This document shows positions 1 to 64,000 of a DNA stretch of 64,000 nucleotides, one piece after another. The position numbers and the translations under genes are program-made. The stretch covers positions 620,001-684,000 of the forward strand of contig JANSYK010000002.1 of the NCBI GenBank assembly GCA_024742485.1. Direction: 5' to 3'. The notes beneath the pieces are model-generated. The model saw only the letters and a list, made by a program, of their open reading frames with translations. It made no database searches and was not told where the DNA came from. How positions within the stretch are numbered: the stretch's first letter is position 1; every line of letters starts with the position of its first letter. This DNA is from Alphaproteobacteria bacterium. GTDB taxonomy: Bacteria > Pseudomonadota > Alphaproteobacteria > Rhizobiales > Rhizobiaceae.

Positions 1-95
1 GCTCCGTGCAGAGCCTTGGCTATTCCCCAGGCAAGGGAGTGATCATTGGCAACGCCCATGATCAGGCCGCGCTTGCCCTTCATCAATTCACCCAT
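1..95 (-). CDS. fabI: Enoyl-ACP reductase FabI, N-terminal part (runs off left edge)
   Basis: NADH-dependent enoyl-[acyl-carrier-protein] reductase, which reduces the trans-2-enoyl-ACP at the end of each type II fatty acid elongation cycle. Only about 31 codons are present. They read MGELMKGKRGLIMGVAND and then HSLAWGIAKAL, the FabI N-terminus with its Rossmann-type nucleotide-binding start. The ATG at 95 lies 8 bp after the fabB stop and has AGGA just upstream; an in-frame ATG at 83 is a less likely start. It is the third gene of a fabA-fabB-fabI operon. The catalytic Tyr and Lys would lie outside the window. Confidence 0.9.
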   Translation of the reverse strand, partial: MGELMKGKRGLIMGVANDHSLAWGIAKALHG

Positions 96-103
96 TGGTC
101 CTA

Positions 104-1324
104 TTACCCCTCATACCGGCGGAACACGAGCGTGGCGTTCGTTCCGCCGAACCCGAACGAATTCGACAATACCGTGTCGATTTTTGCATCATCAATTCGT
201 TGCCGGACGATTGGGACACCTTCGAACTCCGGATCGACATCATTGATGTGAGCGCTTTCCCCGATAAAGCGCTTGTTCATCATCAACAGGGAATAGATGG
301 ATTCCTGCACACCCGTCGCACCGAGGGAGTGGCCCGTCAGCGACTTTGTCGATGCGACATGGGGAATGGCGTCGCCGAACACTTCCCGGATCGCTCCGAT
401 CTCCCGGCTGTCTCCAACCGGTGTCGATGTTCCATGGGTGTTGATGTAGTCGATGGGTTCCTCGATGCCCGACAATGCCAGGCGCATACAGCGCACGGCA
501 CCCTCTCCGGACGGTTGCACCATGTCATAGCCATCCGACGTCGCGCCGTAGCCGATCACTTCGCCATAAATTGTCGCACCGCGTGCCTTTGCATGCTCCA
601 GTTCTTCGAGCACCAGAACACCCGCGCCACCGGCAATGACGAATCCGTCGCGACTGACGTCATAGGCCCTGGAGGCAGTCGATGCGGAGTCATTGTACTT
701 CGATGACATCGCACCCATGGCGTCGAACAGGTTGGACATGGTCCAGTCGAGATCTTCGTGTCCGCCGGCAAAGACAACGTCCTGCTTGCCCATCTGAATC
801 AGCTCGTAGCCATTGCCGATACAATGGGCCGAGGTCGAGCAGGCGGACGATATGGAGTAATTGACGCCATGGATCTTGAACCAGGTTGCAAGAGTTGCCG
901 AAGCCGTCGACGACATGGCCTTTGGAACCGCAAACGGCCCGATGCGCCGGGGGCTTCCCTTTTCCCGTGTGGTATCGGCGGCATCGACGATCGTGCGCGT
1001 TGATGGGCCGCCCGATCCCATGACGATACCGGTCCGCTCATTTGAGATATCGCTTTCCTCGAGGCCTGAATCAGCAATTGCCTGCTGCATGGCGACATGG
1101 TTCCAGGCGCCGCCCTTGCTGAGAAACCGCATGGCGCGCCGGTCGACCATATCCGTCGGATCAAGCGTCGGTGCGCCCCAGACCTGGCAGCGGAATCCGT
1201 GTTCGGCGAACTCTTCGGAGAACGAAATGCCCGATTTCGCTTCTCGCAGCGATTCCGTGACCTCCTGCGTATCATTGCCAATGGAAGACACGATCCCCAT
1301 TCCGGTGACGACAACACGTTTCAT
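104..1324 (-). CDS. fabB: Beta-ketoacyl-ACP synthase I (FabB)
   Basis: Condensing enzyme that extends acyl-ACP with malonyl-ACP; the FabB type is needed to elongate the cis-3-decenoyl intermediate made by FabA, so it belongs to unsaturated fatty acid synthesis. The 406-residue length is usual for the family. The thiolase-fold catalytic triad is visible: nucleophilic Cys162 in SSACSTSAH, a His in [12 protein letters not shown] and a second His in [13 protein letters not shown] Gly-rich C-terminus ([14 protein letters not shown]) is also typical. The ATG at 1324 has AAAGGAAA upstream. It sits between fabA (77-bp gap) and fabI (8-bp gap), consistent with one transcript reading leftward. Confidence 0.95.
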
Positions 1325-1401
1325 GCGGTTTCCTTTCCACAGGGAGTGTGGTTTTTGCGTGCCATTCGGATGACACCATGCGGCCGGTCAGTCAAATGGA
1401 A

Positions 1402-1914
1402 TTACGATTTTTCCTGAAACAGGCCGACCCGCAAATCACTCGCCTTATAAGCCGGTTCACCATCGGCGGTTGCCCAGCCATCTCCGGTTCCAAGCACCAG
1501 CCGTCCGCGCATGACGCGCTTGAAATCCACGCCGAATTCGACAAGCTTCGTGTCAGGCGTGACCATCCCGGTCAGCCTGATTTCACCGCAGGAGATCGCG
1601 CGGCCCTTCCCGGGCTCGCCCAGCCAGCCCAGATAAAAGCCGGTCAATTGCCAAAGCGCGTCCAGGCCCAGACATCCCGGCATCACCGGATCGCCTTCGA
1701 AATGGCAGGCGAAAAACCAGGTGTCGGGCGTCACGTCAAACTCGGCACGGATATGACCTTTGCCATATTCGCCGCCGGTTTCGGATACTTCGGTGATCCG
1801 ATGGAACATGAGCATCGGAGGAAGCGGGAGTTGCGCATTGCCCGGTCCGAACATTTCGCCGCGACCGCAGGTCAAGATGTCCTCATAGCTGAAGCTAGAC
1901 TGCCTGGTATTCAT
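1402..1914 (-). CDS. fabA: 3-hydroxydecanoyl-ACP dehydratase/isomerase (FabA)
   Basis: Bifunctional dehydratase/isomerase that dehydrates 3-hydroxydecanoyl-ACP and isomerises trans-2- to cis-3-decenoyl-ACP, the branch point to anaerobic-type unsaturated fatty acids. It has 170 residues, the normal size. The hot-dog fold active site is intact: His71 in [14 protein letters not shown] and Asp85 in [10 protein letters not shown]. The ATG at 1914 is preferred over the TTG directly before it. It is the first gene of fabA-fabB-fabI and is divergent from irr, a conserved neighbourhood in Hyphomicrobiales. The roughly 255-bp divergent spacer must hold promoters for both directions, but I could not assign -10/-35 boxes. 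Confidence 0.95.
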
Positions 1915-2170
1915 CAATAAAAAAAACTCCCGAAAACGATGCGCCGCCAGCGCTGGTGCGGGCAGACAGTAGCACAGCTTGTTTGGTGCCGAAAAGCACC
2001 CGCTTTAAATATGAGTTTGGACGCTGCGTTACAATATGGCACTGCCGAAACCACAACGTATTCGTGGCATTGCGGGCAAATAGGACAATCAAACTCCACT
2101 ATTGAAACATACCCGATCAGCGGATATATAGGGACAAATGCCATTTCCGGATTGTCAATCAAGAAAAGCC

Positions 2171-2608
2171 ATGCACAGCAATACAGAACAAAAACCCTGC
2201 CCGACGCGCGATGCCGGAAACCGGCTGCGTGCGGCAGGTTTGCGCCCCACCCGGCAAAGGGTCGCCCTTGCGGGGCTTCTGTTTTCCAAGGGAGACAGGC
2301 ATCTGACGGCGGAAGAACTGCATGGCGAAGCCGTCATTGCCAATGTGCCCGTATCGCTGGCCACGGTCTATAATACGCTGCACCAGTTTACCGATGCGGG
2401 AATGTTGCGGGTATTGGCGATCGAATCGTCGAAAACCTATTTTGATACCAATGTTTCCGATCACCAGCACTTCTATCTGGAAGGCGAAAACAAGGTGATG
2501 GACATTCCCGATGGCGACATGTCGGTCAATGGCTTGCCGCAATTGCCCGAGGGCATGGAAATCGCCCATATCGACGTCGTCATTCGTCTGCGGCGCAAAC
2601 GAAGCTGA
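2171..2608 (+). CDS. irr: Iron response regulator Irr (Fur family)
   Basis: Fur-superfamily transcriptional regulator that in Hyphomicrobiales controls haem synthesis and iron uptake in response to haem availability. The 145-residue protein has the winged-helix region (LRAAGLRPTRQRVALAGLLF, then VSLATVYNTLHQFTDAGML) and the dimer/metal domain with SKTYFDTNVSDHQHFYLEGE, the Irr-type His cluster. The ATG at 2171 is chosen because it gives the usual short N-terminus; an in-frame ATG at 2138 would add 11 residues without family support. A Cys-Pro dipeptide near residue 10 (KPCPTRD) resembles the haem-regulatory motif of some Irr proteins. Divergent from fabA. Confidence 0.88.
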   Translation: MHSNTEQKPCPTRDAGNRLRAAGLRPTRQRVALAGLLFSKGDRHLTAEELHGEAVIANVPVSLATVYNTLHQFTDAGMLRVLAIESSKTYFDTNVSDHQHFYLEGENKVMDIPDGDMSVNGLPQLPEGMEIAHIDVVIRLRRKRS

Positions 2609-2882
2609 ACGGGTCAATCACCTGTCTTTGCTGGCTGCCGCAGTTGGGTTGGTCATGCGGCCTTTCCGATAATCCCTGATCTTGCCGCGAATAATCGCCT
2701 TGCATCACGGTACCCGGACAACCGGTCATTTTAGGCAATAGGTTGGCAAATCCGATCGGAAACCGGTGACAGGACGACCTGACGCAAGGCTTGCGGCTTG
2801 CATGGCCAGGCCGGCTTTGCTGCTGGAAATGGTGACAGCGAACAGTCGGGCTCATGACTGAGCTGTCCTTTGTCGGTCTCCT

Positions 2883-3605
2883 ATGCAATCAAGGGTGAGA
2901 GAGCCAATCGGAACCGGCCGCATGCAGAACACGTCCGAACGAAAATCCATACTCATGATCGGAGCGACCGGCGCCGTGGGCGGACAGGTGGTGCAGGTTC
3001 TTGTTCAGATGCCGTCCGTCGAGCGCATCACACTGTTGGGCCGAAATCCGCTGACGCATCCGGACAGTGAAAAGATCGAACAACACATTGTCGATGTCCT
3101 CAATCCCGTGACCTACAAACAATTTGCGACCGGCCACTCGACGGCAATATGCACGCTGGGTGTCGGCCAGCCTTCAAAGGTGACGAAAGAGGATTTTCTG
3201 AAAGTTGACCGGGATGCGGTCCTGGATTTTGCCGCAGTATGCAAGAAGGCCGGCATCGGCCATTTCCAGCTATTGAGCTCTGTGGGTGCCGATCCGGCAT
3301 CAGCAGCCTATTATCTGCGCGGCAAGGGAGAGCTGGAGCAGGGCCTGAAGGATCTGAAATTTGATCGTCTCAGCCTGTTCCACCCATCCATGATCCTGAC
3401 CCCGAAAAACAGATATGGCCCCCTGCAGGGCCTGACCCTGGTGGTCTGGCCGTGGCTCAAGCCACTTCTTTCGGGGCCCCTGCGTAAATTCAGAGGCATC
3501 AGCGTCGATCGTCTGGGCCGCGCCATGGCCCTGAACACGGACCGAACCCAGACCGGCGTGGAAGTTCTGGAGTGGGACGATTTCAACACCATAAATAACG
3601 GCTGA
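2883..3605 (+). CDS. NAD(P)-binding Rossmann protein (NmrA/TIP30-like)
   Basis: Probable atypical short-chain dehydrogenase-type oxidoreductase or NAD(P)H-sensing protein of the NmrA/HTATIP2-like group; the substrate is unknown. The nucleotide-binding motif is ILMIGATGAVGGQVVQVLV near the N-terminus, followed by a strand ending LLGRNPL that would bind the adenosine ribose. The region HFQLLSSVGADPASAAYYLRG carries the Ser and the Tyr-x-x-x-Lys-like segment (YYLRGKGE). An ATG at 2922 (MQNTSERKS) is an equally plausible start because neither site has a strong ribosome-binding site. It stands alone: the next gene on the right is 249 bp away. Confidence 0.7.
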   Translation: MQSRVREPIGTGRMQNTSERKSILMIGATGAVGGQVVQVLVQMPSVERITLLGRNPLTHPDSEKIEQHIVDVLNPVTYKQFATGHSTAICTLGVGQPSKVTKEDFLKVDRDAVLDFAAVCKKAGIGHFQLLSSVGADPASAAYYLRGKGELEQGLKDLKFDRLSLFHPSMILTPKNRYGPLQGLTLVVWPWLKPLLSGPLRKFRGISVDRLGRAMALNTDRTQTGVEVLEWDDFNTINNG

Positions 3606-3854
3606 AAGACCAGCGGCAACCAATTCCTGCCTTTCGGCGTTTTTGACACGATCCCAAGTGATGCCGGGCCGACTGCCAATTGCAGATGGCAGAGTGGGCG
3701 TTTGCAGCTGAAGAGCGATAGAACCAATCACAATCCCGGCGCCGACAGTTGATTTCACTGCGATGAGGAGCGCCTGTTTGCGATCCATAGTCACTCATCT
3801 TGACACTACGCAATTGAGAATTATACGGTGTATAAAAAATTTGGAGAAAGTGAT

Positions 3855-4406
3855 GTGACGACCGGGCATGTCTTCATGGCGATGAGCATTGACGGGTTTG
3901 TTGCCCGCCAAGATCACCGCCTCGATTGGCTGATGAAACAGAAAACCGAGGGCGAGGATCACGGGTACGATGAGTTCATGGCCAGTGTTGACGGTCTGAT
4001 CATGGGGAGCGGATCGTTTCGCAATGTGCTGACATTCGGCGACTGGCCCTATCGAAAGCCGGTCATCGTCATGAGCCGGTCTTTGACGACAGGTGATATC
4101 CCCCTGGACGTGCGCGACAAGGTCAGCATCACACCGCTGGATCCAGGCGGTGTTATGGCCTCCCTTGCAAAAAAGGGTTGGAGGCGGGCCTATGTGGACG
4201 GTGGGCTTGTTGTTCAGTCCTTCCTTCGGGCCGGTCTTGTCGGCGATATGACCATTACCCTGATCCCGATCCTGATCGGAAGCGGGCGCCGACTGTTCGG
4301 ACAACTCGATCGCGACATCGACCTTGAACTGCTCGCCTCGAAATCCTTTCCATCCGGTCTCGTCCAGACCCGCTACAGGATCCGGCAGGAGCAACAACAG
4401 GGATGA
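3855..4406 (+). CDS. Dihydrofolate reductase-family (RibD C-terminal-like) protein
   Basis: Small NADPH-dependent reductase of the DHFR/RibD-C fold, 183 residues; substrate unknown. Recognised by the N-terminal strand GHVFMAMSIDGFVAR, the GLIMGSGSFRNVL cofactor segment, KPVIVMSRS, and the C-terminal RRAYVDGGLVVQSFLRAGL followed by LIPILIGSGRRLF, which is the family signature. The GTG at 3855 is chosen over an upstream in-frame GTG (3828) because TTGGAGAAAG ends 4 bp before it, with GGAG 8 nt away. The last codon overlaps the following TetR gene by ATGA, so the two are probably co-translated and the regulator may control this enzyme. Confidence 0.82.
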   Translation: MTTGHVFMAMSIDGFVARQDHRLDWLMKQKTEGEDHGYDEFMASVDGLIMGSGSFRNVLTFGDWPYRKPVIVMSRSLTTGDIPLDVRDKVSITPLDPGGVMASLAKKGWRRAYVDGGLVVQSFLRAGLVGDMTITLIPILIGSGRRLFGQLDRDIDLELLASKSFPSGLVQTRYRIRQEQQQG

Positions 4407-4972
4407 CCGCCGGCCGCCCGCCAAAAAGCGACAGCACCCTTTCGAAAGACCGTATTCTTGCCACGGCGCTTGCGGTTCTGGACGAGGGTGGCCAGGAGGC
4501 GCTTTCCTTCCGCATTTTGGCGAAGCGGCTGGGTGTCACACCCATGGCAATCGCCCACCATGTCGGTTCGCGACACCAGATGCTGACCGGACTGATCGCC
4601 CAGGTCTATGATGGTATCGCTGTCCCGCCAGAGGGAGATGTCGCACCGGAGGCCTGTGTGCGGTTGATGCTGGAGCGCTATTGCGGTCGCGTGGTGGCGC
4701 ATCCTCAAATTGCGCAGCTGATTTTCGCCGATCAGTCTCTTTTCGCGGGCCATGTGGTGGCGCTCACGGATGTAGTCAGAACAAACATCGCAGCCCTGGT
4801 GTCTGATCCACAGGAGGTTGACCTGCTTGTCGATCTCATTGTCGACTACACCCATGGATTCGCGATTTCGGCGGCGGCAAATCACACGGTGAACGCCCAA
4901 ACTCCGAACGCCGATGATTATCTTCGCGGACTGGACTGGATATTGGTGCGATTGCAGGCGCCGACTGTTTAG
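4403..4972 (+). CDS. TetR-family transcriptional regulator
   Basis: One-component repressor of 189 residues. The N-terminal helix-turn-helix is clear: RILATALAVLDEGGQEALSF, then RILAKRLGVTPMAIAHHVGS (residues about 15-60). The C-terminal ligand domain has no recognised match, so the inducer is unknown. It overlaps the preceding DHFR-family gene by 4 bp, making that enzyme the likeliest target. Its TAG stop codon (4970-4972) is also the first three bases of a dispersed 103-bp repeat, so the present C-terminus (RLQAPTV) may have been set by insertion of that element. Confidence 0.88.
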   Translation: MTAGRPPKSDSTLSKDRILATALAVLDEGGQEALSFRILAKRLGVTPMAIAHHVGSRHQMLTGLIAQVYDGIAVPPEGDVAPEACVRLMLERYCGRVVAHPQIAQLIFADQSLFAGHVVALTDVVRTNIAALVSDPQEVDLLVDLIVDYTHGFAISAAANHTVNAQTPNADDYLRGLDWILVRLQAPTV

Positions 4973-5072
4973 ACCGTTTCACGTTTTGTCGGAAACGGAA
5001 CAACGGTGTCGGCCTTTGATTTTGTTGATGCATTCAGGTTTTGCTGATTCCGTCAAAACCTGAATTGCACTA
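4970..5072 (+). repeat. Dispersed two-hairpin element, copy A (complete)
   Basis: A 103-bp reference copy running from TAGACCGTTTC to GAATTGCACTA. Hairpin 1 pairs CCGTTTC (4974-4980) with GAAACGG (4992-4998). Hairpin 2 pairs TTCAGGTTTTG (5033-5043) with CAAAACCTGAA (5054-5064), a perfect 11-bp stem. It fills the whole gap between the convergent TetR gene and rmuC. The TAG at its left end stops the TetR gene, and the TAG read from its right end on the minus strand stops rmuC. Related copies lie near 14.3, 19.1, 32.4, 48.8 and 60.9 kb. Confidence 0.9.
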
Positions 5073-6335
5073 GCCACCCTTGCTGGCGTGCAACTTCAGG
5101 GGGCCGGTATGATCCGGGACAGAAACGATCCTCTGATCGTCTCCGGTCTCTTTCCCGGTCTCGGGCAAACTTGAGTCCGGTGCCTCGATTTCCAGCGCCT
5201 CGATGCGTGCGCCGCGCTTCGTCACCTTGTCGGTGGATGTCAGGATCTGGTCGATGTCACGTTGAGCCTGTCCGAAATGGGATTGCAGCTTGCGGACCCG
5301 GTCGTCCAGTCGAACGACGTCCTCGACCAGCCGCACCACTTCACCTTGAATGAGATGCGCCTGTTCGCGCATGCGCGCATCTTTCAGAACCGCCTGGATG
5401 ACCTGCACCGACAGCATCAGCAGCGATGGCGAGACGATCACCACCCTGGCGCGATGGGCTTTCTGTACCAGGGCTTCGAAGTTCTCGTGGATCTCGGCAA
5501 AAATGGATTCCGACGGCACGAACATGAAGGCCGTTTCCTGGGTTTCGCCACGCAGCAGATATTTGTCCGAAATGTCCTTGATATGGACCTCGATGTCCCG
5601 CTTGAATTGCTGGGTCACCCGCTTGGCGACCTCGTCTCCTTCCGCATCGCGAATGGCGTTCCATGCCTCCAGGGGAAATTTCGCGTCAATCACCAGGGCC
5701 GGTGCATCATTTGGCATATAGACCACGCAATCGGGCCGGCTTCCGTTGGAAAGGGTTGGTTGGAAGGCATAGGCGTTGGACGGCAACCCGTCTGCAATCA
5801 CCGCCTCCATCCGCGCCTGCCCGAAGGCGCCGCGCGTCTGCTTGTTCGACAGGATGGCCTGAAGGCCGACGACATCCTTTGCCAGCGCCTGAATGTTGTT
5901 TTGCGCCGTATCGATCACGGCCAACCGTTCCTGCAGGCGCGCCAGGTTCTCCTGTGTCGCCTTGGTCTGTTCGCTCAGCGTCGTGCCAAGCCGCTGGCTC
6001 ATGCCGTCGAGGCGCTCATTGATCGTTTTGTTGATTTCACCCTGACGCGATCCGAACACCTCGGCAATCGTCGCCATCCGTCCCTGCATTTCGGCCTGCG
6101 AACTCAACACTTCGGAAAACCGGGCCTCCATGTCCCGGCTGCGCTGCGCGATCTGTTCTTCAGCTTCCATCGCGGCTGCCGTGCGCTTTGCGGTGCTGCG
6201 GCGCGCAACAACAACGCTGGCGGCGACGACAAGACACAGCAATCCGGCCACACCCGCCAGCAGGCCGCCAAGGGTCACCACGGTCTGGCCGACCTGCGCC
6301 ACCGGCAGGTCAAGAGAGAGCTGTACAGGATCCAT
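5070..6335 (-). CDS. rmuC: DNA recombination protein RmuC
   Basis: RmuC limits recombination at inverted repeats; it carries a PD-(D/E)XK-like nuclease fold and is membrane anchored. The protein has 421 residues: one N-terminal membrane helix (about residues 17-43), a long coiled-coil segment rich in Glu, Gln and Arg (about 50-170), then the RmuC core with RPDCVVYMPNDAPALVIDAKFPLE (the D...DAK nuclease-like residues) and KDISDKYLLRGETQETAFMF split across residues of the core. It is divergent from def by about 100 bp. Its TAG stop lies in the right end of the dispersed repeat copy A, so its C-terminus (HASKGG) may be shifted relative to relatives. Confidence 0.92.
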   Translation of the reverse strand: MDPVQLSLDLPVAQVGQTVVTLGGLLAGVAGLLCLVVAASVVVARRSTAKRTAAAMEAEEQIAQRSRDMEARFSEVLSSQAEMQGRMATIAEVFGSRQGEINKTINERLDGMSQRLGTTLSEQTKATQENLARLQERLAVIDTAQNNIQALAKDVVGLQAILSNKQTRGAFGQARMEAVIADGLPSNAYAFQPTLSNGSRPDCVVYMPNDAPALVIDAKFPLEAWNAIRDAEGDEVAKRVTQQFKRDIEVHIKDISDKYLLRGETQETAFMFVPSESIFAEIHENFEALVQKAHRARVVIVSPSLLMLSVQVIQAVLKDARMREQAHLIQGEVVRLVEDVVRLDDRVRKLQSHFGQAQRDIDQILTSTDKVTKRGARIEALEIEAPDSSLPETGKETGDDQRIVSVPDHTGPLKLHASKGG

Positions 6336-6436
6336 CCGCCAAGCTTATCTGATTCTTCGATTTATTCCAGATCAAAACAGGAACATACAGCAGCGGATCA
6401 ATTGACCTGCCGGGTCTGAATGCTTAATTGCATGCC

Positions 6437-6961
6437 ATGACGATAAAACCGCTTGTTCTTCTGCCCGATCCCGTTTTGCGCAAGAAATCCGATCCGCTGG
6501 AACGGGTCGATGACGAGATTCGCGCTCTGGCCGATGACATGCTGGAAACCATGTATGACGCGCCCGGTATCGGGTTGGCGGCCATTCAGATCGGCATCCC
6601 GCATCGCATGCTGGTGATCGACTGCTCCAAGGAAGACGAAGACAAGGCGCCGATTGTTTTCATCAACCCGGAAATTGTCGATAGTTCCGACGAACGAGCC
6701 GTCTATGAAGAAGGCTGCCTGTCGATTCCCGATTATTATGCCGAAGTCGAGCGACCGGCAGAGGTCAAGGTGGAATTCATTGACCGGGACGGCAAGGCAC
6801 AGCAGATCGAGGCCGACGGATTGCTGGCAACATGCCTGCAGCACGAGATCGATCATTTGAACGGCGTGCTGTTCATCGACCACATTTCGAAGCTGAAACG
6901 CGATATGGTGGTCAAGAAATTCACCAAACTGGCCAAAGCCCGTAATTCGGAGCGGCTTTAG
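6437..6961 (+). CDS. def: Peptide deformylase
   Basis: Metallo-hydrolase that removes the N-formyl group from nascent proteins in the cytoplasm. All three signature motifs are present in a 174-residue protein: [17 protein letters not shown] (metal Cys) and QHEIDHLNG (two metal His and the catalytic Glu). The ATG at 6437 ([12 protein letters not shown]) matches the family start; a TTG three codons upstream is unlikely. It leads the def-fmt-truA operon with 33 bp to fmt, a common arrangement because Fmt adds the formyl group that Def removes. Confidence 0.96.
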
Positions 6962-6994
6962 GCCATCACCGAACCGCCGTTCCGGAGAGAGCCT

Positions 6995-7924
6995 GTGCGC
7001 ATCATTTTCATGGGAACGCCCGATTTTGCGGTTCCGACCCTGGCTGCCCTGGCCGGTTTCGGACACGACATCGTTGCGGTCTATACCCAGCCACCCCGTC
7101 CGGCCGGTCGGCGCGGGCTCGAAATCATCAAGTCGCCGGTTCATCAGCAGGCCGAAATCCTCGGATTTCCCATCCGCACACCCCATTCGCTCAAGGATAA
7201 GGAGGAGCAGGAGGCCTTTCGCGCGCTCGACGCTGACGTTGCCGTTGTGGTCGCCTATGGCCAGCTTCTGCCTGAGGCCATTTTGAGCGGCACGCGGCTT
7301 GGCTGTTACAACGGACATGCGTCATTGTTGCCCCGCTGGCGCGGTGCGGCGCCGATCCAGCGAGCCATCATGGCCGGTGATACCGAGACCGGGATCATGG
7401 TGATGAAGATGGATGCCGGGCTGGATACCGGTCCAATTGCCATGGAAGAGCGCGTTGCGATCGACCCCGACATGACCGCCGGTGAGCTGCATGACCGGCT
7501 GATGGTGATTGGCGGAGACCTCATGCAGCGTGCCATGGCCGCCCTGCAGCGCGATTCCCTGAGCCTGACGCCGCAACCCTCCGAAGGGGTGGCCTACGCG
7601 TCGAAAATCAGCAAGGCGGAGACCCGGATCGACTTTACCCGCCCGGCTGCCGAGGTTCACAACCATATCAGGGGGCTATCACCCTTTCCCGGCGCCTGGT
7701 GCGAAATGACGTTCAATGGCAAGGCCGAGCGGGTCAAGATCCTTAGATCCCGGAAGAGTGATGGGCAGGGTTCGCCCGGGACGGTTCTGGACGATCGGCT
7801 TTGCATCGCCTGCGCCACGGGCAGCGTTGATCTGCTGCACTTGCAGAAGGCCGGGGGCAAGGCGCTTGCGGTCGATGAATTTCTGCGCGGTAATCCGATC
7901 GGGCCCGGGTCGGTTCTGTCCTGA
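6995..7924 (+). CDS. fmt: Methionyl-tRNA formyltransferase
   Basis: Transfers a formyl group from 10-formyltetrahydrofolate to initiator Met-tRNA. The 309-residue protein has the Rossmann-type catalytic domain: [14 protein letters not shown] at the N-terminus, [11 protein letters not shown], the [20 protein letters not shown] motif with the catalytic Asn and His, and [11 protein letters not shown]. The C-terminal OB-like tRNA-binding domain follows from about residue 205. The start is GTG at 6995, with CGGAGAGA 5 nt upstream. Its TGA overlaps the truA ATG at 7924, indicating translational coupling. Confidence 0.96.
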
Positions 7925-8682
7925 TGCCACGCTACAAATTGATCATCGAATATGACGGCACGCCCTATGTGGGCTGGCAACGGCAGGACAATGGTCCGTC
8001 CGTTCAGGGGGCGATCGAGGATGCAGGCCGCAAACTGTGCGGCCATGACATTTCGGTCAAGGGTGCCGGGCGCACCGACACCGGTGTGCATGCCTTTGGC
8101 CAGGTTGCCCATGTCGATTTTGAAAAGCCCTGGCCGGCTGACACGGTGCGCGATGCCCTCAACGCGCATCTCGGCAAGGCTGGCGAGCGAATCGTCATTC
8201 TGTATGCGTCAGAAGTCGATGCATCCTTCGATGCGCGATTTTCGGCCCTGCGCCGTCACTATCTTTACCGGATTGTCAATCGCCGCACCCCGTTGGCGCT
8301 GGAACGCAACCGGGCGCTTTGGGTGCCCAAATCACTGGATGCGGATGCCATGGATGCCGCGGCACAAACCCTTGTCGGGCGGCACGATTTCACCACTTTT
8401 CGGTCCGCACAATGCCAGGCCAAAAGTCCGGTGCGCACCCTCGACCGGCTCGATGTCCGACGCAAGGACGAATTGATCGAAATCCACGCTACGGCTCAAT
8501 CCTTTCTCCACAACCAGATCCGGTCCTTTGCCGGAACCTTGCGCATGGTTGGAGAAGGTGCCTGGGCGGTGGGCGATGTCGCCGCGGCACTCGCCGCTGC
8601 CGACCGCTCCCGCTGCGGGCCGGTCGCCATGCCCCAGGGCCTCTACTTCGTGAAAGTTGACTATCCGGAAGAGGACACATGA
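7924..8682 (+). CDS. truA: tRNA pseudouridine(38-40) synthase TruA
   Basis: Isomerises uridines 38-40 in the anticodon arm of many tRNAs. The 252-residue protein has the catalytic motif [17 protein letters not shown] with the essential Asp, preceded by the [12 protein letters not shown] strand, and later [11 protein letters not shown] and [19 protein letters not shown], all TruA signatures. It overlaps fmt by ATGA, and arsC begins one base after its stop, so the four genes def-fmt-truA-arsC probably form one transcript. Confidence 0.96.
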
Positions 8683-8683
8683 A

Positions 8684-9085
8684 ATGACCATTACCATCTA
8701 CCACAATCCCGCCTGCGGAACGTCACGCAACACGCTGGCCATGATCCGGCAATCAGGTGTCGAACCGGACATCATCGAATATCTCAAATCGCCTCCCGGG
8801 AGGGACAGGCTGGTGGAACTTATCGCCGCGATGGACATCCCGGTACGCGATTTGCTGCGCCAGAAGGGCACGCCCTACAACGACCTGGACCTCGGCAGTG
8901 ACCGGTGGACCGACGATCAGCTGATTGACTTCATGGTTGAACATCCGATCCTGATGAACCGCCCGGTGGTTGTCTCCGACAAGGGAACGGTACTGTGCCG
9001 ACCCTCGGAGAAGGTTCTGGAGCTGCTCGACGATGTCGGCACCTTCACCAAGGAGGATGGTGAAGCGGTGACCGGCAACAGGTAA
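8684..9085 (+). CDS. arsC: ArsC-family (glutaredoxin-coupled) arsenate reductase
   Basis: Thioredoxin-fold reductase of the E. coli ArsC type, which forms an arsenylated Cys and is recycled by glutathione/glutaredoxin. The 133-residue protein starts MTITIYHNPACGTSRNTL, where Cys11 is the catalytic residue; later LLRQKGTPYNDL, HPILMNRPVVV and LCRPSEKVLELL carry the three conserved Arg that bind the oxyanion. The ATG at 8684 sits 1 bp after the truA stop. No other arsenic gene (arsB, arsR, arsH) is nearby, so a housekeeping or YffB/Spx-like role is possible; the full arsenate-binding set favours arsenate reductase. Confidence 0.85.
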   Translation: MTITIYHNPACGTSRNTLAMIRQSGVEPDIIEYLKSPPGRDRLVELIAAMDIPVRDLLRQKGTPYNDLDLGSDRWTDDQLIDFMVEHPILMNRPVVVSDKGTVLCRPSEKVLELLDDVGTFTKEDGEAVTGNR

Positions 9086-9105
9086 GGCCGGTTTGCTTCC
9101 AGTAA

Positions 9106-9681
9106 TCAGCCCAGTGCCAGCACCGACATCACCGCAATGATATGGGTAATGACAATGATGCCGAAAGCCAGCATTCCGTCACCCTTCAACGCCACCTTGT
9201 ACACGCGGTAGGAGATCACCAGCACGGCGACAAGCAGGATCATCATGGTCAGAAAAGTCATGCCGTCCGGCAACGCCAGATTGATGGTCAGCATCACCAC
9301 CAGCGCACTCAGATAAGACACCGGCAGTGACAGCCAGTTCGCACTGATGACCCATTGTGCAAAACGGTCGGTCATGTTCAGCGGTTTGGCGAGCAGGGCA
9401 ATTGCCCCCAGCGATGCAGCGATACCGATGAGATCGGACAGGGCGGCCCTTGCGAGATAGGCGGCGCCCGCCTCTGCATCCGGATTGTCGATGAGATAGC
9501 TTCTCCGGTCAGCGAACCAGAAAAAAAGATAAGCCGGGAGCGAATAGAGCAGGGCCCAAAAGGAGCGCCAGAACCCACCGGTCGACAAGTCGAGCTTGTT
9601 GAGACCCTGTGCTTCTCCGCGGGCCATTTCCACAATGCCGGTCAGATAGCCGCGCACCTGTGCAGGGGCGGGAACGCTCAT
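9106..9681 (-). CDS. Conserved membrane protein, function unknown
   Basis: A 191-residue integral membrane protein with about five hydrophobic segments: FWRSFWALLYSLPAYLFFWF, LIGIAASLGAIALLAK, LPVSYLSALVVMLTINLAL, FLTMMILLVAVLVISY and MLAFGIIVITHIIAVMSVLAL. The soluble N-terminus (VRGYLTGIVEMARGEAQGLNKLDL) is short. I do not recognise a family, though Yip1/transporter-like membrane proteins look similar. Its ATG overlaps the dapE stop (9678-9681), so it is the last gene of the dapD-DUF805-dapE operon. Confidence 0.75.
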   Translation of the reverse strand: MSVPAPAQVRGYLTGIVEMARGEAQGLNKLDLSTGGFWRSFWALLYSLPAYLFFWFADRRSYLIDNPDAEAGAAYLARAALSDLIGIAASLGAIALLAKPLNMTDRFAQWVISANWLSLPVSYLSALVVMLTINLALPDGMTFLTMMILLVAVLVISYRVYKVALKGDGMLAFGIIVITHIIAVMSVLALG

Positions 9682-10862
9682 GCGCCTGCGAACCAGCGTT
9701 CGAGGATGTCCGTGTAGATATCCGTCAGGCCGGTGAGATCATCAATGACTACATGTTCGTCCGTCATGTGCATTGTTTGCCCGACCAGCCCGAATTCGAC
9801 CACCGGGCAGTAATTCTTGATGAACCGGGCATCGGAGGTTCCGCCAGTGGTCGAAAGCGTCGGTTTCCGGCCTGTTACGGCCTCTATCGATGCGCTGACG
9901 GTTTCGATTAACCGATCGTCATGGGTCAAAAAGGACTCCGATGGCCGTTCGACCCAGTCGACGCGATAGGATGCCGGGTCGCGCCCGGCGCGGTGGCGCT
10001 CATCCCGCGCGGCTTCATCGAGGCGGCGTGTGAGTTCCGCTTTCAAAGTATCCACCGACCAGTGATCGTTGAAGCGGATATTGAAGGTCGCCATTGCCTT
10101 TGCCGGGATAACATTGACGGCAGGATTGCCGATATCGATGCTCGTGATTTCCAGGTTGCTGGGCTGGAATCGATCCGAGCCGGTGTCCAGCGGCGGATGA
10201 AGCAGGTTATCCAGAAGCGGCAGCAAGGCGCGCACCGGATTGTCGGCGCGGTGCGGATAGGCAACATGGCCCTGCGTGCCCGTCACGGTCAGCCGGCCGC
10301 TCAGTGAGCCGCGCCGGCCGATCTTGATCATGTCACCGAGTTGATCCGGATTGGTTGGCTCGCCAACAATGCAGCCATCCCAGACCTCACCCGTTTGCGC
10401 GGCCCATTCGACGAGTTTCACGGTTCCGTTGACGGACGGGCCTTCTTCGTCGCCCGTGATCAGCATCGAAACCGATCCGTCCGGTTGGCCATTGGTCCCG
10501 ATATATCGGGCAATGGCTGCCACGAAACAGGCGATACCACCCTTCATATCGACGGCACCGCGGCCGTACACTCGGCCGTTCTCGATCTCGGCGGCAAAGG
10601 GCGGGTGGGACCAATCCGCCGGATCGCCGGCCGGAACCACATCCGTGTGGCCGGCAAACATCAGATGCGGGCCCTTTGTTCCGATCCGGGCATAGAGGTT
10701 TTCGATCGGCGGCGTGCCTTCTTCCTCGAAAACGATGCGGTCGACCTGAAAACCCAGCGCCTGCAGCATCGTCTCCAGCGCCGACAGGGCACCCGCATCG
10801 GCCGGCGTGACCGAAGCACACCGGATCAAAGCGGAGAGGTTTTTGACCGGATCGTCACTCAT
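9678..10862 (-). CDS. dapE: Succinyl-diaminopimelate desuccinylase
   Basis: M20-family dizinc hydrolase that releases L,L-diaminopimelate and succinate in the succinylase branch of lysine/peptidoglycan synthesis. In the 394 residues the metal-site motifs are all present: LMFAGHTDVVPAGD (His), YGRGAVDMKGG (bridging Asp), ITGDEEGPSVNGT (catalytic and metal Glu), and CPVVEFGLVGQTMHMTDE near the C-terminus (last metal His). It follows dapD in the same operon with only a DUF805 gene between; both junctions around it are ATGA-type overlaps. Confidence 0.95.
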   Translation of the reverse strand: MSDDPVKNLSALIRCASVTPADAGALSALETMLQALGFQVDRIVFEEEGTPPIENLYARIGTKGPHLMFAGHTDVVPAGDPADWSHPPFAAEIENGRVYGRGAVDMKGGIACFVAAIARYIGTNGQPDGSVSMLITGDEEGPSVNGTVKLVEWAAQTGEVWDGCIVGEPTNPDQLGDMIKIGRRGSLSGRLTVTGTQGHVAYPHRADNPVRALLPLLDNLLHPPLDTGSDRFQPSNLEITSIDIGNPAVNVIPAKAMATFNIRFNDHWSVDTLKAELTRRLDEAARDERHRAGRDPASYRVDWVERPSESFLTHDDRLIETVSASIEAVTGRKPTLSTTGGTSDARFIKNYCPVVEFGLVGQTMHMTDEHVVIDDLTGLTDIYTDILERWFAGA

Positions 10863-11284
10863 GCCAGGCGCGGCCTCTTCGGTTGATTGGTTTCATCGCC
10901 GTAATCATTGCCACCGCGTGTTCCCGGCCAAAGCGCCAGAACAAGCATCGCCAACAGGGAGACGGCGGGCACGAAAAGGCAGATCGATACCGGTCCAGGG
11001 ATATTGATGTCATGCAGTCGTTTGACAGCCAGCGCGATCGTCGTCCAGATGATAACGGGAATGAGCAGGACGAATGCCAGACTCCACATCGCAAACTGGC
11101 CGCTCTCCTCCGGCAAGACCATCAGGCGACTGAAGACGGCCGAGGACAAAGCCATGAAAAACAGCATTCCGAGAACGTAGGGTCCGCGACTTATGCGTCC
11201 GGAAAGGCCAAAAAACAGCCAGCGCATGCCCGGACCGCCCGCGGCATGCTGCTGATCCTCTCGGTCTGGCTGCTGTTCGGCCAT
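10859..11284 (-). CDS. DUF805-family membrane protein
   Basis: A 141-residue membrane protein of unknown function. It has the DUF805 layout: LFFGLSGRISRGPYVLGMLF at the start of the domain, three or four membrane helices, and the signature AVKRLHDINIPGP between helices. The ATG at 11284 (MAEQQPDRED) lies 4 bp after the dapD stop; a longer reading upstream would overlap dapD and is not supported. Placement between dapD and dapE with coupled starts means it is co-expressed with lysine/peptidoglycan precursor genes, but no functional link is established. Confidence 0.85.
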   Translation of the reverse strand: MAEQQPDREDQQHAAGGPGMRWLFFGLSGRISRGPYVLGMLFFMALSSAVFSRLMVLPEESGQFAMWSLAFVLLIPVIIWTTIALAVKRLHDINIPGPVSICLFVPAVSLLAMLVLALWPGTRGGNDYGDETNQPKRPRLA

Positions 11285-11288
11285 CGCT

Positions 11289-12146
11289 CTAGTCGCGCAA
11301 CAAATCGTTGATGGCTGTCTTTGAGCGCGTCTTTTCGTCCACACGCTTGACGATCACAGCGCAATAGAGATTGGGTGTCGGCCCGTTGCCGCTGTTTTCG
11401 ACACTGCCGGGCATCGAACCCGCCACCACCACGGAATAGGGTGGGACTTCGCCATAAAACACATCGCCGGTGGCGCGATCGACGATCTTGGTGGATTGGC
11501 CGATAAACACGCCCATACCGAGGACCGATCCTTCGCGCACGATACAGCCTTCGACCACTTCGGACCGGGCACCGATGAAACAATTATCCTCGATCACCAC
11601 CGGCCCGGCCTGCAGGGGTTCCAGCACGCCGCCGATCCCGACTCCACCCGAAAGGTGCACGTTCTTGCCGATCTGCGCACAGGATCCGACGGAGGCCCAG
11701 GTGTCGACCATGGTTCCTTCATCCACATAGGCGCCCAGATTGACGAAAGACGGCATCAGCACGACATTCGGCGCCACGAAGGCCGAACGGCGCACGATAC
11801 TGCCTGGTACGGCGCGAAGGCCTGCCCGTTCAAACTCATGCGGGCTCCAGCCGTCGAATTTGGATGGCACCTTGTCCCACCAGGAAGCCTCGCCGGGTCC
11901 GCCCTTGATGATGCTCATCGGGTTGAGGCGGAAGGAAAGAAGAACGGCTTTTTTCAGCCACTGGTTGACCTTCCAGTCCCCGCTCGCATCCTTCTGCGCG
12001 ACCCGAACGGTTCCCAGGTCAAGCAGATTGAGCGCTTCGTCAACGGCGTCTCGAACCTCACCGCGTGTGCCGGTGTTGATGGTGTCGCGGTCGTCGAAGG
12101 CCCCATCAATGGTTTTTTCCAGGCTGGCCAGGTCGGGTTTGTTCAT
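11289..12146 (-). CDS. dapD: Tetrahydrodipicolinate N-succinyltransferase
   Basis: Transfers succinyl from succinyl-CoA to tetrahydrodipicolinate, the step before the DapC transaminase and DapE. The 285-residue protein has an N-terminal helical domain and a left-handed parallel beta-helix made of hexapeptide repeats ([20 protein letters not shown], then [20 protein letters not shown] and similar). The segment [20 protein letters not shown] is diagnostic. It is the first gene of the leftward operon and is divergent from the LOG-family gene across a 226-bp spacer that must carry both promoters. Confidence 0.95.
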
Positions 12147-12372
12147 CAGTTTGTCCTTGGAGTTATTCTTTAACGGTCACGCATTATTGTAGTGGAAAGC
12201 CTTGTTGCCCTCCAATGATGGCATATTCTCGTGGATTCGCCCTCGCGATGAGACGTTGAACATCATCATGCAACTGTTTGGACATGCTCTAAGCGAGGAA
12301 TGACGGGGCGTCAATCAGATGGCGGACCCTAAGGGGATGACGCAAGGTGTGTGAAACAGTGAAAGTGGTTCA

Positions 12373-13239
12373 ATGAGTGCAAAACGCAGCGATGATGTCT
12401 GGGATCCGCTCCCGAATTCAGGTACGGATCGCATCCGGGCACGGGAAGTACCCACAACACCGCAGACCGAGGCGCCGGCCTATCGGCTGGCTTTTGCCGA
12501 TGATGATTTCATGTGCCGTGAGGAGCTTCGTCCCGTTCGGCTTCAACTGGAACTCCTGAAACCGGAAATGCTGCTGGCGGAGCGGGGCGTCAAATCGACG
12601 GTTGTCATGTTCGGCGGTGCGCGCATTCCCGAGCCTGGAAAGGACCCGTGGGCCGCCAAGAATCCGACCCAGCGCAAGAATCTGTCTACGGCCGCAAAAT
12701 ACTATGAGGAAGCCCGCCAGTTTGCCCAGATTTGCTCACGCCATTCCGCGGCCACCGGCAATAGCGAATATGTGGTCGTCACCGGCGGTGGGCCGGGCGT
12801 CATGGAGGCAGGCAATCGCGGAGCAGCCGACGAATCGGTGCCCTCCATCGGGCTGAACATCATATTGCCTCATGAACAGGCACCGAACGAATATGTCACC
12901 CCTGATCTTTGCTTCAACTTCCACTATTTCGCCATTCGGAAGATGCATTTTCTGATGCGTGCCAAGGCGGTCACGGTGTTCCCGGGCGGTTTCGGCACGA
13001 TGGACGAACTGTTTGAATCGCTGACGCTGATTCAGACCGGTCGGATGGAAGCCGTTCCCCTCATATTGTTCGGCGCCGAATTCTGGCACAAGGTCGTCAA
13101 CTTCCAGGAACTGGCGGATTTCGGTACGATTTCGCCGGAGGATCTCGATCTGATCAAATTTGTCGAGACGGCCGATGAAGCCTGGCAGCACATATCCAAC
13201 CATTATGATTTGAGCGAGACATCCGGCCCCCTGGTTTAG
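12373..13239 (+). CDS. LOG-family protein (nucleotide 5'-monophosphate phosphoribohydrolase-like)
   Basis: LOG-family proteins hydrolyse the N-glycosidic bond of nucleoside or cytokinin-riboside 5'-monophosphates. Both family motifs are present in the 288 residues: GGGPGVMEAGNRGA and PGGFGTMDELFESL. The protein is longer than the plant-like LOGs (about 190 residues) because of an extra N-terminal region up to about residue 70, typical of the larger bacterial TIGR00730 subgroup. Activity on cytokinins is not implied; many of these act as nucleotide (AMP-type) hydrolases. Single-gene unit divergent from dapD. Confidence 0.85.
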   Translation: MSAKRSDDVWDPLPNSGTDRIRAREVPTTPQTEAPAYRLAFADDDFMCREELRPVRLQLELLKPEMLLAERGVKSTVVMFGGARIPEPGKDPWAAKNPTQRKNLSTAAKYYEEARQFAQICSRHSAATGNSEYVVVTGGGPGVMEAGNRGAADESVPSIGLNIILPHEQAPNEYVTPDLCFNFHYFAIRKMHFLMRAKAVTVFPGGFGTMDELFESLTLIQTGRMEAVPLILFGAEFWHKVVNFQELADFGTISPEDLDLIKFVETADEAWQHISNHYDLSETSGPLV

Positions 13240-13312
13240 AACAGGGATCCGTATATGGACCTGCTACAATTTGACCATTGGAGTCTTTCGGCCTGCTGTC
13301 TATAACGATAGC

Positions 13313-13717
13313 ATGATCCGGCAACGCCAGCCTTTGACCCTGAAAGCCCTTCGGGCTGATGCCACACAATTTGTGTGTCTGTGCATCATGGTGCTGGCCT
13401 TGCCGTTTTTGCATCCGCTGGCTGAGGCACGCGCCGCGCAAAATGGCCTTTCAGGCATCATCTGCACGCAATTCGGAATTGCAAAAGACGCCGGTGATGG
13501 CGTCCCGATCGGTGCGGCCGATGATGGGCCGTGCGTCATCCTGTGCGCCGGCATGGCCGGCGGCAAGAACGCCAAGGCTCTCATGCCGACCTATTCCGAA
13601 CCGCTTCTGCGTTATCCGGTTTGGGTGCATGCGCGCGTTCACAACCACCAGGACGCGGTCCGCTCGAACGTGTTTTCGGGAAAGACCGGCATTCGTGGGC
13701 CTCCTCATTCGATCTGA
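13313..13717 (+). CDS. Small secreted Cys-containing protein, DUF2946-like
   Basis: A 134-residue protein with an N-terminal hydrophobic signal segment (FVCLCIMVLALPFLHPLAEA, processed after ARA) and a short mature domain with the pattern IICTQFGIAK...GPCVILCAGMAGG. The Cys-containing turn followed by a CxxxC pair resembles DUF2946, a family usually found beside copper-handling genes. The ATG at 13313 is preferred to a TTG further upstream. The next gene, 63 bp downstream, is a PCu(A)C copper chaperone, which supports a role in periplasmic copper handling; this is inference. Confidence 0.6.
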   Translation: MIRQRQPLTLKALRADATQFVCLCIMVLALPFLHPLAEARAAQNGLSGIICTQFGIAKDAGDGVPIGAADDGPCVILCAGMAGGKNAKALMPTYSEPLLRYPVWVHARVHNHQDAVRSNVFSGKTGIRGPPHSI

Positions 13718-13780
13718 CGATCAGCCAACGGCGGACCAGGCTCCAGCGGCTTCCGTCCGTCAGGACATTTCTCAGAACGA

Positions 13781-14311
13781 ATGGAACAACCAATGTTTGG
13801 AACCAAATCCATTGTCGCGGCTGCACTGATCGCCGCCGGCACAATCCTTGCGCCCACGGCACAGGCCGATGACAAGGCGCATGACGCCATGACAAAAACC
13901 AAGATGGCCGGTGATCTTCACTTGTCCGGCTACTGGACGCGCGCCATGCTGCCTGGCCAGAAGGTTGGCGGTGGTTTTCTCGTCATCGCCAACAAGGGCG
14001 CGGCGGATGACCGACTCGTTGCGGTCGCCACGCCGCACACGGACCGTGCCGAGATCCACGAAATGGCCGTGGTCGATGATGTCATGAAAATGCGGCGCCT
14101 GGATGAGGGATTGAAAATCCCCGCCGGAGAATCCGTGGTGCTTGAACCTGGCGGCTTCCACCTGATGTTCATGGCTGTCGAAACACCGTTCAAGGAGGGC
14201 GAAATGGTGCCTGTTACGGTGACATTCGAAAGAGCTGGCGATGTGGAGCTGATGCTGCCGGTCATGCCGGCTGGATCAAAGAAAATGGATCACGGTGCCC
14301 ACAGCAACTAG
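13781..14311 (+). CDS. PCu(A)C-type periplasmic copper chaperone
   Basis: Periplasmic Cu(I)-binding chaperone that delivers copper to cytochrome oxidase. It has a signal peptide (SIVAAALIAAGTILAPTAQA) and a cupredoxin-like domain with the family ligands: HEMAVVDDVMKMRRLDEG, then LEPGGFHLMFM, i.e. the His-x-Met ... Met ... His-x-Met arrangement. The C-terminal HGAHSN adds His residues. Total 176 residues from the ATG at 13781; an ATG at 13793 is also possible. Its TAG stop (14309-14311) is the terminal trinucleotide of dispersed repeat copy B. Confidence 0.88.
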   Translation: MEQPMFGTKSIVAAALIAAGTILAPTAQADDKAHDAMTKTKMAGDLHLSGYWTRAMLPGQKVGGGFLVIANKGAADDRLVAVATPHTDRAEIHEMAVVDDVMKMRRLDEGLKIPAGESVVLEPGGFHLMFMAVETPFKEGEMVPVTVTFERAGDVELMLPVMPAGSKKMDHGAHSN

Positions 14312-14411
14312 AGCAATTCAGGTTTTGACGGAATCGGCAAAACCTGAATGCATCAACAAAATCAAAGTCCGTCACCGTTGTCACGCTTCTGACAAAACGT
14401 GAAACGGTCTA
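14309..14411 (-). repeat. Dispersed two-hairpin element, copy B (complete, inverted)
   Basis: A full 103-bp copy in the opposite orientation to the others, ending GGTCTA. The 11-bp stem TTCAGGTTTTG / CAAAACCTGAA is intact. On the minus strand the first hairpin has switched to CACG/CGTG pairing with compensating changes. The plus-strand left boundary TAGAGCAATTC supplies the stop codon of the copper chaperone gene. It lies between convergent genes; the subtilase gene ends about 160 bp further right. Confidence 0.88.
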
Positions 14412-14573
14412 GTTGTGAGCTTTCAGGTTTTGATTGAAACGGGACAACGGCCCGCACCGGTGTCCCGGTTCAAACAGAACGTTGAAACAGTGCAGAGTTG
14501 GGGCCGCCGCATGACCGATTGAAACGGCGGCCGCTTTTCGGCGGTCCGTTGAGCGCATCTTCGCCTTGCGTCT

Positions 14574-16073
14574 TCACGGATTGCCCCGTGCGGTCGGGTC
14601 CGGACATGTCCCGACCGCCTGGACCAAACCAAAACCGAAGATGTCATCACGGCCCGGTTCACCAAGGTCCATGGCGTTTTCCGTCAGAGCCGCGGCAATG
14701 TCATCATGACCGGTGAGCTCCAGCCGGTGCTGCGCGAGCGCCACGGCGGCGGTCACGAACGGCGTGGCAAAGGAGGTTCCGGTCTTTGTTCGGGCTCCGC
14801 GAATGGATGCTGCGGTCCATACGTCCACGCCCGGTGCTGCCAGATCGATATGTTCACCGCGTCCGGCTCGCCGATAGGACCTTTTGTTCCTGTCGATGGC
14901 TGTAACGGCAAGAACATGCCGGTAGGCTGCCGGGTAGGCCGGTTCGGCGCGCGGGCCACCATTGCCGGCTGCGGCCACCAGCACGATATCGGCGGCATGC
15001 AGCCGATTGACCATCTCTTCGAGGATGTCATTGGGCGGCCCGGCCAGGCTGAAATTGATAACGGAAACGGCCCGCCCGGCGAGAACATCCATCGCCCTGA
15101 CGAGTGTATATATATCACTGCGCTCGTCCTTCCGGCGGTCGCGATGAAAGGCATCCACTGCAATGACGGTAGCACCTGGTATCAGTCCGGGACTGCGGCT
15201 GTCGGCGGATCCAAGCAAAATGGCCGCGACTGCGGTGCCATGCTGCCGGCTCGATTTTTGTCGGTCTTCGCCGACAATATCGATGAGTTCCAGCCCGCTA
15301 TTGGCAAAGGCCGTGTGTTCACCGTTGATCCCGGTATCGATCATGCCGATCCGCGCATTCACTGTACACGCATTGCCGGGTTGACTCGGCCAGTTGATCA
15401 TTTCGGCCGCAGCGCAGGCAGGCTCACTACAGGGATGAGTCACGCCATCGGCGGTTTCGCCACCCGTCCTATAGAAATGATTGAAATCAACCACAGCCTG
15501 AGGGTTGAGCGTGCGCACGGCCTCACGAGCGTCCTCCAGCGAAAGGCCTGTCGGCACCTGCAGGCGAATGGCGTCCAGATCAATCAGTTCAACAGTCTGC
15601 CGTTCCAGCACCTGAAATCCCTGGTCCGAAAGCGCGGCGATTTGCGCTTCGCTCAGACCAAGGGCGACGATTTCGTTTTCTGCACGTGCCGGTCGCGGGA
15701 TTGCCGCTTGTCCCCGGCTCCGCGTCCTGGCGGACGATGGTCGCTTGCCAATCCCGAGCCGTCGCAAAAAACTGCCGACACCCTTGTTTCCGCCGGTTCC
15801 GGCCCCCGAAACGCTTCCACGGCTGCCACCGCCGCCACTGTCATCGCCATCATACCCGTCGTCTCCGTCATCGCTGTCGTCACCGCCATCTCCATCGTCC
15901 CCGTCATCATCCTCATCGGCCAGCGCCGGACCTGAGATCGGTCCGGCATCGCCGGGAGCATGCACGGGCAGGGCCAAAACGGCGAAACTGAGAGTGAGTA
16001 TGCCGACCCACCGGCAAAGCGCGCGCATCGCGGTCGTTGGAAATTTACCTGGAAATTTTGTCGTGTCCGTCAT
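14574..16073 (-). CDS. S8-family serine peptidase (subtilase) with Asp-rich linker
   Basis: Secreted subtilisin-like protease of 499 residues. A signal sequence (VGILTLSFAVLALPVHAPGD) is followed by a very acidic low-complexity stretch of Asp and Gly (about residues 54-80), a propeptide-like region (VALGLSEAQIAALSDQGFQV onward), and the catalytic domain. The triad is complete: Asp in ARIGMIDTGING, His in SRQHGTAVAAIL and Ser in GTSFATPFVTAAVAL, with oxyanion Asn in AAAGNGGPRAEPAYPA. It is divergent, 87 bp away, from an ECF sigma/anti-sigma pair. The acidic tract could bind calcium; that is inference. Confidence 0.9.
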   Translation of the reverse strand: MTDTTKFPGKFPTTAMRALCRWVGILTLSFAVLALPVHAPGDAGPISGPALADEDDDGDDGDGGDDSDDGDDGYDGDDSGGGGSRGSVSGAGTGGNKGVGSFLRRLGIGKRPSSARTRSRGQAAIPRPARAENEIVALGLSEAQIAALSDQGFQVLERQTVELIDLDAIRLQVPTGLSLEDAREAVRTLNPQAVVDFNHFYRTGGETADGVTHPCSEPACAAAEMINWPSQPGNACTVNARIGMIDTGINGEHTAFANSGLELIDIVGEDRQKSSRQHGTAVAAILLGSADSRSPGLIPGATVIAVDAFHRDRRKDERSDIYTLVRAMDVLAGRAVSVINFSLAGPPNDILEEMVNRLHAADIVLVAAAGNGGPRAEPAYPAAYRHVLAVTAIDRNKRSYRRAGRGEHIDLAAPGVDVWTAASIRGARTKTGTSFATPFVTAAVALAQHRLELTGHDDIAAALTENAMDLGEPGRDDIFGFGLVQAVGTCPDPTARGNP

Positions 16074-16160
16074 TGCTGTCTCCGGGTGTGATCCTTATCA
16101 TCATCGGGGATAACGTCGCCAGACGCCCTTTATTCCCCGTAACGAAATGGTTTCGATTTG

Positions 16161-16697
16161 GTGGAGCCTCAATTGCCGGACACGTTCAGCCGCGACCTTA
16201 TTGGCCTGCTACCGAATTTGCGCCGTTTTGCCATTTCGTTGTGCCGATCGAGCGATATTGCCGACGATCTGGTGCAATTGACCTGTCAAAAGGCGCTGAT
16301 CAGCCGCGACGGCTTCACACCTGGAACCCGTATGGATGCCTGGTTGTTCAGAATATTGAGGAACAGCTGGATCGACCTCGTGCGCAAGCGCAAGAACGAA
16401 GGGCAGCCGGTCGACATTGACGATGCCTATGATCTGCCCGGTCAGGCGGGGGCAGAGGATGCGGACACCCGCCTGATGCTTGCCCAGACCCTGGAAACGA
16501 TCCATGCCCTGCCGGACGAACAGCGTGAAGTGCTGCTCCTGGTGTGTGTCGAAGAGCTTTCCTACAAGGAAACGGCAGACATTCTCGATATACCGATCGG
16601 CACCGTCATGAGCCGTTTGGCCCGTGCCCGAAAACACATTGGTGAGCAACTGGGAATAAATCGTGATCCCCCGCGTTCTAACAAGGGGAAGGGTTGA
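16161..16697 (+). CDS. ECF-type RNA polymerase sigma factor
   Basis: Extracytoplasmic-function sigma factor, 178 residues, with region 2 (IGLLPNLRRFAISLCRSSD, IADDLVQLTCQKAL, MDAWLFRILRNSWIDLVRKR) and region 4 (IHALPDEQREVLLLVCVEEL, then SYKETADILDIPIGTVMSRL). The start is taken as GTG 16161; a TTG directly before it is possible. An anti-sigma factor gene follows 3 bp after its stop. The divergent subtilase is a candidate target or a modulator of the pathway. The spacer reads into both genes, and a self-regulated promoter is likely but was not identified. Confidence 0.9.
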   Translation: MEPQLPDTFSRDLIGLLPNLRRFAISLCRSSDIADDLVQLTCQKALISRDGFTPGTRMDAWLFRILRNSWIDLVRKRKNEGQPVDIDDAYDLPGQAGAEDADTRLMLAQTLETIHALPDEQREVLLLVCVEELSYKETADILDIPIGTVMSRLARARKHIGEQLGINRDPPRSNKGKG

Positions 16698-16700
16698 AAA

Positions 16701-17492
16701 ATGAGCGATTCAAATTTTGACGACGAGACATTGATGGCATTTGCCGATGGTGAACTGGACGAAGAGACACGTCTGGCCGTCGAAAGGGCAATGGAAACCG
16801 ATGACACTCTTGTCGACCGGGTGGCGGTGTTTGCCAGGACCGGTGTGCTCAGCAAACAGGCCATCGGCCCGCTATCGGCCGAACCGGTGCCGGAGGCACT
16901 TCTTGCTGACGTAAAGGCGATGGTCGAGGAATCTGCGCGCGCGGAAGCAGAAAATGCGACCCAGGACGAAAATGTGATCCAGCTTGCCGCCACGCCGCGG
17001 ACGCCATGGCAGGCGAGCTCCTCGCGCTGGGCTTTGCCGTTGGCGGCATCGGTCGCAGTGGTCATTGGCGGTCTCGCCGGATTCTACCTTGCCAATATGC
17101 CAGGCGACGGCGCACCTGATGGTCTGCGGATCGCCCAATTCGACCAGCCCGGACTGATTGATGCGTTGCGTACCGTGCCGTCCGGTTCCGACATCACCCT
17201 GTCGCGGACAGGTGATCGAATGCGGCTCATCGCCACGTTCCGGGATTCCGAGGATGCGCTCTGCCGGGAATTCGAGGTCGACCGGTCCGATCGTTCCACC
17301 TTTGTGTCGGTGGCTTGCCGAATGGACGATACCTGGGAGGTCCGTTTTGCCGTAGCGGCGGCCAGCGGGTCGTCGGATGGATATGCACCCGCATCGTCGC
17401 TGGAATCGCTTGACGCCTACCTGTCGGCGATCGGCGCCGGCCAGCCCCTGTCCGAAGCGGATGAAAAGACCGCCCTTACTGCGCTTCAGTAG
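16701..17492 (+). CDS. Membrane-anchored anti-sigma factor
   Basis: Presumed anti-sigma partner of the upstream ECF factor. The 263-residue protein has a cytoplasmic N-terminus of the anti-sigma type (DDETLMAFADGELDEETRL, residues about 7-25, without a zinc HxxxCxxC motif), one membrane helix (WALPLAASVAVVIGGLAGFYL, about residues 112-132), and a periplasmic domain with two Cys (DALCREFEVD and VSVACRMDD) that may form a disulfide. The 3-bp gap to the sigma gene implies co-translation. Signal sensing could involve the periplasmic domain or the divergent subtilase. Confidence 0.82.
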   Translation: MSDSNFDDETLMAFADGELDEETRLAVERAMETDDTLVDRVAVFARTGVLSKQAIGPLSAEPVPEALLADVKAMVEESARAEAENATQDENVIQLAATPRTPWQASSSRWALPLAASVAVVIGGLAGFYLANMPGDGAPDGLRIAQFDQPGLIDALRTVPSGSDITLSRTGDRMRLIATFRDSEDALCREFEVDRSDRSTFVSVACRMDDTWEVRFAVAAASGSSDGYAPASSLESLDAYLSAIGAGQPLSEADEKTALTALQ

Positions 17493-17616
17493 ACATCAGG
17501 AAGCCGCACAACTTCGCCTTTAGTGGACTTTCCGCCGGCCGCAATGTGGGGTTGAAGGTCTGTTCGTGCCATAGTGCCGCCACTGATTCGCCCCGGATGG
17601 CCGCTGGTGGAAGGTG

Positions 17617-18891
17617 ATGATCGTGGCACGGATTTCGCTTCTCTTCGTCGTCTTCATAGATGTTCTGGGCCTGGGGCTGCTCCTTCCCATACTCAGCACG
17701 CTGATGCTTGATCCGGCGCAGGATTTCCTGCCGAAGGAACTTTCGCAGGCCGGCCGGGAATTGCGATACGGAATTGTGCTGGGGCTGTTTTTTCTCGCCT
17801 GGTTCTTTGGTGCTGCGTTCATTTCCAAATTGTCGGACTATATCGGGCGAAAGACCGCGATCCTCATTTGCCTGTTCGGCGGGTTTGTCGGCTACGCGCT
17901 CACCATTGCCGCGATCGGCAATTCCAGCTTCATCCTGCTCATTGTCGGGCGGTTCATTGGGGGTTTTACCGCTGGTAACCAGCCAATCGCCCAGGCGGCG
18001 CTCATTGATCAGGCAAAGGACGATCAGCAGAAGGCGCAGTTCATGGGACAGATGGTTGCAGCGGTTTCCCTCGGCCTCATCACGGGACCGCTGCTGACGG
18101 CGACCCTGAGCAGCAGATTTCTCATGGGCAATGCAGCCTCGCTCAGTCTGCCGATCTACGCCGCCAACGCACTTGTGCTCCTCAACATCGCGTTGATCAT
18201 CCTGTATTTTCGCGAAACATTGGCCAGCCGCCGACGGATCGATTTCGGATTGAGCGAGGTTTTTCTGACGCTGCTTCGCATCCGCAATCACCGGACCGCC
18301 TTGCGGCTGGCCCCCGTCTTCTTCTTTGCTGTTCTTGGATTCAACGGTTTCATCCTTTTTCTCGGTGACTTCCTCATCACACGCTTCAGTTTCGGGACGG
18401 TTCAAAACAGCCTGGTCATGGTGATTCTTGGCGTGACCATGGGATCCATCAGCCTTTATCTGGTCGGCCCGGTCTTTGCCCGCTACAGGCAGGTCACCAT
18501 CATGACCGTCACGATTTCCATCATGGCCGTCTTCATCGCGGCTTTCGTCTTCAATCCGCTCGCCGCACTTGCCTATGTACTGGTGATTCCGATCATCGCG
18601 TCTTTCGGAATTGCCTATCCGACCCTGCTGTCGATGTTTTCGGCCAGTGTCGATCCCAGCCGTCAGGGCTGGGTCATGGGCGTGTGCGTTGCCCTTTACA
18701 CGGCCGGATCCGGATCCGTGTCGATTGCCGGCGGCCGCCTCATGGCGTTCAACCCGGGGCTGCCGCTGTTCATCGGCATCGCCAGTTGTCTCGTCGCACT
18801 GATGCTGATTGCCCTGTTGTGGCGGGGCAATCCGGAAATCGAAACACTCAATCCGGTCAAGGTCCGGAATCAGGATCTGAATGATCGGTAA
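17617..18891 (+). CDS. MFS transporter (TetA/TCR-like)
   Basis: Major-facilitator transporter of 424 residues with twelve predicted helices. The loop 2-3 motif reads KLSDYIGRKTAILI (G-x-L-s-D-x-x-G-R-r-type), and helix 5 has the antiporter-like MVAAVSLGLITGPLL, both typical of drug/proton antiporters such as TetA. Substrate unknown. Several starts are close together (GTG 17614, ATG 17617, GTG 17623); GGAAGG at 17609-17614 fits the last one best by spacing. A diverged copy of about 90 bp from its C-terminal half lies at 20.56-20.65 kb. Confidence 0.88.
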   Translation: MIVARISLLFVVFIDVLGLGLLLPILSTLMLDPAQDFLPKELSQAGRELRYGIVLGLFFLAWFFGAAFISKLSDYIGRKTAILICLFGGFVGYALTIAAIGNSSFILLIVGRFIGGFTAGNQPIAQAALIDQAKDDQQKAQFMGQMVAAVSLGLITGPLLTATLSSRFLMGNAASLSLPIYAANALVLLNIALIILYFRETLASRRRIDFGLSEVFLTLLRIRNHRTALRLAPVFFFAVLGFNGFILFLGDFLITRFSFGTVQNSLVMVILGVTMGSISLYLVGPVFARYRQVTIMTVTISIMAVFIAAFVFNPLAALAYVLVIPIIASFGIAYPTLLSMFSASVDPSRQGWVMGVCVALYTAGSGSVSIAGGRLMAFNPGLPLFIGIASCLVALMLIALLWRGNPEIETLNPVKVRNQDLNDR

Positions 18892-19063
18892 ATCTTGTCA
18901 TCCGAACCAAAATGCTCGGGTATCCGTCCATGGCATTGGTTAGGACGGGCGTGATCACACTCTGGCTCGGACCTTCAAACAGTCATGATTTCAACGATCC
19001 ACCCGCAGCCGTGGCACGCCGGCGGTTATTCGTCTGCGACAGAACCAACCGTGCCGGATCAGC

Positions 19064-19151
19064 ACCGAAAATCATGAGACAACGATGTCGGCCGTTGATT
19101 TCGTTTAAGCATTCGGGTTTTGCTCATTCCGTCAAAACCTGAATTATCCTA
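19064..19151 (+). repeat. Dispersed two-hairpin element, copy C (degenerate left half)
   Basis: The right hairpin is retained (TTCGGGTTTTG against CAAAACCTGAA, one mismatch that still allows a G-T pair) and the right end reads GAATTATCCTA. The left half is badly eroded, recognisable only around GACAACGATGTCGG. This is the only copy lying between two genes of the same direction (MFS and SLC13) rather than between convergent genes. The rest of the 270-bp spacer shows a GTGATCACAC palindrome near 18.95 kb and nothing else I recognise. Confidence 0.75.
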
Positions 19152-19161
19152 GAGTGCGATC

Positions 19162-20550
19162 ATGGAACTCAAACACCCAGCCATCGCCGCTGGACTGGTG
19201 TTTTTGGCAGTGCCAGCCCTGTTGCCAGCCCCTGACGGACTCCCCGATTTGGCCTGGTTGGCCTGCGGTCTTGCTCTGACAATGGCGCTTTGGTGGTTGA
19301 CTGAGGCGATTCCCCTTGCAGCCACCGCACTTCTTCCGCTGGCGGCGGCGCCTTTGTTGGGGATTGCGGACATCGGTGACATTGCTGTTTCCTTCAGTCA
19401 TCCGCTGATCATTCTCTTTCTCGGGGGATTTCTGCTGGCGAAGGCCATTGAGAGGTCGGGCCTGCATCGCAGGCTGGCATTTGCAATGTTGGGTATCGCC
19501 GGGAAAGACCCGGGCCGCATACTTGCCGCGATCATGGTGACGACGGGTTTTTTGAGCCTCTGGATCAGCAATACTGCGTCAGCTATGGTGGTCACTCCGA
19601 TCGCGGCCGCTATAGCGGCTACGCAGGCGGATCGGCCAAGGTTTGGAACAGCTTTGATGCTTGGTGTCGCATTCTCCGCCACGATTGGTGGGATTGGATC
19701 CTTGATTGGAACGCCGCCGAACGCGATCTTTGCTGCGCATGTCAGCAAAACCTATGGGATCACGATCGGGTTTGCGCAATGGGCGGCGATTGGCATTCCG
19801 GTTGCCGTTGTCCTGCTCGCATTCGCATGGTTCGGTCTGACACGCCTCACGCCTGCTCCGCATGGGCGGCCACTGACCAGGTCCTTTGGCCTTGGTCTGG
19901 AGGCCATCCGGGTCTCGGAGCGCCGCGTGGCCATTATTGCCGGGCTGACGGCACTGGCCTGGATTCTCCAGCCATTGCTGGATTGGATGTTCCCGTCGCT
20001 CTCGCTGACGGATGCAGGCATTGTAATGGTGGCTGTATTGACCCTGTTTCTTGTATCGGATGGTGCGGGAGGCCGGTTGCTTGATTGGGACACTGCGGCA
20101 ACCATACGCTGGGATGTACTCATTCTATTCGGGGGCGGTTTGGCATTGGCGGGAATCCTGGATGAGACCGGTCTGGCCGCATGGATCGCGGGGAGCATCC
20201 AGACGCTCGATCACCTGCCTGAGATCATTTTTCTCCTGATGATTGCCGCAATCATCGTCTATATAGGTGAGTTGGCGAGCAACACCGCGATGGCAGCCAT
20301 TTTCCTGCCCATTGCAGGCGCGGTGGCCACCTCCCTGAACGTCGATCCGGTGATCTTCCTGGTACCGGTGGCAATGGCCTCATCCATCGGCTTCATGTTG
20401 CCGGTCGCGACGCCGCCCAACGCGATTGTGTTCAGCGATCCGTCTGTAACAAGGGTCGACATGCTCCGTGCGGGCGCGCCACTTGATGTCATTGGCATCT
20501 TGGTCTGCGTTGCACTCAGCTATGTGCTTGGTCCCATCTTCTTTTCGTGA
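19162..20550 (+). CDS. SLC13/DASS-family transporter (dicarboxylate or sulfate)
   Basis: Sodium- or proton-coupled anion symporter of the divalent-anion:Na+ family, 462 residues and roughly eleven helices. Both inverted-repeat Ser-Asn-Thr motifs that bind cation and carboxylate are present: SLWISNTASAMVVTPIAAAI in the first half and GELASNTAMAAIFLPIAGAV in the second. Motifs GTPPNAIFAAHV and VATPPNAIVFSDPSV follow each repeat. Dicarboxylate is the commonest substrate in bacteria, but this cannot be decided from sequence alone. The start ATG lies 11 bp downstream of repeat copy C. Confidence 0.88.
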   Translation: MELKHPAIAAGLVFLAVPALLPAPDGLPDLAWLACGLALTMALWWLTEAIPLAATALLPLAAAPLLGIADIGDIAVSFSHPLIILFLGGFLLAKAIERSGLHRRLAFAMLGIAGKDPGRILAAIMVTTGFLSLWISNTASAMVVTPIAAAIAATQADRPRFGTALMLGVAFSATIGGIGSLIGTPPNAIFAAHVSKTYGITIGFAQWAAIGIPVAVVLLAFAWFGLTRLTPAPHGRPLTRSFGLGLEAIRVSERRVAIIAGLTALAWILQPLLDWMFPSLSLTDAGIVMVAVLTLFLVSDGAGGRLLDWDTAATIRWDVLILFGGGLALAGILDETGLAAWIAGSIQTLDHLPEIIFLLMIAAIIVYIGELASNTAMAAIFLPIAGAVATSLNVDPVIFLVPVAMASSIGFMLPVATPPNAIVFSDPSVTRVDMLRAGAPLDVIGILVCVALSYVLGPIFFS

Positions 20551-20562
20551 ATCGAGAGCCTG

Positions 20563-20650
20563 TCGCGCTGCATTTGTGCTGGTGATTTCGATCATCGCGC
20601 CTTTCGAAATTGCTTATCCGACCCTGCTGTCGATGTTTTCGGCCCGTGCC
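20563..20650 (+). pseudogene. Fragment of the MFS transporter gene
   Basis: Reading VLVISIIAPFEIAYPTLLSM then FSAR, this matches VLVIPIIASFGIAYPTLLSM then FSAS of the MFS transporter at 17.6-18.9 kb (the DNA around 18.57-18.65 kb) with few differences over about 80-90 bp. Similarity stops abruptly on both sides. It has no start or continuation and is not expected to be expressed. It sits 10-15 bp after the SLC13 stop, so a short duplication or a past gene conversion or deletion event around the SLC13 gene is likely. Confidence 0.75.
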
Positions 20651-20734
20651 GGGGCACTGTCACCGGGTGACGGGCAAATATTGACAGGGCCGGTCCCGGC
20701 GCTTCAGGGCAGAATTGTTCGTAAAACCACCGGC

Positions 20735-21139
20735 CTACTGGATTGACAGATCGACGTTGTAACCCACCGTCTTTCCGCTGTCGCGGTCATTTCCCATCAG
20801 GTAGACCCGGATTGTGTAATCGCCGGTATCCGGCAGGTCGACGGTTGTGGAATTCCCCTCAATGGAGCCATTGTAGATGGCAACACCATCACTGCCGGGC
20901 GGCAAGATGTTGAAATAAACCGTTCCGTTGCCATTGGTGCCGTCAACAGTCAGCTCGACGAACATTTGCTGTCCGGCATTGGCACCCAGCCTGTAATCGA
21001 AATATTCGTCACCGGAAATTGTGCCACTGACCATGGTGCCGAAGTTTCCGGGAGCGAATTTGACGTCTGCGGTCATTTGTGCCCGGGCCGTGGAGACCAG
21101 CATCGACACTGCAATCACAAATGCGACAAAACTCTTCAT
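20735..21139 (-). CDS. Small secreted protein resembling lysozyme-inhibitor (PliI/PliG-like) or PPC-type domain
   Basis: A 134-residue exported protein: signal peptide MKSFVAFVIAVSMLVSTARA, then a small beta domain with GTISGDEYFDYRLGANAGQQ, VYFNILPPGSDGVAIYNGS and DTGDYTIRVYLMGNDRDSGK. This pattern is shared by small periplasmic proteins related to bacterial g-type lysozyme inhibitors and to pre-peptidase C-terminal domains; assignment is from memory of the pattern only. The ATG at 21139 is preceded by GGGGGTTGGA and gives a clean signal peptide, so longer readings are rejected. Single-gene unit. Confidence 0.6.
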   Translation of the reverse strand: MKSFVAFVIAVSMLVSTARAQMTADVKFAPGNFGTMVSGTISGDEYFDYRLGANAGQQMFVELTVDGTNGNGTVYFNILPPGSDGVAIYNGSIEGNSTTVDLPDTGDYTIRVYLMGNDRDSGKTVGYNVDLSIQ

Positions 21140-21268
21140 TCCAACCCCCATCAAATGATCCAATCTGAGCACCGGTCGATCCTTAGCACAAATTGGGGCC
21201 GAAATCGGACTGGTGCCCATGGCTGCCGTCTGGTCACGCTGCGAACGCCACTTCAGCCGCCCGGAACA

Positions 21269-23359
21269 TCACAGGAGATCGGACAGCATGCGCGCCGCCC
21301 TCGCAGCCCCGTCTGCCGCGACGGGCAGGGATGCACGAGGTGTCTTGAGTTCCGCCAACATTGCATCGGCAATCCTGTCGGGATCACATTCTGAGAAAAC
21401 CATCCTGCGCCCCGCATTGTATCTGTCGAGCCGGCTGGCGACGTGAAAATTCTGTTCGAAGTGATTGCGGAGCGGAAAATAGAGAAACGGGGTGCCGGCG
21501 GCTGTCAGCTCCATGCAGGTTGTCAAGCCGCCCTGCACCAGTGCCAGATCGCAGGCGGCCAGGTGTCGGTCGAGGTCGGGGACAAATGACCGCATCTCGA
21601 CACCCTCCGGCACCTGAAACATCGCCGGATCGATACGTGGCCCGGTAACGACGATCATGCGCAGATCGGGTATTTTCGCCTTTGCCGCCGGATAGGCCGA
21701 CAGAATGCGCCGGATCAGAGTTGCTCCGACGCCGGATCCGCCTACCGACACGATGCATGTGCTGCGTCCGTCATCGTAACCGAACTCGGATCGCAAATCG
21801 TCGCGGGTTCCGAAGCTCGACGGGTGGACCCCGAGAATATAGTCGGAAAATTCAAAGTGACGCGGCACCCATGACCGCATGTCGGGCAGCCCTGCACCAA
21901 AACTCTCATCGATGATGTCATCCGCCGTGCCAACGAAGATTGCGCGGTCGCGCACATCGGGATGATTTTCCACATGCTCGATCATTTCGGCGTTGTAGTC
22001 GGATGTCAGGTAGGCTTCGTACGGTCCGTTCTCCTGGAACGGGACCCATCCGACGAAATCGGTGAACCAGGCAACGGGCGCCTTTTTCAGATCCGGGTGC
22101 TCATGCCAGTAGTGATCGACGTCCCATGCCTCGTCGGCAATGACGAGATCATAGGCCTCTTCCTCCAGCAGCTCCTGAAAGACCATGAAATTCCTGATCA
22201 GGATTTCGTCCATCGAACGGATGGCCTGAAAAGCATGCAGGTCGTGGTCGCCACAGACGGCCTCGATATGGGCGCTTTCATTGGCAAGGCGCCGACTGGC
22301 AGGGTGGATGCGCTCACCATTGGCCGTGAGGAACCGTGTCACCGGGTCCTGGGCCAGCCAATTGACCTGTAGGCCCGGATGCAGCTTGCGCAGTTCCTTT
22401 GTCACCGCAAGGTCTCGCCGGGCGTGTCCGAGACCGATCGGGGAGGACAGGTAGAGTGCCCTTTTTTCTCTGGCAGGGCGGGTATGAGGATTCGGTCGGT
22501 TCGTCGTCAGGTGTTTCTCCAGAAAGTCGCGCATGACCATGTTGAACCGCGCCGGAAAGCGCCCATGCGGCGCGTGGCCGCCACGCGCGAACGGCACCAG
22601 TTGACCACCGGTCAGTTCGGCGATTTTTCGGGAGCCTTCAATGGGGCAGATCACGTCGGTTTCGGAATGCACCAGCAGGATGGGGCAGCGTACGGATCGA
22701 TAGGTTTCCTCCGTAACGATCCGTTCGCTGCGTGCCTCCATGGTCATTGCCAGCATGTCGCCGTCGCCGGAAGCCGACCATTCCAGGCTGTCCTCGAATT
22801 GCTTCGTCGAGTGAGGCTCGTTGTTGATCTCGTTGAGAAAGAACCTGGCAAAGTCCTGGTAGTCTCGACGCCAGTAATCGGGAGAATCCTTCGCCCAGCC
22901 CATCGGTCGTCCATTCTCATCTGTTTCCTCGGTGCCGGTGCGGTCAAATCCGTGGACAAAGGGCGCCCATGCGCCGATGGAAACAATGGCCGAGACACGC
23001 TCGGGATTTTCGGCCGCGTACACAAAGGAGACGAAGCTGCTGAAGGAGTAGCCGACAAGCACCGCCCGGTCGGTTTGCGTGGCGGACAGGATTGCATCCA
23101 GATCGCCGAGAATGGCGTCCAGCGTGTATCCATCAACGGTCTTTGGCCGGTCGGATTTTCCGTTGCCCCGCGGATCGTAGACAATGACCCGGTAACGGTC
23201 GCTGAAATGCGGCACCTGCGCCTTGTAGACACGGGAATGGACAAGCGCCCATGTGGGCACGAAAACGATGGTCTCCGGCCCGTTTCCATAGACCTCGTAG
23301 TGCAGCTTCACTCCGTCACGGTCGATCTGGCCTTCCTGGTCGGGGAACTTGGCACGCAT
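21269..23359 (-). CDS. Alpha/beta hydrolase - GT-B glycosyltransferase fusion protein
   Basis: A 696-residue two-domain protein. Residues about 10-285 form an alpha/beta hydrolase with nucleophile Ser105 in LVGYSFSSF (GxSxS instead of GxSxG), Asp235 in VHSETDVICP and His262 in ARGGHAPHGR. Residues about 300-690 form a GT-B glycosyltransferase: N-terminal ALYLSSPIGLGHARRDLA and the donor-site motif VQGGLTTCMELTAAGTPF then LYFPLRNHFEQN, as in UDP-glycosyltransferases and MurG-like enzymes. The ATG at 23359 has AAGGAG 8 nt upstream; a 100-residue longer reading would overlap the TetR gene. It follows TetR by 5 bp, so the regulator and enzyme are one unit. Substrate unknown. Confidence 0.85.
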   Translation of the reverse strand: MRAKFPDQEGQIDRDGVKLHYEVYGNGPETIVFVPTWALVHSRVYKAQVPHFSDRYRVIVYDPRGNGKSDRPKTVDGYTLDAILGDLDAILSATQTDRAVLVGYSFSSFVSFVYAAENPERVSAIVSIGAWAPFVHGFDRTGTEETDENGRPMGWAKDSPDYWRRDYQDFARFFLNEINNEPHSTKQFEDSLEWSASGDGDMLAMTMEARSERIVTEETYRSVRCPILLVHSETDVICPIEGSRKIAELTGGQLVPFARGGHAPHGRFPARFNMVMRDFLEKHLTTNRPNPHTRPAREKRALYLSSPIGLGHARRDLAVTKELRKLHPGLQVNWLAQDPVTRFLTANGERIHPASRRLANESAHIEAVCGDHDLHAFQAIRSMDEILIRNFMVFQELLEEEAYDLVIADEAWDVDHYWHEHPDLKKAPVAWFTDFVGWVPFQENGPYEAYLTSDYNAEMIEHVENHPDVRDRAIFVGTADDIIDESFGAGLPDMRSWVPRHFEFSDYILGVHPSSFGTRDDLRSEFGYDDGRSTCIVSVGGSGVGATLIRRILSAYPAAKAKIPDLRMIVVTGPRIDPAMFQVPEGVEMRSFVPDLDRHLAACDLALVQGGLTTCMELTAAGTPFLYFPLRNHFEQNFHVASRLDRYNAGRRMVFSECDPDRIADAMLAELKTPRASLPVAADGAARAARMLSDLL

Positions 23360-23364
23360 CGCGT

Positions 23365-23982
23365 TTACTCCTTGTTGGACTGTCCCTCGAGAAGAGCGAT
23401 CAGGTGTCCGACCTGGCGAAGGGCCTCGCGTACAGGCCGGGACCGATCCTCGTAACCGACGAGGATCAGCGCTTCGGCGCCGATGAAAGCGCAGGCGATA
23501 AGCGCTGCAAGGCTCGCAGGTGTAAAGGGGCCGAGTGTTCCGTGTTTCTCGGCGGCCTCGCGGGCAAGGCCGCTGAGAAGGCTGTGCCACTTGCCAAGCG
23601 CCGACCGAACCGCAGTGCCGATATTGTCGTTGGACCAGCCGGCGGCGATCAGCTCTTGCAGGACACACACATAGCCATCGTCCAGGTCCTTATCGAGATA
23701 GTCGCAGGCAAGAGACCATTTCTCGGATATGCTCAGGTCGGGATTGTCGAAAATCAGGCTCTGCCGCTGGATAAGTCCCGCGTCCAGGTGCTGAAACAGG
23801 GCAAGAATCATGCCTTCCTTGGAGCCAAAATGATATTGAATCTGACTCATCTGGGTCTTGGCTGCATCGGCAACCCGCCGCGTGGACAGCCCCGCAAATC
23901 CCTCCGTGGTCAATACGAAACGCGCTGCTTCCAGCAGATCGTGCTTGGTCTGTTCGACCTGTTGCGCCGTCACTCTGGCCAT
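23365..23982 (-). CDS. TetR-family transcriptional regulator
   Basis: Repressor of 205 residues with helix-turn-helix LLEAARFVLTTEGFAGLSTR then RVADAAKTQMSQIQYHFGSK (residues about 16-57). The C-terminal region resembles TetR_C-type ligand domains but gives no ligand. The ATG at 23982 has GGAGG 7 nt upstream. It is the first gene of a two-gene operon with the hydrolase-glycosyltransferase fusion. A 12-bp perfect palindrome 28 bp upstream is a good candidate for its own operator, so it likely represses the operon. Confidence 0.9.
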   Translation of the reverse strand: MARVTAQQVEQTKHDLLEAARFVLTTEGFAGLSTRRVADAAKTQMSQIQYHFGSKEGMILALFQHLDAGLIQRQSLIFDNPDLSISEKWSLACDYLDKDLDDGYVCVLQELIAAGWSNDNIGTAVRSALGKWHSLLSGLAREAAEKHGTLGPFTPASLAALIACAFIGAEALILVGYEDRSRPVREALRQVGHLIALLEGQSNKE

Positions 23983-24009
23983 TTCAAATCCTCCGAGCCA
24001 TTAATTAAA

Positions 24010-24021
24010 TCGTTCGAACGA
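24010..24021. promoter_or_regulatory. Candidate TetR operator, 12-bp palindrome
   Basis: TCGTTCGAACGA is a perfect palindrome inside an AT-rich stretch (ATTAATTAAA before, ATAAATC after), 28 bp upstream of the TetR start. Position and symmetry fit an autorepressor site; binding is inferred. Confidence 0.5.
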
Positions 24022-24259
24022 ATAAATCAAGAGTAGATCGAATTACCTCTTCCTGGGAGGTGCTGTTGATCTTTTGTGGAAAGGCATTTCCGATCGCGAA
24101 AGACACGAACCTGCCTTCAAGACACAACAGACAGCGGCCGGGCAAGCCTGACGGAAATGTCTAATTCTGCAAAACTGGCCCCGGTTGCTCGGTTGAAGCT
24201 GGCCTGATCAGCATCGATCTTTCATATTGGCCGGCACAATAGGTCTTGGGGGGACCAAA

Positions 24260-24622
24260 ATGCTGCAGATTCTTCGCGCCGCCGTCGTGTTGATTACCTT
24301 GGGTTCGGCATCCGTTGCGCAGGATTTTGACAGGGGCTTTGCAGCGGCAGATGTCGGCGGTTTCGATACTGCCTTGAAAGAGTTGAGGCCGCTTGCCGAA
24401 AACGGTCACGTGACCGCACAATACATCGTTGGCGTCTTGAACGAGAACGCCTTGGGTATTCCGAACGACCTGGCGGAGGCCGCGCTGGTATCGCCTTGCT
24501 GCCCAGCAGGGCGATGCGACCGCGCAATCGAAATGAATATGCCGAGGGGGGGTGAAAGGGGCCTGGCGGAAGCCGCGCGCTGGTACCGTCTTAACGCTGA
24601 GTATTCAACGCCCCGAACATAG
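24260..24622 (+). pseudogene. Sel1-repeat secreted protein, frameshifted
   Basis: The start is normal: ATG 24260 after GGGGGGACC, a signal peptide (MLQILRAAVVLITLGSASVA) and one Sel1/TPR-like unit (AADVGGFDTALKELRPLAEN, GHVTAQYIVGVLNENALGIP). Around 24480 the frame breaks. In another frame the DNA reads RWYRLAAQQGDATAQSK, the expected continuation of a Sel1 repeat, while the original frame gives ALVSPCCPAGRCD. A later EAARWYRLNAEYS is again Sel1-like. Compared with the intact GAAGCCGCGCGCTGG at about 24570, the first copy lacks two bases. The gene is therefore truncated or dead; a sequencing error is a less likely alternative. Confidence 0.7.
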
Positions 24623-24670
24623 GAAAATTTGTTTCGATCTTGTCGGCCATGCGCGGATCTGATCCAATGT

Positions 24671-25999
24671 CTACAAGAATGCTGTCGCGGTGATTGGAAA
24701 CAACGCGACCACAAGCAAGACAAGCAACATCACACCGATGAACGGCAGGGTCGCCGCAAAGATTTGTTCGACCGAGATACTCGGGTCATTGAGCGTATTG
24801 TGGACGGTAAAGACCGATATCCCGAATGGCGGTGTCAGCAACCCAATCTCCACGGCAAGTACCGTGACAATCCCAAAATGGCTCAGGTCAATGCCCATGC
24901 CTTGCGCAATCGGGGCCGCAATCGGCACCATGATCAGCAGGATCGATGTGCTGTCCAGAATCATCCCCATCAGCAGGATGATAACCGCATAAAAGAACAA
25001 GAACCCCACCGGTCCAAAACCGGACCCCTGAACAAGGCCTGCAATTGCATTGGGCAGCCCGGCAATCGACAACATGCGGGAATAGAAGCTGGCTGCGATC
25101 AACAGCAACAGGATCGACACAGAAATTATCGCCGTTTGCTTCATCACCTCCCAAAGCCGCTTCCGATCCAGCGACTTGCGCGACAGCGCGACGATCAGCG
25201 CACCAAACGCGCCGATGCCACCTGCCTCGGTTGGGGTAAAGTATCCGGTATAAAGCCCGCCCAGCACCAAAACGACCAGAAGGACGATCGGCACCAGCTT
25301 GCCCAGCATCGTGGAAAGCCGCATCCTGTCGGCATCGCCATCCTGTCGCCGCACCTTGGTGGCGTCTGGATCCTTCAGCACAAAGCCCGGAAACAGGATC
25401 GTGATGCCGATCAACATCGCAACAAATCCGCCCGCAAGCATCAGCCCCGGTAGGATACCGGCCAGGAACATGCCGCCGATCGATACCTCAGCCAGCACGC
25501 CGTAGATAATGAGCAAGAGGCTCGGAGGGATCAACATCCCCAGAACTGACGACCCCGCCACCGTTCCGGCAGAGAACGCCGGTCGATACCCATGGCGCGT
25601 CATTTCCGGCACGGCGACCCGCGTGAACACGGCAGCCGACGCAATGGAAACGCCTGTGACCGCTGCAAAGATCGTGTTCGCTGCAACAGTGGCGACGCCA
25701 AGTCCGCAGATCATTCGACGCAACAGCTCCTCCGCAACCTCGAAAGTGTCGCGCCCCACATTGGAGACGCTCACCAGAAGTCCCATGAGCACAAACAGCG
25801 GGATCGTTGCAAAAAGGTAATCCGCAATCCCGCTATAGGCCGTCAGTTCCAGCATCTTGAATGCCAGATCCATGTTGTCGCGAATGACCCAGATTCCGAC
25901 AAACGCCACCGCAAAGAGAGCGTAGGCGATCTGCATGCCCAGCAGAACCAGCCCGACAAGGACAATGATCAGAATGATTCCGATGGCAAGCGTGGTCAT
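24671..25999 (-). CDS. dctM: TRAP transporter large permease (DctM)
   Basis: Large membrane subunit of a tripartite ATP-independent periplasmic transporter, which uses ion gradients to import carboxylates delivered by a binding protein. It has 442 residues and about twelve helices. Family signatures visible are FVLMGLLVSVSNVGRDTFEV, TGVSIASAAVFTRVAVPEM, GSSVLGMLIPPSLLLIIYGV and YFTPTEAGGIGAFGALIVAL. It is the last gene of the molybdenum-hydroxylase/TRAP operon and overlaps dctQ by 4 bp. Confidence 0.93.
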   Translation of the reverse strand: MTTLAIGIILIIVLVGLVLLGMQIAYALFAVAFVGIWVIRDNMDLAFKMLELTAYSGIADYLFATIPLFVLMGLLVSVSNVGRDTFEVAEELLRRMICGLGVATVAANTIFAAVTGVSIASAAVFTRVAVPEMTRHGYRPAFSAGTVAGSSVLGMLIPPSLLLIIYGVLAEVSIGGMFLAGILPGLMLAGGFVAMLIGITILFPGFVLKDPDATKVRRQDGDADRMRLSTMLGKLVPIVLLVVLVLGGLYTGYFTPTEAGGIGAFGALIVALSRKSLDRKRLWEVMKQTAIISVSILLLLIAASFYSRMLSIAGLPNAIAGLVQGSGFGPVGFLFFYAVIILLMGMILDSTSILLIMVPIAAPIAQGMGIDLSHFGIVTVLAVEIGLLTPPFGISVFTVHNTLNDPSISVEQIFAATLPFIGVMLLVLLVVALFPITATAFL

Positions 26000-26562
26000 G
26001 TGGTGCGGCTCCGAAAACTGCGCACTTCATCGGTCATGCGATAGAGCGCCGAAAGCGACGCCACGGCGGAACCGAGCACGGTGATCGCTCGGAAGGGAAA
26101 GGTGGGGATGGTGAAAACGCCCTGCACACCAAAGAACTCGGCCCCGGTCCAGGCATCCATCATCTTGGGCCACGAAGCCCAGAAGATCAGGGCGAACACG
26201 ATGGCCCCGGTCAGCGCAAAAAATGCCTCGAGAAAACACACTGTGCGGGGGGAAACCCGCTCTAACCTGCGCACCAGAAAGTCCGCCCGTGTCAGCCGCT
26301 TCTGCTGGATCGCCGCAGCAACCTGCAAGAACACGATGGCAACGACTGTGCGTGCTGCAATCTCGGACACACCCGTGATGGGTGCGTCAAAGAAGTTGCG
26401 CCCCAGAACGTCAGCCACGACCAACCCCATGAGCCCGCCAATACAAAGCGTTCCAACCGAGAACATGATCGCCGCCACGCTGCCCAGAATGGCCCCCACC
26501 GGTGCCTCGGCAAAGCTGGGGACAAATCGGTCTGGTTCGTTGTTGGGATAGTCTTGGCTCAT
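25996..26562 (-). CDS. dctQ: TRAP transporter small permease (DctQ)
   Basis: Small four-helix membrane subunit that pairs with DctM. It has 188 residues with helices around GSVAAIMFSVGTLCIGGLMG, ARTVVAIVFLQVAAAI, LEAFFALTGAIVFALIFWAS and FRAITVLGSAVASLSALYRM. The cytosolic QKRLTRADFLVRRL loop after helix 2 is typical of DctQ. The N-terminus carries an extra acidic/polar tail of about 20 residues. ATGA overlap with dctM; 93 bp separate it from dctP. Confidence 0.88.
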   Translation of the reverse strand: MSQDYPNNEPDRFVPSFAEAPVGAILGSVAAIMFSVGTLCIGGLMGLVVADVLGRNFFDAPITGVSEIAARTVVAIVFLQVAAAIQQKRLTRADFLVRRLERVSPRTVCFLEAFFALTGAIVFALIFWASWPKMMDAWTGAEFFGVQGVFTIPTFPFRAITVLGSAVASLSALYRMTDEVRSFRSRTT

Positions 26563-26655
26563 CTCGGCGCGACCATGGCTTTCTTGAGGGGCAAACCGTG
26601 CAAAAGGTTCCGCCCAGATTTTATCCGGCCGGAAGCCTTTTGCCCAAGATCGGAT

Positions 26656-27711
26656 TTAGCGACCTTCGTCCCAGTTGCGCAATGGTGTGGCACCACGCTC
26701 ACGCAGCGCGTCGAAATATGCCTTGAGGACCACTTGGCCTGCGTCGCCTGTTTGCTCAAGCCACGGCGCTACGATGTCAGGCAGACCCTCGACCCACGCC
26801 GTCTTCTCGGCCTCAGGCAGTTCGTGAACCGTCAGGCCCGCAGCCTGCATTTCGGTCATCGCACGTTCGGCCAGATCGGCAACATAGTCGCCATGTGCGG
26901 CAGAGGTGGCCTTGGCCGCATCGCGAAACGCCTGCTGGACGGGCTCGGGCAATCCGTTGAAGAAGTCTTCATTTGCAGCGATCCCGCCAAAATACATCGA
27001 ACCGATCCCCACACGGGTCAACTCGGGCGCGACCTCGTAGACGCGGGTGGGCAGGATGCCCGATGCAAACGACAATGTGCCTTCGGTCACACCGGTCTGG
27101 ATGTTGGTGTAGTAGGTGGTCAGCGCGCCATCAACGGGCGTCGCACCGGTTTTCTGCAGCCAGTTGGCCGACGTGCCCGGTGCATTCAGCTTGCGGTTTT
27201 GCAGGTCGGCCATCGTGGCCACCGGGAAGGTGGCGTAAATGTCATAGCTGTCTGTGATCAGCGATGACAGATGGACCATGCCGTTCTCGGACCAACTGTT
27301 GGCCAGTTCGGGCAGGTTCTGGCTCAGGTCGTCGAAAATTTCGATGATCATCTTGTGATCGGATGTTGCGAAAGGCGTGAAATAGGTGACGTTCTGAAGC
27401 GGCATGTTTGCCCCTTCCCAGACCGTGCCCACCATGCCGACATCGACAATCCCATCCATCACCGCTTCGCGGGTGTCGGTAAACTTGTAAAGCGTTCCGG
27501 CATAGGCCTCGTTCCAGTTGACCTGGTACTCGCCTGCCTCGGCCAGGATGCGGTTCACCTCAGGTTGAAAGGTGTTCTTCATTGCGTAGACCCAGATGTT
27601 GGCCTCCGGGTGTGACGAGCCGATATTGACCGTGATCTGCTCCTGGGCCGTGGCCCACCCTGCGGCACTGATCCCGAGTGCGGCAACTGCGCTGAATATC
27701 ATATATTTCAT
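26656..27711 (-). CDS. dctP: TRAP transporter substrate-binding protein (DctP)
   Basis: Periplasmic solute-binding protein of the DctP family, 351 residues. The signal peptide is YMIFSAVAALGISAAGWATA. Conserved features include the N-terminal VNIGSSHPEANIWVYAM, the Arg-containing REAVMDGIVDVGMVGTVWEG, and LQNRKLNAPGTSANWLQKTG, which holds the Arg that usually clamps the substrate carboxylate. The ATG at 27711 follows AGGAAGGA. It lies between the molybdenum hydroxylase large subunit and dctQ, so the transported compound is probably the hydroxylase substrate or a precursor. Confidence 0.9.
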   Translation of the reverse strand: MKYMIFSAVAALGISAAGWATAQEQITVNIGSSHPEANIWVYAMKNTFQPEVNRILAEAGEYQVNWNEAYAGTLYKFTDTREAVMDGIVDVGMVGTVWEGANMPLQNVTYFTPFATSDHKMIIEIFDDLSQNLPELANSWSENGMVHLSSLITDSYDIYATFPVATMADLQNRKLNAPGTSANWLQKTGATPVDGALTTYYTNIQTGVTEGTLSFASGILPTRVYEVAPELTRVGIGSMYFGGIAANEDFFNGLPEPVQQAFRDAAKATSAAHGDYVADLAERAMTEMQAAGLTVHELPEAEKTAWVEGLPDIVAPWLEQTGDAGQVVLKAYFDALRERGATPLRNWDEGR

Positions 27712-27758
27712 GTTCGTTCCTTCCTGAACACGGATGCTCTTGCACATCCCTCTTGGTC

Positions 27759-30140
27759 TCACTCTTCAATCACACCAAGCGCACGCAAGATGCGCTCTGG
27801 AGTGAAGGGCATTTCCGTCACCTGCGCACCCAAGGGTCGCAAGGCATCATTGATTGCATTCATCACAGCTGCAGGCGCGCCGGCAGTTCCAGCCTCGCCC
27901 GCTCCCTTGGCGCCAAGCGCGCTCTCCTGGGTCGGGGTCTCAATATGGCCCACGACCATGTCGGGCATCTCGCTCGCCATCGGGACCAGATAATCAGCCA
28001 TCGACCCGTTGAGCAGCTGGCCGTCGTCGTCGTAATGAATTTCTTCGAAAAGCGCGCCACCTAGCCCTTGGACGATGCCGCCTCGAATCTGTTCGTCCAC
28101 CAACTGTGGGTTGATGATCCGTCCGCAATCCTCCACGCACCAATGCTTCAGAAGTGTAACGATTCCGGTCTCGGTATCGACTTCAAGGTAGCTGGCCTGC
28201 ACTCCATTGGTGAACGCAAACGGGTATTCGGACGTGATGTAGTGCCGGGTCTGCACCAACTCGCGCGGCAAACCCTTGGGCAATGTATCGCCGCGAAAAT
28301 AGACAATGCGCCCAAGCTCTTCGAGGGGCATTCGCTTTGCACCGGTTTCGGCGTCCACGACGTGACCATCGCGAATATCCAAAGACGCTTGAACGGCCTG
28401 CAACATGGACGCTGCTACTTCGAGGATTGAGTCCCGCAGGGCCCGCGCGGACCGCAAGGCCGCTTCTCCGCCAATGCCTGCGCCGCGAGACGCCCAGGTG
28501 CCTCCACCATAAGGCGTGACCTGAGTGTCGCCGGTGATCACCCGCACATTGCTTGGCAGCACACCCACGCCTTCGGCAACGATCTGCGACAGCATCGCTT
28601 CGGTGCCCTGCCCCTGTTCTGTCACACCGGACATTGCCACGATTGAACCGTCCGGGTCCATCCGCACCGTACAGCCATCTTGCGCCGAGATGCGTGCACC
28701 ACCGATGCCGTACATAAAGGGCGACGGGTTGGTCAGTTCGATGAAACTCGCAATGCCGATGCCACGATGAACACCGCGCCCACGTGCCTCCGCCTGATCC
28801 GCACGCAGCGCGTCGTAATCCATCAGTTCCAGCAGCTTGTCCATGCTTTGGTGATGCGACAGTCCCTCGAACCGCATATTTGCCGGCGAGGTGACCGGAT
28901 AGGTGTCATCGGCATACATATTGCGGCGTCGAATCTCGACGGGGTCCATGCCGAGCTCAGCCGCTGCCATATCGACCAAGCCTTCGGTCACGGCCACCGC
29001 AATTGGATGCCCGACGGCCCGGTATTGGCAGGTTGGTGTCTTGTTCTGGAACACCACGGTCGTCTTGGCGCGGTAATTGGGGAAATCGTAGGGTCCGCCG
29101 CACAGGTTCACGACCTGATTTCCTTCGATCGCCGATGTCCGGGGGTAGACCGAATACGCGCCAATGGCCGTCCAGTCGTCCACATCCAACGCCAGGATCT
29201 TACCCTCGGCATCCACCGCGATTTTCGCATCGATCTCGTGGTCACGGGCGTGAATATCGGTGGTAAAGCTCTCCAGACGGTCGGCGATGAATTTAACGGG
29301 GCGCGCCATGATTTTTGCAATCGCCGCTGTCGCAACCTCGTCAGGATAGACATGCACCTTGATCCCGTAAGACCCACCGACATCGCCACAGATGACCCGC
29401 ACACGGGATTCCGGCACGTCCAGATGTTCGGCCAGAACGGTCTGCATCATGTGTGGCGCTTGCGTTGCATGATACGCCGTCATCTGTCCTTCGGAGGGGT
29501 TCCAATCGACCAGAATTGACCGGGGTTCCAGTGTGACACCCGTGTGCCGCGCTGTCTTAAAGTTCGCAGACACGACCTTGTGGGCGGTCTCGAATACGCT
29601 GTCTACGTCGCCCTGTTCATGCAGCCGTTGAAAGGCCAGATTGTCACCCATTTCCGGATGGAGAACCGGCGTGGCCGCATCCAGGGCGGTCATCATGTCT
29701 GCGACAACCGGGAGCGGATCATAATCCACCTCAACCAGCACCGCGCCATCTTCGGCCGCAGCGCGAGACGTAGCAACCACAGCAGCTACCGGTTCGCCAA
29801 CCCAACAGGATCGGTCCATGGCCATCGGATGCTCGGGTGGAGATTTCAGCCCCTTGAGATGTTCCAGGACAGCAACCCAGGGCGTGCAAACCTCGGCCAG
29901 ATCGGTCCCGGTGAAAATCCGCAGGACGCCTTTGACCGATTTGGCCTCCTCCGCATCGATGCCCAGGATTTTGGCATGGGCAAATTGCGATCGCACAAAG
30001 ACCACATGCACCATGCGCGGCAGGCTGATGTCGTCCACATATCTGCCCCGACCCTCAACCAATCGCCCGGCGTTGGGGCGCGGGACGGTCTTGCCTATGT
30101 AGGAATTCGGGCGGTCAGGGTTGCCAAACCGTACGGTCAT
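27759..30140 (-). CDS. Molybdenum hydroxylase large (molybdopterin-binding) subunit, CoxL/XDH-like
   Basis: Catalytic subunit of a xanthine dehydrogenase/CO dehydrogenase-type heterotrimer, 793 residues. It has the N-terminal aldehyde oxidase hammerhead domain (KTVPRPNAGRLVEGRGRYVD) and Mo-cofactor domains with ICGDVGGSYGIK and GVTEQGQGTEA. The catalytic Glu is present (about Glu749 in GAKGAGEAGTAG). The loop that defines CO dehydrogenase (AYxCSFR) or form II enzymes (AYRGAGR) instead reads CQYRAVGH at residues 371-378, so CO oxidation is unlikely and the substrate is unknown. ATGA overlap with the 2Fe-2S subunit. No cofactor-maturation gene (xdhC, coxDEF, moc) is adjacent. Confidence 0.88.
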   Translation of the reverse strand: MTVRFGNPDRPNSYIGKTVPRPNAGRLVEGRGRYVDDISLPRMVHVVFVRSQFAHAKILGIDAEEAKSVKGVLRIFTGTDLAEVCTPWVAVLEHLKGLKSPPEHPMAMDRSCWVGEPVAAVVATSRAAAEDGAVLVEVDYDPLPVVADMMTALDAATPVLHPEMGDNLAFQRLHEQGDVDSVFETAHKVVSANFKTARHTGVTLEPRSILVDWNPSEGQMTAYHATQAPHMMQTVLAEHLDVPESRVRVICGDVGGSYGIKVHVYPDEVATAAIAKIMARPVKFIADRLESFTTDIHARDHEIDAKIAVDAEGKILALDVDDWTAIGAYSVYPRTSAIEGNQVVNLCGGPYDFPNYRAKTTVVFQNKTPTCQYRAVGHPIAVAVTEGLVDMAAAELGMDPVEIRRRNMYADDTYPVTSPANMRFEGLSHHQSMDKLLELMDYDALRADQAEARGRGVHRGIGIASFIELTNPSPFMYGIGGARISAQDGCTVRMDPDGSIVAMSGVTEQGQGTEAMLSQIVAEGVGVLPSNVRVITGDTQVTPYGGGTWASRGAGIGGEAALRSARALRDSILEVAASMLQAVQASLDIRDGHVVDAETGAKRMPLEELGRIVYFRGDTLPKGLPRELVQTRHYITSEYPFAFTNGVQASYLEVDTETGIVTLLKHWCVEDCGRIINPQLVDEQIRGGIVQGLGGALFEEIHYDDDGQLLNGSMADYLVPMASEMPDMVVGHIETPTQESALGAKGAGEAGTAGAPAAVMNAINDALRPLGAQVTEMPFTPERILRALGVIEE

Positions 30141-30637
30141 GCCTGTACCTTTCCAGCCCGTTGCCGTGCCACAGTCTCAATCGCATCGACAATGGCCTCG
30201 TATCCTGTGCAGCGGCAGTAATTGCCTGACAGATGCTCACGGATCGCTGCCCGTTCGGGCACTCCGCCCAGCGCCAAAAGTTCTTCTGCTGCGACCAACA
30301 TTCCGGGCGTGCAGAACCCGCACTGCAATGCGTTGCGTGCGATGAACGCCTCTTGCAGGTCGCGAATAGTCTCGCTGTCCGATAGCCCTTCGATGGTCCA
30401 GACATCCGCACCGTCCAACTGTGCGGCCAACATCAGACAACCACGTACCGACGTGCCGTCCACCTGCACTGTGCAAGCCCCGCAAACGCCGTGCTCACAA
30501 CTGGCATGCGCTCCCGTCAGGCCGAGATCCTGACGCAGAAAATCAATGACGTGCTGTCCGGCAGGCACTCGCGCCTCAACCGGCTCGCCGTTGACCGTCA
30601 AATCAATATCAACCTTGTCGTCGAATATCCTGGTCAC
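30137..30637 (-). CDS. Molybdenum hydroxylase 2Fe-2S subunit, CoxS-like
   Basis: Electron-transfer subunit carrying two [2Fe-2S] clusters, 166 residues. The plant-ferredoxin cluster is bound by ASCEHGVCGACTVQVDG plus the downstream Cys in VRGCLMLAA; the second cluster by ALQCGFCTPGM and GNYCRCTGYEAIVDAI. All eight Cys are present. It passes electrons from the Mo centre to the FAD subunit. ATGA overlaps link it to both neighbours, which strongly supports a single heterotrimeric complex. Confidence 0.95.
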   Translation of the reverse strand: MTRIFDDKVDIDLTVNGEPVEARVPAGQHVIDFLRQDLGLTGAHASCEHGVCGACTVQVDGTSVRGCLMLAAQLDGADVWTIEGLSDSETIRDLQEAFIARNALQCGFCTPGMLVAAEELLALGGVPERAAIREHLSGNYCRCTGYEAIVDAIETVARQRAGKVQA

Positions 30638-31467
30638 GCGATGTCTCCAATCGCCTGCGCCACGGCACGGCGCAGCAGAATTCCTGCGATATGGCGGCGA
30701 TAGCTCGCGCTGGCCTGCGTGTCAGAAGTTGGGTCAATTTCGTCACGCAGCGCCGCAACGGCGCCGTCAACATCGCCTTGATCAAGCTGCGCCATCGCAT
30801 TTCGCGCCAAAACCGGCGTCGATCCAACTGAAAGCAAGGAAATCCGGTGCCCGGTGCTGCGCACCACAAGACATAGACCCACAAGGGCGTAATCCCCAGA
30901 CCGACGCGCGACCTCCAGCAAAACCTGCTGTTCGTCTGTCGCTGCCTTGGGAATGGTGATCGCCGTCAAAATCTCATCTTCTTCAAGTGAGGTCTCGAAC
31001 AGATCCTGAAAGAAATCTTCGATTTCGACACTTCGCTCCCCGTCCGGTCCGCAAATATGCAGCGTCGCCCCGAGGGCCAGCATACAGGCCGGAAACTCTG
31101 CCGCCGGGTCGGCATGGGCCAGGGCCCCACCAATGGTGCCTCGATTGCGAATAGCAGCGTGCGCGATGCATGAAACAGCCTCGGCAAGCAACGGAGCGTA
31201 CGTCTGGATCAATGGGTTGGCGCCAATCTCGACATGCTTCGTGAGCGCGCCAATGCGCAGGGTTTCGCCGTCATCTGTCACGCCCGAAAGCTCAGAGATC
31301 CGCGAAATATCAACGAGCATGTCGTCGGTCGACAGCCGCATGTTCATCGCCGCGACAAGGCTCTGGCCACCGGCAAGCACGCGTCCCATGCCCTTGGATG
31401 ACGCCAAAAGCTCCATTGCATGCGACAGGTCATTTGCTCGGGCATACCCACCCGCCGAAGCTTTCAT
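30634..31467 (-). CDS. Molybdenum hydroxylase FAD-binding subunit, CoxM-like
   Basis: Flavoprotein subunit of the same heterotrimer, 277 residues. The FAD site is recognised by RVLAGGQSLVAAMNMRLS and by IAHAAIRNRGTIGGALAHAD then PAAEFPACMLAL, typical of the CoxM/XdhB family, followed by the CO-dehydrogenase flavoprotein C-terminal domain. The ATG at 31467 is preceded by GGAGGAAAG; longer readings through the promoter region are not supported. It is the first gene of a six-gene operon and is divergent from a TetR regulator 135 bp away. Confidence 0.92.
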   Translation of the reverse strand: MKASAGGYARANDLSHAMELLASSKGMGRVLAGGQSLVAAMNMRLSTDDMLVDISRISELSGVTDDGETLRIGALTKHVEIGANPLIQTYAPLLAEAVSCIAHAAIRNRGTIGGALAHADPAAEFPACMLALGATLHICGPDGERSVEIEDFFQDLFETSLEEDEILTAITIPKAATDEQQVLLEVARRSGDYALVGLCLVVRSTGHRISLLSVGSTPVLARNAMAQLDQGDVDGAVAALRDEIDPTSDTQASASYRRHIAGILLRRAVAQAIGDIA

Positions 31468-31511
31468 TGGCTTTCCTCCCTCGCCGCCATCGCTCCCTCC
31501 GCAACGGTTGT

Positions 31512-31525
31512 TGATCAAACGATCA
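31512..31525. promoter_or_regulatory. Candidate operator 1 in the TetR/CoxM-like spacer
   Basis: TGATC-AAAC-GATCA is an interrupted palindrome whose centre is 21 bp (two helical turns) from that of the next site. Located between the divergent regulator and the molybdenum hydroxylase operon. Binding is inferred. Confidence 0.5.
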
Positions 31526-31533
31526 TTCTTATT

Positions 31534-31545
31534 GATCATATGATC
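31534..31545. promoter_or_regulatory. Candidate operator 2 in the TetR/CoxM-like spacer
   Basis: GATCATATGATC is a perfect 12-bp palindrome sharing the GATC arms of operator 1. Two sites on the same face of the helix suggest cooperative binding by the divergent TetR protein. Confidence 0.55.
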
Positions 31546-31602
31546 TGTAAAAGAAAAAGATTGCAAGGAGAATCTTTTCTGATCACAAACAGGGACATGG
31601 AT

Positions 31603-32229
31603 ATGGACAATGCCGAAACCGTCGACCCCAAAGCAAAACGGCGGCGCCTGCCACCGGTCGAGCGACGCCAGCAGATTGTCGATGGGGCTGTGGCGTTCTT
31701 TGCCGAAGTCGGGCTTGAGGGCAAAACCCGTGATTTGGCCAGGCGTCTGGGAATCACGCAGTCCCTGCTTTTCAACTACTTCGAAAACAAGGAGTCCCTG
31801 ATCGAAGCCGTCTATGATCAGGTCTATATTGACCGGCTTTCGCCGGAGTGGCCCCACCGACTGGCCGACCGAAGTGTCCCGCTAAGGTCTCGATTGCTGG
31901 CCTTCTACAAAGACTACAGCACGCTGATTTTCGAATATGAATGGATGCGGATTTTTATGTTTTCGGGCCTTGCCGGAGCAGAGCTTAACCGCCGTTATCT
32001 TGAACATCTGAACAAGATGATTCTGCACCCTCTACTCAACGAGATTCACGCAGCATCGTCTAAGTCGATGATGCCCGACATGGAAGATCTTTGGAATTTG
32101 CATGGGGGAATCGTCTACATAGGAATCCGCCAGCACATTTACCGAATGCCTTGCCCGGAGGATCACGGCCCGGCAATTGAAAACGCGATCGACCGTTTTT
32201 TGCAGGCTTTCGCAATAGAGCAGGATTGA
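31603..32229 (+). CDS. TetR-family regulator of the molybdenum hydroxylase/TRAP operon
   Basis: Repressor of 208 residues. The helix-turn-helix is RRQQIVDGAVAFFAEVGLEG then RDLARRLGITQSLLFNYFEN, preceded by a basic tail (AKRRRLPPVERR). The C-terminal half is helical, with LLAFYKDYSTLIFEYEWMRI and no recognised ligand. The ATG at 31603 is favoured over the one 6 bp upstream because AGGGA lies 7 nt before it. Divergent orientation and the paired GATC palindromes in the spacer point to control of the leftward operon. Confidence 0.88.
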   Translation: MDNAETVDPKAKRRRLPPVERRQQIVDGAVAFFAEVGLEGKTRDLARRLGITQSLLFNYFENKESLIEAVYDQVYIDRLSPEWPHRLADRSVPLRSRLLAFYKDYSTLIFEYEWMRIFMFSGLAGAELNRRYLEHLNKMILHPLLNEIHAASSKSMMPDMEDLWNLHGGIVYIGIRQHIYRMPCPEDHGPAIENAIDRFLQAFAIEQD

Positions 32230-32342
32230 AGCGAAAACACTTTACCGCGCTTACATCGCCAATAGGGGACGCATCCAGCCTCCCAATTCATTTGGAAAAC
32301 GGAATCAGCGCCCAACGGCCATTTCGCGTCACTCTTTCAACA

Positions 32343-32445
32343 CAAACCGTTTTACGGTTTGTCAGAAACGGGTCAACGGTGCCGGCCTTTGATTTTGTTG
32401 AGGCATTCAGGTTTTGTCGATACCGTCAAAACCTGAATTGCCCTG
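32343..32445 (+). repeat. Dispersed two-hairpin element, copy D (complete, mutated ends)
   Basis: A 103-bp copy with the right stem TTCAGGTTTTG / CAAAACCTGAA intact and the left stem CCGTTT/AAACGG kept. Terminal trinucleotides have drifted (CAA at the left, CTG at the right instead of TAG...CTA). It lies in a 325-bp convergent spacer between the TetR gene and the ABC-like gene and touches neither. The remainder of the spacer shows nothing I recognise. Confidence 0.85.
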
Positions 32446-32554
32446 TCGCACTGAAGTGGCCTGCAGAAAAGCCAAGCACGAAGGTCGCTTTTGATCGGTG
32501 ATGGCACACCCGTAGACATGGGTTTGGCGTTTACAGTCTACACTCCGGATTGTT

Positions 32555-34129
32555 TCACGCGGCCCGTCGTGCGGAGCGGCAAACCGGGACAGTGCGGATA
32601 GTGTCGCGCACGGTGGTGCCCAAACCCTCTTCTGAAAGCAGCACCGTCGTGCCCAGCAAGGCAAGTTCCTCCAGGAAACTGCCGAGCTGCTCGCGGTTGC
32701 CCAGAAGATCGGGATCATCCACGAGCACGACGGAAGCACCCCGCAACAGACAGCGGACCGCCCGGATGGCCGCGGCGGTCTGTATGGCAGGGTGGTCGCC
32801 CTCGCGCATGTTCTGGTCCAGGATCGCCGGAGTGAGACCAAGGCGGCGGCAGATCCGCTCGCGCTCACCCGCAGCAATTCTGCTGTGATTGCCCAGCGCT
32901 ACACTGTTCAGCAGCGTCCCGCTGATCGATGGCAGAGATCTGGAAACCAGGCATACGCTGCGCCACCAGTCACGTCGGCTGAAGGTGGTGGACGGCGCGC
33001 CGTCAAGGCACACCGCACCGCTTGGATCGTCGGAAAGGCCTGCGATCCTGAGAAAGACCACGCGGGTTTCTTCCGCGGAAAGACCGGTGAGCTGCGCTTG
33101 GTCGCCGGCTTTGACCTTGAACGAGATGTCACTGCCACCAGGCATCACCAGCCCGTCAAGGTCGAGTGAGCGGCCGCGGCCTGTCCGCTTCAGTCGGTTT
33201 GTGCCGGACGAGAGCGCCATGGTCGGACGGTCGAAGATCGTTTTCAGCCGGGCCACTGCGATATTGTTCGCCAGGCGGTATTCGACGGCCATGGCGACGG
33301 CATTGAGTTGCGTGATGACAATGCCCGTCACCAGGATCATCAGGCCGAGCGTTTCGGGATCGGATGCCCCGCCGCCGGCTGTCGCGAGGCCAAGACAAAC
33401 AGCAGTGACTGGAAGAACCAGATCGCTGTGCGAGCGCAGCAATCCGGACAGGGTTGCGCGCGCGATCAGGGCGCGGTTCATCTTGTCTGTTTGCCGGCTG
33501 AGTTTACGCATGAGTTGTCCATGACGTCCGAACGCCAGATAGGTCACACGGCCGTTGAGTATGGACCCGGCCGTCGCGGCAATCCGCCCGCGCCTTCGAC
33601 GACTTTCGACAACCTGCCGGTTGAGGGGCTCCCAGAAAATCAGCAGAATACCAAGCCACAGGCCGAGCGCCGGTATCAGCGCCGCCAGCGCGCTCATTTG
33701 TGTCAATGCCAGATAGAGGCACAGCGTACCGAGTACCGATCCGGCCACAAGCGTGGCGACCAATCCACTGGCAAGCCATAGCCGGACAGAGGAAAAATCA
33801 TTGACCACGCGGGTCATGACGAGACCGAAGCGCAACGTATCGCCATCGACCGGCATGCGCAGGACATGGCTCATCAAGGCCAGTCGAAGCTCCTTCACAT
33901 AAGCAAGGGCAAATTGTTCGGCCAGCCTGCGTTGCAAAATCCGCAAGGCGACGACCGTGATCGCGCCGCCGAATACAATGCCGATCATCACGCCGTCCGC
34001 CGCCTCGGGCTCGGTCAGAAACCGCACGGCCGCGAGGGCGGCGGCGATTGCCGCCATCGCCTGGAACAGGCCGATTGCCAGGAGAATGGCAATGCTGGCC
34101 AGGCGTTTGAAGGTCCACAGTTTCGGCAT
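32555..34129 (-). CDS. ABC-exporter-like protein with degenerate ATPase domain
   Basis: A 524-residue protein with the layout of an ABC half-exporter: six membrane helices in the first 300 residues, then an ATPase-like domain. The ATPase site is broken. Where a Walker A GxxGxGKST is expected the sequence reads QLTGLSAEETRVVFLRIAGL with no Lys; the LSGGQ signature is missing (REGDHPAIQTAAAIRAVRCL); only Walker B survives as SVVLVDDPDLL, with Asp at the catalytic Glu position. It probably does not hydrolyse ATP by itself. The ATG at 34129 is 5 bp after the stop of the P-loop gene, so the two are coupled. Confidence 0.75.
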   Translation of the reverse strand: MPKLWTFKRLASIAILLAIGLFQAMAAIAAALAAVRFLTEPEAADGVMIGIVFGGAITVVALRILQRRLAEQFALAYVKELRLALMSHVLRMPVDGDTLRFGLVMTRVVNDFSSVRLWLASGLVATLVAGSVLGTLCLYLALTQMSALAALIPALGLWLGILLIFWEPLNRQVVESRRRRGRIAATAGSILNGRVTYLAFGRHGQLMRKLSRQTDKMNRALIARATLSGLLRSHSDLVLPVTAVCLGLATAGGGASDPETLGLMILVTGIVITQLNAVAMAVEYRLANNIAVARLKTIFDRPTMALSSGTNRLKRTGRGRSLDLDGLVMPGGSDISFKVKAGDQAQLTGLSAEETRVVFLRIAGLSDDPSGAVCLDGAPSTTFSRRDWWRSVCLVSRSLPSISGTLLNSVALGNHSRIAAGERERICRRLGLTPAILDQNMREGDHPAIQTAAAIRAVRCLLRGASVVLVDDPDLLGNREQLGSFLEELALLGTTVLLSEEGLGTTVRDTIRTVPVCRSARRAA

Positions 34130-34134
34130 TGGCC

Positions 34135-35187
34135 TTACTCTCCAGCGGCCAGCAAGGCGTTGGAACCCGCCAGCCACTTGGCCGCAATTGCCGGATTGAT
34201 GAGGTCCGGCAGCGTGAGAACCGGCGCTTGTGCCGCAGCAACTGCTTCCCGCATTGAAAGCGGAGACCGTGTCAATGAACCCGATATACCAAGAACTTCA
34301 TGACCGAGTTCGGCAAGATGGCGGCTGCCGGCGACCGCTCCCATGGCATCTCCGGCGGCAAAGAATGTGCCGGAAAGCAGCGAACGGAAATCGGTCGACG
34401 CGGCCAGCGCAGCTGTCTCATCCTGGTAAAGACCGTCGGCGATCTCGATGACGGCGACACCGCAGCCGCGGGCGCCAAGCGCACCGATCAGGTTTCGGCT
34501 GGCTGTCAGCAGTGCCTGGTGGTCCGTTCCGAATGTCGTCGGATACCCCGCGTCGGTGAAGTCCAGCACCTCGGCGGCGCCAAAATCGCGCATCATCCAA
34601 AGATCGCCACCGGCGCCGGTGCCGGTTACCTTTGCCGCACCGACCCGGCAGCCGGCTTCGGAAAATCCCTTGACCAGCGCGGCTGCCGTCGTCGTCTTGC
34701 CGGCGTTCATGGATGTCCCGAAGACGGCGAAAATGCACACCGGCATCGGACCGTTAAACGCCGGTAGCGCGAAATCCATCAGATTGACAGGCTGGCCGGT
34801 ACCGTCACCGACAAGTCCGAGTGGTTCGATTTCAGTCGGCCCGGAAAGGCGGTCATGCCACGATGCCGCCCGTGCCGCGATGCCGCCCGCCGCCACCATA
34901 TGGCAGGCGTCGATATCCTCGGGCACATAGGCCTCATACTGGTCCGGTGCATAGCGGTCGCCATAGGCGAGAATGATCTCATCGCCCTCGGAGAGTAGGG
35001 CCCGCCGGCCATTGGGCAATTCAATCCGCTTGTGCGATCCGACGGTCTCCACACGAGCAAGCACCAGGTCGCCGGAACGGGGGCGGCGTGGTCCGCTCAA
35101 CAGGGTTATCATCCTGTCCTCCGGGACACGGCGGGTCGAGAATGCTCTCTTTGTTTTGAGAAGGCGGCTGTGATCGAGAATTTCCAT
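34135..35187 (-). CDS. P-loop protein, DUF1611/MobB-like
   Basis: A 350-residue protein of unknown function. Residues about 30-90 form a small beta domain. Residues about 150-340 form a P-loop NTPase fold with an intact Walker A, GTSMNAGKTT at 157-166, followed by AAKVTGTGAGGDLWMMRDFG and VLDFTDAGYPTTFG. The arrangement recalls DUF1611 and other SIMIBI-type GTPases/ATPases, but the match is by pattern only. The ATG at 35187 has AAAGGAAACAGGA upstream. It is the first gene of a two-gene leftward operon with the ATPase-dead ABC-like protein and is divergent from the XRE-cupin regulator. Confidence 0.6.
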   Translation of the reverse strand: MEILDHSRLLKTKRAFSTRRVPEDRMITLLSGPRRPRSGDLVLARVETVGSHKRIELPNGRRALLSEGDEIILAYGDRYAPDQYEAYVPEDIDACHMVAAGGIAARAASWHDRLSGPTEIEPLGLVGDGTGQPVNLMDFALPAFNGPMPVCIFAVFGTSMNAGKTTTAAALVKGFSEAGCRVGAAKVTGTGAGGDLWMMRDFGAAEVLDFTDAGYPTTFGTDHQALLTASRNLIGALGARGCGVAVIEIADGLYQDETAALAASTDFRSLLSGTFFAAGDAMGAVAGSRHLAELGHEVLGISGSLTRSPLSMREAVAAAQAPVLTLPDLINPAIAAKWLAGSNALLAAGE

Positions 35188-35338
35188 TCCTGTTTCCTTT
35201 CTGATCAATCCGCTGCAGGAGCGGAACACAGGAGAAACGACAGCCTGCATTGTTTATTCCCCGGATTCGGAATTTTTCGTCGCACGCAATCTTTCGGCTC
35301 GGGTGAAACCGAAAATGGAACGCGTGCTCAATCGTGAA

Positions 35339-35355
35339 TTTTAGTATTGGTAAAA
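35339..35355 (+). promoter_or_regulatory. Upstream operator of the XRE-cupin gene
   Basis: TTTTAGTATTGGTAAAA; its exact reverse complement occurs at 35389-35405. The two sites bracket a TTGACA -35 box at 35361-35366, so a repressor bound to both could close a short loop over the promoter. Confidence 0.65.
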
Positions 35356-35360
35356 TTTTC

Positions 35361-35366
35361 TTGACA
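35361..35366 (+). promoter_or_regulatory. -35 box (TTGACA) of the XRE-cupin/hyu promoter
   Basis: Perfect TTGACA placed between the two inverted operators. A -10 about 17 bp downstream would fall at or just before the second operator (near 35384-35395); no canonical TATAAT is seen, which is common for alphaproteobacterial promoters. Confidence 0.55.
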
Positions 35367-35388
35367 TCCGGAAAGGTGCCCGTCAGAG

Positions 35389-35405
35389 TTTTACCAATAC
35401 TAAAA
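35389..35405 (-). promoter_or_regulatory. Downstream operator of the XRE-cupin gene
   Basis: TTTTACCAATACTAAAA, the exact inverse of the site at 35339-35355, with 50 bp between equivalent positions. It overlaps the expected -10/+1 region and ends just before the ribosome-binding site of the regulator, consistent with autorepression. Confidence 0.65.
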
Positions 35406-35417
35406 CGGGAGGAAGGA

Positions 35418-36089
35418 TTGGCTTCGGCGGGGACATCGCGTGCGCAGGTGCTGGAACCGGATGCTGTTCCCTTGGGTGAACGGTTGCGCCGGCGGCGGCA
35501 AGCGCTTGGTCTGACGCTCAAGGACGTTGCCGATGGCGCCGGCCTTTCGGTCGGATTTATCTCCCAGGCCGAACGTGAACTGACGGTTCCGTCGCTCTCC
35601 TCCCTGGCGTCGATCTCCAGGGTTCTCGAGACTCATGTGACGGAATTCCTGTCTCAGCCCGAAGGCCGTTCCCCGACGACGCGGCACAATGAGCGCCCCG
35701 TTTATGCTGTCAACAATGATTCGCTGAACTATGAACGCCTGTCAGCCAGCTTCAAAGGCAGCGTGCTCAACAGCGTCATTGTTCACGAACCGCCCGGCTA
35801 CCGTTCTGAGCCGATTCAGCACGAAGGCGAGGAGCTGTTCTTCGTTCTCAGCGGCGCGATCACCGTTGAAGTGGAGGGCGAAGCAACCGTGATGGGGGCG
35901 GGCGACTCCATCCATTTTGCCTCGACACGACGTCATTCATCCTGGAACCACACCGACCAGCCGACATCCATTCTCCATGTCTGCACGATGGATGTGTTTG
36001 GCGACAATGCGGCGGACACCGACAAGCCGGGAAACCGGGCAGGGCACGACACGGGGCGGTCCGAAACCAACAAGAAGCCGTCCAAATGA
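35418..36089 (+). CDS. XRE-family regulator with C-terminal cupin domain
   Basis: Transcription factor of 223 residues: helix-turn-helix at about residues 18-72 (LGERLRRRRQALGLTLKDVA, DGAGLSVGFISQAERELTVP) and a cupin effector domain from about 125 (HEGEELFFVLSGAITVEVEG, then MGAGDSIHFASTRRHSSWNH). Such HTH-cupin proteins commonly control amino-acid, amine or amide catabolism. The start is put at TTG 35418, preceded by GGGAGGAAGG, because the perfect operator pair and -35 box lie upstream of it; a GTG at 35334 would place the protein start upstream of the promoter. Probably autoregulated and controlling the hyu genes that follow. Confidence 0.85.
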   Translation: MASAGTSRAQVLEPDAVPLGERLRRRRQALGLTLKDVADGAGLSVGFISQAERELTVPSLSSLASISRVLETHVTEFLSQPEGRSPTTRHNERPVYAVNNDSLNYERLSASFKGSVLNSVIVHEPPGYRSEPIQHEGEELFFVLSGAITVEVEGEATVMGAGDSIHFASTRRHSSWNHTDQPTSILHVCTMDVFGDNAADTDKPGNRAGHDTGRSETNKKPSK

Positions 36090-36218
36090 ACCCGGCTGTG
36101 CCAGCCACATCGACCGACGTCATCCACCCGTTGGTCCACGCTGCGCGTGCGTGTGACATCCGTCGAACCTCGATGATCCGCGACGCGGTGGTTGATTGTT
36201 CAATCCGGGAGGCTGCCA

Positions 36219-36716
36219 ATGTCCGAGATGCGTAGATTTTCCATGGAGCTTGCAGCCGCCGGAAACCAGCCCGAGTCGGCTTTCCGGGCCATGGCGCACC
36301 TGACCGATGCCCTGGTCGGTGTCCGGCTGTTCACGCTGATGACCTTCGACCCGCAAACCCGCGAAGCCAGCAGGATTTTTTCCAACATGCCCGACGTCTA
36401 TCCGGTGCTCGGGACCAAGCCTGTCAATGAAACCCACTGGACAGGCCATGTGCTCGACCGCCACGAGACCTTCGTTGCCAACACGATTGAAGGGATCGCC
36501 GAGGTTTTCTTTGATCACGAACTGATCCGTTCGCTCGGTTGCGAATCGGTGATCAACGTGCCGGTTGTTGTGGCCGGAAAAATACTTGGAACGATCAATT
36601 GCCTGCATGAGGCCGGCCACTACACGCCTGAGCGTGTCGCCGCTTCGGAGGACCTGAAGGTCCCCGGCGCCGCCTGCTTCATGCTGAATGCCAAAGACCA
36701 TCAGGGAGACCAGTAA
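36219..36716 (+). CDS. GAF-domain protein
   Basis: A 165-residue single-domain GAF protein: FRAMAHLTDALVGVRLFTLM, FDPQTREASRIFSNMPDVYP, then GCESVINVPVVVAGKILGTI and NCLHEAGHYTPE, the classical GAF strands and loop. There is no output domain, so it could bind a small ligand for the pathway or act as an adaptor. The ATG at 36219 follows CGGGAGG. Its stop overlaps the hyuA start (TAATG at 36714-36718), so it is translationally coupled to the ATP-dependent amidase subunit. The segment just upstream (36090-36218) shows no other gene. Confidence 0.75.
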   Translation: MSEMRRFSMELAAAGNQPESAFRAMAHLTDALVGVRLFTLMTFDPQTREASRIFSNMPDVYPVLGTKPVNETHWTGHVLDRHETFVANTIEGIAEVFFDHELIRSLGCESVINVPVVVAGKILGTINCLHEAGHYTPERVAASEDLKVPGAACFMLNAKDHQGDQ

Positions 36717-38791
36717 TGTCCAGCAAATCCATCCGCGTTGCGACGGATGTCGGCGGTACCTTCACCGATCTCGTCTGTTTTGAAACCGATCTCGAAACCG
36801 GCCAGTCTTCGGTGCGCACCGCAAAATCCGACACCACACCGCCGGATTTCGAGAAGGGCGTGCTCAATGTGCTCAAGAAAGGTGATGTCGATTCGTCGAC
36901 CGTCAACTTTCTTGCCCATGGCACAACCGTGGTGATCAATGCCCTGACCGAACGCAAGGGCGTGCGCGTCGGGCTCATCACCACTGAAGGATTTCGTGAC
37001 ACGCTGGAAATCGCCCGCGGCAACCGTCCGGATTTCTTCAATCTCCACTATCAAAAACCCGAACCCTTCGTGCCGCGCTATCTGCGCCGTGAACTGCCGG
37101 GCCGCATGACCTATCGCGGCGAGGAGCGGGCGCCGCTTGATCTTGCGGGCCTGCCGGCCATCCTTGATGATTTTCGCAAGGAGAGCGTCGAGGCGATTGC
37201 CGTCTGCTTCCTTCATTCCTATGCCAATCCGGCGCATGAGAAGGCCGCAGTAGAGGAAATTCAGCGCCTGTGGCCTGAAACGGCCGTTGTCGCCTCCCAC
37301 CAGATCACCCGTGAGTGGCGCGAATATGAACGCACCAACACAGCCGTTCTGTCAGCCTATGTGCAACCGGTCGCGGAGCGCTATCTGCAGCGCCTGAGCG
37401 ACGGCCTGAAAGGCGACGGTTATCGTGGCAGCATGTATGTCATGCAGTCCAATTGCGGTGTCGATTCACTGGAAGCCGTCTCCCGCATCCCGATCACCAT
37501 GGTTGAATCGGGTCCGGCTTCGGGCTTCTGGGGCGCCGCCGAACTCGGCAAGCTGATTGGCGAACCCAACGTCCTGGCGCTGGACATTGGCGGTACCACC
37601 GCCAAATGCTCGTTGATCGAAAATGGCCAGGTCAAGATCATGACCGATTACTGGATCGAGCGCGACCGCACTTCGGCCGGCTATCCCATCATGGTGCCGG
37701 TGGTCGATCTCGTGGAAATCGGCAATGGCGGCGGTTCGATTGCCTGGGTGGACGATTTCGGCAAACTGCATGTCGGCCCGCAATCGGCCGGCGCCGTGCC
37801 GGGGCCGGCGGCCTATGGCAAGGGTGGAACCGAAGCCACGGCAACGGATGCCAATATCTGGCTTGGCCGCATCAATGCCGATTATTTCTGTGGTGGCGAG
37901 GTGGAAACCGACATGGATGCCACCCGTTCGGCCATCGAAGCCGTCGGCGAAAAACTTGGCACCGACGCCGATGAGGCGGCGCGCGGCATTGTGCGCATCG
38001 CCAACAACAATATGGTCAATGCGTTGAAACTGGTCTCGCTCAATCGCGGGTTCGATCCGCGCGACTTCACCCTTGTCGCCTTTGGCGGCGGCGGCGGAAT
38101 GCATGCGGCTGCGCTGGCCCATGAGCTGGGGGTCAAGAAGGTTGTCATCCCCGCCGGCGCACCGGTCTTTTCAGCCTGGGGCATGATGATGTCGGATCTC
38201 AGGCGGGACTATTTCGTCACCCGGTTGGTGGATCTGAATGCCGATGGTGTTGGGCAGCTCGAGGCCGTTTTTGCGGAGACCGAGGCGCTGGCGCGCGATC
38301 AATTTGCCGCCGAACATGTCGATCCGGCCAAGGTCAAATTCCTGCGTTTCGGCAAGTTCCGATACCAGAACCAGGAGCACACGACCGAGGTGCTGCTTGA
38401 AGCCGGCGAACTGACACCGGAACGTGTCGCCGCCATCGAAGCCGATTTCCATGAAACCTATGAGCGCGAATACACCTACCGGCTCGACGCGCCGGTCGAG
38501 GTTGTGGGCATTCATCTGGTGGCGTCCGCTGAAGTCGGCAAGCTCACCATGACCCGCGAGGAACTGGGCGAGGCGGATGCCACGTCTGCGCAGAAGGCCA
38601 CACGCAAGGTCGATTTCGCGCTGGAGGGCGTGCATGACGCGGCGATCTACAATGGTGATCTCCTGCGCCCCGGAATGGCGTTCGACGGTCCGGCGGTCGT
38701 AGAGGATTCGGGCACCACCATAGTGGTTCACCCCGGCGACAAGGTGACATGCGACGGCTATGGCAACATTCACATCGAAATTCGCACATAG
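36716..38791 (+). CDS. hyuA: Hydantoinase/oxoprolinase subunit A (HyuA)
   Basis: ATP-binding subunit of an ATP-dependent cyclic-amide hydrolase or carboxylase (5-oxoprolinase, N-methylhydantoinase, caprolactamase, acetone/acetophenone carboxylase group). The 691 residues contain the actin/ASKHA-type phosphate loops IRVATDVGGTFTDLVCF near the N-terminus and VLALDIGGTTAKCSLIENG in the middle, and the late FGGGGGMHAAALAHELG. Length is typical of HyuA. Directly followed by hyuB (15 bp). The exact substrate is not readable; the presence of a racemase favours hydantoin-like compounds over oxoproline. Confidence 0.9.
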   Translation: MSSKSIRVATDVGGTFTDLVCFETDLETGQSSVRTAKSDTTPPDFEKGVLNVLKKGDVDSSTVNFLAHGTTVVINALTERKGVRVGLITTEGFRDTLEIARGNRPDFFNLHYQKPEPFVPRYLRRELPGRMTYRGEERAPLDLAGLPAILDDFRKESVEAIAVCFLHSYANPAHEKAAVEEIQRLWPETAVVASHQITREWREYERTNTAVLSAYVQPVAERYLQRLSDGLKGDGYRGSMYVMQSNCGVDSLEAVSRIPITMVESGPASGFWGAAELGKLIGEPNVLALDIGGTTAKCSLIENGQVKIMTDYWIERDRTSAGYPIMVPVVDLVEIGNGGGSIAWVDDFGKLHVGPQSAGAVPGPAAYGKGGTEATATDANIWLGRINADYFCGGEVETDMDATRSAIEAVGEKLGTDADEAARGIVRIANNNMVNALKLVSLNRGFDPRDFTLVAFGGGGGMHAAALAHELGVKKVVIPAGAPVFSAWGMMMSDLRRDYFVTRLVDLNADGVGQLEAVFAETEALARDQFAAEHVDPAKVKFLRFGKFRYQNQEHTTEVLLEAGELTPERVAAIEADFHETYEREYTYRLDAPVEVVGIHLVASAEVGKLTMTREELGEADATSAQKATRKVDFALEGVHDAAIYNGDLLRPGMAFDGPAVVEDSGTTIVVHPGDKVTCDGYGNIHIEIRT

Positions 38792-38806
38792 GATTGGGGA
38801 AACGAC

Positions 38807-40471
38807 ATGGCAGATTTATCCAACGATCCGATTACCCTGGAAATCATTCAGAACTCCCTGCAGGCGACGGCCGACGAAATGTTCGCGGCTATGAAGAAGA
38901 CCTCCATGAGCTCGATCATTTACGAAGTATTGGATATGGGAACCGGCATCATGGATGCCGACGGCGAACTGGCCTCTTCAGGTGCCGGCATTCCAGCTTT
39001 TATCGGCGTGCTCGACAAGGCGGTCAAGGTTTTCATCGCCAAATATGACAAGCCCGGTGATATCAAACCCGGCGATGTTTTCGCCACCAATGACCCCTAT
39101 TATGGCGGCGTTACCCATCTCAACGATATTGTCGTTGGCATGCCCGTTTTCGCCGATGGCCGGATCATCGCCTGGACCGCCAACATCGCCCACAATTCAG
39201 ATGTCGGCGGTATGGCGCCAGGATCACTGTCCGGGGAGGCGACGGAGATCTTCCAGGAAGGCATCCGTCTGCCAGCCATCAAGATTATCTCCGAAGGCGA
39301 GCCGATCCGATCGGTCATGGACATCATCAAGGTCAATTCGCGCATGCCCGATGTGCTGGAAGGCGATGTCTGGGCCGCGATCGCATCGGTGCGGGTCGGC
39401 GATCGGCGGCTGCGTGAAATTGCCGCCAAATACGGCGCCGAGACATTCGAAAATGCCATGACGTCCTTCATGGATTTTGGCGAGAACGTCTCCCGCAAGG
39501 CACTGGCCGATCTGCCCAAGGGGACGTTCGAACTGTCGGAAGAACAGGATGACGGGCGTATCTTCAACGTCAAGATCACCATCGGCGATGACGAGTTCAC
39601 GGTCGATTTGCGGGACAATCCCGACCAGGCGGACAATCCCGTCAACACCAGCCGCGATGGTGTCATGGTCGCCTGTCAGATGATTTTCAAATCACTGACC
39701 GATGCCCATTCGCCGGCCAATGGTGGCTCGTTCCGTCCCATCAACCTGCTGACCCGCGAGGGTTCGGTCTTCCACGCCAGGGAACCGGCGCCGATCGGCT
39801 TCTATTACGAGATCGAATTGCGTGTCTATGACATCATGTGGCGTTGTCTTGCACCGCATATGCCGGACCGTCTGGCCGCCGGGCATTTCGCCTCTGTCTG
39901 CGGCACCTTCATCGGCGGCATCCATCCCGATACCGGCCGGCAATATACCATCATCGAGCCGCAGCTCGGCGGCTGGGGGGCGAGCCGGGAAAGCGACGGC
40001 AACAGCGCTGTTTTCTGTGGCTTTCACGGGGAAACCTACAATTGCCCCGCCGAGATCAACGAAGCCCGCAATGGTCTTTATGTCGATCGCATGGAACTCA
40101 ATATGGAGCCGGGCGGCGAAGGCAAGCACACGGGCGGACGCGGTATTGTGATGGATTACCGGGTGCGTGCCGACAACGGCTTTCTGACCGTCGGCTACAC
40201 GCGCTCGAAATTCCCCGCCTGGGCCGTTGATGGTGGCCGGGAAGGCTCGCCCAACTATGTCGAGTTCCGACCCCATGGAGGCGAGCCTGAACGCTTCGCC
40301 TTCGTCTCCGGCCTTACCACGAAACGCGACGATGTCATTCGCGTCGTCACCGGCAATGGCGGCGGTCTTGGTGATCCGAAGGAGCGCGATCCCGATGCCG
40401 TTCGAAAGGATGTCAAGAATGGCCTGATCAGCCCGCAGAGAGCAAAGGAAGTCTATGGATTGGAGGTGTAA
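38807..40471 (+). CDS. hyuB: Hydantoinase/oxoprolinase subunit B (HyuB), first copy
   Basis: Partner subunit of HyuA, 554 residues. Typical segments are DPITLEIIQNSLQATADEMF at the start, FATNDPYYGGVTHLNDIVV, and the late NEARNGLYVDRMELN and VTGNGGGLGDPKERDPD, which closes the domain as in HyuB proteins. With HyuA it would form the ATP-dependent ring-opening (or carboxylating) enzyme. It ends with a small C-terminal extension (DVKNGLISPQRAKEVYGLEV) that the second hyuB copy at 43-44.7 kb lacks. Confidence 0.9.
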   Translation: MADLSNDPITLEIIQNSLQATADEMFAAMKKTSMSSIIYEVLDMGTGIMDADGELASSGAGIPAFIGVLDKAVKVFIAKYDKPGDIKPGDVFATNDPYYGGVTHLNDIVVGMPVFADGRIIAWTANIAHNSDVGGMAPGSLSGEATEIFQEGIRLPAIKIISEGEPIRSVMDIIKVNSRMPDVLEGDVWAAIASVRVGDRRLREIAAKYGAETFENAMTSFMDFGENVSRKALADLPKGTFELSEEQDDGRIFNVKITIGDDEFTVDLRDNPDQADNPVNTSRDGVMVACQMIFKSLTDAHSPANGGSFRPINLLTREGSVFHAREPAPIGFYYEIELRVYDIMWRCLAPHMPDRLAAGHFASVCGTFIGGIHPDTGRQYTIIEPQLGGWGASRESDGNSAVFCGFHGETYNCPAEINEARNGLYVDRMELNMEPGGEGKHTGGRGIVMDYRVRADNGFLTVGYTRSKFPAWAVDGGREGSPNYVEFRPHGGEPERFAFVSGLTTKRDDVIRVVTGNGGGLGDPKERDPDAVRKDVKNGLISPQRAKEVYGLEV

Positions 40472-40528
40472 GCCGGTTCGAAGACGACGCTCATGCCCAA
40501 TCATGAGCCGGCAAACTTTCAGCCGTAA

Positions 40529-40540
40529 GTGTGATCACAG
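40529..40540. promoter_or_regulatory. Palindrome upstream of the racemase gene
   Basis: GTGTGATCACAG contains the perfect palindrome TGTGATCACA. The same palindrome in near-identical context lies upstream of the second hyuB. Candidate regulator site; role unknown. Confidence 0.4.
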
Positions 40541-40700
40541 GCACACCTGTCCTGCCCGGGGCCCCGAACAGCCCTTACAACCCAGCAGACGGTGCGTCTG
40601 ATCACCCTGAGCCGTGACAAGTACAAAGCGGTACCAATCGGGCGAATTAGGCGAGGAGACTGCCGCTTGCTTCAGACGGGGTTTTTGATCGCCCTGAGCC

Positions 40701-40782
40701 CCGAAAAGTGCGTAGCGGTTTTCGGATAAGGCCGAAGGGCCAAACAAAAAAGCCGCCCCGAAAAGTGCGTAGCGGTTTTCGG
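40701..40782 (+). repeat. Paired rhizobial-type hairpin repeat, locus 1
   Basis: Two hairpin units of 25 bp (40701-40725 and 40758-40782), each with arms CCGAAAA and TTTTCGG around a GTGCGTAGCGG loop, spaced 57 bp apart. The unit resembles palindromic repeats common in intergenic regions of rhizobial genomes. A degraded third unit is visible at about 40597-40645 (CACCCTGAGCC then CAAAGCGGTACC). They occupy most of the 349-bp spacer between hyuB and the racemase. They could act as processing or termination signals. The rest of the spacer has only the TGTGATCACA palindrome. Confidence 0.85.
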
Positions 40783-40820
40783 ATAAGGCCGAAGGGCCAG
40801 AAAAAAAAGAGGAGGATGTG

Positions 40821-41660
40821 ATGAACACGGATATCCCACTGAAAATAATGTATCTGAGCCCGGTCGGAAACCGCGGCGAGGATGACGGAATCTTTGCCTC
40901 CATGGCCGACACCTACCGAATGCCTGGCACGGAGGTCCACATCACCTGTCTGCCGGACGAGGATGGCGGTTTTACCCATATCGAATACCGTGCCTATGAG
41001 GGGATCGTCACGCGCGGCATCATTCGCGCGGCCCGTCGCGCGGCGCGGGAAGGATTTGACGGCTTTGCCATTGGCTGCTTCTACGATACGGCGTTGCATG
41101 ACGCGCGCGAGATATCGGGCGATATGGTCGTAACGGCCCCCTGTGCTGCCAGTTGTGAAATTGCTGCCAGCCTGGCCAACCGTTTCGGGATCATTGTCGG
41201 ACGCCGCAAATGGGTCAACCAGATGGCGGCCACGGTGCGGGATCACGGGCACCAGGAGCGGCTGTCGGGATTCTACCATGTGGAACTTGGCGTCAATGAC
41301 TTCCAGCGCGATCATGATGAGACACGCCGCCGGCTGATTGCTGCAGGTCGCAAGGCCGTGGAAGAGGATCACGCCGAGGCATTGATCCTCGGCTGCACGC
41401 TGGAGGTCGGGTTTTACAATGAACTGGAAGACGCCCTTGGCGTTCCGGTGATCGATCCGTCCATCGCGGTTCTCAAGCGGGCGGAATATGCGGCGCTTCT
41501 TAAAAAACAGTGCGGTTGGAAGCCCAGCCGGAAATGGTCCTGCGAGCCGCCACCCGAGGAAGAAATTGCCCGGTTCGGCGGCTTCGATGAAGGCGAAGCG
41601 TTTGGAAACCGGCTGGTTGTCGGCCGCCATGAAGAAGAGGAAATGCGTTACCATGCCTGA
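40821..41660 (+). CDS. Aspartate/glutamate/hydantoin racemase-family protein
   Basis: Cofactor-independent racemase of the Asp/Glu/hydantoin racemase superfamily, 279 residues. The two catalytic Cys that define the mechanism are visible: FAIGCFYDTALHDARE (about residue 94) and ALILGCTLEVGFYNELE (about residue 193), and the fold-closing PVIDPSIAVLKRAEYAA is typical. It has a longer acidic C-terminal tail than most members. The ATG at 40821 is preceded by GGAGG. It overlaps the M24 peptidase gene and probably interconverts enantiomers of the hydantoin or amino acid handled by HyuAB. Confidence 0.82.
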   Translation: MNTDIPLKIMYLSPVGNRGEDDGIFASMADTYRMPGTEVHITCLPDEDGGFTHIEYRAYEGIVTRGIIRAARRAAREGFDGFAIGCFYDTALHDAREISGDMVVTAPCAASCEIAASLANRFGIIVGRRKWVNQMAATVRDHGHQERLSGFYHVELGVNDFQRDHDETRRRLIAAGRKAVEEDHAEALILGCTLEVGFYNELEDALGVPVIDPSIAVLKRAEYAALLKKQCGWKPSRKWSCEPPPEEEIARFGGFDEGEAFGNRLVVGRHEEEEMRYHA

Positions 41661-42753
41661 TGCTGTAACTGATCGTCTGGAGGCCCTGCGGGGCAGGATG
41701 AAGCAAGCCGGAGCCGATCTTCTGGCGCTCGGACCCGGCAACCACATGCACTGGCTTCTCGGGTTTCACCCCCATGCCGATGAGCGGCCGTGTCTGTTGC
41801 TGGTCACCGCCGGTGGAGAAGCCTTCCTGATGCCGGCGCTCAACGCCGAAGGCAGCCGCGAACACACGGCCATCACGTTCCATCAATGGGGTGATGCCGA
41901 TGGTCCCGATGAAGCGCTGACCGCGGCGCTGGCCGATGTCGGGGGTGCCAATGCCAAGATGGTCGTGCTTGACGAAACCATGCGCGCCGATTTCGCCCTG
42001 TTGCTGATGGACCGGCTGCCCGGTGCATCGCACCAGTTCACCGATGCGACGCTGGGTGCCCTGCGCATGTGCAAGGACAATGTTGAATTCACCTTCCTGA
42101 AGGAAAACGCGCTGATCAACGATCGCGCCATGCAGGCCGCATTCGCCACGGCCAAGCCCGGTGTCAGCGAATTGGAGGTCGCAGCCGCCGTCCGCGATCA
42201 TTTCAAATCGGAAGGGGCGGCGCCCGAATTCTCCATTGTCGGTGGCGGTCCCAACGGAGCATTCCCGCATCATCAGACTGGCGACCGCAAGCTGCAAAAG
42301 GGTGACGCCGTGGTGATCGATATTGGTGGCCGCAAGGACGGCTATCCGAGCGACATGACCCGTATGGCAGTTATCGGTGTGCCGCCGGAGGGATATGAGG
42401 AGGTTCACGCTATCGTTGACAGCGCCGTCAAGGCCGCACTGGCCGCCTGCAAGCCGGGCGTCAAGGCATATGAGGTCGACGCGGCCGCTCGCCGCGTGAT
42501 AACCGAAGCCGGCTATGGAGAATATTTCGTCCACCGAACAGGCCACGGTCTCGGCATCGATATCCACGAACCACCCTATATCTCCGCCTCGTCGGAAACG
42601 GTTCTGGAGAACGGTATGGTCTTCTCCATTGAGCCCGGGATTTACCTTCCCGGCCGCTTCGGCATACGCCTTGAGGAAATTGTCATATTGCGGGACCACG
42701 GACCGGAGATCTTCTCGGAGCTACCGCGAACAACACATGTTGTGGAGGTGTAG
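41653..42753 (+). CDS. M24-family metallopeptidase (Xaa-Pro dipeptidase/creatinase-like)
   Basis: A 366-residue pita-bread-fold enzyme. The five metal ligands are all present: Asp in DAVVIDIGGRKDGYPSDMTR (two Asp), His in GHGLGIDIHEPP, Glu in VFSIEPGIYLPG and Glu in FGIRLEEIVILR. An N-terminal creatinase-like domain (about residues 1-125) precedes it. Substrates of the family range from Xaa-Pro dipeptides to creatine and N-acyl compounds, so in this cluster it may hydrolyse the ring-opened product. The ATG at 41653 overlaps the racemase end by 8 bp. Confidence 0.85.
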   Translation: MPDAVTDRLEALRGRMKQAGADLLALGPGNHMHWLLGFHPHADERPCLLLVTAGGEAFLMPALNAEGSREHTAITFHQWGDADGPDEALTAALADVGGANAKMVVLDETMRADFALLLMDRLPGASHQFTDATLGALRMCKDNVEFTFLKENALINDRAMQAAFATAKPGVSELEVAAAVRDHFKSEGAAPEFSIVGGGPNGAFPHHQTGDRKLQKGDAVVIDIGGRKDGYPSDMTRMAVIGVPPEGYEEVHAIVDSAVKAALAACKPGVKAYEVDAAARRVITEAGYGEYFVHRTGHGLGIDIHEPPYISASSETVLENGMVFSIEPGIYLPGRFGIRLEEIVILRDHGPEIFSELPRTTHVVEV

Positions 42754-42888
42754 GGCGAGATGGCGGCGCCCTTTTCGCTCACCGGCCGCACCGCGCTTAC
42801 GTGCTGGCCCTGCGCGGGCGCGGAGCACGCGCCGGGCCCCGCTTGTGGCCTGATGCGTGCATCAATACTGGTGCTGAGGTGAATCCAA

Positions 42889-42900
42889 GTGTGATCACAC
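42889..42900. promoter_or_regulatory. Palindrome upstream of the second hyuB
   Basis: GTGTGATCACAC is a perfect 12-bp palindrome, matching the site at 40529-40540 and preceded in both by AA. It lies 234 bp upstream of the second hyuB start. Confidence 0.45.
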
Positions 42901-42991
42901 CTGACGCTGGTGTCAGTGTGGATCGTTGCCGGCTTGGCAAGGCGCCTTGATTTCCGTCCAAACGGGATCTGGAGCATGATCACCCTGAGCC

Positions 42992-43073
42992 CCGAAAAGT
43001 GCGAAGCGGTTTTCGGACAAGGTCGAAGGGCCAAACAAAAGAGCCGCCCCGAAAAGTGCGAAGCGGTTTTCGG
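42992..43073 (+). repeat. Paired rhizobial-type hairpin repeat, locus 2
   Basis: Two hairpin units (42992-43016 and 43049-43073) with the same arms CCGAAAA / TTTTCGG, loop GTGCGAAGCGG and the same 57-bp spacing as locus 1. Flanking words (CACCCTGAGCC before, GGCCAAACAAAA after) are also shared, so the two loci are direct repeats of about 110 bp that bracket the racemase-M24 segment. They lie in a 381-bp spacer that otherwise shows a GC-rich stretch near 42.8 kb and one palindrome. Confidence 0.85.
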
Positions 43074-43134
43074 ATGAGGCTGAAGGACCAAACAAAAAAG
43101 AGCGACCAATTGAGGAACCACCAGGCACTCCAAA

Positions 43135-44697
43135 ATGTCCCATGACCCCGTAACACTGTCCGTCATCCAGTCGGCCCTGGTCGCCTCTGCCGACGAAATG
43201 TTTGCCGTGCTCAAGAAAACGGCCATGAGCCCGATCATCTATGAGGTGCTGGATGCCGGCACGGGCATCACCGATCCGACAGGCCGTCTTGTCAGTTCCG
43301 GTGCAGGCATCCCGACCTTTGTGGGCGTACTCGACAAGGCGGTGATGAAAATCGTTGAACTGCACGGTCTCGACACGGTGCGTGAAGGCGATCTCTTTGT
43401 CACAAACGACCCCTACTATGGCGGTGTGACCCACCTCAATGACGTTGTCATTGCCATGCCGGTCTTCGCGGCGGGCAAATGTGTCGCCTGGACAGCATCC
43501 ATTGCCCATTGGAACGATGTGGGCGGCAAGACACCCGGCTCCATGTCGACCGATGTCGACGAGATTTTCCAGGAGGGATTGCGCCTGCCGGCCATTCGCC
43601 TCTTTGACGCCGGCGATGCAGTGGACAGCGTTTTTGACATCATCGCCGCCAATTCCCGTTTGCCGGATTTTGCCCGGGGCGATTTATGGGCGCAGGTTGC
43701 CGCCAGTCGCCGCGCGGCGCGCCGCGTTGCGCAGCTGGTCGAAACCTATGGGCTCGACAATTATGAAGCCGCGCTTGCCGCCGTCTTCGCGGAAGGCGAG
43801 GCCCGCGCCCGAAAGGGCCTGGCGGCTCTGCCCAAAGGCACCTTCCGGATCGAGGAAGAACAGGATGACGGTGCGGTCTGGCAGGCCGAGATTCGCATCA
43901 CCGATGACCGTTTCACCGTCGATCTGAGCGGCAATCCGGCCCAGCGCTGCGCGCCCTATAACACCAGCCGCGACGGCGCGGTGATCTCGGCCCAGATGAT
44001 CTTCAAGGCGCTCAGTGACCCTGAGCTCTTCGCCAATGCCGGTTCGTTCATACCATTGGAGGTGATCACCGTACCCGGCACGATCTTCCATGCCACCGGC
44101 ACCGCTCCGCACGGCTATTATTTCGAGACCCGCATCCGCCTCTACGACATGCTGTGGCACTGCATGGCAAGGGCCTTGCCGGAACGCCTGCCGGCCGGGC
44201 ATTTTGCCTCCATCTGCGGCACCGTCATCGCCGGCATCCACCCCGATACCGGCCAGGGATACACCATGGTCGAACCGCAGATGGGCGGCTGGGGCGCCAC
44301 AAAGGACCGTGACGGCCTCAACGCCATGTACTCCACCAGCCACGGCGAAACCTTCAACTGTCCGGTGGAAATCTGCGAGGCCCGCTACGGCATCGATGTC
44401 GGCTGGAAACGATTGAACGACGGACCGGAAGGCAAGGGCCTGCACAGCGGCGGCAAGGGCCTGGAAGTGTGTTATCGGCCAAGGGGCCGGGCGGTGCTGT
44501 CAGCCGGCTACAGCCGAAACAAACAGCCCGTCTGGGGCTCCAAGGGCGGCTACAATGGCGGCACGAACGGGCTCACCGTGCGGCGCTCTGATGGAAGCAG
44601 CAAAGCCCACGCGTTTGTCAGCGGCCTGACACTGGAACCGGGCGACGAGATCCGGATCGAAACAGCCAATGGTGGCGGATGGGGTGACGTGGATTGA
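43135..44697 (+). CDS. Hydantoinase/oxoprolinase subunit B (HyuB), second copy
   Basis: Paralog of the HyuB at 38.8-40.5 kb, 520 residues, with DPVTLSVIQSALVASADEMF, VTNDPYYGGVTHLNDVVIAM, CEARYGIDVGWKRLN and the terminal IRIETANGGGWGDVD. It lacks the C-terminal extension of the first copy. There is only one hyuA in the cluster, so either both B subunits share it, giving two enzymes, or the complex holds two different B subunits as in some carboxylases of this superfamily. The start ATG has no strong ribosome-binding site. Confidence 0.88.
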   Translation: MSHDPVTLSVIQSALVASADEMFAVLKKTAMSPIIYEVLDAGTGITDPTGRLVSSGAGIPTFVGVLDKAVMKIVELHGLDTVREGDLFVTNDPYYGGVTHLNDVVIAMPVFAAGKCVAWTASIAHWNDVGGKTPGSMSTDVDEIFQEGLRLPAIRLFDAGDAVDSVFDIIAANSRLPDFARGDLWAQVAASRRAARRVAQLVETYGLDNYEAALAAVFAEGEARARKGLAALPKGTFRIEEEQDDGAVWQAEIRITDDRFTVDLSGNPAQRCAPYNTSRDGAVISAQMIFKALSDPELFANAGSFIPLEVITVPGTIFHATGTAPHGYYFETRIRLYDMLWHCMARALPERLPAGHFASICGTVIAGIHPDTGQGYTMVEPQMGGWGATKDRDGLNAMYSTSHGETFNCPVEICEARYGIDVGWKRLNDGPEGKGLHSGGKGLEVCYRPRGRAVLSAGYSRNKQPVWGSKGGYNGGTNGLTVRRSDGSSKAHAFVSGLTLEPGDEIRIETANGGGWGDVD

Positions 44698-44768
44698 ACC
44701 GGCTGCCGTGCGAACCGTGCTGCCGCGCTGAACAAAGTCCCGTTGCAATCTGATTTTTGAGTGCTCAC

Positions 44769-45692
44769 TCAATTCGCTGGCAAGCATTCCCGAATGTAAT
44801 CCTGCAGCCCGTCCGCCACCACCTTGATCCGCCCCGGTGTCACCGGTGTATCGGGGCGCACGATCCGGACGGGCAAGGGCGGTGGCTGGAAGGCGTCAAG
44901 CAACGTCACGAGCGAGCCGTCCCGGATGGCGTCGTCGACCTGGTAGCTCAGGAACAGTCCGAACCCAGTCCCGGCGAGACAGGCGTCCAGGGTTGGCCCC
45001 ACGGCATTGGATGTAAACGCTGCCGAAACCGGCACCGGCGTCACGCGGCCGCTGTCGGACAGAAAAGGCCAGCTTTGGCCGGACGTGTTGCCGTCATTGA
45101 GAATACAGGGCAGGCCGCGCAGATCTTCGGGCGTCAGGACCGGTTTGTTGGCGGCAATGCAGTCTGGCGTCGCGCACAGGACTTGCCGCACATGGCCGAT
45201 GGTGCGCGCCTTCAGGCTGCTGTCGCGCAGATGACCGATGCGCACGGCCACATCCACGTGATCTTCCAGAATATTGACGATGCGGTCTGCCAGCATCAGC
45301 CGGGGGATGATGGCGGGATGCTCCGACTTGATCGCCAGCAGGCCAGGCGCGACATAGCGGCTGCCGAAGGTCTGCGGTGCGGTGACCGTGACAGGGCCTG
45401 TCGGTTTGGACAGGGTTCCGCTCATTTCACCCTCGACCTGTGCAAGGCCATCGATCATTTGCCGGACATGTCCAAGATAGCGTTGGCCTTCCTCCGTCAG
45501 ATCGACAACCCGGGTGGACCGGTTGAACAGCCGGCTGCCGATATCATCCTCGAGCGCAGCCAATGTGCGCACGACCGTGGGAAGGGATGTGTCCAGCCGT
45601 TTGGCAGCCTGTGTCAACGACCCCTGTTCGGCAATGGCGATGAAAGTCCGGATTGCTTTCAGCTTGTCCAGGTTTATTACTCCATATTTCAA
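44769..45692 (-). CDS. LysR-family transcriptional regulator
   Basis: LTTR of about 300 residues: winged helix at the N-terminus (LDKLKAIRTFIAIAEQGSLT, AAKRLDTSLPTVVRTLAALE) and an effector-binding domain (GPVTVTAPQTFGSRYVAPGL onward). No ATG is in a sensible place. The boundary given uses TTG at 45692; a CTG at 45671 gives the classical MDKLKAIRTF start and has GGAG 8 nt upstream, so it may be the true start. Ligand unknown. Convergent with the second hyuB and divergent from the ankyrin gene. Confidence 0.85.
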   Translation of the reverse strand: MKYGVINLDKLKAIRTFIAIAEQGSLTQAAKRLDTSLPTVVRTLAALEDDIGSRLFNRSTRVVDLTEEGQRYLGHVRQMIDGLAQVEGEMSGTLSKPTGPVTVTAPQTFGSRYVAPGLLAIKSEHPAIIPRLMLADRIVNILEDHVDVAVRIGHLRDSSLKARTIGHVRQVLCATPDCIAANKPVLTPEDLRGLPCILNDGNTSGQSWPFLSDSGRVTPVPVSAAFTSNAVGPTLDACLAGTGFGLFLSYQVDDAIRDGSLVTLLDAFQPPPLPVRIVRPDTPVTPGRIKVVADGLQDYIRECLPAN

Positions 45693-45779
45693 ATGAATGT
45701 AATCGAATTTGCTGCATTTATCCAGAATCTGAAATCTGTCACGATCAGGCTCTTTCGGGCAAAGGAATGAGGACCAGCC

Positions 45780-46460
45780 ATGATGAAACGAATGGTGATC
45801 GCGGCCATGCTGGCGACCCCGCTGGCGGCCCCCCTGGCGGCCATGACGCTGAGCGCCGCAACGGCTCAAACGGCGGACCTGCTGGACGCCATGGAGCGGG
45901 GCAATCAGCAGGATTTTCGCACCATGCTGAATGAAGGCGCCGATCCGGATTCGACCCGTGACCGGCTGTCTTTCACGCCGTTGGCGCTGGCGGCCGTGCG
46001 CGGCGAAACGGAATTTGTGCGCGCCCTGCTGGAAGCCGGTGCGGATGCTGATGGTCCCGTTGCCATGGGTCTGACACCGCTGGCGGTTGCGGTGCGCAGT
46101 TGCCGTGTCGATCCGCAGATTGTGCGCATGCTTGTTGCCGCCGGCGCGGACATCAATGCCCCATCGGGCGCCGGCCTGTCGCCGGTCCAGGCCGCAATAC
46201 AGGCGGGGCGCAACGACATTGCGGCCCTGCTGATCGATCTTGGAGCGGACATACAGGCGGTCAATCTCTATGGCGACGGCGTGCTCAACTACGCCATTTA
46301 TTACGAGGCGCCGGACATTATCCAGCTTGCGCTGCGCAAACGCGTTCGGACCGAGCAGCTTTCTGTCCTGTTCACCACGTCCCGCTATTATCAGATCAAT
46401 TTTGGTGCGCAGGGCCTGCCGGCCCGCCGAAATCTGTGCGGTTCGGCGACACGGAACTGA
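45780..46460 (+). CDS. Exported ankyrin-repeat protein
   Basis: A 226-residue protein with an N-terminal signal peptide (MVIAAMLATPLAAPLAAMTL, cleaved near SAATAQ) and four ankyrin repeats between about residues 32 and 165. Typical consensus segments are FTPLALAAVRGETEFVRALL then EAGADADGP, LTPLAVAVRS then MLVAAGADINAP, and LSPVQAAIQAGRNDIAALLI then DLGADIQAV. Probably a periplasmic protein-interaction module; partner unknown. Divergent from the LysR gene and 122 bp upstream of guaD. Confidence 0.85.
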   Translation: MMKRMVIAAMLATPLAAPLAAMTLSAATAQTADLLDAMERGNQQDFRTMLNEGADPDSTRDRLSFTPLALAAVRGETEFVRALLEAGADADGPVAMGLTPLAVAVRSCRVDPQIVRMLVAAGADINAPSGAGLSPVQAAIQAGRNDIAALLIDLGADIQAVNLYGDGVLNYAIYYEAPDIIQLALRKRVRTEQLSVLFTTSRYYQINFGAQGLPARRNLCGSATRN

Positions 46461-46582
46461 GCCGAGCCGTTCTATCGCCGGCAGACAGAGCAGGGAAAAC
46501 CGGTATAAGAGTGTCATCGGCAGGGTCCGCATTCATCGCCTGACGATAGTCCATTCAACCGGCACGGAGCATCAGGCGCCGC

Positions 46583-47968
46583 ATGATCTTCCCCTCTCTC
46601 GTCATTCAGGGCACCGCGTTTCATACCCCTGAAAGGGGCCGGATCGACGTGATCGAAAACGGCGCCATCGCCGTTGCGCCGGACGGGACGATTGAGACCG
46701 TTCTTCACCCTGAGGCCGGAGAGTATCAGGCACTGATCGACGCGGCTGGTTCGCGCGGCGTGCTGATGCGGCTCGACCCGGAGAGCTATCTCATCCCCGG
46801 CCTGATCGATCTGCATATCCATGCCCCGCAATGGCCGCAGCTTGGCAAGGCGCTGGATGCACCGCTGGAAGAGTGGCTGCAGACATACACATTCCCGCTG
46901 GAAGCGAAATTCGCGGATCTCGAATTTGCCCGGGTCGTTTATGATGATCTTGTCCGGACGCTTCTGGCCCATGGCACGACCACGGCCGTCTATTTCGGTT
47001 CGGTCGACTTTCAGGCCAATGTGATTCTCGCACAGACTTGTCTGCGCCACGGCCAGCGGGCGCTTGTCGGCAAGGTGGCCATGGACCATGTCGATCAGTG
47101 CCCCGATTATTATCGTGATGAGAGTGCCGTTTCGGCCCTGGAAGAGACAAGGCGCTTCATTGAAACGGTCCGGCAGATGAAGCAGGGTGATCACCCGCTG
47201 GTTCGTCCCGCCATCACACCGCGCTTCATTCCAAGCTGCACGGACACATTGCTGCAAAGCCTCGGCGCTCTGGCGGCACAGACCGGATGCCATGTACAGA
47301 CCCACTGTTCCGAGAGCGATTGGGAGGTGGCCCATGTGCGCGAGCGGCTTGGGCAGACCGATGCAGAAGCGCTCGATGGTTTCGGTCTGCTGACCGACCG
47401 GACCATCCTTGCCCATTCCAACTATATCACGGGGAGCGACATGAGGTTGTTGGCAAACCGGGGCTCTGCCGTCGCCCACTGCCCGCTTTCCAACGCCTAT
47501 TTTGCCAATGCGGTCTTTCCGGTTCGCGATGCCCTGGACAAGGGCGTCGATGTCGGCCTTGGAACGGACATCTCGGGTGGATTCAGCCCGTCCATATTCG
47601 ATGCCGTCCGCTGCGCACTGGTTGCCTCCCGCCACGCCTGCAGCGGCACGGACCCGTTACTGACACCGGACGACCGCGGGACAGCTTCTGAACCGCTCAG
47701 CGCTGCGGATTCCTTTTGGCTGGCAACGGCCGGAGGCGGTCGGTCCCTGTCATCGCCCATCGGACTTTTTCGCTCCGGCTATCACTTCGACGCGCTGTGC
47801 ATCCGCTCAAACAGCCCGCAAAGCGCCTTCAGGGTCAATGCATCCCTGGACAGTCCGGTTGATGTCTTTGAAAAGCTCGTGCTGACCTCCGATCGTTCCT
47901 GTATCGAACATGTCTGGGTCGATGGCAAACGCCGCGTGCTCGAAGGCGAAGTGGTTGCCAAGCCATGA
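46583..47968 (+). CDS. guaD: Guanine deaminase
   Basis: Zinc amidohydrolase that deaminates guanine to xanthine. The 461-residue protein shows the TIM-barrel metal site PGLIDLHIHAPQWPQLG (HxH plus the PQ typical of guanine deaminase), a His in HVQTHCSESDWEVAHV, a His in TILAHSNYI and the Asp in GLGTDISGGFSPS. The first residues (LVIQGTAFHTPERGRIDVIE) form the small beta-sandwich. Links to purine catabolism; the only other possible purine-related gene in the window is the distant xanthine-dehydrogenase-like trimer, which has its own operon. Confidence 0.92.
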   Translation: MIFPSLVIQGTAFHTPERGRIDVIENGAIAVAPDGTIETVLHPEAGEYQALIDAAGSRGVLMRLDPESYLIPGLIDLHIHAPQWPQLGKALDAPLEEWLQTYTFPLEAKFADLEFARVVYDDLVRTLLAHGTTTAVYFGSVDFQANVILAQTCLRHGQRALVGKVAMDHVDQCPDYYRDESAVSALEETRRFIETVRQMKQGDHPLVRPAITPRFIPSCTDTLLQSLGALAAQTGCHVQTHCSESDWEVAHVRERLGQTDAEALDGFGLLTDRTILAHSNYITGSDMRLLANRGSAVAHCPLSNAYFANAVFPVRDALDKGVDVGLGTDISGGFSPSIFDAVRCALVASRHACSGTDPLLTPDDRGTASEPLSAADSFWLATAGGGRSLSSPIGLFRSGYHFDALCIRSNSPQSAFRVNASLDSPVDVFEKLVLTSDRSCIEHVWVDGKRRVLEGEVVAKP

Positions 47969-48100
47969 TCGTCCCATGCCCACGGAAGTCACCACTGACA
48001 GACCCTTCGTGTCACGCTTCTTTGCGCTCGAAATCGGTCGAACAACGTTTACCCTGCGTCGAGGGCACGCTATCAGGTGACGGAATGTAAGGAACAGGCA

Positions 48101-48454
48101 ATGGCGCTCAAAAGCATGGTCATGGAGTTCGGATCGGGCACCGATATTCGCGGCGGTGATGCCACCAAGGCTGCCGTTCGCGCCGTTCATGCCGCGCTCC
48201 GGCACAACTCGATCACCTTTGCACAGGCATTCGGCGTACCCAAGGAAACCATATCCGTGAAGATCGTCATCGGCGTGCCGAACCCGGGTGACGTCGATCG
48301 GGAAGCTGTGGCGGCCCTTCTGCCTTACGGAACGGCCGAGGTAACGGTTGTCGACGGGGGCATGACCATCGAGTGCGAAACCGGACCCGGCGCGACCATT
48401 CTCGCCAATGCGGCCTTAACGGTGTTTCTCGACCTTCCGCAGGGAGGGCAGTGA
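48101..48454 (+). CDS. Lin0512-family protein, first of a tandem pair
   Basis: A 117-residue member of the Lin0512 family of unknown function. It has the family pattern MVMEFGSGTDIRGGDATKAA then VRAVHAALRHNSITFAQAFG, with a compact C-terminal half containing GTAEVTVVDGGMTIECETG. The ATG at 48101 is chosen because it gives the family start (MALKSMVMEFGSG). Its TGA overlaps the ATG of a second, related gene, so the two products probably form a heteromer. Located 132 bp after guaD. Confidence 0.78.
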   Translation: MALKSMVMEFGSGTDIRGGDATKAAVRAVHAALRHNSITFAQAFGVPKETISVKIVIGVPNPGDVDREAVAALLPYGTAEVTVVDGGMTIECETGPGATILANAALTVFLDLPQGGQ

Positions 48455-48795
48455 TGACGGCGATGAAGCGCATCATGCTTGAAATGGGCACCGGCAATGC
48501 CCTTCACTCCGCAGATTATACCAAAGCCGCGATCCGCGCTGTCCAGGATGCCATGCATCATTCTTCCCTGACGGTATTTCGAAGCCTTGGCATTGATCCG
48601 GCAACCGCCACCATCGACCTGACGCTTGCCGCACAGGAGCCGGAGAAAATCGACCTGGCCAAGGTGCTTGAAACCCTGCCTTTCGGATCGGTGAAACCGA
48701 AGGCGGTGCATGGTGGACTGAACGTGGTTGATGAGACAACAGGCGATCCGGTGATAATCGTGAATGCCGGGCTCGTGGTGCGGGTGCCGGTTTAG
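48454..48795 (+). CDS. Lin0512-family protein, second of a tandem pair
   Basis: Paralog of the preceding gene, 113 residues: MKRIMLEMGTGNALHSADYT then KAAIRAVQDAMHHSSLTVFR, aligned with the first copy throughout. ATG 48454 overlaps the previous TGA and is preceded by AGGGAGGG. Its TAG stop (48793-48795) is the first trinucleotide of dispersed repeat copy E. Function unknown; the overlap suggests equal expression of the two subunits. Confidence 0.78.
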   Translation: MTAMKRIMLEMGTGNALHSADYTKAAIRAVQDAMHHSSLTVFRSLGIDPATATIDLTLAAQEPEKIDLAKVLETLPFGSVKPKAVHGGLNVVDETTGDPVIIVNAGLVVRVPV

Positions 48796-48850
48796 ACCGT
48801 TTCACGTTTGGCAAGGAACGTGACAAGGGTGCCCGCCGCTGATTTCGAAC
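48793..48850 (+). repeat. Dispersed two-hairpin element, copy E (left half only)
   Basis: Begins TAGACCGTTTCACGTTT exactly as copy A and diverges after about 58 bp; the right hairpin is absent. The first hairpin pairs CACGTT with AACGTG, the alternative pairing also seen in copy B. The TAG is the stop codon of the second Lin0512 gene. It lies between convergent genes. Confidence 0.75.
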
Positions 48851-48960
48851 GGGTCCATGTCATGGTCATCCATTGCGCTGTGTCTCATGGATATTACTCC
48901 CGGCCCATTGCGATGCACTGTTCGGCGACGGCGGATGAGCTTGCCGTCACAAAACTCAGC

Positions 48961-50838
48961 TCAAAACGGTCTTGCCGCCAAGGCGGTTGCTCTGATTTCC
49001 CGATAGTCATGGGTGCCGAGCCGACCCTCCAAGGTGGCTTCAAACGACCACGCGCCACCATCCGGACGATGGCTGATGCCGATGCCGGCAAATCCGATGG
49101 CCGTGGCATCCGCAAACGCTGATGTAAATTCCAGAGGCAGGCCGGCGACGGACGTGTCGATATTGTTGTCCCCAAGATTGAAGGCGCCGTCCGCACCGAT
49201 CCAGGTCTCGACCGAAAGAATGCCGTTTTCCATTCTGCGCTCGACGGCGAGCCTGGTCACCTTTGCTTGCAAGGTCGCCACCTGAACGGTCCGCCGAGCA
49301 ACGGCCAGGCTGGCAGCCGAACCGGCCTCCTGATAGCCGTCCAAAAACAGCGCCCCATAGGATCCGGCAAGGCTGAGATCTGTTCGGTCATTGACCGGTC
49401 GGGTCAGAGTCACAGCCGGTGAGATGAATAGTCCGCCATAGGTAGCGGATGCCGTTTCCAATCCACCCACAACGCCATTATTGGCCACCTGCCGCTCGGA
49501 CCTGTGATACGCATAGCCGGCGGTCAGCAAAGTATCCAGACGCCAATGGCCGTGGTTCATGCTGGCGTAGAGGCCGCCATAGGCCGAGGAGACGGCAATG
49601 GTCTGCTGGTCGCCATCCGTTTCGATGTGACTGTAGCCGCCGCCACCGAAAACGCCGTAAAGCCGTTCATCCGAAACAAGGGTTCCGCCGGATACGACCC
49701 CTCCATAGGCCTGGCGCGCCCCGGTGACGCCGCCGCTTCCCGACAGGCTCTGGGCACCACCATAGGCAACAGCCCATCCGCCGGTGCCGGTCGGGCGATC
49801 AGTGCCATAGGCGAAGCGACCGCCATCGGTAAAACCGATCCGGGTATCCTTCGCCAGCGCATCGGTCACCGCGTTCCGTGTCACATTGCCGATGGTTTGC
49901 AGCCAGAGCCCGGCCGTCGCGAATCCCGTCGGATCGACCGCTATGACCCGTGAATTTGCCGCATCATGCACCAATGGCGAGTCAGAACTGAGTGTGGAGA
50001 ACGCACCGGCATAATTGAGGAAGAGGTTGAGTCCGGAACCGACCGTCAGGCTTTGATCGATGCCATCAAACCGGACGATGCCCTCGAGCACGGAGCCGTT
50101 CAGCAGGATCAGATGGTCGTTGATACCCGCCAGCTTGATGGCGCCGGATCCGTCACCGGTCACCGCGCGGCCGGCATTGATGATCGTCGCATAGTCTCCT
50201 TGCGAACCGATCCCCGCAACGCCGCCTCTGGTGCTGCCGCTGTTGATGACCAGCGCGTGATCGCCTTCGACAAAGATGCCATCCTCTTCCGCGATGATCG
50301 TGCCGCGATTGATCATGGTGGCATAGGCGCCGCCGAGGCGAATGCCATGGATCTGCACCACCGTGCCCTGGGAGTCGCCATTCACCGTCCCGGTGTTGGT
50401 GATCACCGCATGGTCTCCATCCGAACGAATAGCAATTCCGATCGAATTGATCGTGCCGCTATTGTTGATTGACGCCCGATTGCCTTCGGACCGGATGCCG
50501 AAGTTTTCTGCATTGATCGTTCCGCTGTTGCTGATCCCGGCATCATCCCCGTTCGAGCGGATTCCGGTGTCTCCGCTATCGATCAATCCGCGGTTGGTGA
50601 TGGTCTGATTGCTCGCCGTTCCTTCGACGGCCCTGACGCTGCTTGCAACCGTATCGATCGTTCCGCCTTCCTCGATGGTGACGGATTCTCCATCTGCGGT
50701 GACCACCTGGGTGGTCGTTGCGGTGGTGCCTGAAGGAATGGTGATATCCTGCGCCAGCGCTGACATGGGAGACGCCAGCATCAACGTCGCCAGAATCGAT
50801 CCCAGAGATCGGAATGTGGGAGATTGGCTATGCCGCAT
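48961..50838 (-). CDS. Autotransporter with beta-helix passenger
   Basis: Type V secreted outer-membrane protein of 625 residues: signal peptide (GSILATLMLASPMSALAQ), a short passenger (about residues 30-260) built of seven or more repeats of roughly 22-24 residues around GIRSxGDxAxIxNSGTIN, a linker, and a C-terminal beta-barrel (about 340-625) ending in Phe. The passenger repeat predicts a right-handed beta-helix. Function is probably adhesion or surface display; no protease triad is visible. The gene is convergent with the Lin0512 pair. The 359-bp region upstream of it shows no gene, repeat or recognisable signal except the ribosome-binding site of the next gene. Confidence 0.85.
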   Translation of the reverse strand: MRHSQSPTFRSLGSILATLMLASPMSALAQDITIPSGTTATTTQVVTADGESVTIEEGGTIDTVASSVRAVEGTASNQTITNRGLIDSGDTGIRSNGDDAGISNSGTINAENFGIRSEGNRASINNSGTINSIGIAIRSDGDHAVITNTGTVNGDSQGTVVQIHGIRLGGAYATMINRGTIIAEEDGIFVEGDHALVINSGSTRGGVAGIGSQGDYATIINAGRAVTGDGSGAIKLAGINDHLILLNGSVLEGIVRFDGIDQSLTVGSGLNLFLNYAGAFSTLSSDSPLVHDAANSRVIAVDPTGFATAGLWLQTIGNVTRNAVTDALAKDTRIGFTDGGRFAYGTDRPTGTGGWAVAYGGAQSLSGSGGVTGARQAYGGVVSGGTLVSDERLYGVFGGGGYSHIETDGDQQTIAVSSAYGGLYASMNHGHWRLDTLLTAGYAYHRSERQVANNGVVGGLETASATYGGLFISPAVTLTRPVNDRTDLSLAGSYGALFLDGYQEAGSAASLAVARRTVQVATLQAKVTRLAVERRMENGILSVETWIGADGAFNLGDNNIDTSVAGLPLEFTSAFADATAIGFAGIGISHRPDGGAWSFEATLEGRLGTHDYREIRATALAARPF

Positions 50839-51197
50839 TGTGTTTTCTCGATCCGGTTCCTAACGGGCATGACAATGGCATAGATCCACTTTGGCAGATT
50901 CGCCGGCGGCGTGTCTTCAATTTAGACAACGGGTCGGAATTTGCATGTGCACAGCACGCCGATCTCCCAATTCCTGAGCCGCGCCATGTCATCATCGCGT
51001 CTTCATGCCGAGCCATCAGCCCACCGATCCACAATCGCCGGATGAGTCAAATCGTGTTCACGGCAGTTCGGAACGCCAACTGGATTGTCCCGCGGCTGTT
51101 CACACCTGAAGCCATGGCAGGGAGATGGTCGATCGATTGAGAGGCTTGCCTTGGCGCAGCGCAGAACATATCTGTCAGCCCAATCAGGAGACTTATC

Positions 51198-51689
51198 ATG
51201 CAATCCCCGCTCCCCGCCTTTACCCATTCACTGAAAGCACTCTCGGCAATCCTGGCGAAAGCCGAGGCGCATTGTGCGGACCGCAATATCGAACCATCAG
51301 TGCTTTTGACGGCGCGTCTTTTCCCCGACATGATGAATTTCATTCGAAATGTGCTGGCGGCCTGCGACACCGCCAAGGGAGCGGCCGCGCGGCTCTCGGA
51401 GACGGACAATCCCCGCTTCGAGGACAATGAAACCAGCTTCGCCGAATTGCAGGCCCGCATTCAAAAGACGCTCGATTTCATGGCGACCGTCCCGGATTCG
51501 GCCTTTGAAGGCGCCGAGGACCGCATCGTCAACATGAAGGCCGGTGCGCGCGATTTGACCTTTACGGGCGCCAACTACCTTTCGGTTTTCGCCACGCCGA
51601 ACTTCTATTTCCATATGGCCACCGCCTACAATATCCTGCGTCACAATGGCGTGGAAATCGGCAAAGTCGATTTCCTCGGAGGCCGTTAG
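51198..51689 (+). CDS. DUF1993-family protein
   Basis: A 163-residue cytoplasmic helical protein matching DUF1993: FTHSLKALSAILAKAEAHCA, LLTARLFPDMMNFIRNVLAA, and the late FTGANYLSVFATPNFYFHMA then TAYNILRHNGVEIGKVDFLG. The fold resembles the DinB/YfiT four-helix bundle, but function is unknown. The ATG at 51198 has CAGGAGA upstream. It is 13 bp from the following kinase-like/TPR gene and may be co-transcribed with it. Confidence 0.85.
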   Translation: MQSPLPAFTHSLKALSAILAKAEAHCADRNIEPSVLLTARLFPDMMNFIRNVLAACDTAKGAAARLSETDNPRFEDNETSFAELQARIQKTLDFMATVPDSAFEGAEDRIVNMKAGARDLTFTGANYLSVFATPNFYFHMATAYNILRHNGVEIGKVDFLGGR

Positions 51690-51702
51690 ACTGAAGCAAT
51701 GA

Positions 51703-54700
51703 GTGGGGTTGCCGCCGCGGATGGTGTCGACAGAGGATCATGATGAAACCGCCCGCCGGGGGTTGCCCTGGCCGGAGGCTTACGGAGCCCTTCTACCGGC
51801 GATTCGGGCGCAATGGGGCGTCGAGGGTGAGATTTATCTCAGCCGGCACCTCAGCGGCGGTAAATCGGGCGCCTTGGTCTATGTGGCGGATATCCAGAGT
51901 GCCGGCTTTACCGGACAGGCCATTCTCAAGCTCGACCACGCTACCGATTCTGCGCAGCAGGAAGCCCATGAGGCGAGCCTGCACGGAGACGCGATCAAGG
52001 ACGCGCCGGCTTTTGCTGAGAACCATCTGCCAAAACTGTTGAACGCCCTGCATCAGGGAACCCAGTTTGCGATCCTGTCGACCATTGCCGGCCGCGGCCT
52101 GGAATATGCCGAACCCTGGACCACCTGTCCCTTTGAGCAGCAATTGCCGGCGGTCCGCCGCATGTCGCGAGAGTTGCTGGAGGACTGGAACGCCGACTAC
52201 CGGCTGGCCGATGGCATGCATATGCCACAGCAACTCCTCAGCGGCTGGCTCGATTACCGCCTCGACCCGACCGAGGGCCGCATCCATGGCTTCCTTCAAG
52301 ACGATTGCGGTCTGGCCCCCGATACTGCCACCATCGTTTTCGAGGGACAGTGGTACCCCAATCCGATGGCCTTCGCATATGGTGCCGGTGATATACCCGA
52401 GCGGCTTCAGTTGCGGACCGTCACTGGCCACAGCCATGGCGATCTGCATGGACTCAACCTGTTGGTCAGCCCTTCCGCCTCGTCGGAGCCAAACTACCAT
52501 CTTATCGATCTTGCCGACTATCAGAGCCGGCGGTTCCTGTTTTTCGACCACGCCTATTTTGAGCTCGCCTATTTGCTGACGGTGCGCAGTGCCGCCGCCA
52601 CCGCGAACTGGGAAACGATCCTTGCCCGGCTCAGTCGTTTCGAACATCCGGAGGAAGGCGGTCTTCGGGCCGACGATCTCGGGGTTATCGAGATCGTTGA
52701 TGCGCTGCGCGGCGAGGTGACGGCGTGGATCGAACGCCATCAGGCCGACCGATTATCCTACATGGAAAGCCAGGTTTTGCTTGCCCGTGTCGCCGCGGGG
52801 CTGAACTTCACGCACAAGCGCGTATCACAAGAGATGCGACGCATGGCGTTTATGTATGCCGCAACTGCCCTGAAGGACTACCTGAAATTGAATCGCGTGG
52901 ACTGGCCGAAACACGGTCCGTCTTTCTCATTGCAAGCCGACGACAAGGCCACGAAGGCAGAGCCGCTGGAGCCATCAACCTTCGATGAACAATCGCAGCA
53001 CCCGGCTGAAAAAACAGCCGGTGCCAATCCGGCGCCGACCGGCTCGTTGCTGTCGGAATTGCACCGCCGCCGGGTGATCACGGTTGCGGGCCTCTACGGC
53101 ATTGCCGCCTGGCTGTGCATCGAGGCCGTCGGCGCACTGGAAACCAGGCTCGGCATGCCATACTGGACCGATACCGCGGTTATTGGGTTGCTGCTGATTG
53201 GCCTTCCTGTCGCCTGCGTCGTCGCCTGGAGTGCGGGGCGCGACTCACCCAGCCGGCAGGGGGGCGGGCGAGCGCTGCGGGATCTGCTGGTCGCAACCTG
53301 TGTCCTGGCTATCTTGGCGGTGTCGCTGAGCCGCCATGTGCTCGATGATTTCACCAGCAATACCGGGTTGCTCCAGAGTGCCGAAGAGCGCAAATCGGTA
53401 GCCGTTCTGCCATTTCGGAATTTGAGCATGAATGGCGACGACGACCGTTTCAGCGACGGGCTGACCATGGAGATCATGGGCACGCTGGCGCGGTCGGGTG
53501 AATTTCGCGTTCCCGGCCAAAGCTCGTCCTTCAGCTACAAGAACACCTCTGTTGATTTGCGGGAGATCGGTCAGGCCCTTGGAGTTGACTATATTCTCGA
53601 AGGCAGTGTTCGGCGCAATGATGACGAATTGCGTGTCGAGGCGCAGCTTGTGCAGGCCGATGATGGTTTTCTCGTATGGTCGGATGTCTTCGTCGACGAG
53701 ATCAGCGATATCTTCGTGGTTCAGGAAAAGATCGCCAATGCGATCGGCGGCGCGCTCAAGACACCCATGGGTATTGAGGCAACGACGCTGCAGACCAGCC
53801 GTACCGATGTCCCCGAAGCCTATGACCTCTACCTGAAAGGGATAGCGCTGCTGCAACTTCGCGGACCCTCGGTCCGCCATGCCGCAGATGCGCTGGTCGA
53901 AGCCGTCACACTTGATCCGAACTTCGCCGCCGGCTGGGCCGCATTGTCGCTGGTCTACGAGGTCTACCCGACCTTTGTCGACAGCGGCGTGCGAACCCGC
54001 CTGCCGGCCACCTATTATCGGCTCGCGCGTGATGCGGCGCTCAAGGCACAGGCCCTGGCGCCCGATGCCCCCATCGTTCAACACGCGCTCGGCAACGTCA
54101 ATCGGCGCGACGGCCGATGGATGGCTGCCGAGGACCATTACCGAAAGGCCCTTGATGCCGAGCCGGACAATCACTCGGTCATGGAAGACTATTCCGAACT
54201 TTTGACTGTTCTGGGGCGACATGCACAGGCCCTCGATATGGCCGAACAGGCCCTCGAACTGGATCCGCTCAATCCGCTCTACGTCTTCCGCATCTCGCAG
54301 ATCGGCTGGCTCGCCAATCAAAGCATCAACAGTGTCGAAGCCATGATCGCCCTGTTCAGCAAATACCCTGAATTTCAGGTGATGACGGTCCGGCCAATCA
54401 TCGGCTACATGTTTTCCACCGGTCAGGTGGAGCGGCTGAAAAAAATGGTCGAGGACTGCCAAAACTGCAGTTCCACGATGCGCGATCGCATTTTGACAAT
54501 TGTCGACGCGGCGGCGACCGAACCGCCCGATACGGTCTTCGACACCCACAAGGACGACAACATCCTCGGCTACCAGTTCCTTCAGGCGATCGGCGGGCCG
54601 GATCTCGTGCTCAAGGCCTTTCGCTATCACATGGAGTTCGCTGATACGCAGACCCTGATCTTCAGAGTGCCCTGGACCGTCATCGAAAGCATCGGTGATA

Positions 54701-54813
54701 CCGGAGAGTTCAAAAGCCTGATTGAGGAGCAGGGCATCGCCGCCTATTGGCGCGAGCGGGGTTGGCCCGAGCGTTGCCGACCGCTTGACGGTGACGACTT
54801 CGAGTGCCGGTAA
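51703..54813 (+). CDS. Kinase-like (APH-fold) / membrane / TolB-like / TPR fusion protein
   Basis: A 1036-residue multidomain protein. Residues about 40-400 resemble an aminoglycoside/choline-kinase-like phosphotransferase: Gly-rich SGGKSGALVYVAD, a beta-3 Lys in ILKLD (about 76), catalytic HGDLHGLN at 245-252 and a metal-binding LIDLADY with Asp269. Three hydrophobic segments follow (about 458-477, 492-510, 527-543). Residues about 564-680 match the TolB-like N-terminal domain seen in adenylate-cyclase/TPR proteins (SVAVLPFRNLSMNGDDDRFS, GVDYILEGSVRRNDDELRVE). TPR repeats run from about 690 to 900. Start is GTG 51703 or ATG 51721. The kinase half is cytoplasmic; sidedness of the rest depends on the odd helix count. 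Confidence 0.78.
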   Translation: MGLPPRMVSTEDHDETARRGLPWPEAYGALLPAIRAQWGVEGEIYLSRHLSGGKSGALVYVADIQSAGFTGQAILKLDHATDSAQQEAHEASLHGDAIKDAPAFAENHLPKLLNALHQGTQFAILSTIAGRGLEYAEPWTTCPFEQQLPAVRRMSRELLEDWNADYRLADGMHMPQQLLSGWLDYRLDPTEGRIHGFLQDDCGLAPDTATIVFEGQWYPNPMAFAYGAGDIPERLQLRTVTGHSHGDLHGLNLLVSPSASSEPNYHLIDLADYQSRRFLFFDHAYFELAYLLTVRSAAATANWETILARLSRFEHPEEGGLRADDLGVIEIVDALRGEVTAWIERHQADRLSYMESQVLLARVAAGLNFTHKRVSQEMRRMAFMYAATALKDYLKLNRVDWPKHGPSFSLQADDKATKAEPLEPSTFDEQSQHPAEKTAGANPAPTGSLLSELHRRRVITVAGLYGIAAWLCIEAVGALETRLGMPYWTDTAVIGLLLIGLPVACVVAWSAGRDSPSRQGGGRALRDLLVATCVLAILAVSLSRHVLDDFTSNTGLLQSAEERKSVAVLPFRNLSMNGDDDRFSDGLTMEIMGTLARSGEFRVPGQSSSFSYKNTSVDLREIGQALGVDYILEGSVRRNDDELRVEAQLVQADDGFLVWSDVFVDEISDIFVVQEKIANAIGGALKTPMGIEATTLQTSRTDVPEAYDLYLKGIALLQLRGPSVRHAADALVEAVTLDPNFAAGWAALSLVYEVYPTFVDSGVRTRLPATYYRLARDAALKAQALAPDAPIVQHALGNVNRRDGRWMAAEDHYRKALDAEPDNHSVMEDYSELLTVLGRHAQALDMAEQALELDPLNPLYVFRISQIGWLANQSINSVEAMIALFSKYPEFQVMTVRPIIGYMFSTGQVERLKKMVEDCQNCSSTMRDRILTIVDAAATEPPDTVFDTHKDDNILGYQFLQAIGGPDLVLKAFRYHMEFADTQTLIFRVPWTVIESIGDTGEFKSLIEEQGIAAYWRERGWPERCRPLDGDDFECR

Positions 54814-54825
54814 CGGTCGTTGCGG

Positions 54826-55896
54826 TCACACACCGGAAAGGTGATTGTCCCACAACAGCTCGGTCTTGCGTGTTTCGCCATCGGCCAATTGCATCGTTCC
54901 GACCATTGACGTTGCCGCAAAATCCGGGCCCATCGCCGCAAGTCCGCAGATCTTTGGTTGCTCCGTGATCTCGACCCGCGACGGATCGCCGGGGTCAAAC
55001 CGCAGCATGACGCCACTCTTCGGTGACGTGACGGCCAGTTGGTCCCCATTGATCGCGATTGAGCCGATATACCCCTTCATGCGGGCGATGGCATTGTCGG
55101 CAACCGGCAGGGGTGACAGGCCGGTGTCAGGGTGCCAGCGGGCAAGCAAAGGGACGATACGTGCCGGATTGCCTTCGTGCTGACCGGCGATAAAGAGACG
55201 ACCGCTCTTGTCACCGACCATGTGGCGGATGGAGACCTTTGACAGGTCGCTGGCCAGAAAATGACGCGCAATCAATGATCCGTCATGTCGATCCACAAAC
55301 GCCAGTGAAGGCTGCATGGCAGCGACATTGAGTTTCGTACGCCCGAAATCCGGATGTGTTTCGAGCCCGCCATTGGCGACGGCAAGCGTGTCACCCGACA
55401 CGTGAATGTCGTGTGGTCCGGTGCCGTATGATGAATATTCACCGATCCGGCGAAACCGGTCGGTTGCATCATAGATCCCGATGGCTCCGCGCGCCTGTTC
55501 GAAATCATTTTCCGTTGCATAGAGCAGTTTCCCGTCAGGGGAAAACGCACCATGGCCATAGAAGTGCCGGTCGGCGGGTGATGAGAAAACAAGAGGTTCG
55601 TCTTTTCCGATCGTTGAAAATGCCATGGCAAATGTGCCCGGGCGCCGGGCGAAGACCACGGCCCGGTCGGCGGTGGAAAAAACCACCTCGTGCCCGCGCG
55701 CCGGGAGCCTGATTCTGGTAAGCGTACGCCCCTTGTCGTCCAATAGCGCTGCGCCGAAGGCCCCGTCACCGGTCATGTAGGCCGTGCCGAACACGACATC
55801 AGTCTGGTCAATCGCCTCGGCAGCCCGTGGCAAAAGCGCTGCGACGAAGGCCGCGCCGGCTGATCGGATGAATGTGCGCCGATCCATCGGACCCAT
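54826..55896 (-). CDS. DUF1513-family exported protein
   Basis: A 356-residue beta-propeller-like periplasmic protein of the DUF1513 family, which is linked by neighbourhood to imelysin and iron-regulated genes. The N-terminus is a Tat-type signal (DRRTFIRSAGAAFVAALLPR). Repeated strands include GHGAFSPDGKLLYATENDFE and GPHDIHVSGDTLAVANGGLE. ATG 55896 or 55887 are both possible starts. It follows the imelysin gene by 2 bp in the same operon. It probably acts in periplasmic iron acquisition, but the biochemical role is unknown. Confidence 0.85.
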   Translation of the reverse strand: MGPMDRRTFIRSAGAAFVAALLPRAAEAIDQTDVVFGTAYMTGDGAFGAALLDDKGRTLTRIRLPARGHEVVFSTADRAVVFARRPGTFAMAFSTIGKDEPLVFSSPADRHFYGHGAFSPDGKLLYATENDFEQARGAIGIYDATDRFRRIGEYSSYGTGPHDIHVSGDTLAVANGGLETHPDFGRTKLNVAAMQPSLAFVDRHDGSLIARHFLASDLSKVSIRHMVGDKSGRLFIAGQHEGNPARIVPLLARWHPDTGLSPLPVADNAIARMKGYIGSIAINGDQLAVTSPKSGVMLRFDPGDPSRVEITEQPKICGLAAMGPDFAATSMVGTMQLADGETRKTELLWDNHLSGV

Positions 55897-55898
55897 GG

Positions 55899-56963
55899 TT
55901 AGTCTCCGTCGAGCGGCGAGAAAGTGGTTGGCAGGCCAAGCGCTTCGGCCACCTGTTCTCCCAGGAGATTTTGCAGCGATCGCGTGACCACGACGAGATA
56001 GGCCAGGTTCGAGGATTTCTCGGGATCCTCGACAATCGACTGAACGGTGCCGTCCAACTTGCTGAGGGCAGCCAGGGCGTTGTCGAATTCGAAGGCAACC
56101 GATCCGGCGATCCAGTGCCGGTCTTCAGGCAATGCCTTCAGCAGCGCGGATATCTGGATCATGTCGCGAAGGCCGGCCAACGAGGCCGCTAGCATGTCCC
56201 GGGTCAGGCCGCTGCGCCAGAACAGGGCTCGCTTGTAGGGTTTCTTGTCGAGTCCGAAGGGTGCAATCGGCTTCAGTCTCTGGTCGCGTATGATCTCAAG
56301 CGCATTGGAGATCATCCCGACCAGCGCTGCAACGGATTCTCCGGTGTTGCGGTAAAGGATGTTGTCGGGACCCGGCTCCGACCATTGCCGCGCAAATCCA
56401 TCCTCGTCTTGCCAGCCTTGTGCGATGGCATCGGCTATTGCGGCAATGTTGTTGGCGATACTGAGCGCGTAGAGACAACGGAACCCGCCGGTTTCCTCGA
56501 CCAGTATCTGCGATCCGGTCCCGTGGAGAAGGAACTCCAGCGCCCCGAATCCCTGGAGGGCAACACTCTTGTTGCGCAGTGCTTCGGAATCCAGAACGCT
56601 TTCGTCCTCCAGCGCAATGATACGCTGAACCTGTTTGAGTCCCGTTGAGCGCCTGTCCGGCCAGAACAGCAGGGCATCGCGCCGGTTGGCCTCCTCCAAA
56701 GGCCCAATGCGCAGAAAGTCGATCCGGGCGTGACTGAGCACGGCATTGCGGAAGGTGTCATGCACTGCAGCCAACATGTCCGGCGATCCCGTGTCGCACA
56801 GTGCGCCGATGTCACTGACGAGAATATCGGCGGTTTCCGCGAACCGTTCGACATTCGGAATCACATAACCGTCGATCGACCGGCCAATGGCGGACTGGCT
56901 ATCCACGGCCTTGACGGGCCCGGTCAGGGCGATCAGGAGCAGGGCAATCCACCAGCGCTGCAT
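55899..56963 (-). CDS. Imelysin-family periplasmic protein
   Basis: A 354-residue imelysin/IrpA-like protein, with signal peptide (WWIALLLIALTGPVKAVDSQ), an N-terminal helical bundle with YVIPNVERFAETADILVSD, and the family motif QGFGALEFLLHG corresponding to the conserved imelysin GxHALExLLF region. Imelysins are periplasmic and often iron-regulated. In relatives the operon usually contains a first imelysin and a di-haem thiol oxidoreductase ahead of this pair; here only imelysin and DUF1513 remain, with a divergent SDR gene directly upstream. Confidence 0.82.
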   Translation of the reverse strand: MQRWWIALLLIALTGPVKAVDSQSAIGRSIDGYVIPNVERFAETADILVSDIGALCDTGSPDMLAAVHDTFRNAVLSHARIDFLRIGPLEEANRRDALLFWPDRRSTGLKQVQRIIALEDESVLDSEALRNKSVALQGFGALEFLLHGTGSQILVEETGGFRCLYALSIANNIAAIADAIAQGWQDEDGFARQWSEPGPDNILYRNTGESVAALVGMISNALEIIRDQRLKPIAPFGLDKKPYKRALFWRSGLTRDMLAASLAGLRDMIQISALLKALPEDRHWIAGSVAFEFDNALAALSKLDGTVQSIVEDPEKSSNLAYLVVVTRSLQNLLGEQVAEALGLPTTFSPLDGD

Positions 56964-57170
56964 GAGTTCTCCTCGAAAATTGATGCGTGCGTCCTTTTAA
57001 CCCGCAGCAACAACGATCCAAACCGCTTTTTCCGCAAATCTGCACCGGAACCGCAGATTGTTTTCCATGCGGCAGATCGTGAGAAACAAAATTATTTGAA
57101 GCGGCGCGAACCCTTTTTGCGGCGTTAAGCGTCTCTCTTTCGAGACAATCACAGAAAGAGGAAGATGCAC

Positions 57171-57911
57171 ATGACGTTTCAATACAAAAAAGCTCTGGTC
57201 ATCGGCGGCAGCCGGGGCGTTGGCCGTGATCTCTCCATCAAGCTGGCGGAAAGGGATATTGCGACGGTTTCGGTTGCACGAAACAGCGCTGATCTTGAAA
57301 AACTGAAAGCCGAAGCCCCGGCGATCGACATCATCGCGATCGATGCCGCTGGAGAAGGCGTAGCAGAATCGCTTCTGGCCGATCACGATCCCGATCTGTT
57401 GCTGCTGGTGGGCGGACACAGCCCCAAAATGCAGTCGATTGCCGATATGAGTTGGTCCGATTTCAGCGCAGCATGGGAAACCGATACCAAAATCGCTTTC
57501 CAGTTTATCCGCGCCGCGCTGCGTGAACCGATGGCGGAAGGAGGAGCCATCGTCAGCTTTGCCAGCGGTGCGGCCATAGGCGGCTCGCCGCTTTCCGGGG
57601 GGTATGCCGGGGCGAAACGAATGCAGCATCTTGTGGCCAATTACGGCCAATGGGAAGCCGAGCAACGAGGCCTTGGTCTGACCTTCATGACCATCTACCC
57701 CAAACAGCTGGTTGCCGGCACCGGCATCGCCGAGAAGGCGTCAACGGCCTATGCGGCTGCGCGGTCCATGTCGCCGGAACAGTTCATGAGCCAGTGGGAC
57801 AAGCCCTTGACGCCGCAATTCATTGGCGATCAGGTAATTGAACTTTTGCGGGAAAATGCAGGATCGGCCACCTATGGCATCACCGCCTCCGGCAGGGAGA
57901 TCATGAACTGA
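57171..57911 (+). CDS. Short-chain dehydrogenase/reductase (SDR)
   Basis: Rossmann-fold oxidoreductase of 246 residues. The cofactor motif is ALVIGGSRGVGRDLSIKLAE (TGxxxGxG type) and the catalytic Tyr-x-x-x-Lys is in GGYAGAKRMQHLV, with the Ser in IVSFASGAAIGG. The ATG at 57171 has GAGG 9 nt upstream; an ATG at 57165 is too close to the Shine-Dalgarno. Its stop is 1 bp before the sigma-factor start, so enzyme and regulator form one unit. Confidence 0.88.
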   Translation: MTFQYKKALVIGGSRGVGRDLSIKLAERDIATVSVARNSADLEKLKAEAPAIDIIAIDAAGEGVAESLLADHDPDLLLLVGGHSPKMQSIADMSWSDFSAAWETDTKIAFQFIRAALREPMAEGGAIVSFASGAAIGGSPLSGGYAGAKRMQHLVANYGQWEAEQRGLGLTFMTIYPKQLVAGTGIAEKASTAYAAARSMSPEQFMSQWDKPLTPQFIGDQVIELLRENAGSATYGITASGREIMN

Positions 57912-57912
57912 C

Positions 57913-58797
57913 ATGACCAATGGCGAGGAACAGCGCAGCGGGCAGGAGGCGCTCGAAGCGGCCCTGCCGGCGCTTCGCCCCGAACTGCACCGTTACTGTG
58001 CCCGCATGACGGGGTCAGTTGTCGATGGAGAGGATGTGTTGCAGGAGGCGCTGTTCAAGGCGACACGGGCCTTGCGCGGCGGTGTCGTGGTGGACGATCT
58101 GCGCGCTTGGCTGTTCCGCATCGCCCACAATGTGGCCATGTCCCTGTTTCGATCGCAACAAAGAGAAATGGCCATGAAAGATGAACTCGGCCGTGACGCT
58201 CCACCCTTCCAGGTGATGCCCACGCACAGTGACGTTTCCGATCACCTGCGGCCGTTTCTGGCGCTCACGCCCCGTCAGCGCAGCACCTGTATTCTGCGTG
58301 ACGTGCTTGGCTATTCAGCTGCCGAGGTCGCTGAAATGACCGAAAGCTCGGTCCCGTCGGTCAAGTCCGCGCTGCATCGCGGGCGTCGCCTGCTTAAAGA
58401 CCACCATGTCGAGGATCCCGAGCCGCTGCCCGCCGATGAGCGCCGTAAGCTCGCGGTCTATGTGCGCTGTTTCAACGCCCATGAATTCGACCGGTTGCGG
58501 GACATGCTGTCGGAGGAAGTGCGTCTTGAACTCGTTGCCCTGGACCGCCGCACGGGTCGCAAGGGCGTGGGAGGCTATTACAGCAATTACCAGAAGAGCG
58601 ATGACTGGCTGATGGCGCCGGGTGCGGTGGAGGGCAGGCCGGCGATGCTGGCCTTTGATCGTGCCGATCCGTCCGCACCGCCGCTCTATTTCGTCCTGCT
58701 TCAGTTTAGCGGCGACGATGTGACCGCAATCCGCGATTTCCGCTACGCCCGCTATGCCATGAACGATGCGCAGTGGCAGCGGTTTGAGACGTTCTGA
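57913..58797 (+). CDS. ECF-type sigma factor with C-terminal SnoaL/NTF2-like domain
   Basis: A 294-residue sigma-70 family factor: region 2 (LRPELHRYCARMTGSVVDGE, VLQEALFKATRAL, LRAWLFRIAHNVAMSLFRSQ), region 4 (LTPRQRSTCILRDVLGYSAA then EVAEMTESSVPSVKSALHRG), and an extra C-terminal domain (about residues 175-294; FNAHEFDRLRDMLSEEVRLE) of the SnoaL/NTF2 type, as in SigJ/ECF41-like factors where it replaces an anti-sigma factor. The DGGGR motif of ECF41 is not seen. Such factors usually regulate an adjacent oxidoreductase, here the SDR gene. Confidence 0.85.
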   Translation: MTNGEEQRSGQEALEAALPALRPELHRYCARMTGSVVDGEDVLQEALFKATRALRGGVVVDDLRAWLFRIAHNVAMSLFRSQQREMAMKDELGRDAPPFQVMPTHSDVSDHLRPFLALTPRQRSTCILRDVLGYSAAEVAEMTESSVPSVKSALHRGRRLLKDHHVEDPEPLPADERRKLAVYVRCFNAHEFDRLRDMLSEEVRLELVALDRRTGRKGVGGYYSNYQKSDDWLMAPGAVEGRPAMLAFDRADPSAPPLYFVLLQFSGDDVTAIRDFRYARYAMNDAQWQRFETF

Positions 58798-58840
58798 CCG
58801 AGAGTGATACAGATCAAAATCCAGGCCGTTGCTCACCGCT

Positions 58841-59218
58841 ATGGTCTCGTTGGACATCGCGATGGAGGGCGATTTGGCTCGGGCGGACAGGACTGTGGAG
58901 GACTATGTTGCTGCAAGAAGCGAGCCGGTGCGAGCCGTCTTGCAGGCGCTTCGTGACCTTGTCCGGCAGACCGTGCCGGACGTGACGGAGGGGATGAAAT
59001 GGGGAGCGCCAGTGTTCTTTGACGGGAAGGGAGAGGCCATTATCTACCTCTACGGCGGAAAGAACCATGCCCACCTCGGATTTGTCCATGGTGCGGAACT
59101 GAAAGATCCGGACGGCATTTTGAAAGGTCGCGGTCCGTCGGGCCGATATGTCAAATGCACCGCCGGCGAGGAGATCGCTGTGTCCGCGGTGGTGTCTCTG
59201 CTGAAGCAATGTGTTTGA
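58841..59218 (+). CDS. DUF1801-family protein
   Basis: A 125-residue single-domain protein of the DUF1801 (YdhG-like) family: YVAARSEPVRAVLQALRDLV then RQTVPDVTEGMKWGAPVFFD and the late LGFVHGAELKDPDGILKGRG. Cytoplasmic, function unknown. The start is uncertain (ATG 58841, ATG 58862, or TTG 58874 with GGAGGG upstream). It lies 43 bp after the sigma-factor gene and could be part of its regulon, and 126 bp before an MFS gene. Confidence 0.78.
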   Translation: MVSLDIAMEGDLARADRTVEDYVAARSEPVRAVLQALRDLVRQTVPDVTEGMKWGAPVFFDGKGEAIIYLYGGKNHAHLGFVHGAELKDPDGILKGRGPSGRYVKCTAGEEIAVSAVVSLLKQCV

Positions 59219-59344
59219 TGGTATAATGATCAGTCGGGAGCCGGATAGGCGGCAATCACTGCGTCGGCGATAACGGACCGCTGTTGCAAGCCGGCCTTGC
59301 GTGCGGTTGTATCGGACCATGCAGCGCGCGGACAAGAACAGCCG

Positions 59345-60676
59345 ATGATCGATGTTCTCAAACATCCAGCCTTTGCACGCCTTTTCTCAGCGCAAGTCGT
59401 TGCACTCCTTGGGACCGGTCTCCTGACAGTGGCTCTTGCCCTGCTGGCTTTCGATCTGGCCGGAGACGAGGCCGGCGCGGTCCTGGGCACGGCGTTCACC
59501 ATCAAGATGATAGCCTATATCGGGCTGGCGCCGATCGCCAATGCCGCAGTCGAGCGGGTATCGCGCAAGGCTGTGCTCATTGGGGCCGACCTTGTCAGGG
59601 TGGCCGTGGCACTGCTGATGCCATTCATTGATGCCGTATGGCAGATTTATGTGCTGATTTTCATCCTGCAAGCCGCCTCCGCGGTTTTCACACCGGCTTT
59701 TCAGGCGGTAATTCCCGATGTCTTGAGCGACGAGAAGGACTACACGAAGGCGCTGTCCCTGTCGCGCCTGGCCTATGATCTGGAAAACCTGATCAGTCCG
59801 GCCCTTGCGGGTCTGTTGCTCGCACTCGTGAGTTATCACTGGCTGTTCGGCGGCACGGCCATCGGCTTTGCGGCGTCTGCCATTTTGGTGTCCCTGTCGG
59901 CCATTCCGGCGCGCCGACCGGAGCGCAAGATTCGCTCCTTCAAGGAGCGGGTTACACGCGGGACGCGGATCTACCTGGCTACGCCGCGGCTGCGAGGTCT
60001 GCTGGCGCTCAATCTTGCCGCCGCCTCGGTGGGAGCGTTCGTCATCGTCAATACGGTGGTCATCGTGATGGGGAATGATGACCTGACGCAAACCCATGTC
60101 GCCTTTGCCCTGGCGGCCTTCGGCGCCGGTTCAATGGTTGCGGCGCTGGCGCTGCCGCGCTTGTTGGAAGCGATCTCCGACCGAACGCTGATGATCGCCG
60201 CAGCATTCTTGCTGGGGGCCCTTGCATTGCCCTCTTCCTTGTTTCTGCCACCGACCGGCACCCTCGGCGCGCTGCTCCTGGCATGGGGGCTGTTCGGTCT
60301 GTTCTATTCAGCTGTATTGACGCCGGCCGGGCGCCTGCTGCGCCATTCGGCCCGTGCGGAAGACCGTCCGGCTTTGTTTACCGCGCAGTTCGCGCTTTCC
60401 CATTGCTGTTGGCTGCTGACATATCCGATTGCCGGCTGGGCGGGTGAGGTGATCGGCCTGTCGCCGACCTTGGCTGTGCTTGGCTTGTTGGCGTTGGTCG
60501 CGTCCGCCGTGGCGCTGATGGTCTGGTCGCCGGAGAGCACCGCGGAATTGGTTCATGATCATGATGATCTGCCATCCGATCATCCGCATCTGCGGCAATT
60601 CGCCAGCAGCGGCAAACGCCACAGCCATGTTTTTGTCATTGACGATGAACACCGGGCCTGGCCGACTCAGGGATGA
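59345..60676 (+). CDS. MFS transporter with His-rich C-terminal tail
   Basis: A 443-residue major-facilitator exporter with twelve helices; the MFS loop motif is VERVSRKAVLIGADLVRV and FSAQVVALLGTGLLTVALAL forms helix 1. The C-terminal tail is unusual: HDHDDLPSDHPHLRQF and HSHVFVIDDEHRAWP, nine His plus many Asp in about 45 residues, suggesting metal binding (Ni, Zn, Co or similar) on the cytoplasmic side. NreB-type nickel exporters have comparable tails. The ATG at 59345 gives a normal first helix. Convergent with the GGDEF-EAL gene across repeat copy F. Confidence 0.82.
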   Translation: MIDVLKHPAFARLFSAQVVALLGTGLLTVALALLAFDLAGDEAGAVLGTAFTIKMIAYIGLAPIANAAVERVSRKAVLIGADLVRVAVALLMPFIDAVWQIYVLIFILQAASAVFTPAFQAVIPDVLSDEKDYTKALSLSRLAYDLENLISPALAGLLLALVSYHWLFGGTAIGFAASAILVSLSAIPARRPERKIRSFKERVTRGTRIYLATPRLRGLLALNLAAASVGAFVIVNTVVIVMGNDDLTQTHVAFALAAFGAGSMVAALALPRLLEAISDRTLMIAAAFLLGALALPSSLFLPPTGTLGALLLAWGLFGLFYSAVLTPAGRLLRHSARAEDRPALFTAQFALSHCCWLLTYPIAGWAGEVIGLSPTLAVLGLLALVASAVALMVWSPESTAELVHDHDDLPSDHPHLRQFASSGKRHSHVFVIDDEHRAWPTQG

Positions 60677-60837
60677 CAGTGCGATCCGCTCCAATCCTGA
60701 TCGCAATCACACATGCCGGGCCTTGATCATCGCGCAAAGATCCCCAAACACTCTCGGAGACAGCCATCATTGCGAAAGCTCGTCGAGCTTGCAATGGTAC
60801 TGATCGAGGCTGACGGAATATCTAAGGCAACACCGAT

Positions 60838-60935
60838 TTGACCGAAACAGATGTTTGTTAGTCGGTTACGATCGGTCGTTGATTTGGTTGATGCGTTCAG
60901 GTCTTGCCGATTCTGTCAAAACCCGAATTGCCCTA
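60838..60935 (+). repeat. Dispersed two-hairpin element, copy F (eroded left half)
   Basis: The right half is well kept (TTCAGGTCTTG against CAAAACCCGAA, a paired change that keeps the stem) and ends GAATTGCCCTA; the left half matches copy A only loosely from GACCGAAACAG on. On the minus strand its terminal TAG is the stop codon of the GGDEF-EAL gene. It sits in a 256-bp spacer between convergent genes. Confidence 0.8.
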
Positions 60936-63599
60936 GGCTGACAATTCCGCTGAATTTCCGGCGCGACGCATCAGTTCGGCAGCCGGCATGGGCTGGGCGA
61001 ATGCATATCCCTGGAGGATATCGCAGCCAAGTTTCTTCAGAAGTTCGGCGTGACGCATCGTCTCCACACCTTCGGCCACCACCTCGATATTCAGCGATTT
61101 GCCGATTTCTATGACTGATTTCGCCAGCTTGCGTGATGCCCGCGACTCCGTCATCGGAATGATCAATTGGCGGTCGATTTTCAACCGGCGCGGATTGAGT
61201 TTCATAAGGCTGACGATCGAGGTTCGACCGGTGCCGAAATCGTCGATCTCGATATCGATGCCCATCGCCTTGATGCTCTCGATATTGCGTAGCACGATGT
61301 CATCGCAATCATCGAGAAAAATTGATTCGACCAGCTCGAAGGAAAGGGTGCCCGGCTCGATATCCAGCGTTGCGAGCCGTTCGGGAAGTGTCGGGTCCAG
61401 CAGGCGTTGCGCGGAAACATTGACCGATGCTCTCGGTATATCAAGACCGTGCAGGGTCCATGTCTTGACGTCTGCCAGGGTCTGTTTCAGAACCTCCCGG
61501 TCGATTGCCGCCGTCAGGTTGAACTCCTCGGAAGCGTCAAGAAACCGGTCCGGTGTCAATATTCCATGCTTCGGATGGTGCCAGCGTGCCAGGGCTTCAA
61601 CGCCGGTGATCCGGTGGCTGCTCGCGTCGAACTGCAATTGATAGTACGGTCTGAATTCGCGCTCCTCGATGCCGCGCATGATATCGTCCGCAAGCGTTTT
61701 CGCGCGCAACGTATTGGCCTGCAGTTCCGGCGTGAAGAAGGCAAACCGGTTGCGCCCCGTGCTTTTGGCTTGATAAAGCGCCAGGTCGGCATTGACCAGC
61801 AAATGCGAAGCCTCGCTGGTACCATATTCAGAGGTTGAGATACCGATGCTGACCCCAAATCGGCATTCTTTGCCATGGTATTGCATCGGTGCGCGCATCT
61901 GGTCGACGATGGATTCTGCCAAGGCCGTCAGTTGTTTTTCATCTGCATCCTGTCGGCACACGATGACAAATTCATCGCCACCGATACGGGCTACGAAATC
62001 CGATGGCCGGGCCAGTGTTCTCAGGATAGCGGAAACATGAACAAGCAGTGCGTCACCGGCGGCGTGGCCAAATGTGTCGTTGATCTGCTTGAACCGATCG
62101 AGGTCAACGATCAGCAGCGCATGGGACAATGTCTCCGGCTGCTCACCCGTCTCCGGCCGGGAAAGCTCGCTGTCCAGGAAGCGGCGATTCGGAAGCCCCG
62201 TCAGACTGTCATGCAGGGCCATATGTTCGATTTTCGCCTTGGTGGCCTCAAGTTCCGCATTCCGGTGCTCCATCTGGGACTTGGCCTGTGTCAACGCATC
62301 ATGCAGTTTCACATCGGCGGTTACATCCCAGTTCAGGCCGATGATGCGCGGAGCATTGCCAACATTGTGAACGGCGGCCTTGGCTCTGATGTGCCGGATA
62401 TCGCCATTGCGCAGGATGACACGAAAATTGGATTGGTATTGTCCGCGTGATTGCAGCGCCTCATCGAATTCATCCAGCGCGCGCTGCGCATCGTCGGGAT
62501 GCAGCGTACTGCTCCAGACATCGACATTGGGTGTTTCGATGTCCGGCGGCAGGTCGTAAAGCTCGCGCATCCGGTCATCCCAAACCAGTTCATCGGTTTC
62601 GAGATTGAGTTCCCAGACGCCCACATTTGACGCGTCAAGGGCGAGTTCCAGTCGTCGCGACAGGCGTTGCAGGTGTTCCTCACGAATCCGCAGGTCCCGC
62701 ATGCTCGTCTTGCGCTGTTCGGACAGGCGTTCGGCAATCGCGATCGGCAGCAGGACCAGAATTCCGGCAATGATGATGAGGAGGCGCTGCCACCAGACTG
62801 CTGCAGACGGTTGGTTCCAACCATTCTTGGGAACTGCGGCCAGCAGCCATGAGCCGTTTGGCAGAGCAACTTCAGCGGTCACGGGCGATGAAGCCAATAC
62901 GCTGACAGGTCCGAAGAATTGCGCCCCGGAACCGCCGGAAGCATCCTGCCCGATGATTGCCACATCGATCGGCAAATCGGGATCGAGCAGACCGCTGTCC
63001 CGGTAAAGGCGTTCCGTGTCGATCACTGCCGAAACAATACCCCAAAAACCGCTTTCGCCGGCTTCCCCGGTGAAGACGGGAAAACGGCCGATGATCCCCT
63101 CGCCACCCTGGACCAGATCGACCGGCCCGGCGATTACGATTTCCGCGCCATCACGAACGGCCATCGCCATGGCGCGTTGCGCCGCGTTCTGGCGATAGTC
63201 CAGGCCAATCGCCCGCTCATTGCCTGCCATAGGATACATCAGGGAGACAATGAGATCGGGCGCGGCAGCAATATTGCGCAGTTGCGAGTTGCCCGTGAAC
63301 AGGTGGCTGGACAATTCGGCGAACCGGCCCTGTGGCATTTCGGGCTCTGTTTTCAAAGTGGAAATGAGCCCTCGGACCAACTGGATGTTTCCGTTGATGT
63401 TGCCTTCGAGTTTTGCGCGGATGAGGCCGATGCGTTCACCCACCGAAATCCGCAATTCCTGTTGCGCCGCTTCCCGGTTCTGCCTGTCAACAAGGGTTCC
63501 GACCATGGCGATCAGAACAAAGGCAACCACAAGCAGCGGACTGAAGCCCAGCTTGCTGGCCGTAGACTGCCTTTGTGTCGGTTTCAGTTCGGAGTCCAT
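60933..63599 (-). CDS. CHASE-PAS-GGDEF-EAL cyclic-di-GMP signalling protein
   Basis: Membrane-bound c-di-GMP enzyme of 888 residues. Order: short N-terminus and helix (SPLLVVAFVLIAMVGTLVDR), periplasmic CHASE-type domain (about 45-265; RDGAEIVIAGPVDLVQGGEG is typical), second helix (LLIIIAGILVLLPIAIA), PAS domain with PAC motif (about 320-430), GGDEF (LHDSLTGLPNRRF, then RIGGDEFVIVC intact) and EAL (GVEALARWHHPKHG, then VAEGVETMRHAELLKKLGCD, active-site residues intact). Both making and degrading c-di-GMP are therefore possible. The ATG at 63599 is preferred to a TTG three codons upstream. Its TAG stop lies in the end of repeat copy F. Confidence 0.92.
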   Translation of the reverse strand: MDSELKPTQRQSTASKLGFSPLLVVAFVLIAMVGTLVDRQNREAAQQELRISVGERIGLIRAKLEGNINGNIQLVRGLISTLKTEPEMPQGRFAELSSHLFTGNSQLRNIAAAPDLIVSLMYPMAGNERAIGLDYRQNAAQRAMAMAVRDGAEIVIAGPVDLVQGGEGIIGRFPVFTGEAGESGFWGIVSAVIDTERLYRDSGLLDPDLPIDVAIIGQDASGGSGAQFFGPVSVLASSPVTAEVALPNGSWLLAAVPKNGWNQPSAAVWWQRLLIIIAGILVLLPIAIAERLSEQRKTSMRDLRIREEHLQRLSRRLELALDASNVGVWELNLETDELVWDDRMRELYDLPPDIETPNVDVWSSTLHPDDAQRALDEFDEALQSRGQYQSNFRVILRNGDIRHIRAKAAVHNVGNAPRIIGLNWDVTADVKLHDALTQAKSQMEHRNAELEATKAKIEHMALHDSLTGLPNRRFLDSELSRPETGEQPETLSHALLIVDLDRFKQINDTFGHAAGDALLVHVSAILRTLARPSDFVARIGGDEFVIVCRQDADEKQLTALAESIVDQMRAPMQYHGKECRFGVSIGISTSEYGTSEASHLLVNADLALYQAKSTGRNRFAFFTPELQANTLRAKTLADDIMRGIEEREFRPYYQLQFDASSHRITGVEALARWHHPKHGILTPDRFLDASEEFNLTAAIDREVLKQTLADVKTWTLHGLDIPRASVNVSAQRLLDPTLPERLATLDIEPGTLSFELVESIFLDDCDDIVLRNIESIKAMGIDIEIDDFGTGRTSIVSLMKLNPRRLKIDRQLIIPMTESRASRKLAKSVIEIGKSLNIEVVAEGVETMRHAELLKKLGCDILQGYAFAQPMPAAELMRRAGNSAELSA

Positions 63600-64000
63600 T
63601 TGTTCCAACCATCGATCCGAGCATTACGGGCCGGACCGAGTCCCCACCTGGTGACAAACGACGAAATCCGATGGTTCCGAAAGTGTCGCACCCTGGAATT
63701 GCGCGTCTAGTCCCAATGACCCTGACGGAACAAAGATAAAAAACCTTGAATTGATTTGGTTAAAATAGTCACAACTCTACCGTGTTGGTGAGCAGGCATG
63801 CAGCCTGGGGAACTCGGATTTGAACCCATCACCAACGGAAAATAGGCATATGTGCCTAGAGAAACAGCAGCTTTGACAATAGCCGTCTGGCGGCGTCTCG
63901 CCATCAAATGATGCGACCAAATTCTTTTGTCATGGACGTCGGGAGGGGTGGCTTGCCGTTCGACCAAATCGCTGGACTTGCCATGCCGGAGTATCGCCGG
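63600..64000. other. No gene recognised
   Basis: About 400 bp upstream of the GGDEF-EAL gene. It should hold that gene's promoter, but no -10/-35 pair stands out. An 86-codon minus-strand reading frame at 63707-63967 has no family features. A GGGTTCAAATCC word on the minus strand near 63.82 kb looks like a tRNA T-arm but no cloverleaf can be built around it. Confidence 0.5.

Follow-up and report, generated by a model that had tools for sequence, protein, structure and literature searches.

The window, a stretch of 64,000 nt of rhizobial DNA, carries a mobile repeat of a known kind, and the rebuilding of stop codons by this repeat is clear and general. Judged by its sequence, the repeat is MITE-like, inserting at the TA of YTAR, with CTAG as the best target, and duplicating the TA. 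We consider it highly probable that it is a non-autonomous MITE-like element of 99 nt, moved by a transposase in trans to the TA of YTAR, and that selection keeps the TAG it rebuilds. Of these parts, sequence comparison supports the target, the TA duplication and the spread of the family, and we infer that the transposase is supplied in trans and is most likely of the DDE type.

In the mechanism we propose, a putative trans-acting transposase, most likely of DDE type, would insert the element at the TA of YTAR, duplicating the TA. Where this TA lies within a TAA or TAG stop, each flank would keep a TA and gain the terminal G of the element, so that a gene on either strand would still end in TAG, at the same codon. 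Insertions into stop codons would thus be harmless and kept, those inside genes would probably be purged, and since coding sequence contains few CTAG and YTAR sites while stops have them relatively often, many of the tolerated sites would be stops. The gene would then depend on the TAG of the element, with purifying selection keeping the TAGs in use while unused ones decay. This offers a testable rule for how small mobile repeats may colonise compact bacterial genomes: target and end letters together restore the stop on both strands.

The repeat and its copies in the window

The consensus, from an alignment of 30 own-genome copies and three window copies, has 105 positions, starting with CTAGACCGTTTCACGTTTTG and finishing with GAATTGCNCTAG. 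The repeat has an imperfect terminal inverted repeat (CTAGACCGTTTCACGTTTTG / CTAGWGCAATTCAGGTTTTG) and two palindromic hairpins, one of which starts a few nt 3' of each TAG in the consensus. It measures 103 nt from TA to TA, and the element proper, from G to C, 99 nt. Read from the consensus, the frame of the left TAG contains no further stop, so that without this TAG the product would gain about 33 residues and reading would continue into the opposite flank.

A sequence-model search found at least 150 copies in the source genome (G000, 6.87 Mb). The left-end pattern, allowing up to 3 mismatches, occurs 117 times in G000 and 441 times in the congener G001, and its reversed control gave 0 matches in both. 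The repeat had no match in six other genomes of the genus that were searched. Rfam holds no family for it and returned one chance-level match (E 0.72). The copies in the window and the genes that stop on them are as follows.

Copy A, 4970..5072, plus strand: 103 nt from TA to TA, element proper G...C at 4972-5070, stop codon at both ends
Left TAG of copy A, 4970-4972: stop codon of the TetR-family gene
TetR-family gene, 4403..4972, plus strand: stop TAG formed by the TA of the putative duplication and the first G of copy A; Pfam TetR_N
rmuC, 5070..6335, minus strand: stop TAG through the right end of copy A (CTA 5070-5072); Pfam RmuC
PCu(A)C copper chaperone gene, 13781..14311, plus strand: stop TAG 14309-14311, the right end of copy B; Pfam PCuAC
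Copy B, 14309..14411, minus strand (reverse orientation): 103 nt, right end a stop codon
Copy C, 19062..19152, plus strand: left end diverged, right end CTAG
Copy D, 32344..32444, plus strand: terminal TAs decayed at both ends, not on a stop codon
Second Lin0512-family gene, 48373..48795, plus strand: stop TAG 48793-48795, the left end of copy E
Copy E, 48793..48847, plus strand: left-end fragment, model positions 2-56
Copy F, 60834..60936, plus strand: left half diverged, right CTAG carrying a stop (CTA 60933-60935)
CHASE-PAS-GGDEF-EAL gene, 60933..63608, minus strand: stop TAG provided by the right end of copy F; Pfam GGDEF/EAL

A sequence-only reading of the window had named five genes as stopping exactly on the terminal TAG of the repeat, and the sequence and its list of open reading frames confirm this exactly at copies A, B, E and F. 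Annotators and repeat maskers should be aware that in many rhizobial genes the last codon may fall within a repeat. Pfam confirmed the Lin0512_fam domain in both Lin0512 genes; in the second it is complete and ends 4 residues ahead of the stop. Among the genes called by codon score, none ends at copies C and D. About 10 nt separate the right CTAG of copy C from the start codon of the downstream ORF at 19162 (window 19149-19162), and copy C may overlap the ribosome-binding region of that ORF.

Two further repeats were seen in the window. A degenerate, partial second copy adjoins copy B at 14422-14488, and a direct repeat of 126 nt with 91% identity lies at 40686-40811 and 42977-43102, the two units spaced by 2.3 kb.

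Target site and TA duplication

We reconstructed the target from copies in which neither end has lost its TA, 21 in the own genome and 16 in G001/CANMVS. In the own genome, position 4 is G in 21/21 and position 102 C in 19/21, the bases farther out being variable, and the reconstructed target reads YTAR in 18/21 and CTAG in 12/21. The G001/CANMVS copies gave G at position 4 in 15/16, C at position 102 in 12/16 and a YTAR target in 12/16. Because G4 and C102 are nearly constant and the bases outside them vary, the element proper runs from this G to this C, with the TA as target duplication. Of the suggestions of the sequence-only reading, insertion at the very end of genes and a CTAG-like target context were both borne out.

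Site A was the only empty site aligned on both sides. In G003, which lacks the element and shares 85% identity over rmuC, the TetR-like gene ends in TAA and the convergent rmuC in TAG, with one TA shared by both stops. At the filled site in the window each convergent gene has a TA of its own followed by the G of the element. The stop column of rmuC is the same in both genomes, and the TetR tail in the window is 4 residues longer than that of its G003 homolog. Here it is clearest, by comparison with G003, that the repeat supplies a stop codon to both flanking genes, as had been proposed from the sequence alone. At copy B, the G003 homolog of the chaperone stops at the same codon with TGA, and that of G005 ends in AAC TAG, like the window gene.

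Duplication of a dinucleotide other than TA was rejected, as changed left and right dinucleotides disagree with each other. At unused ends the terminal T and A are off consensus in 34-47% (per base, over 70 own copies), CA and TG being the usual replacements, and the changes at the two ends are independent of each other; inner positions are off consensus at a median of 10%, with a few inner columns at 34-51% (own copies). This terminal divergence raises the possibility that TA was not the starting point of every insertion. A CTAG-specific erosion was rejected in G000, where TA is kept in 35/137 after C versus 14/67 after T; in G001/CANMVS there is some difference in TA retention (20/60 after C versus 22/46 after T).

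Stop codons at the element ends

For the genome-wide frame test we used 826 kb of merged sequence from the 6.87 Mb of the own genome, taken as stretches around the best 150 matches, where 179 nhmmer hits gave 304 ends to score (148 left, 156 right). Genes were called with a home-made caller based on codon log-odds; the counts cover ORFs of at least 50 codons with a coding score above 8, and copies with a resolvable end. Among the 85 genes that run into an element end, 82 do so in frame 0 of the TAG (binomial against 1/3, p ~2e-35), and 81 stop exactly there. In the congener (G001/CANMVS01) all 15 of 15 genes enter in frame 0 and stop on the TAG (p ~7e-8 against 1/3). Other genera, analysed with the codon score of the genus of the window, gave 23/30 genes in frame and 21 stopping at the TA. 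Entry in frame at no more than the chance rate would have spoken against the sequence-only reading, and the rate lies far above it in both the own genome and the congener. At least one stop end was present in 65/136 two-ended copies of the own genome and in 13/58 of G001/CANMVS.

The terminal G...C is found in several genera. A tentative, on balance doubtful, view is that it represents an evolved 'safe landing' design, in which the element targets the core of the stop codon and its ends always rebuild TAG on both strands. If this were true, hundreds of copies would be reachable, and in each genome dozens of host genes would need the element to terminate their translation.

The two classes of TAG differ in retention. 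In the own genome, the stop was lost in 1/82 genes that enter in frame 0 and kept in 81/82. Where a copy has a single used end, the TAG survives at 11/62 opposite ends, and in copies without a used end at 35/140 ends. Identity to the consensus was alike in copies with (0.888) and without (0.885) a used end. The repeat thereby provides a natural experiment on stop-codon selection, the TAGs at the ends of one element differing in use.

We considered whether the hairpins might serve the genes as 3' stem-loops or terminators and so keep the element at gene ends, with the stop codon as a side effect. The position of a hairpin a few nt after each TAG fits this explanation, as do 6 pairs of the right-end stem that changed on both sides across four genera. 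However, hairpins adjoining used stops show no higher conservation than the others (p=0.94 left, p=0.17 right) and so give no sign that the genes need them, and RNAalifold found 0 compensatory pairs among the own-genome copies. Across genera, 94.4% of the cells of the two palindromes are paired versus 27-58% in slid controls. The left stem varies hardly at all, and the count of further pair types, one of five whole-structure measures, was not above shuffles (483/500 as high). Taken together, the covariation of the right stem between genera and the lack of compensatory pairs among own-genome copies point to a role for the palindrome in the mobile form, a need that the cross-genus covariation also fits. 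We think a service of the hairpins to the genes quite unlikely, and prefer selection on the rebuilt TAG itself.

A further question is whether the mover, beyond its preference for YTAR, senses stop codons or the 3' ends of genes, for example through terminating transcription or translation. As a null we took 264 kb of element-free relatives with 225 genes from the home-made caller, in which 84 CTAG sites divide into 17 coding, 16 stop and 51 intergenic ones. There, YTAR at stops compared with 3-100 nt downstream stands at 34:38 (CTAG 16:3, other YTAR 18:35). The element ends stand at 81:81 (stops versus 3-99 nt), which resembles this null in kind, the method not being identical, and the closeness of the two ratios suggests that the YTAR target rule suffices. 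The insertion preference for stop codons as such that the sequence-only reading had thought unusual is thus not needed. Counted per copy, the share touching a stop in the own genome (65/136) is higher than that of stops among non-coding CTAG sites in the element-free relatives (16/67), which would favour active recognition. But loss of promoter-damaging insertions would likewise raise the share of gene ends and could account for this difference, the sites just downstream of genes reveal no excess at stops, and only 13/58 congener copies lie at a stop. We therefore give active recognition even less credence than the hairpin role, and regard target choice at YTAR followed by selection as the better account.

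We then asked if the stops are original by comparing C-termini with the element-free G003. The queries were pieces of 36 genes among the 81 with stop ends, namely those with the best coding scores among genes of at least 120 codons. The 32 matches correspond to 28 genes: two lacked a locus, L233 was set aside as the weaker of two matches to the L205 gene, and L232, which matched the L208 gene a second time, was aligned and kept out of the count. The stop falls in the same alignment column as in G003 in 20/28 (17 without leftover residues, 3 with equal leftovers), which bears on the C-terminus comparison that the sequence-only reading had proposed: as a rule the stop is not newly truncating. 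Seven of the remaining eight differ by 1-5 residues, and one, with a poorly aligned tail, by about 10; none of the 28 is more than 5 residues shorter than its G003 ortholog. Same-column stops make up 14/15 at right ends and 6/13 at left ends, the latter holding 7 of the 8 differing C-termini. The G003 stops are TGA in 14, TAG in 9 and TAA in 5, so that for half of these genes an ancestral stop containing TA is inferred rather than observed.

The retention of the stop in 14/15 right-end genes favours TA duplication over a simple insertion after TAG. It thereby bears on the alternative of a REP-like element, moved by a tyrosine transposase (IS200/IS605, RAYT) whose cut would follow a target with TAG and leave no duplication. 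The repeat shares with GTAG REPs, as described in passages of PMC3733652, a pair of terminal hairpins and an end that contains TAG. Against this, the outer bases vary at both ends while G4 and C102 are nearly constant, and keeping the G003 stop column requires TA duplication. The repeat thus appears to possess a target duplication, the absence of which would mark REP/RAYT and IS200/IS605 elements, and we judge this alternative very improbable.

Least credible of all is a random truncation or extension of genes in which survival was limited to those cut in frame with the TAG: the differing C-terminal lengths in 8/28 orthologs and the longer TetR tail at site A agree with it, but the C-terminal comparison largely contradicts it, with the same codon in most orthologs and no marked shortening, and the C-terminal Pfam domains of the PCuAC, RmuC, Lin0512 and EAL genes of the window are complete or nearly so. 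The CHASE-PAS-GGDEF-EAL gene has a G003 ortholog with the same terminal residues, ELSA, followed by TAG.

Relatives of the repeat and search for the mover

Candidate partners were sought with the transposase families PF13358 and PF13586 and with a piece of one IS. An IS630-type partner (PF13358, DDE_3) was rejected: G000 has 2 matches only, on other contigs (C50, C108), and G001, with its 441 left ends at up to 3 mismatches, has none. An IS5-type partner (PF13586) was also rejected, with 0 own matches and 2 below the cut-off in G001, one of them in an 842-bp IS whose ends are unlike those of the repeat. This IS4/5-type IS (L234:927-1768, G001) carries pieces of DUF4096 and DDE_Tnp_1 in two frames and sits inside the terminal CTAG of one copy of the repeat; its C-terminal piece has only two short matches in G000. 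Because its ends differ from those of the repeat, it is a user of the site and not necessarily the mover. Run on eight loci with PF13358, PF13586 or IS-piece matches, the repeat profile found only the copy beside the 842-bp IS and chance-level hits elsewhere, and no autonomous IS with the terminal inverted repeats of the element occurred among these matches. A search for longer parents, as shared sequence beyond partial copies, gave one 18-nt match only.

Several known systems resemble the repeat. Passages from PMC2266754, PMC3163539 and PMC10800456 describe Bru-RS1 and Bru-RS2 of Brucella as palindromic repeats of 103-106 bp that are sites for IS711, an IS of 842 bp (PMC3163539) that duplicates TA at YTAR (PMC2266754, PMC3163539). 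TA duplication at YTAR is common to IS711 and the repeat studied here. The pair of Bru-RS1 and IS711 also parallels our 103-nt repeat and the 842-bp IS in the terminal CTAG of one G001 copy, a likeness at the level of description. RUP, which is linked to IS630-Spn1, is a short non-autonomous repeat of 107 bp with insertions at TA targets according to passages of PMC2229807. IS630-type transposases (DDE_3) had no match in G001, which has 441 left ends at up to 3 mismatches. Correia/NEMIS and ERIC elements also target TA. RUP, Correia/NEMIS and ERIC are, like the repeat, short non-autonomous MITEs with a TA target. The passages on Bru-RS (PMC2266754, PMC3163539, PMC10800456) hold nothing on stop codons, and those on RUP (PMC2229807) do not describe stop-codon rebuilding. 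More generally, no stop-codon relation of these repeats is stated in the passages of the literature searched, which included PMC1273637, PMC2573895 and PMC10459465, the original RIME and 1994 Bru-RS texts lying outside this scope.

Within the bacterial family, the structure model R2, built from 17 sequences of four genera, found full-length relatives (model positions 1-105), mostly of 102-108 nt, in 27/394 genomes and 14/109 genera sampled; 6 of the 27 positive genomes had themselves contributed to the model, and several of the rest were borderline (E 1e-6 to 1e-4). With the G177 relative as query, 442 public plasmid records were matched, mostly of Rhizobium (268) and Sinorhizobium (136). The consensus of the window lineage itself matched no plasmid record, which indicates that this lineage has diverged.

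RIME1, the Rhizobium-specific intergenic mosaic element, is a sequence of about 109 bp with two large palindromes that occurs in rhizobia. The Rhizobium and Sinorhizobium relatives of the repeat, which we take to be RIME1-like, recall it by description only, in length, in the two palindromes and in host range.

The plasmid records allowed the stop pattern to be examined under independent annotation. From the 12 best rows of the search we examined five, two of which had a listed gene at the element. A second sample of 60 records down the ranking comprised 16 with a feature under the match, 30 with none and 14 unannotated; 13 of the 16 were examined, the other three being one place already counted and two that by gene name are likely the same place in another strain. 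The exceptions were L321, a hypothetical ORF that runs through the whole element, and, at L329, a second gene, whose end falls within a truncated match. In 14 of the 15 places with a listed gene under the match, the gene stops on the terminal triplet, which is TAG in 13 and TAA in one (L320); for L317, among the 14, the listed feature is a predicted resistance gene and not a CDS. The pattern was seen in plasmids of Rhizobium, Sinorhizobium, Ensifer, Shinella, Nitratireductor and Phyllobacterium, and the RIME1-like plasmid relatives thus have the same relation to stop codons as the repeat of the window.
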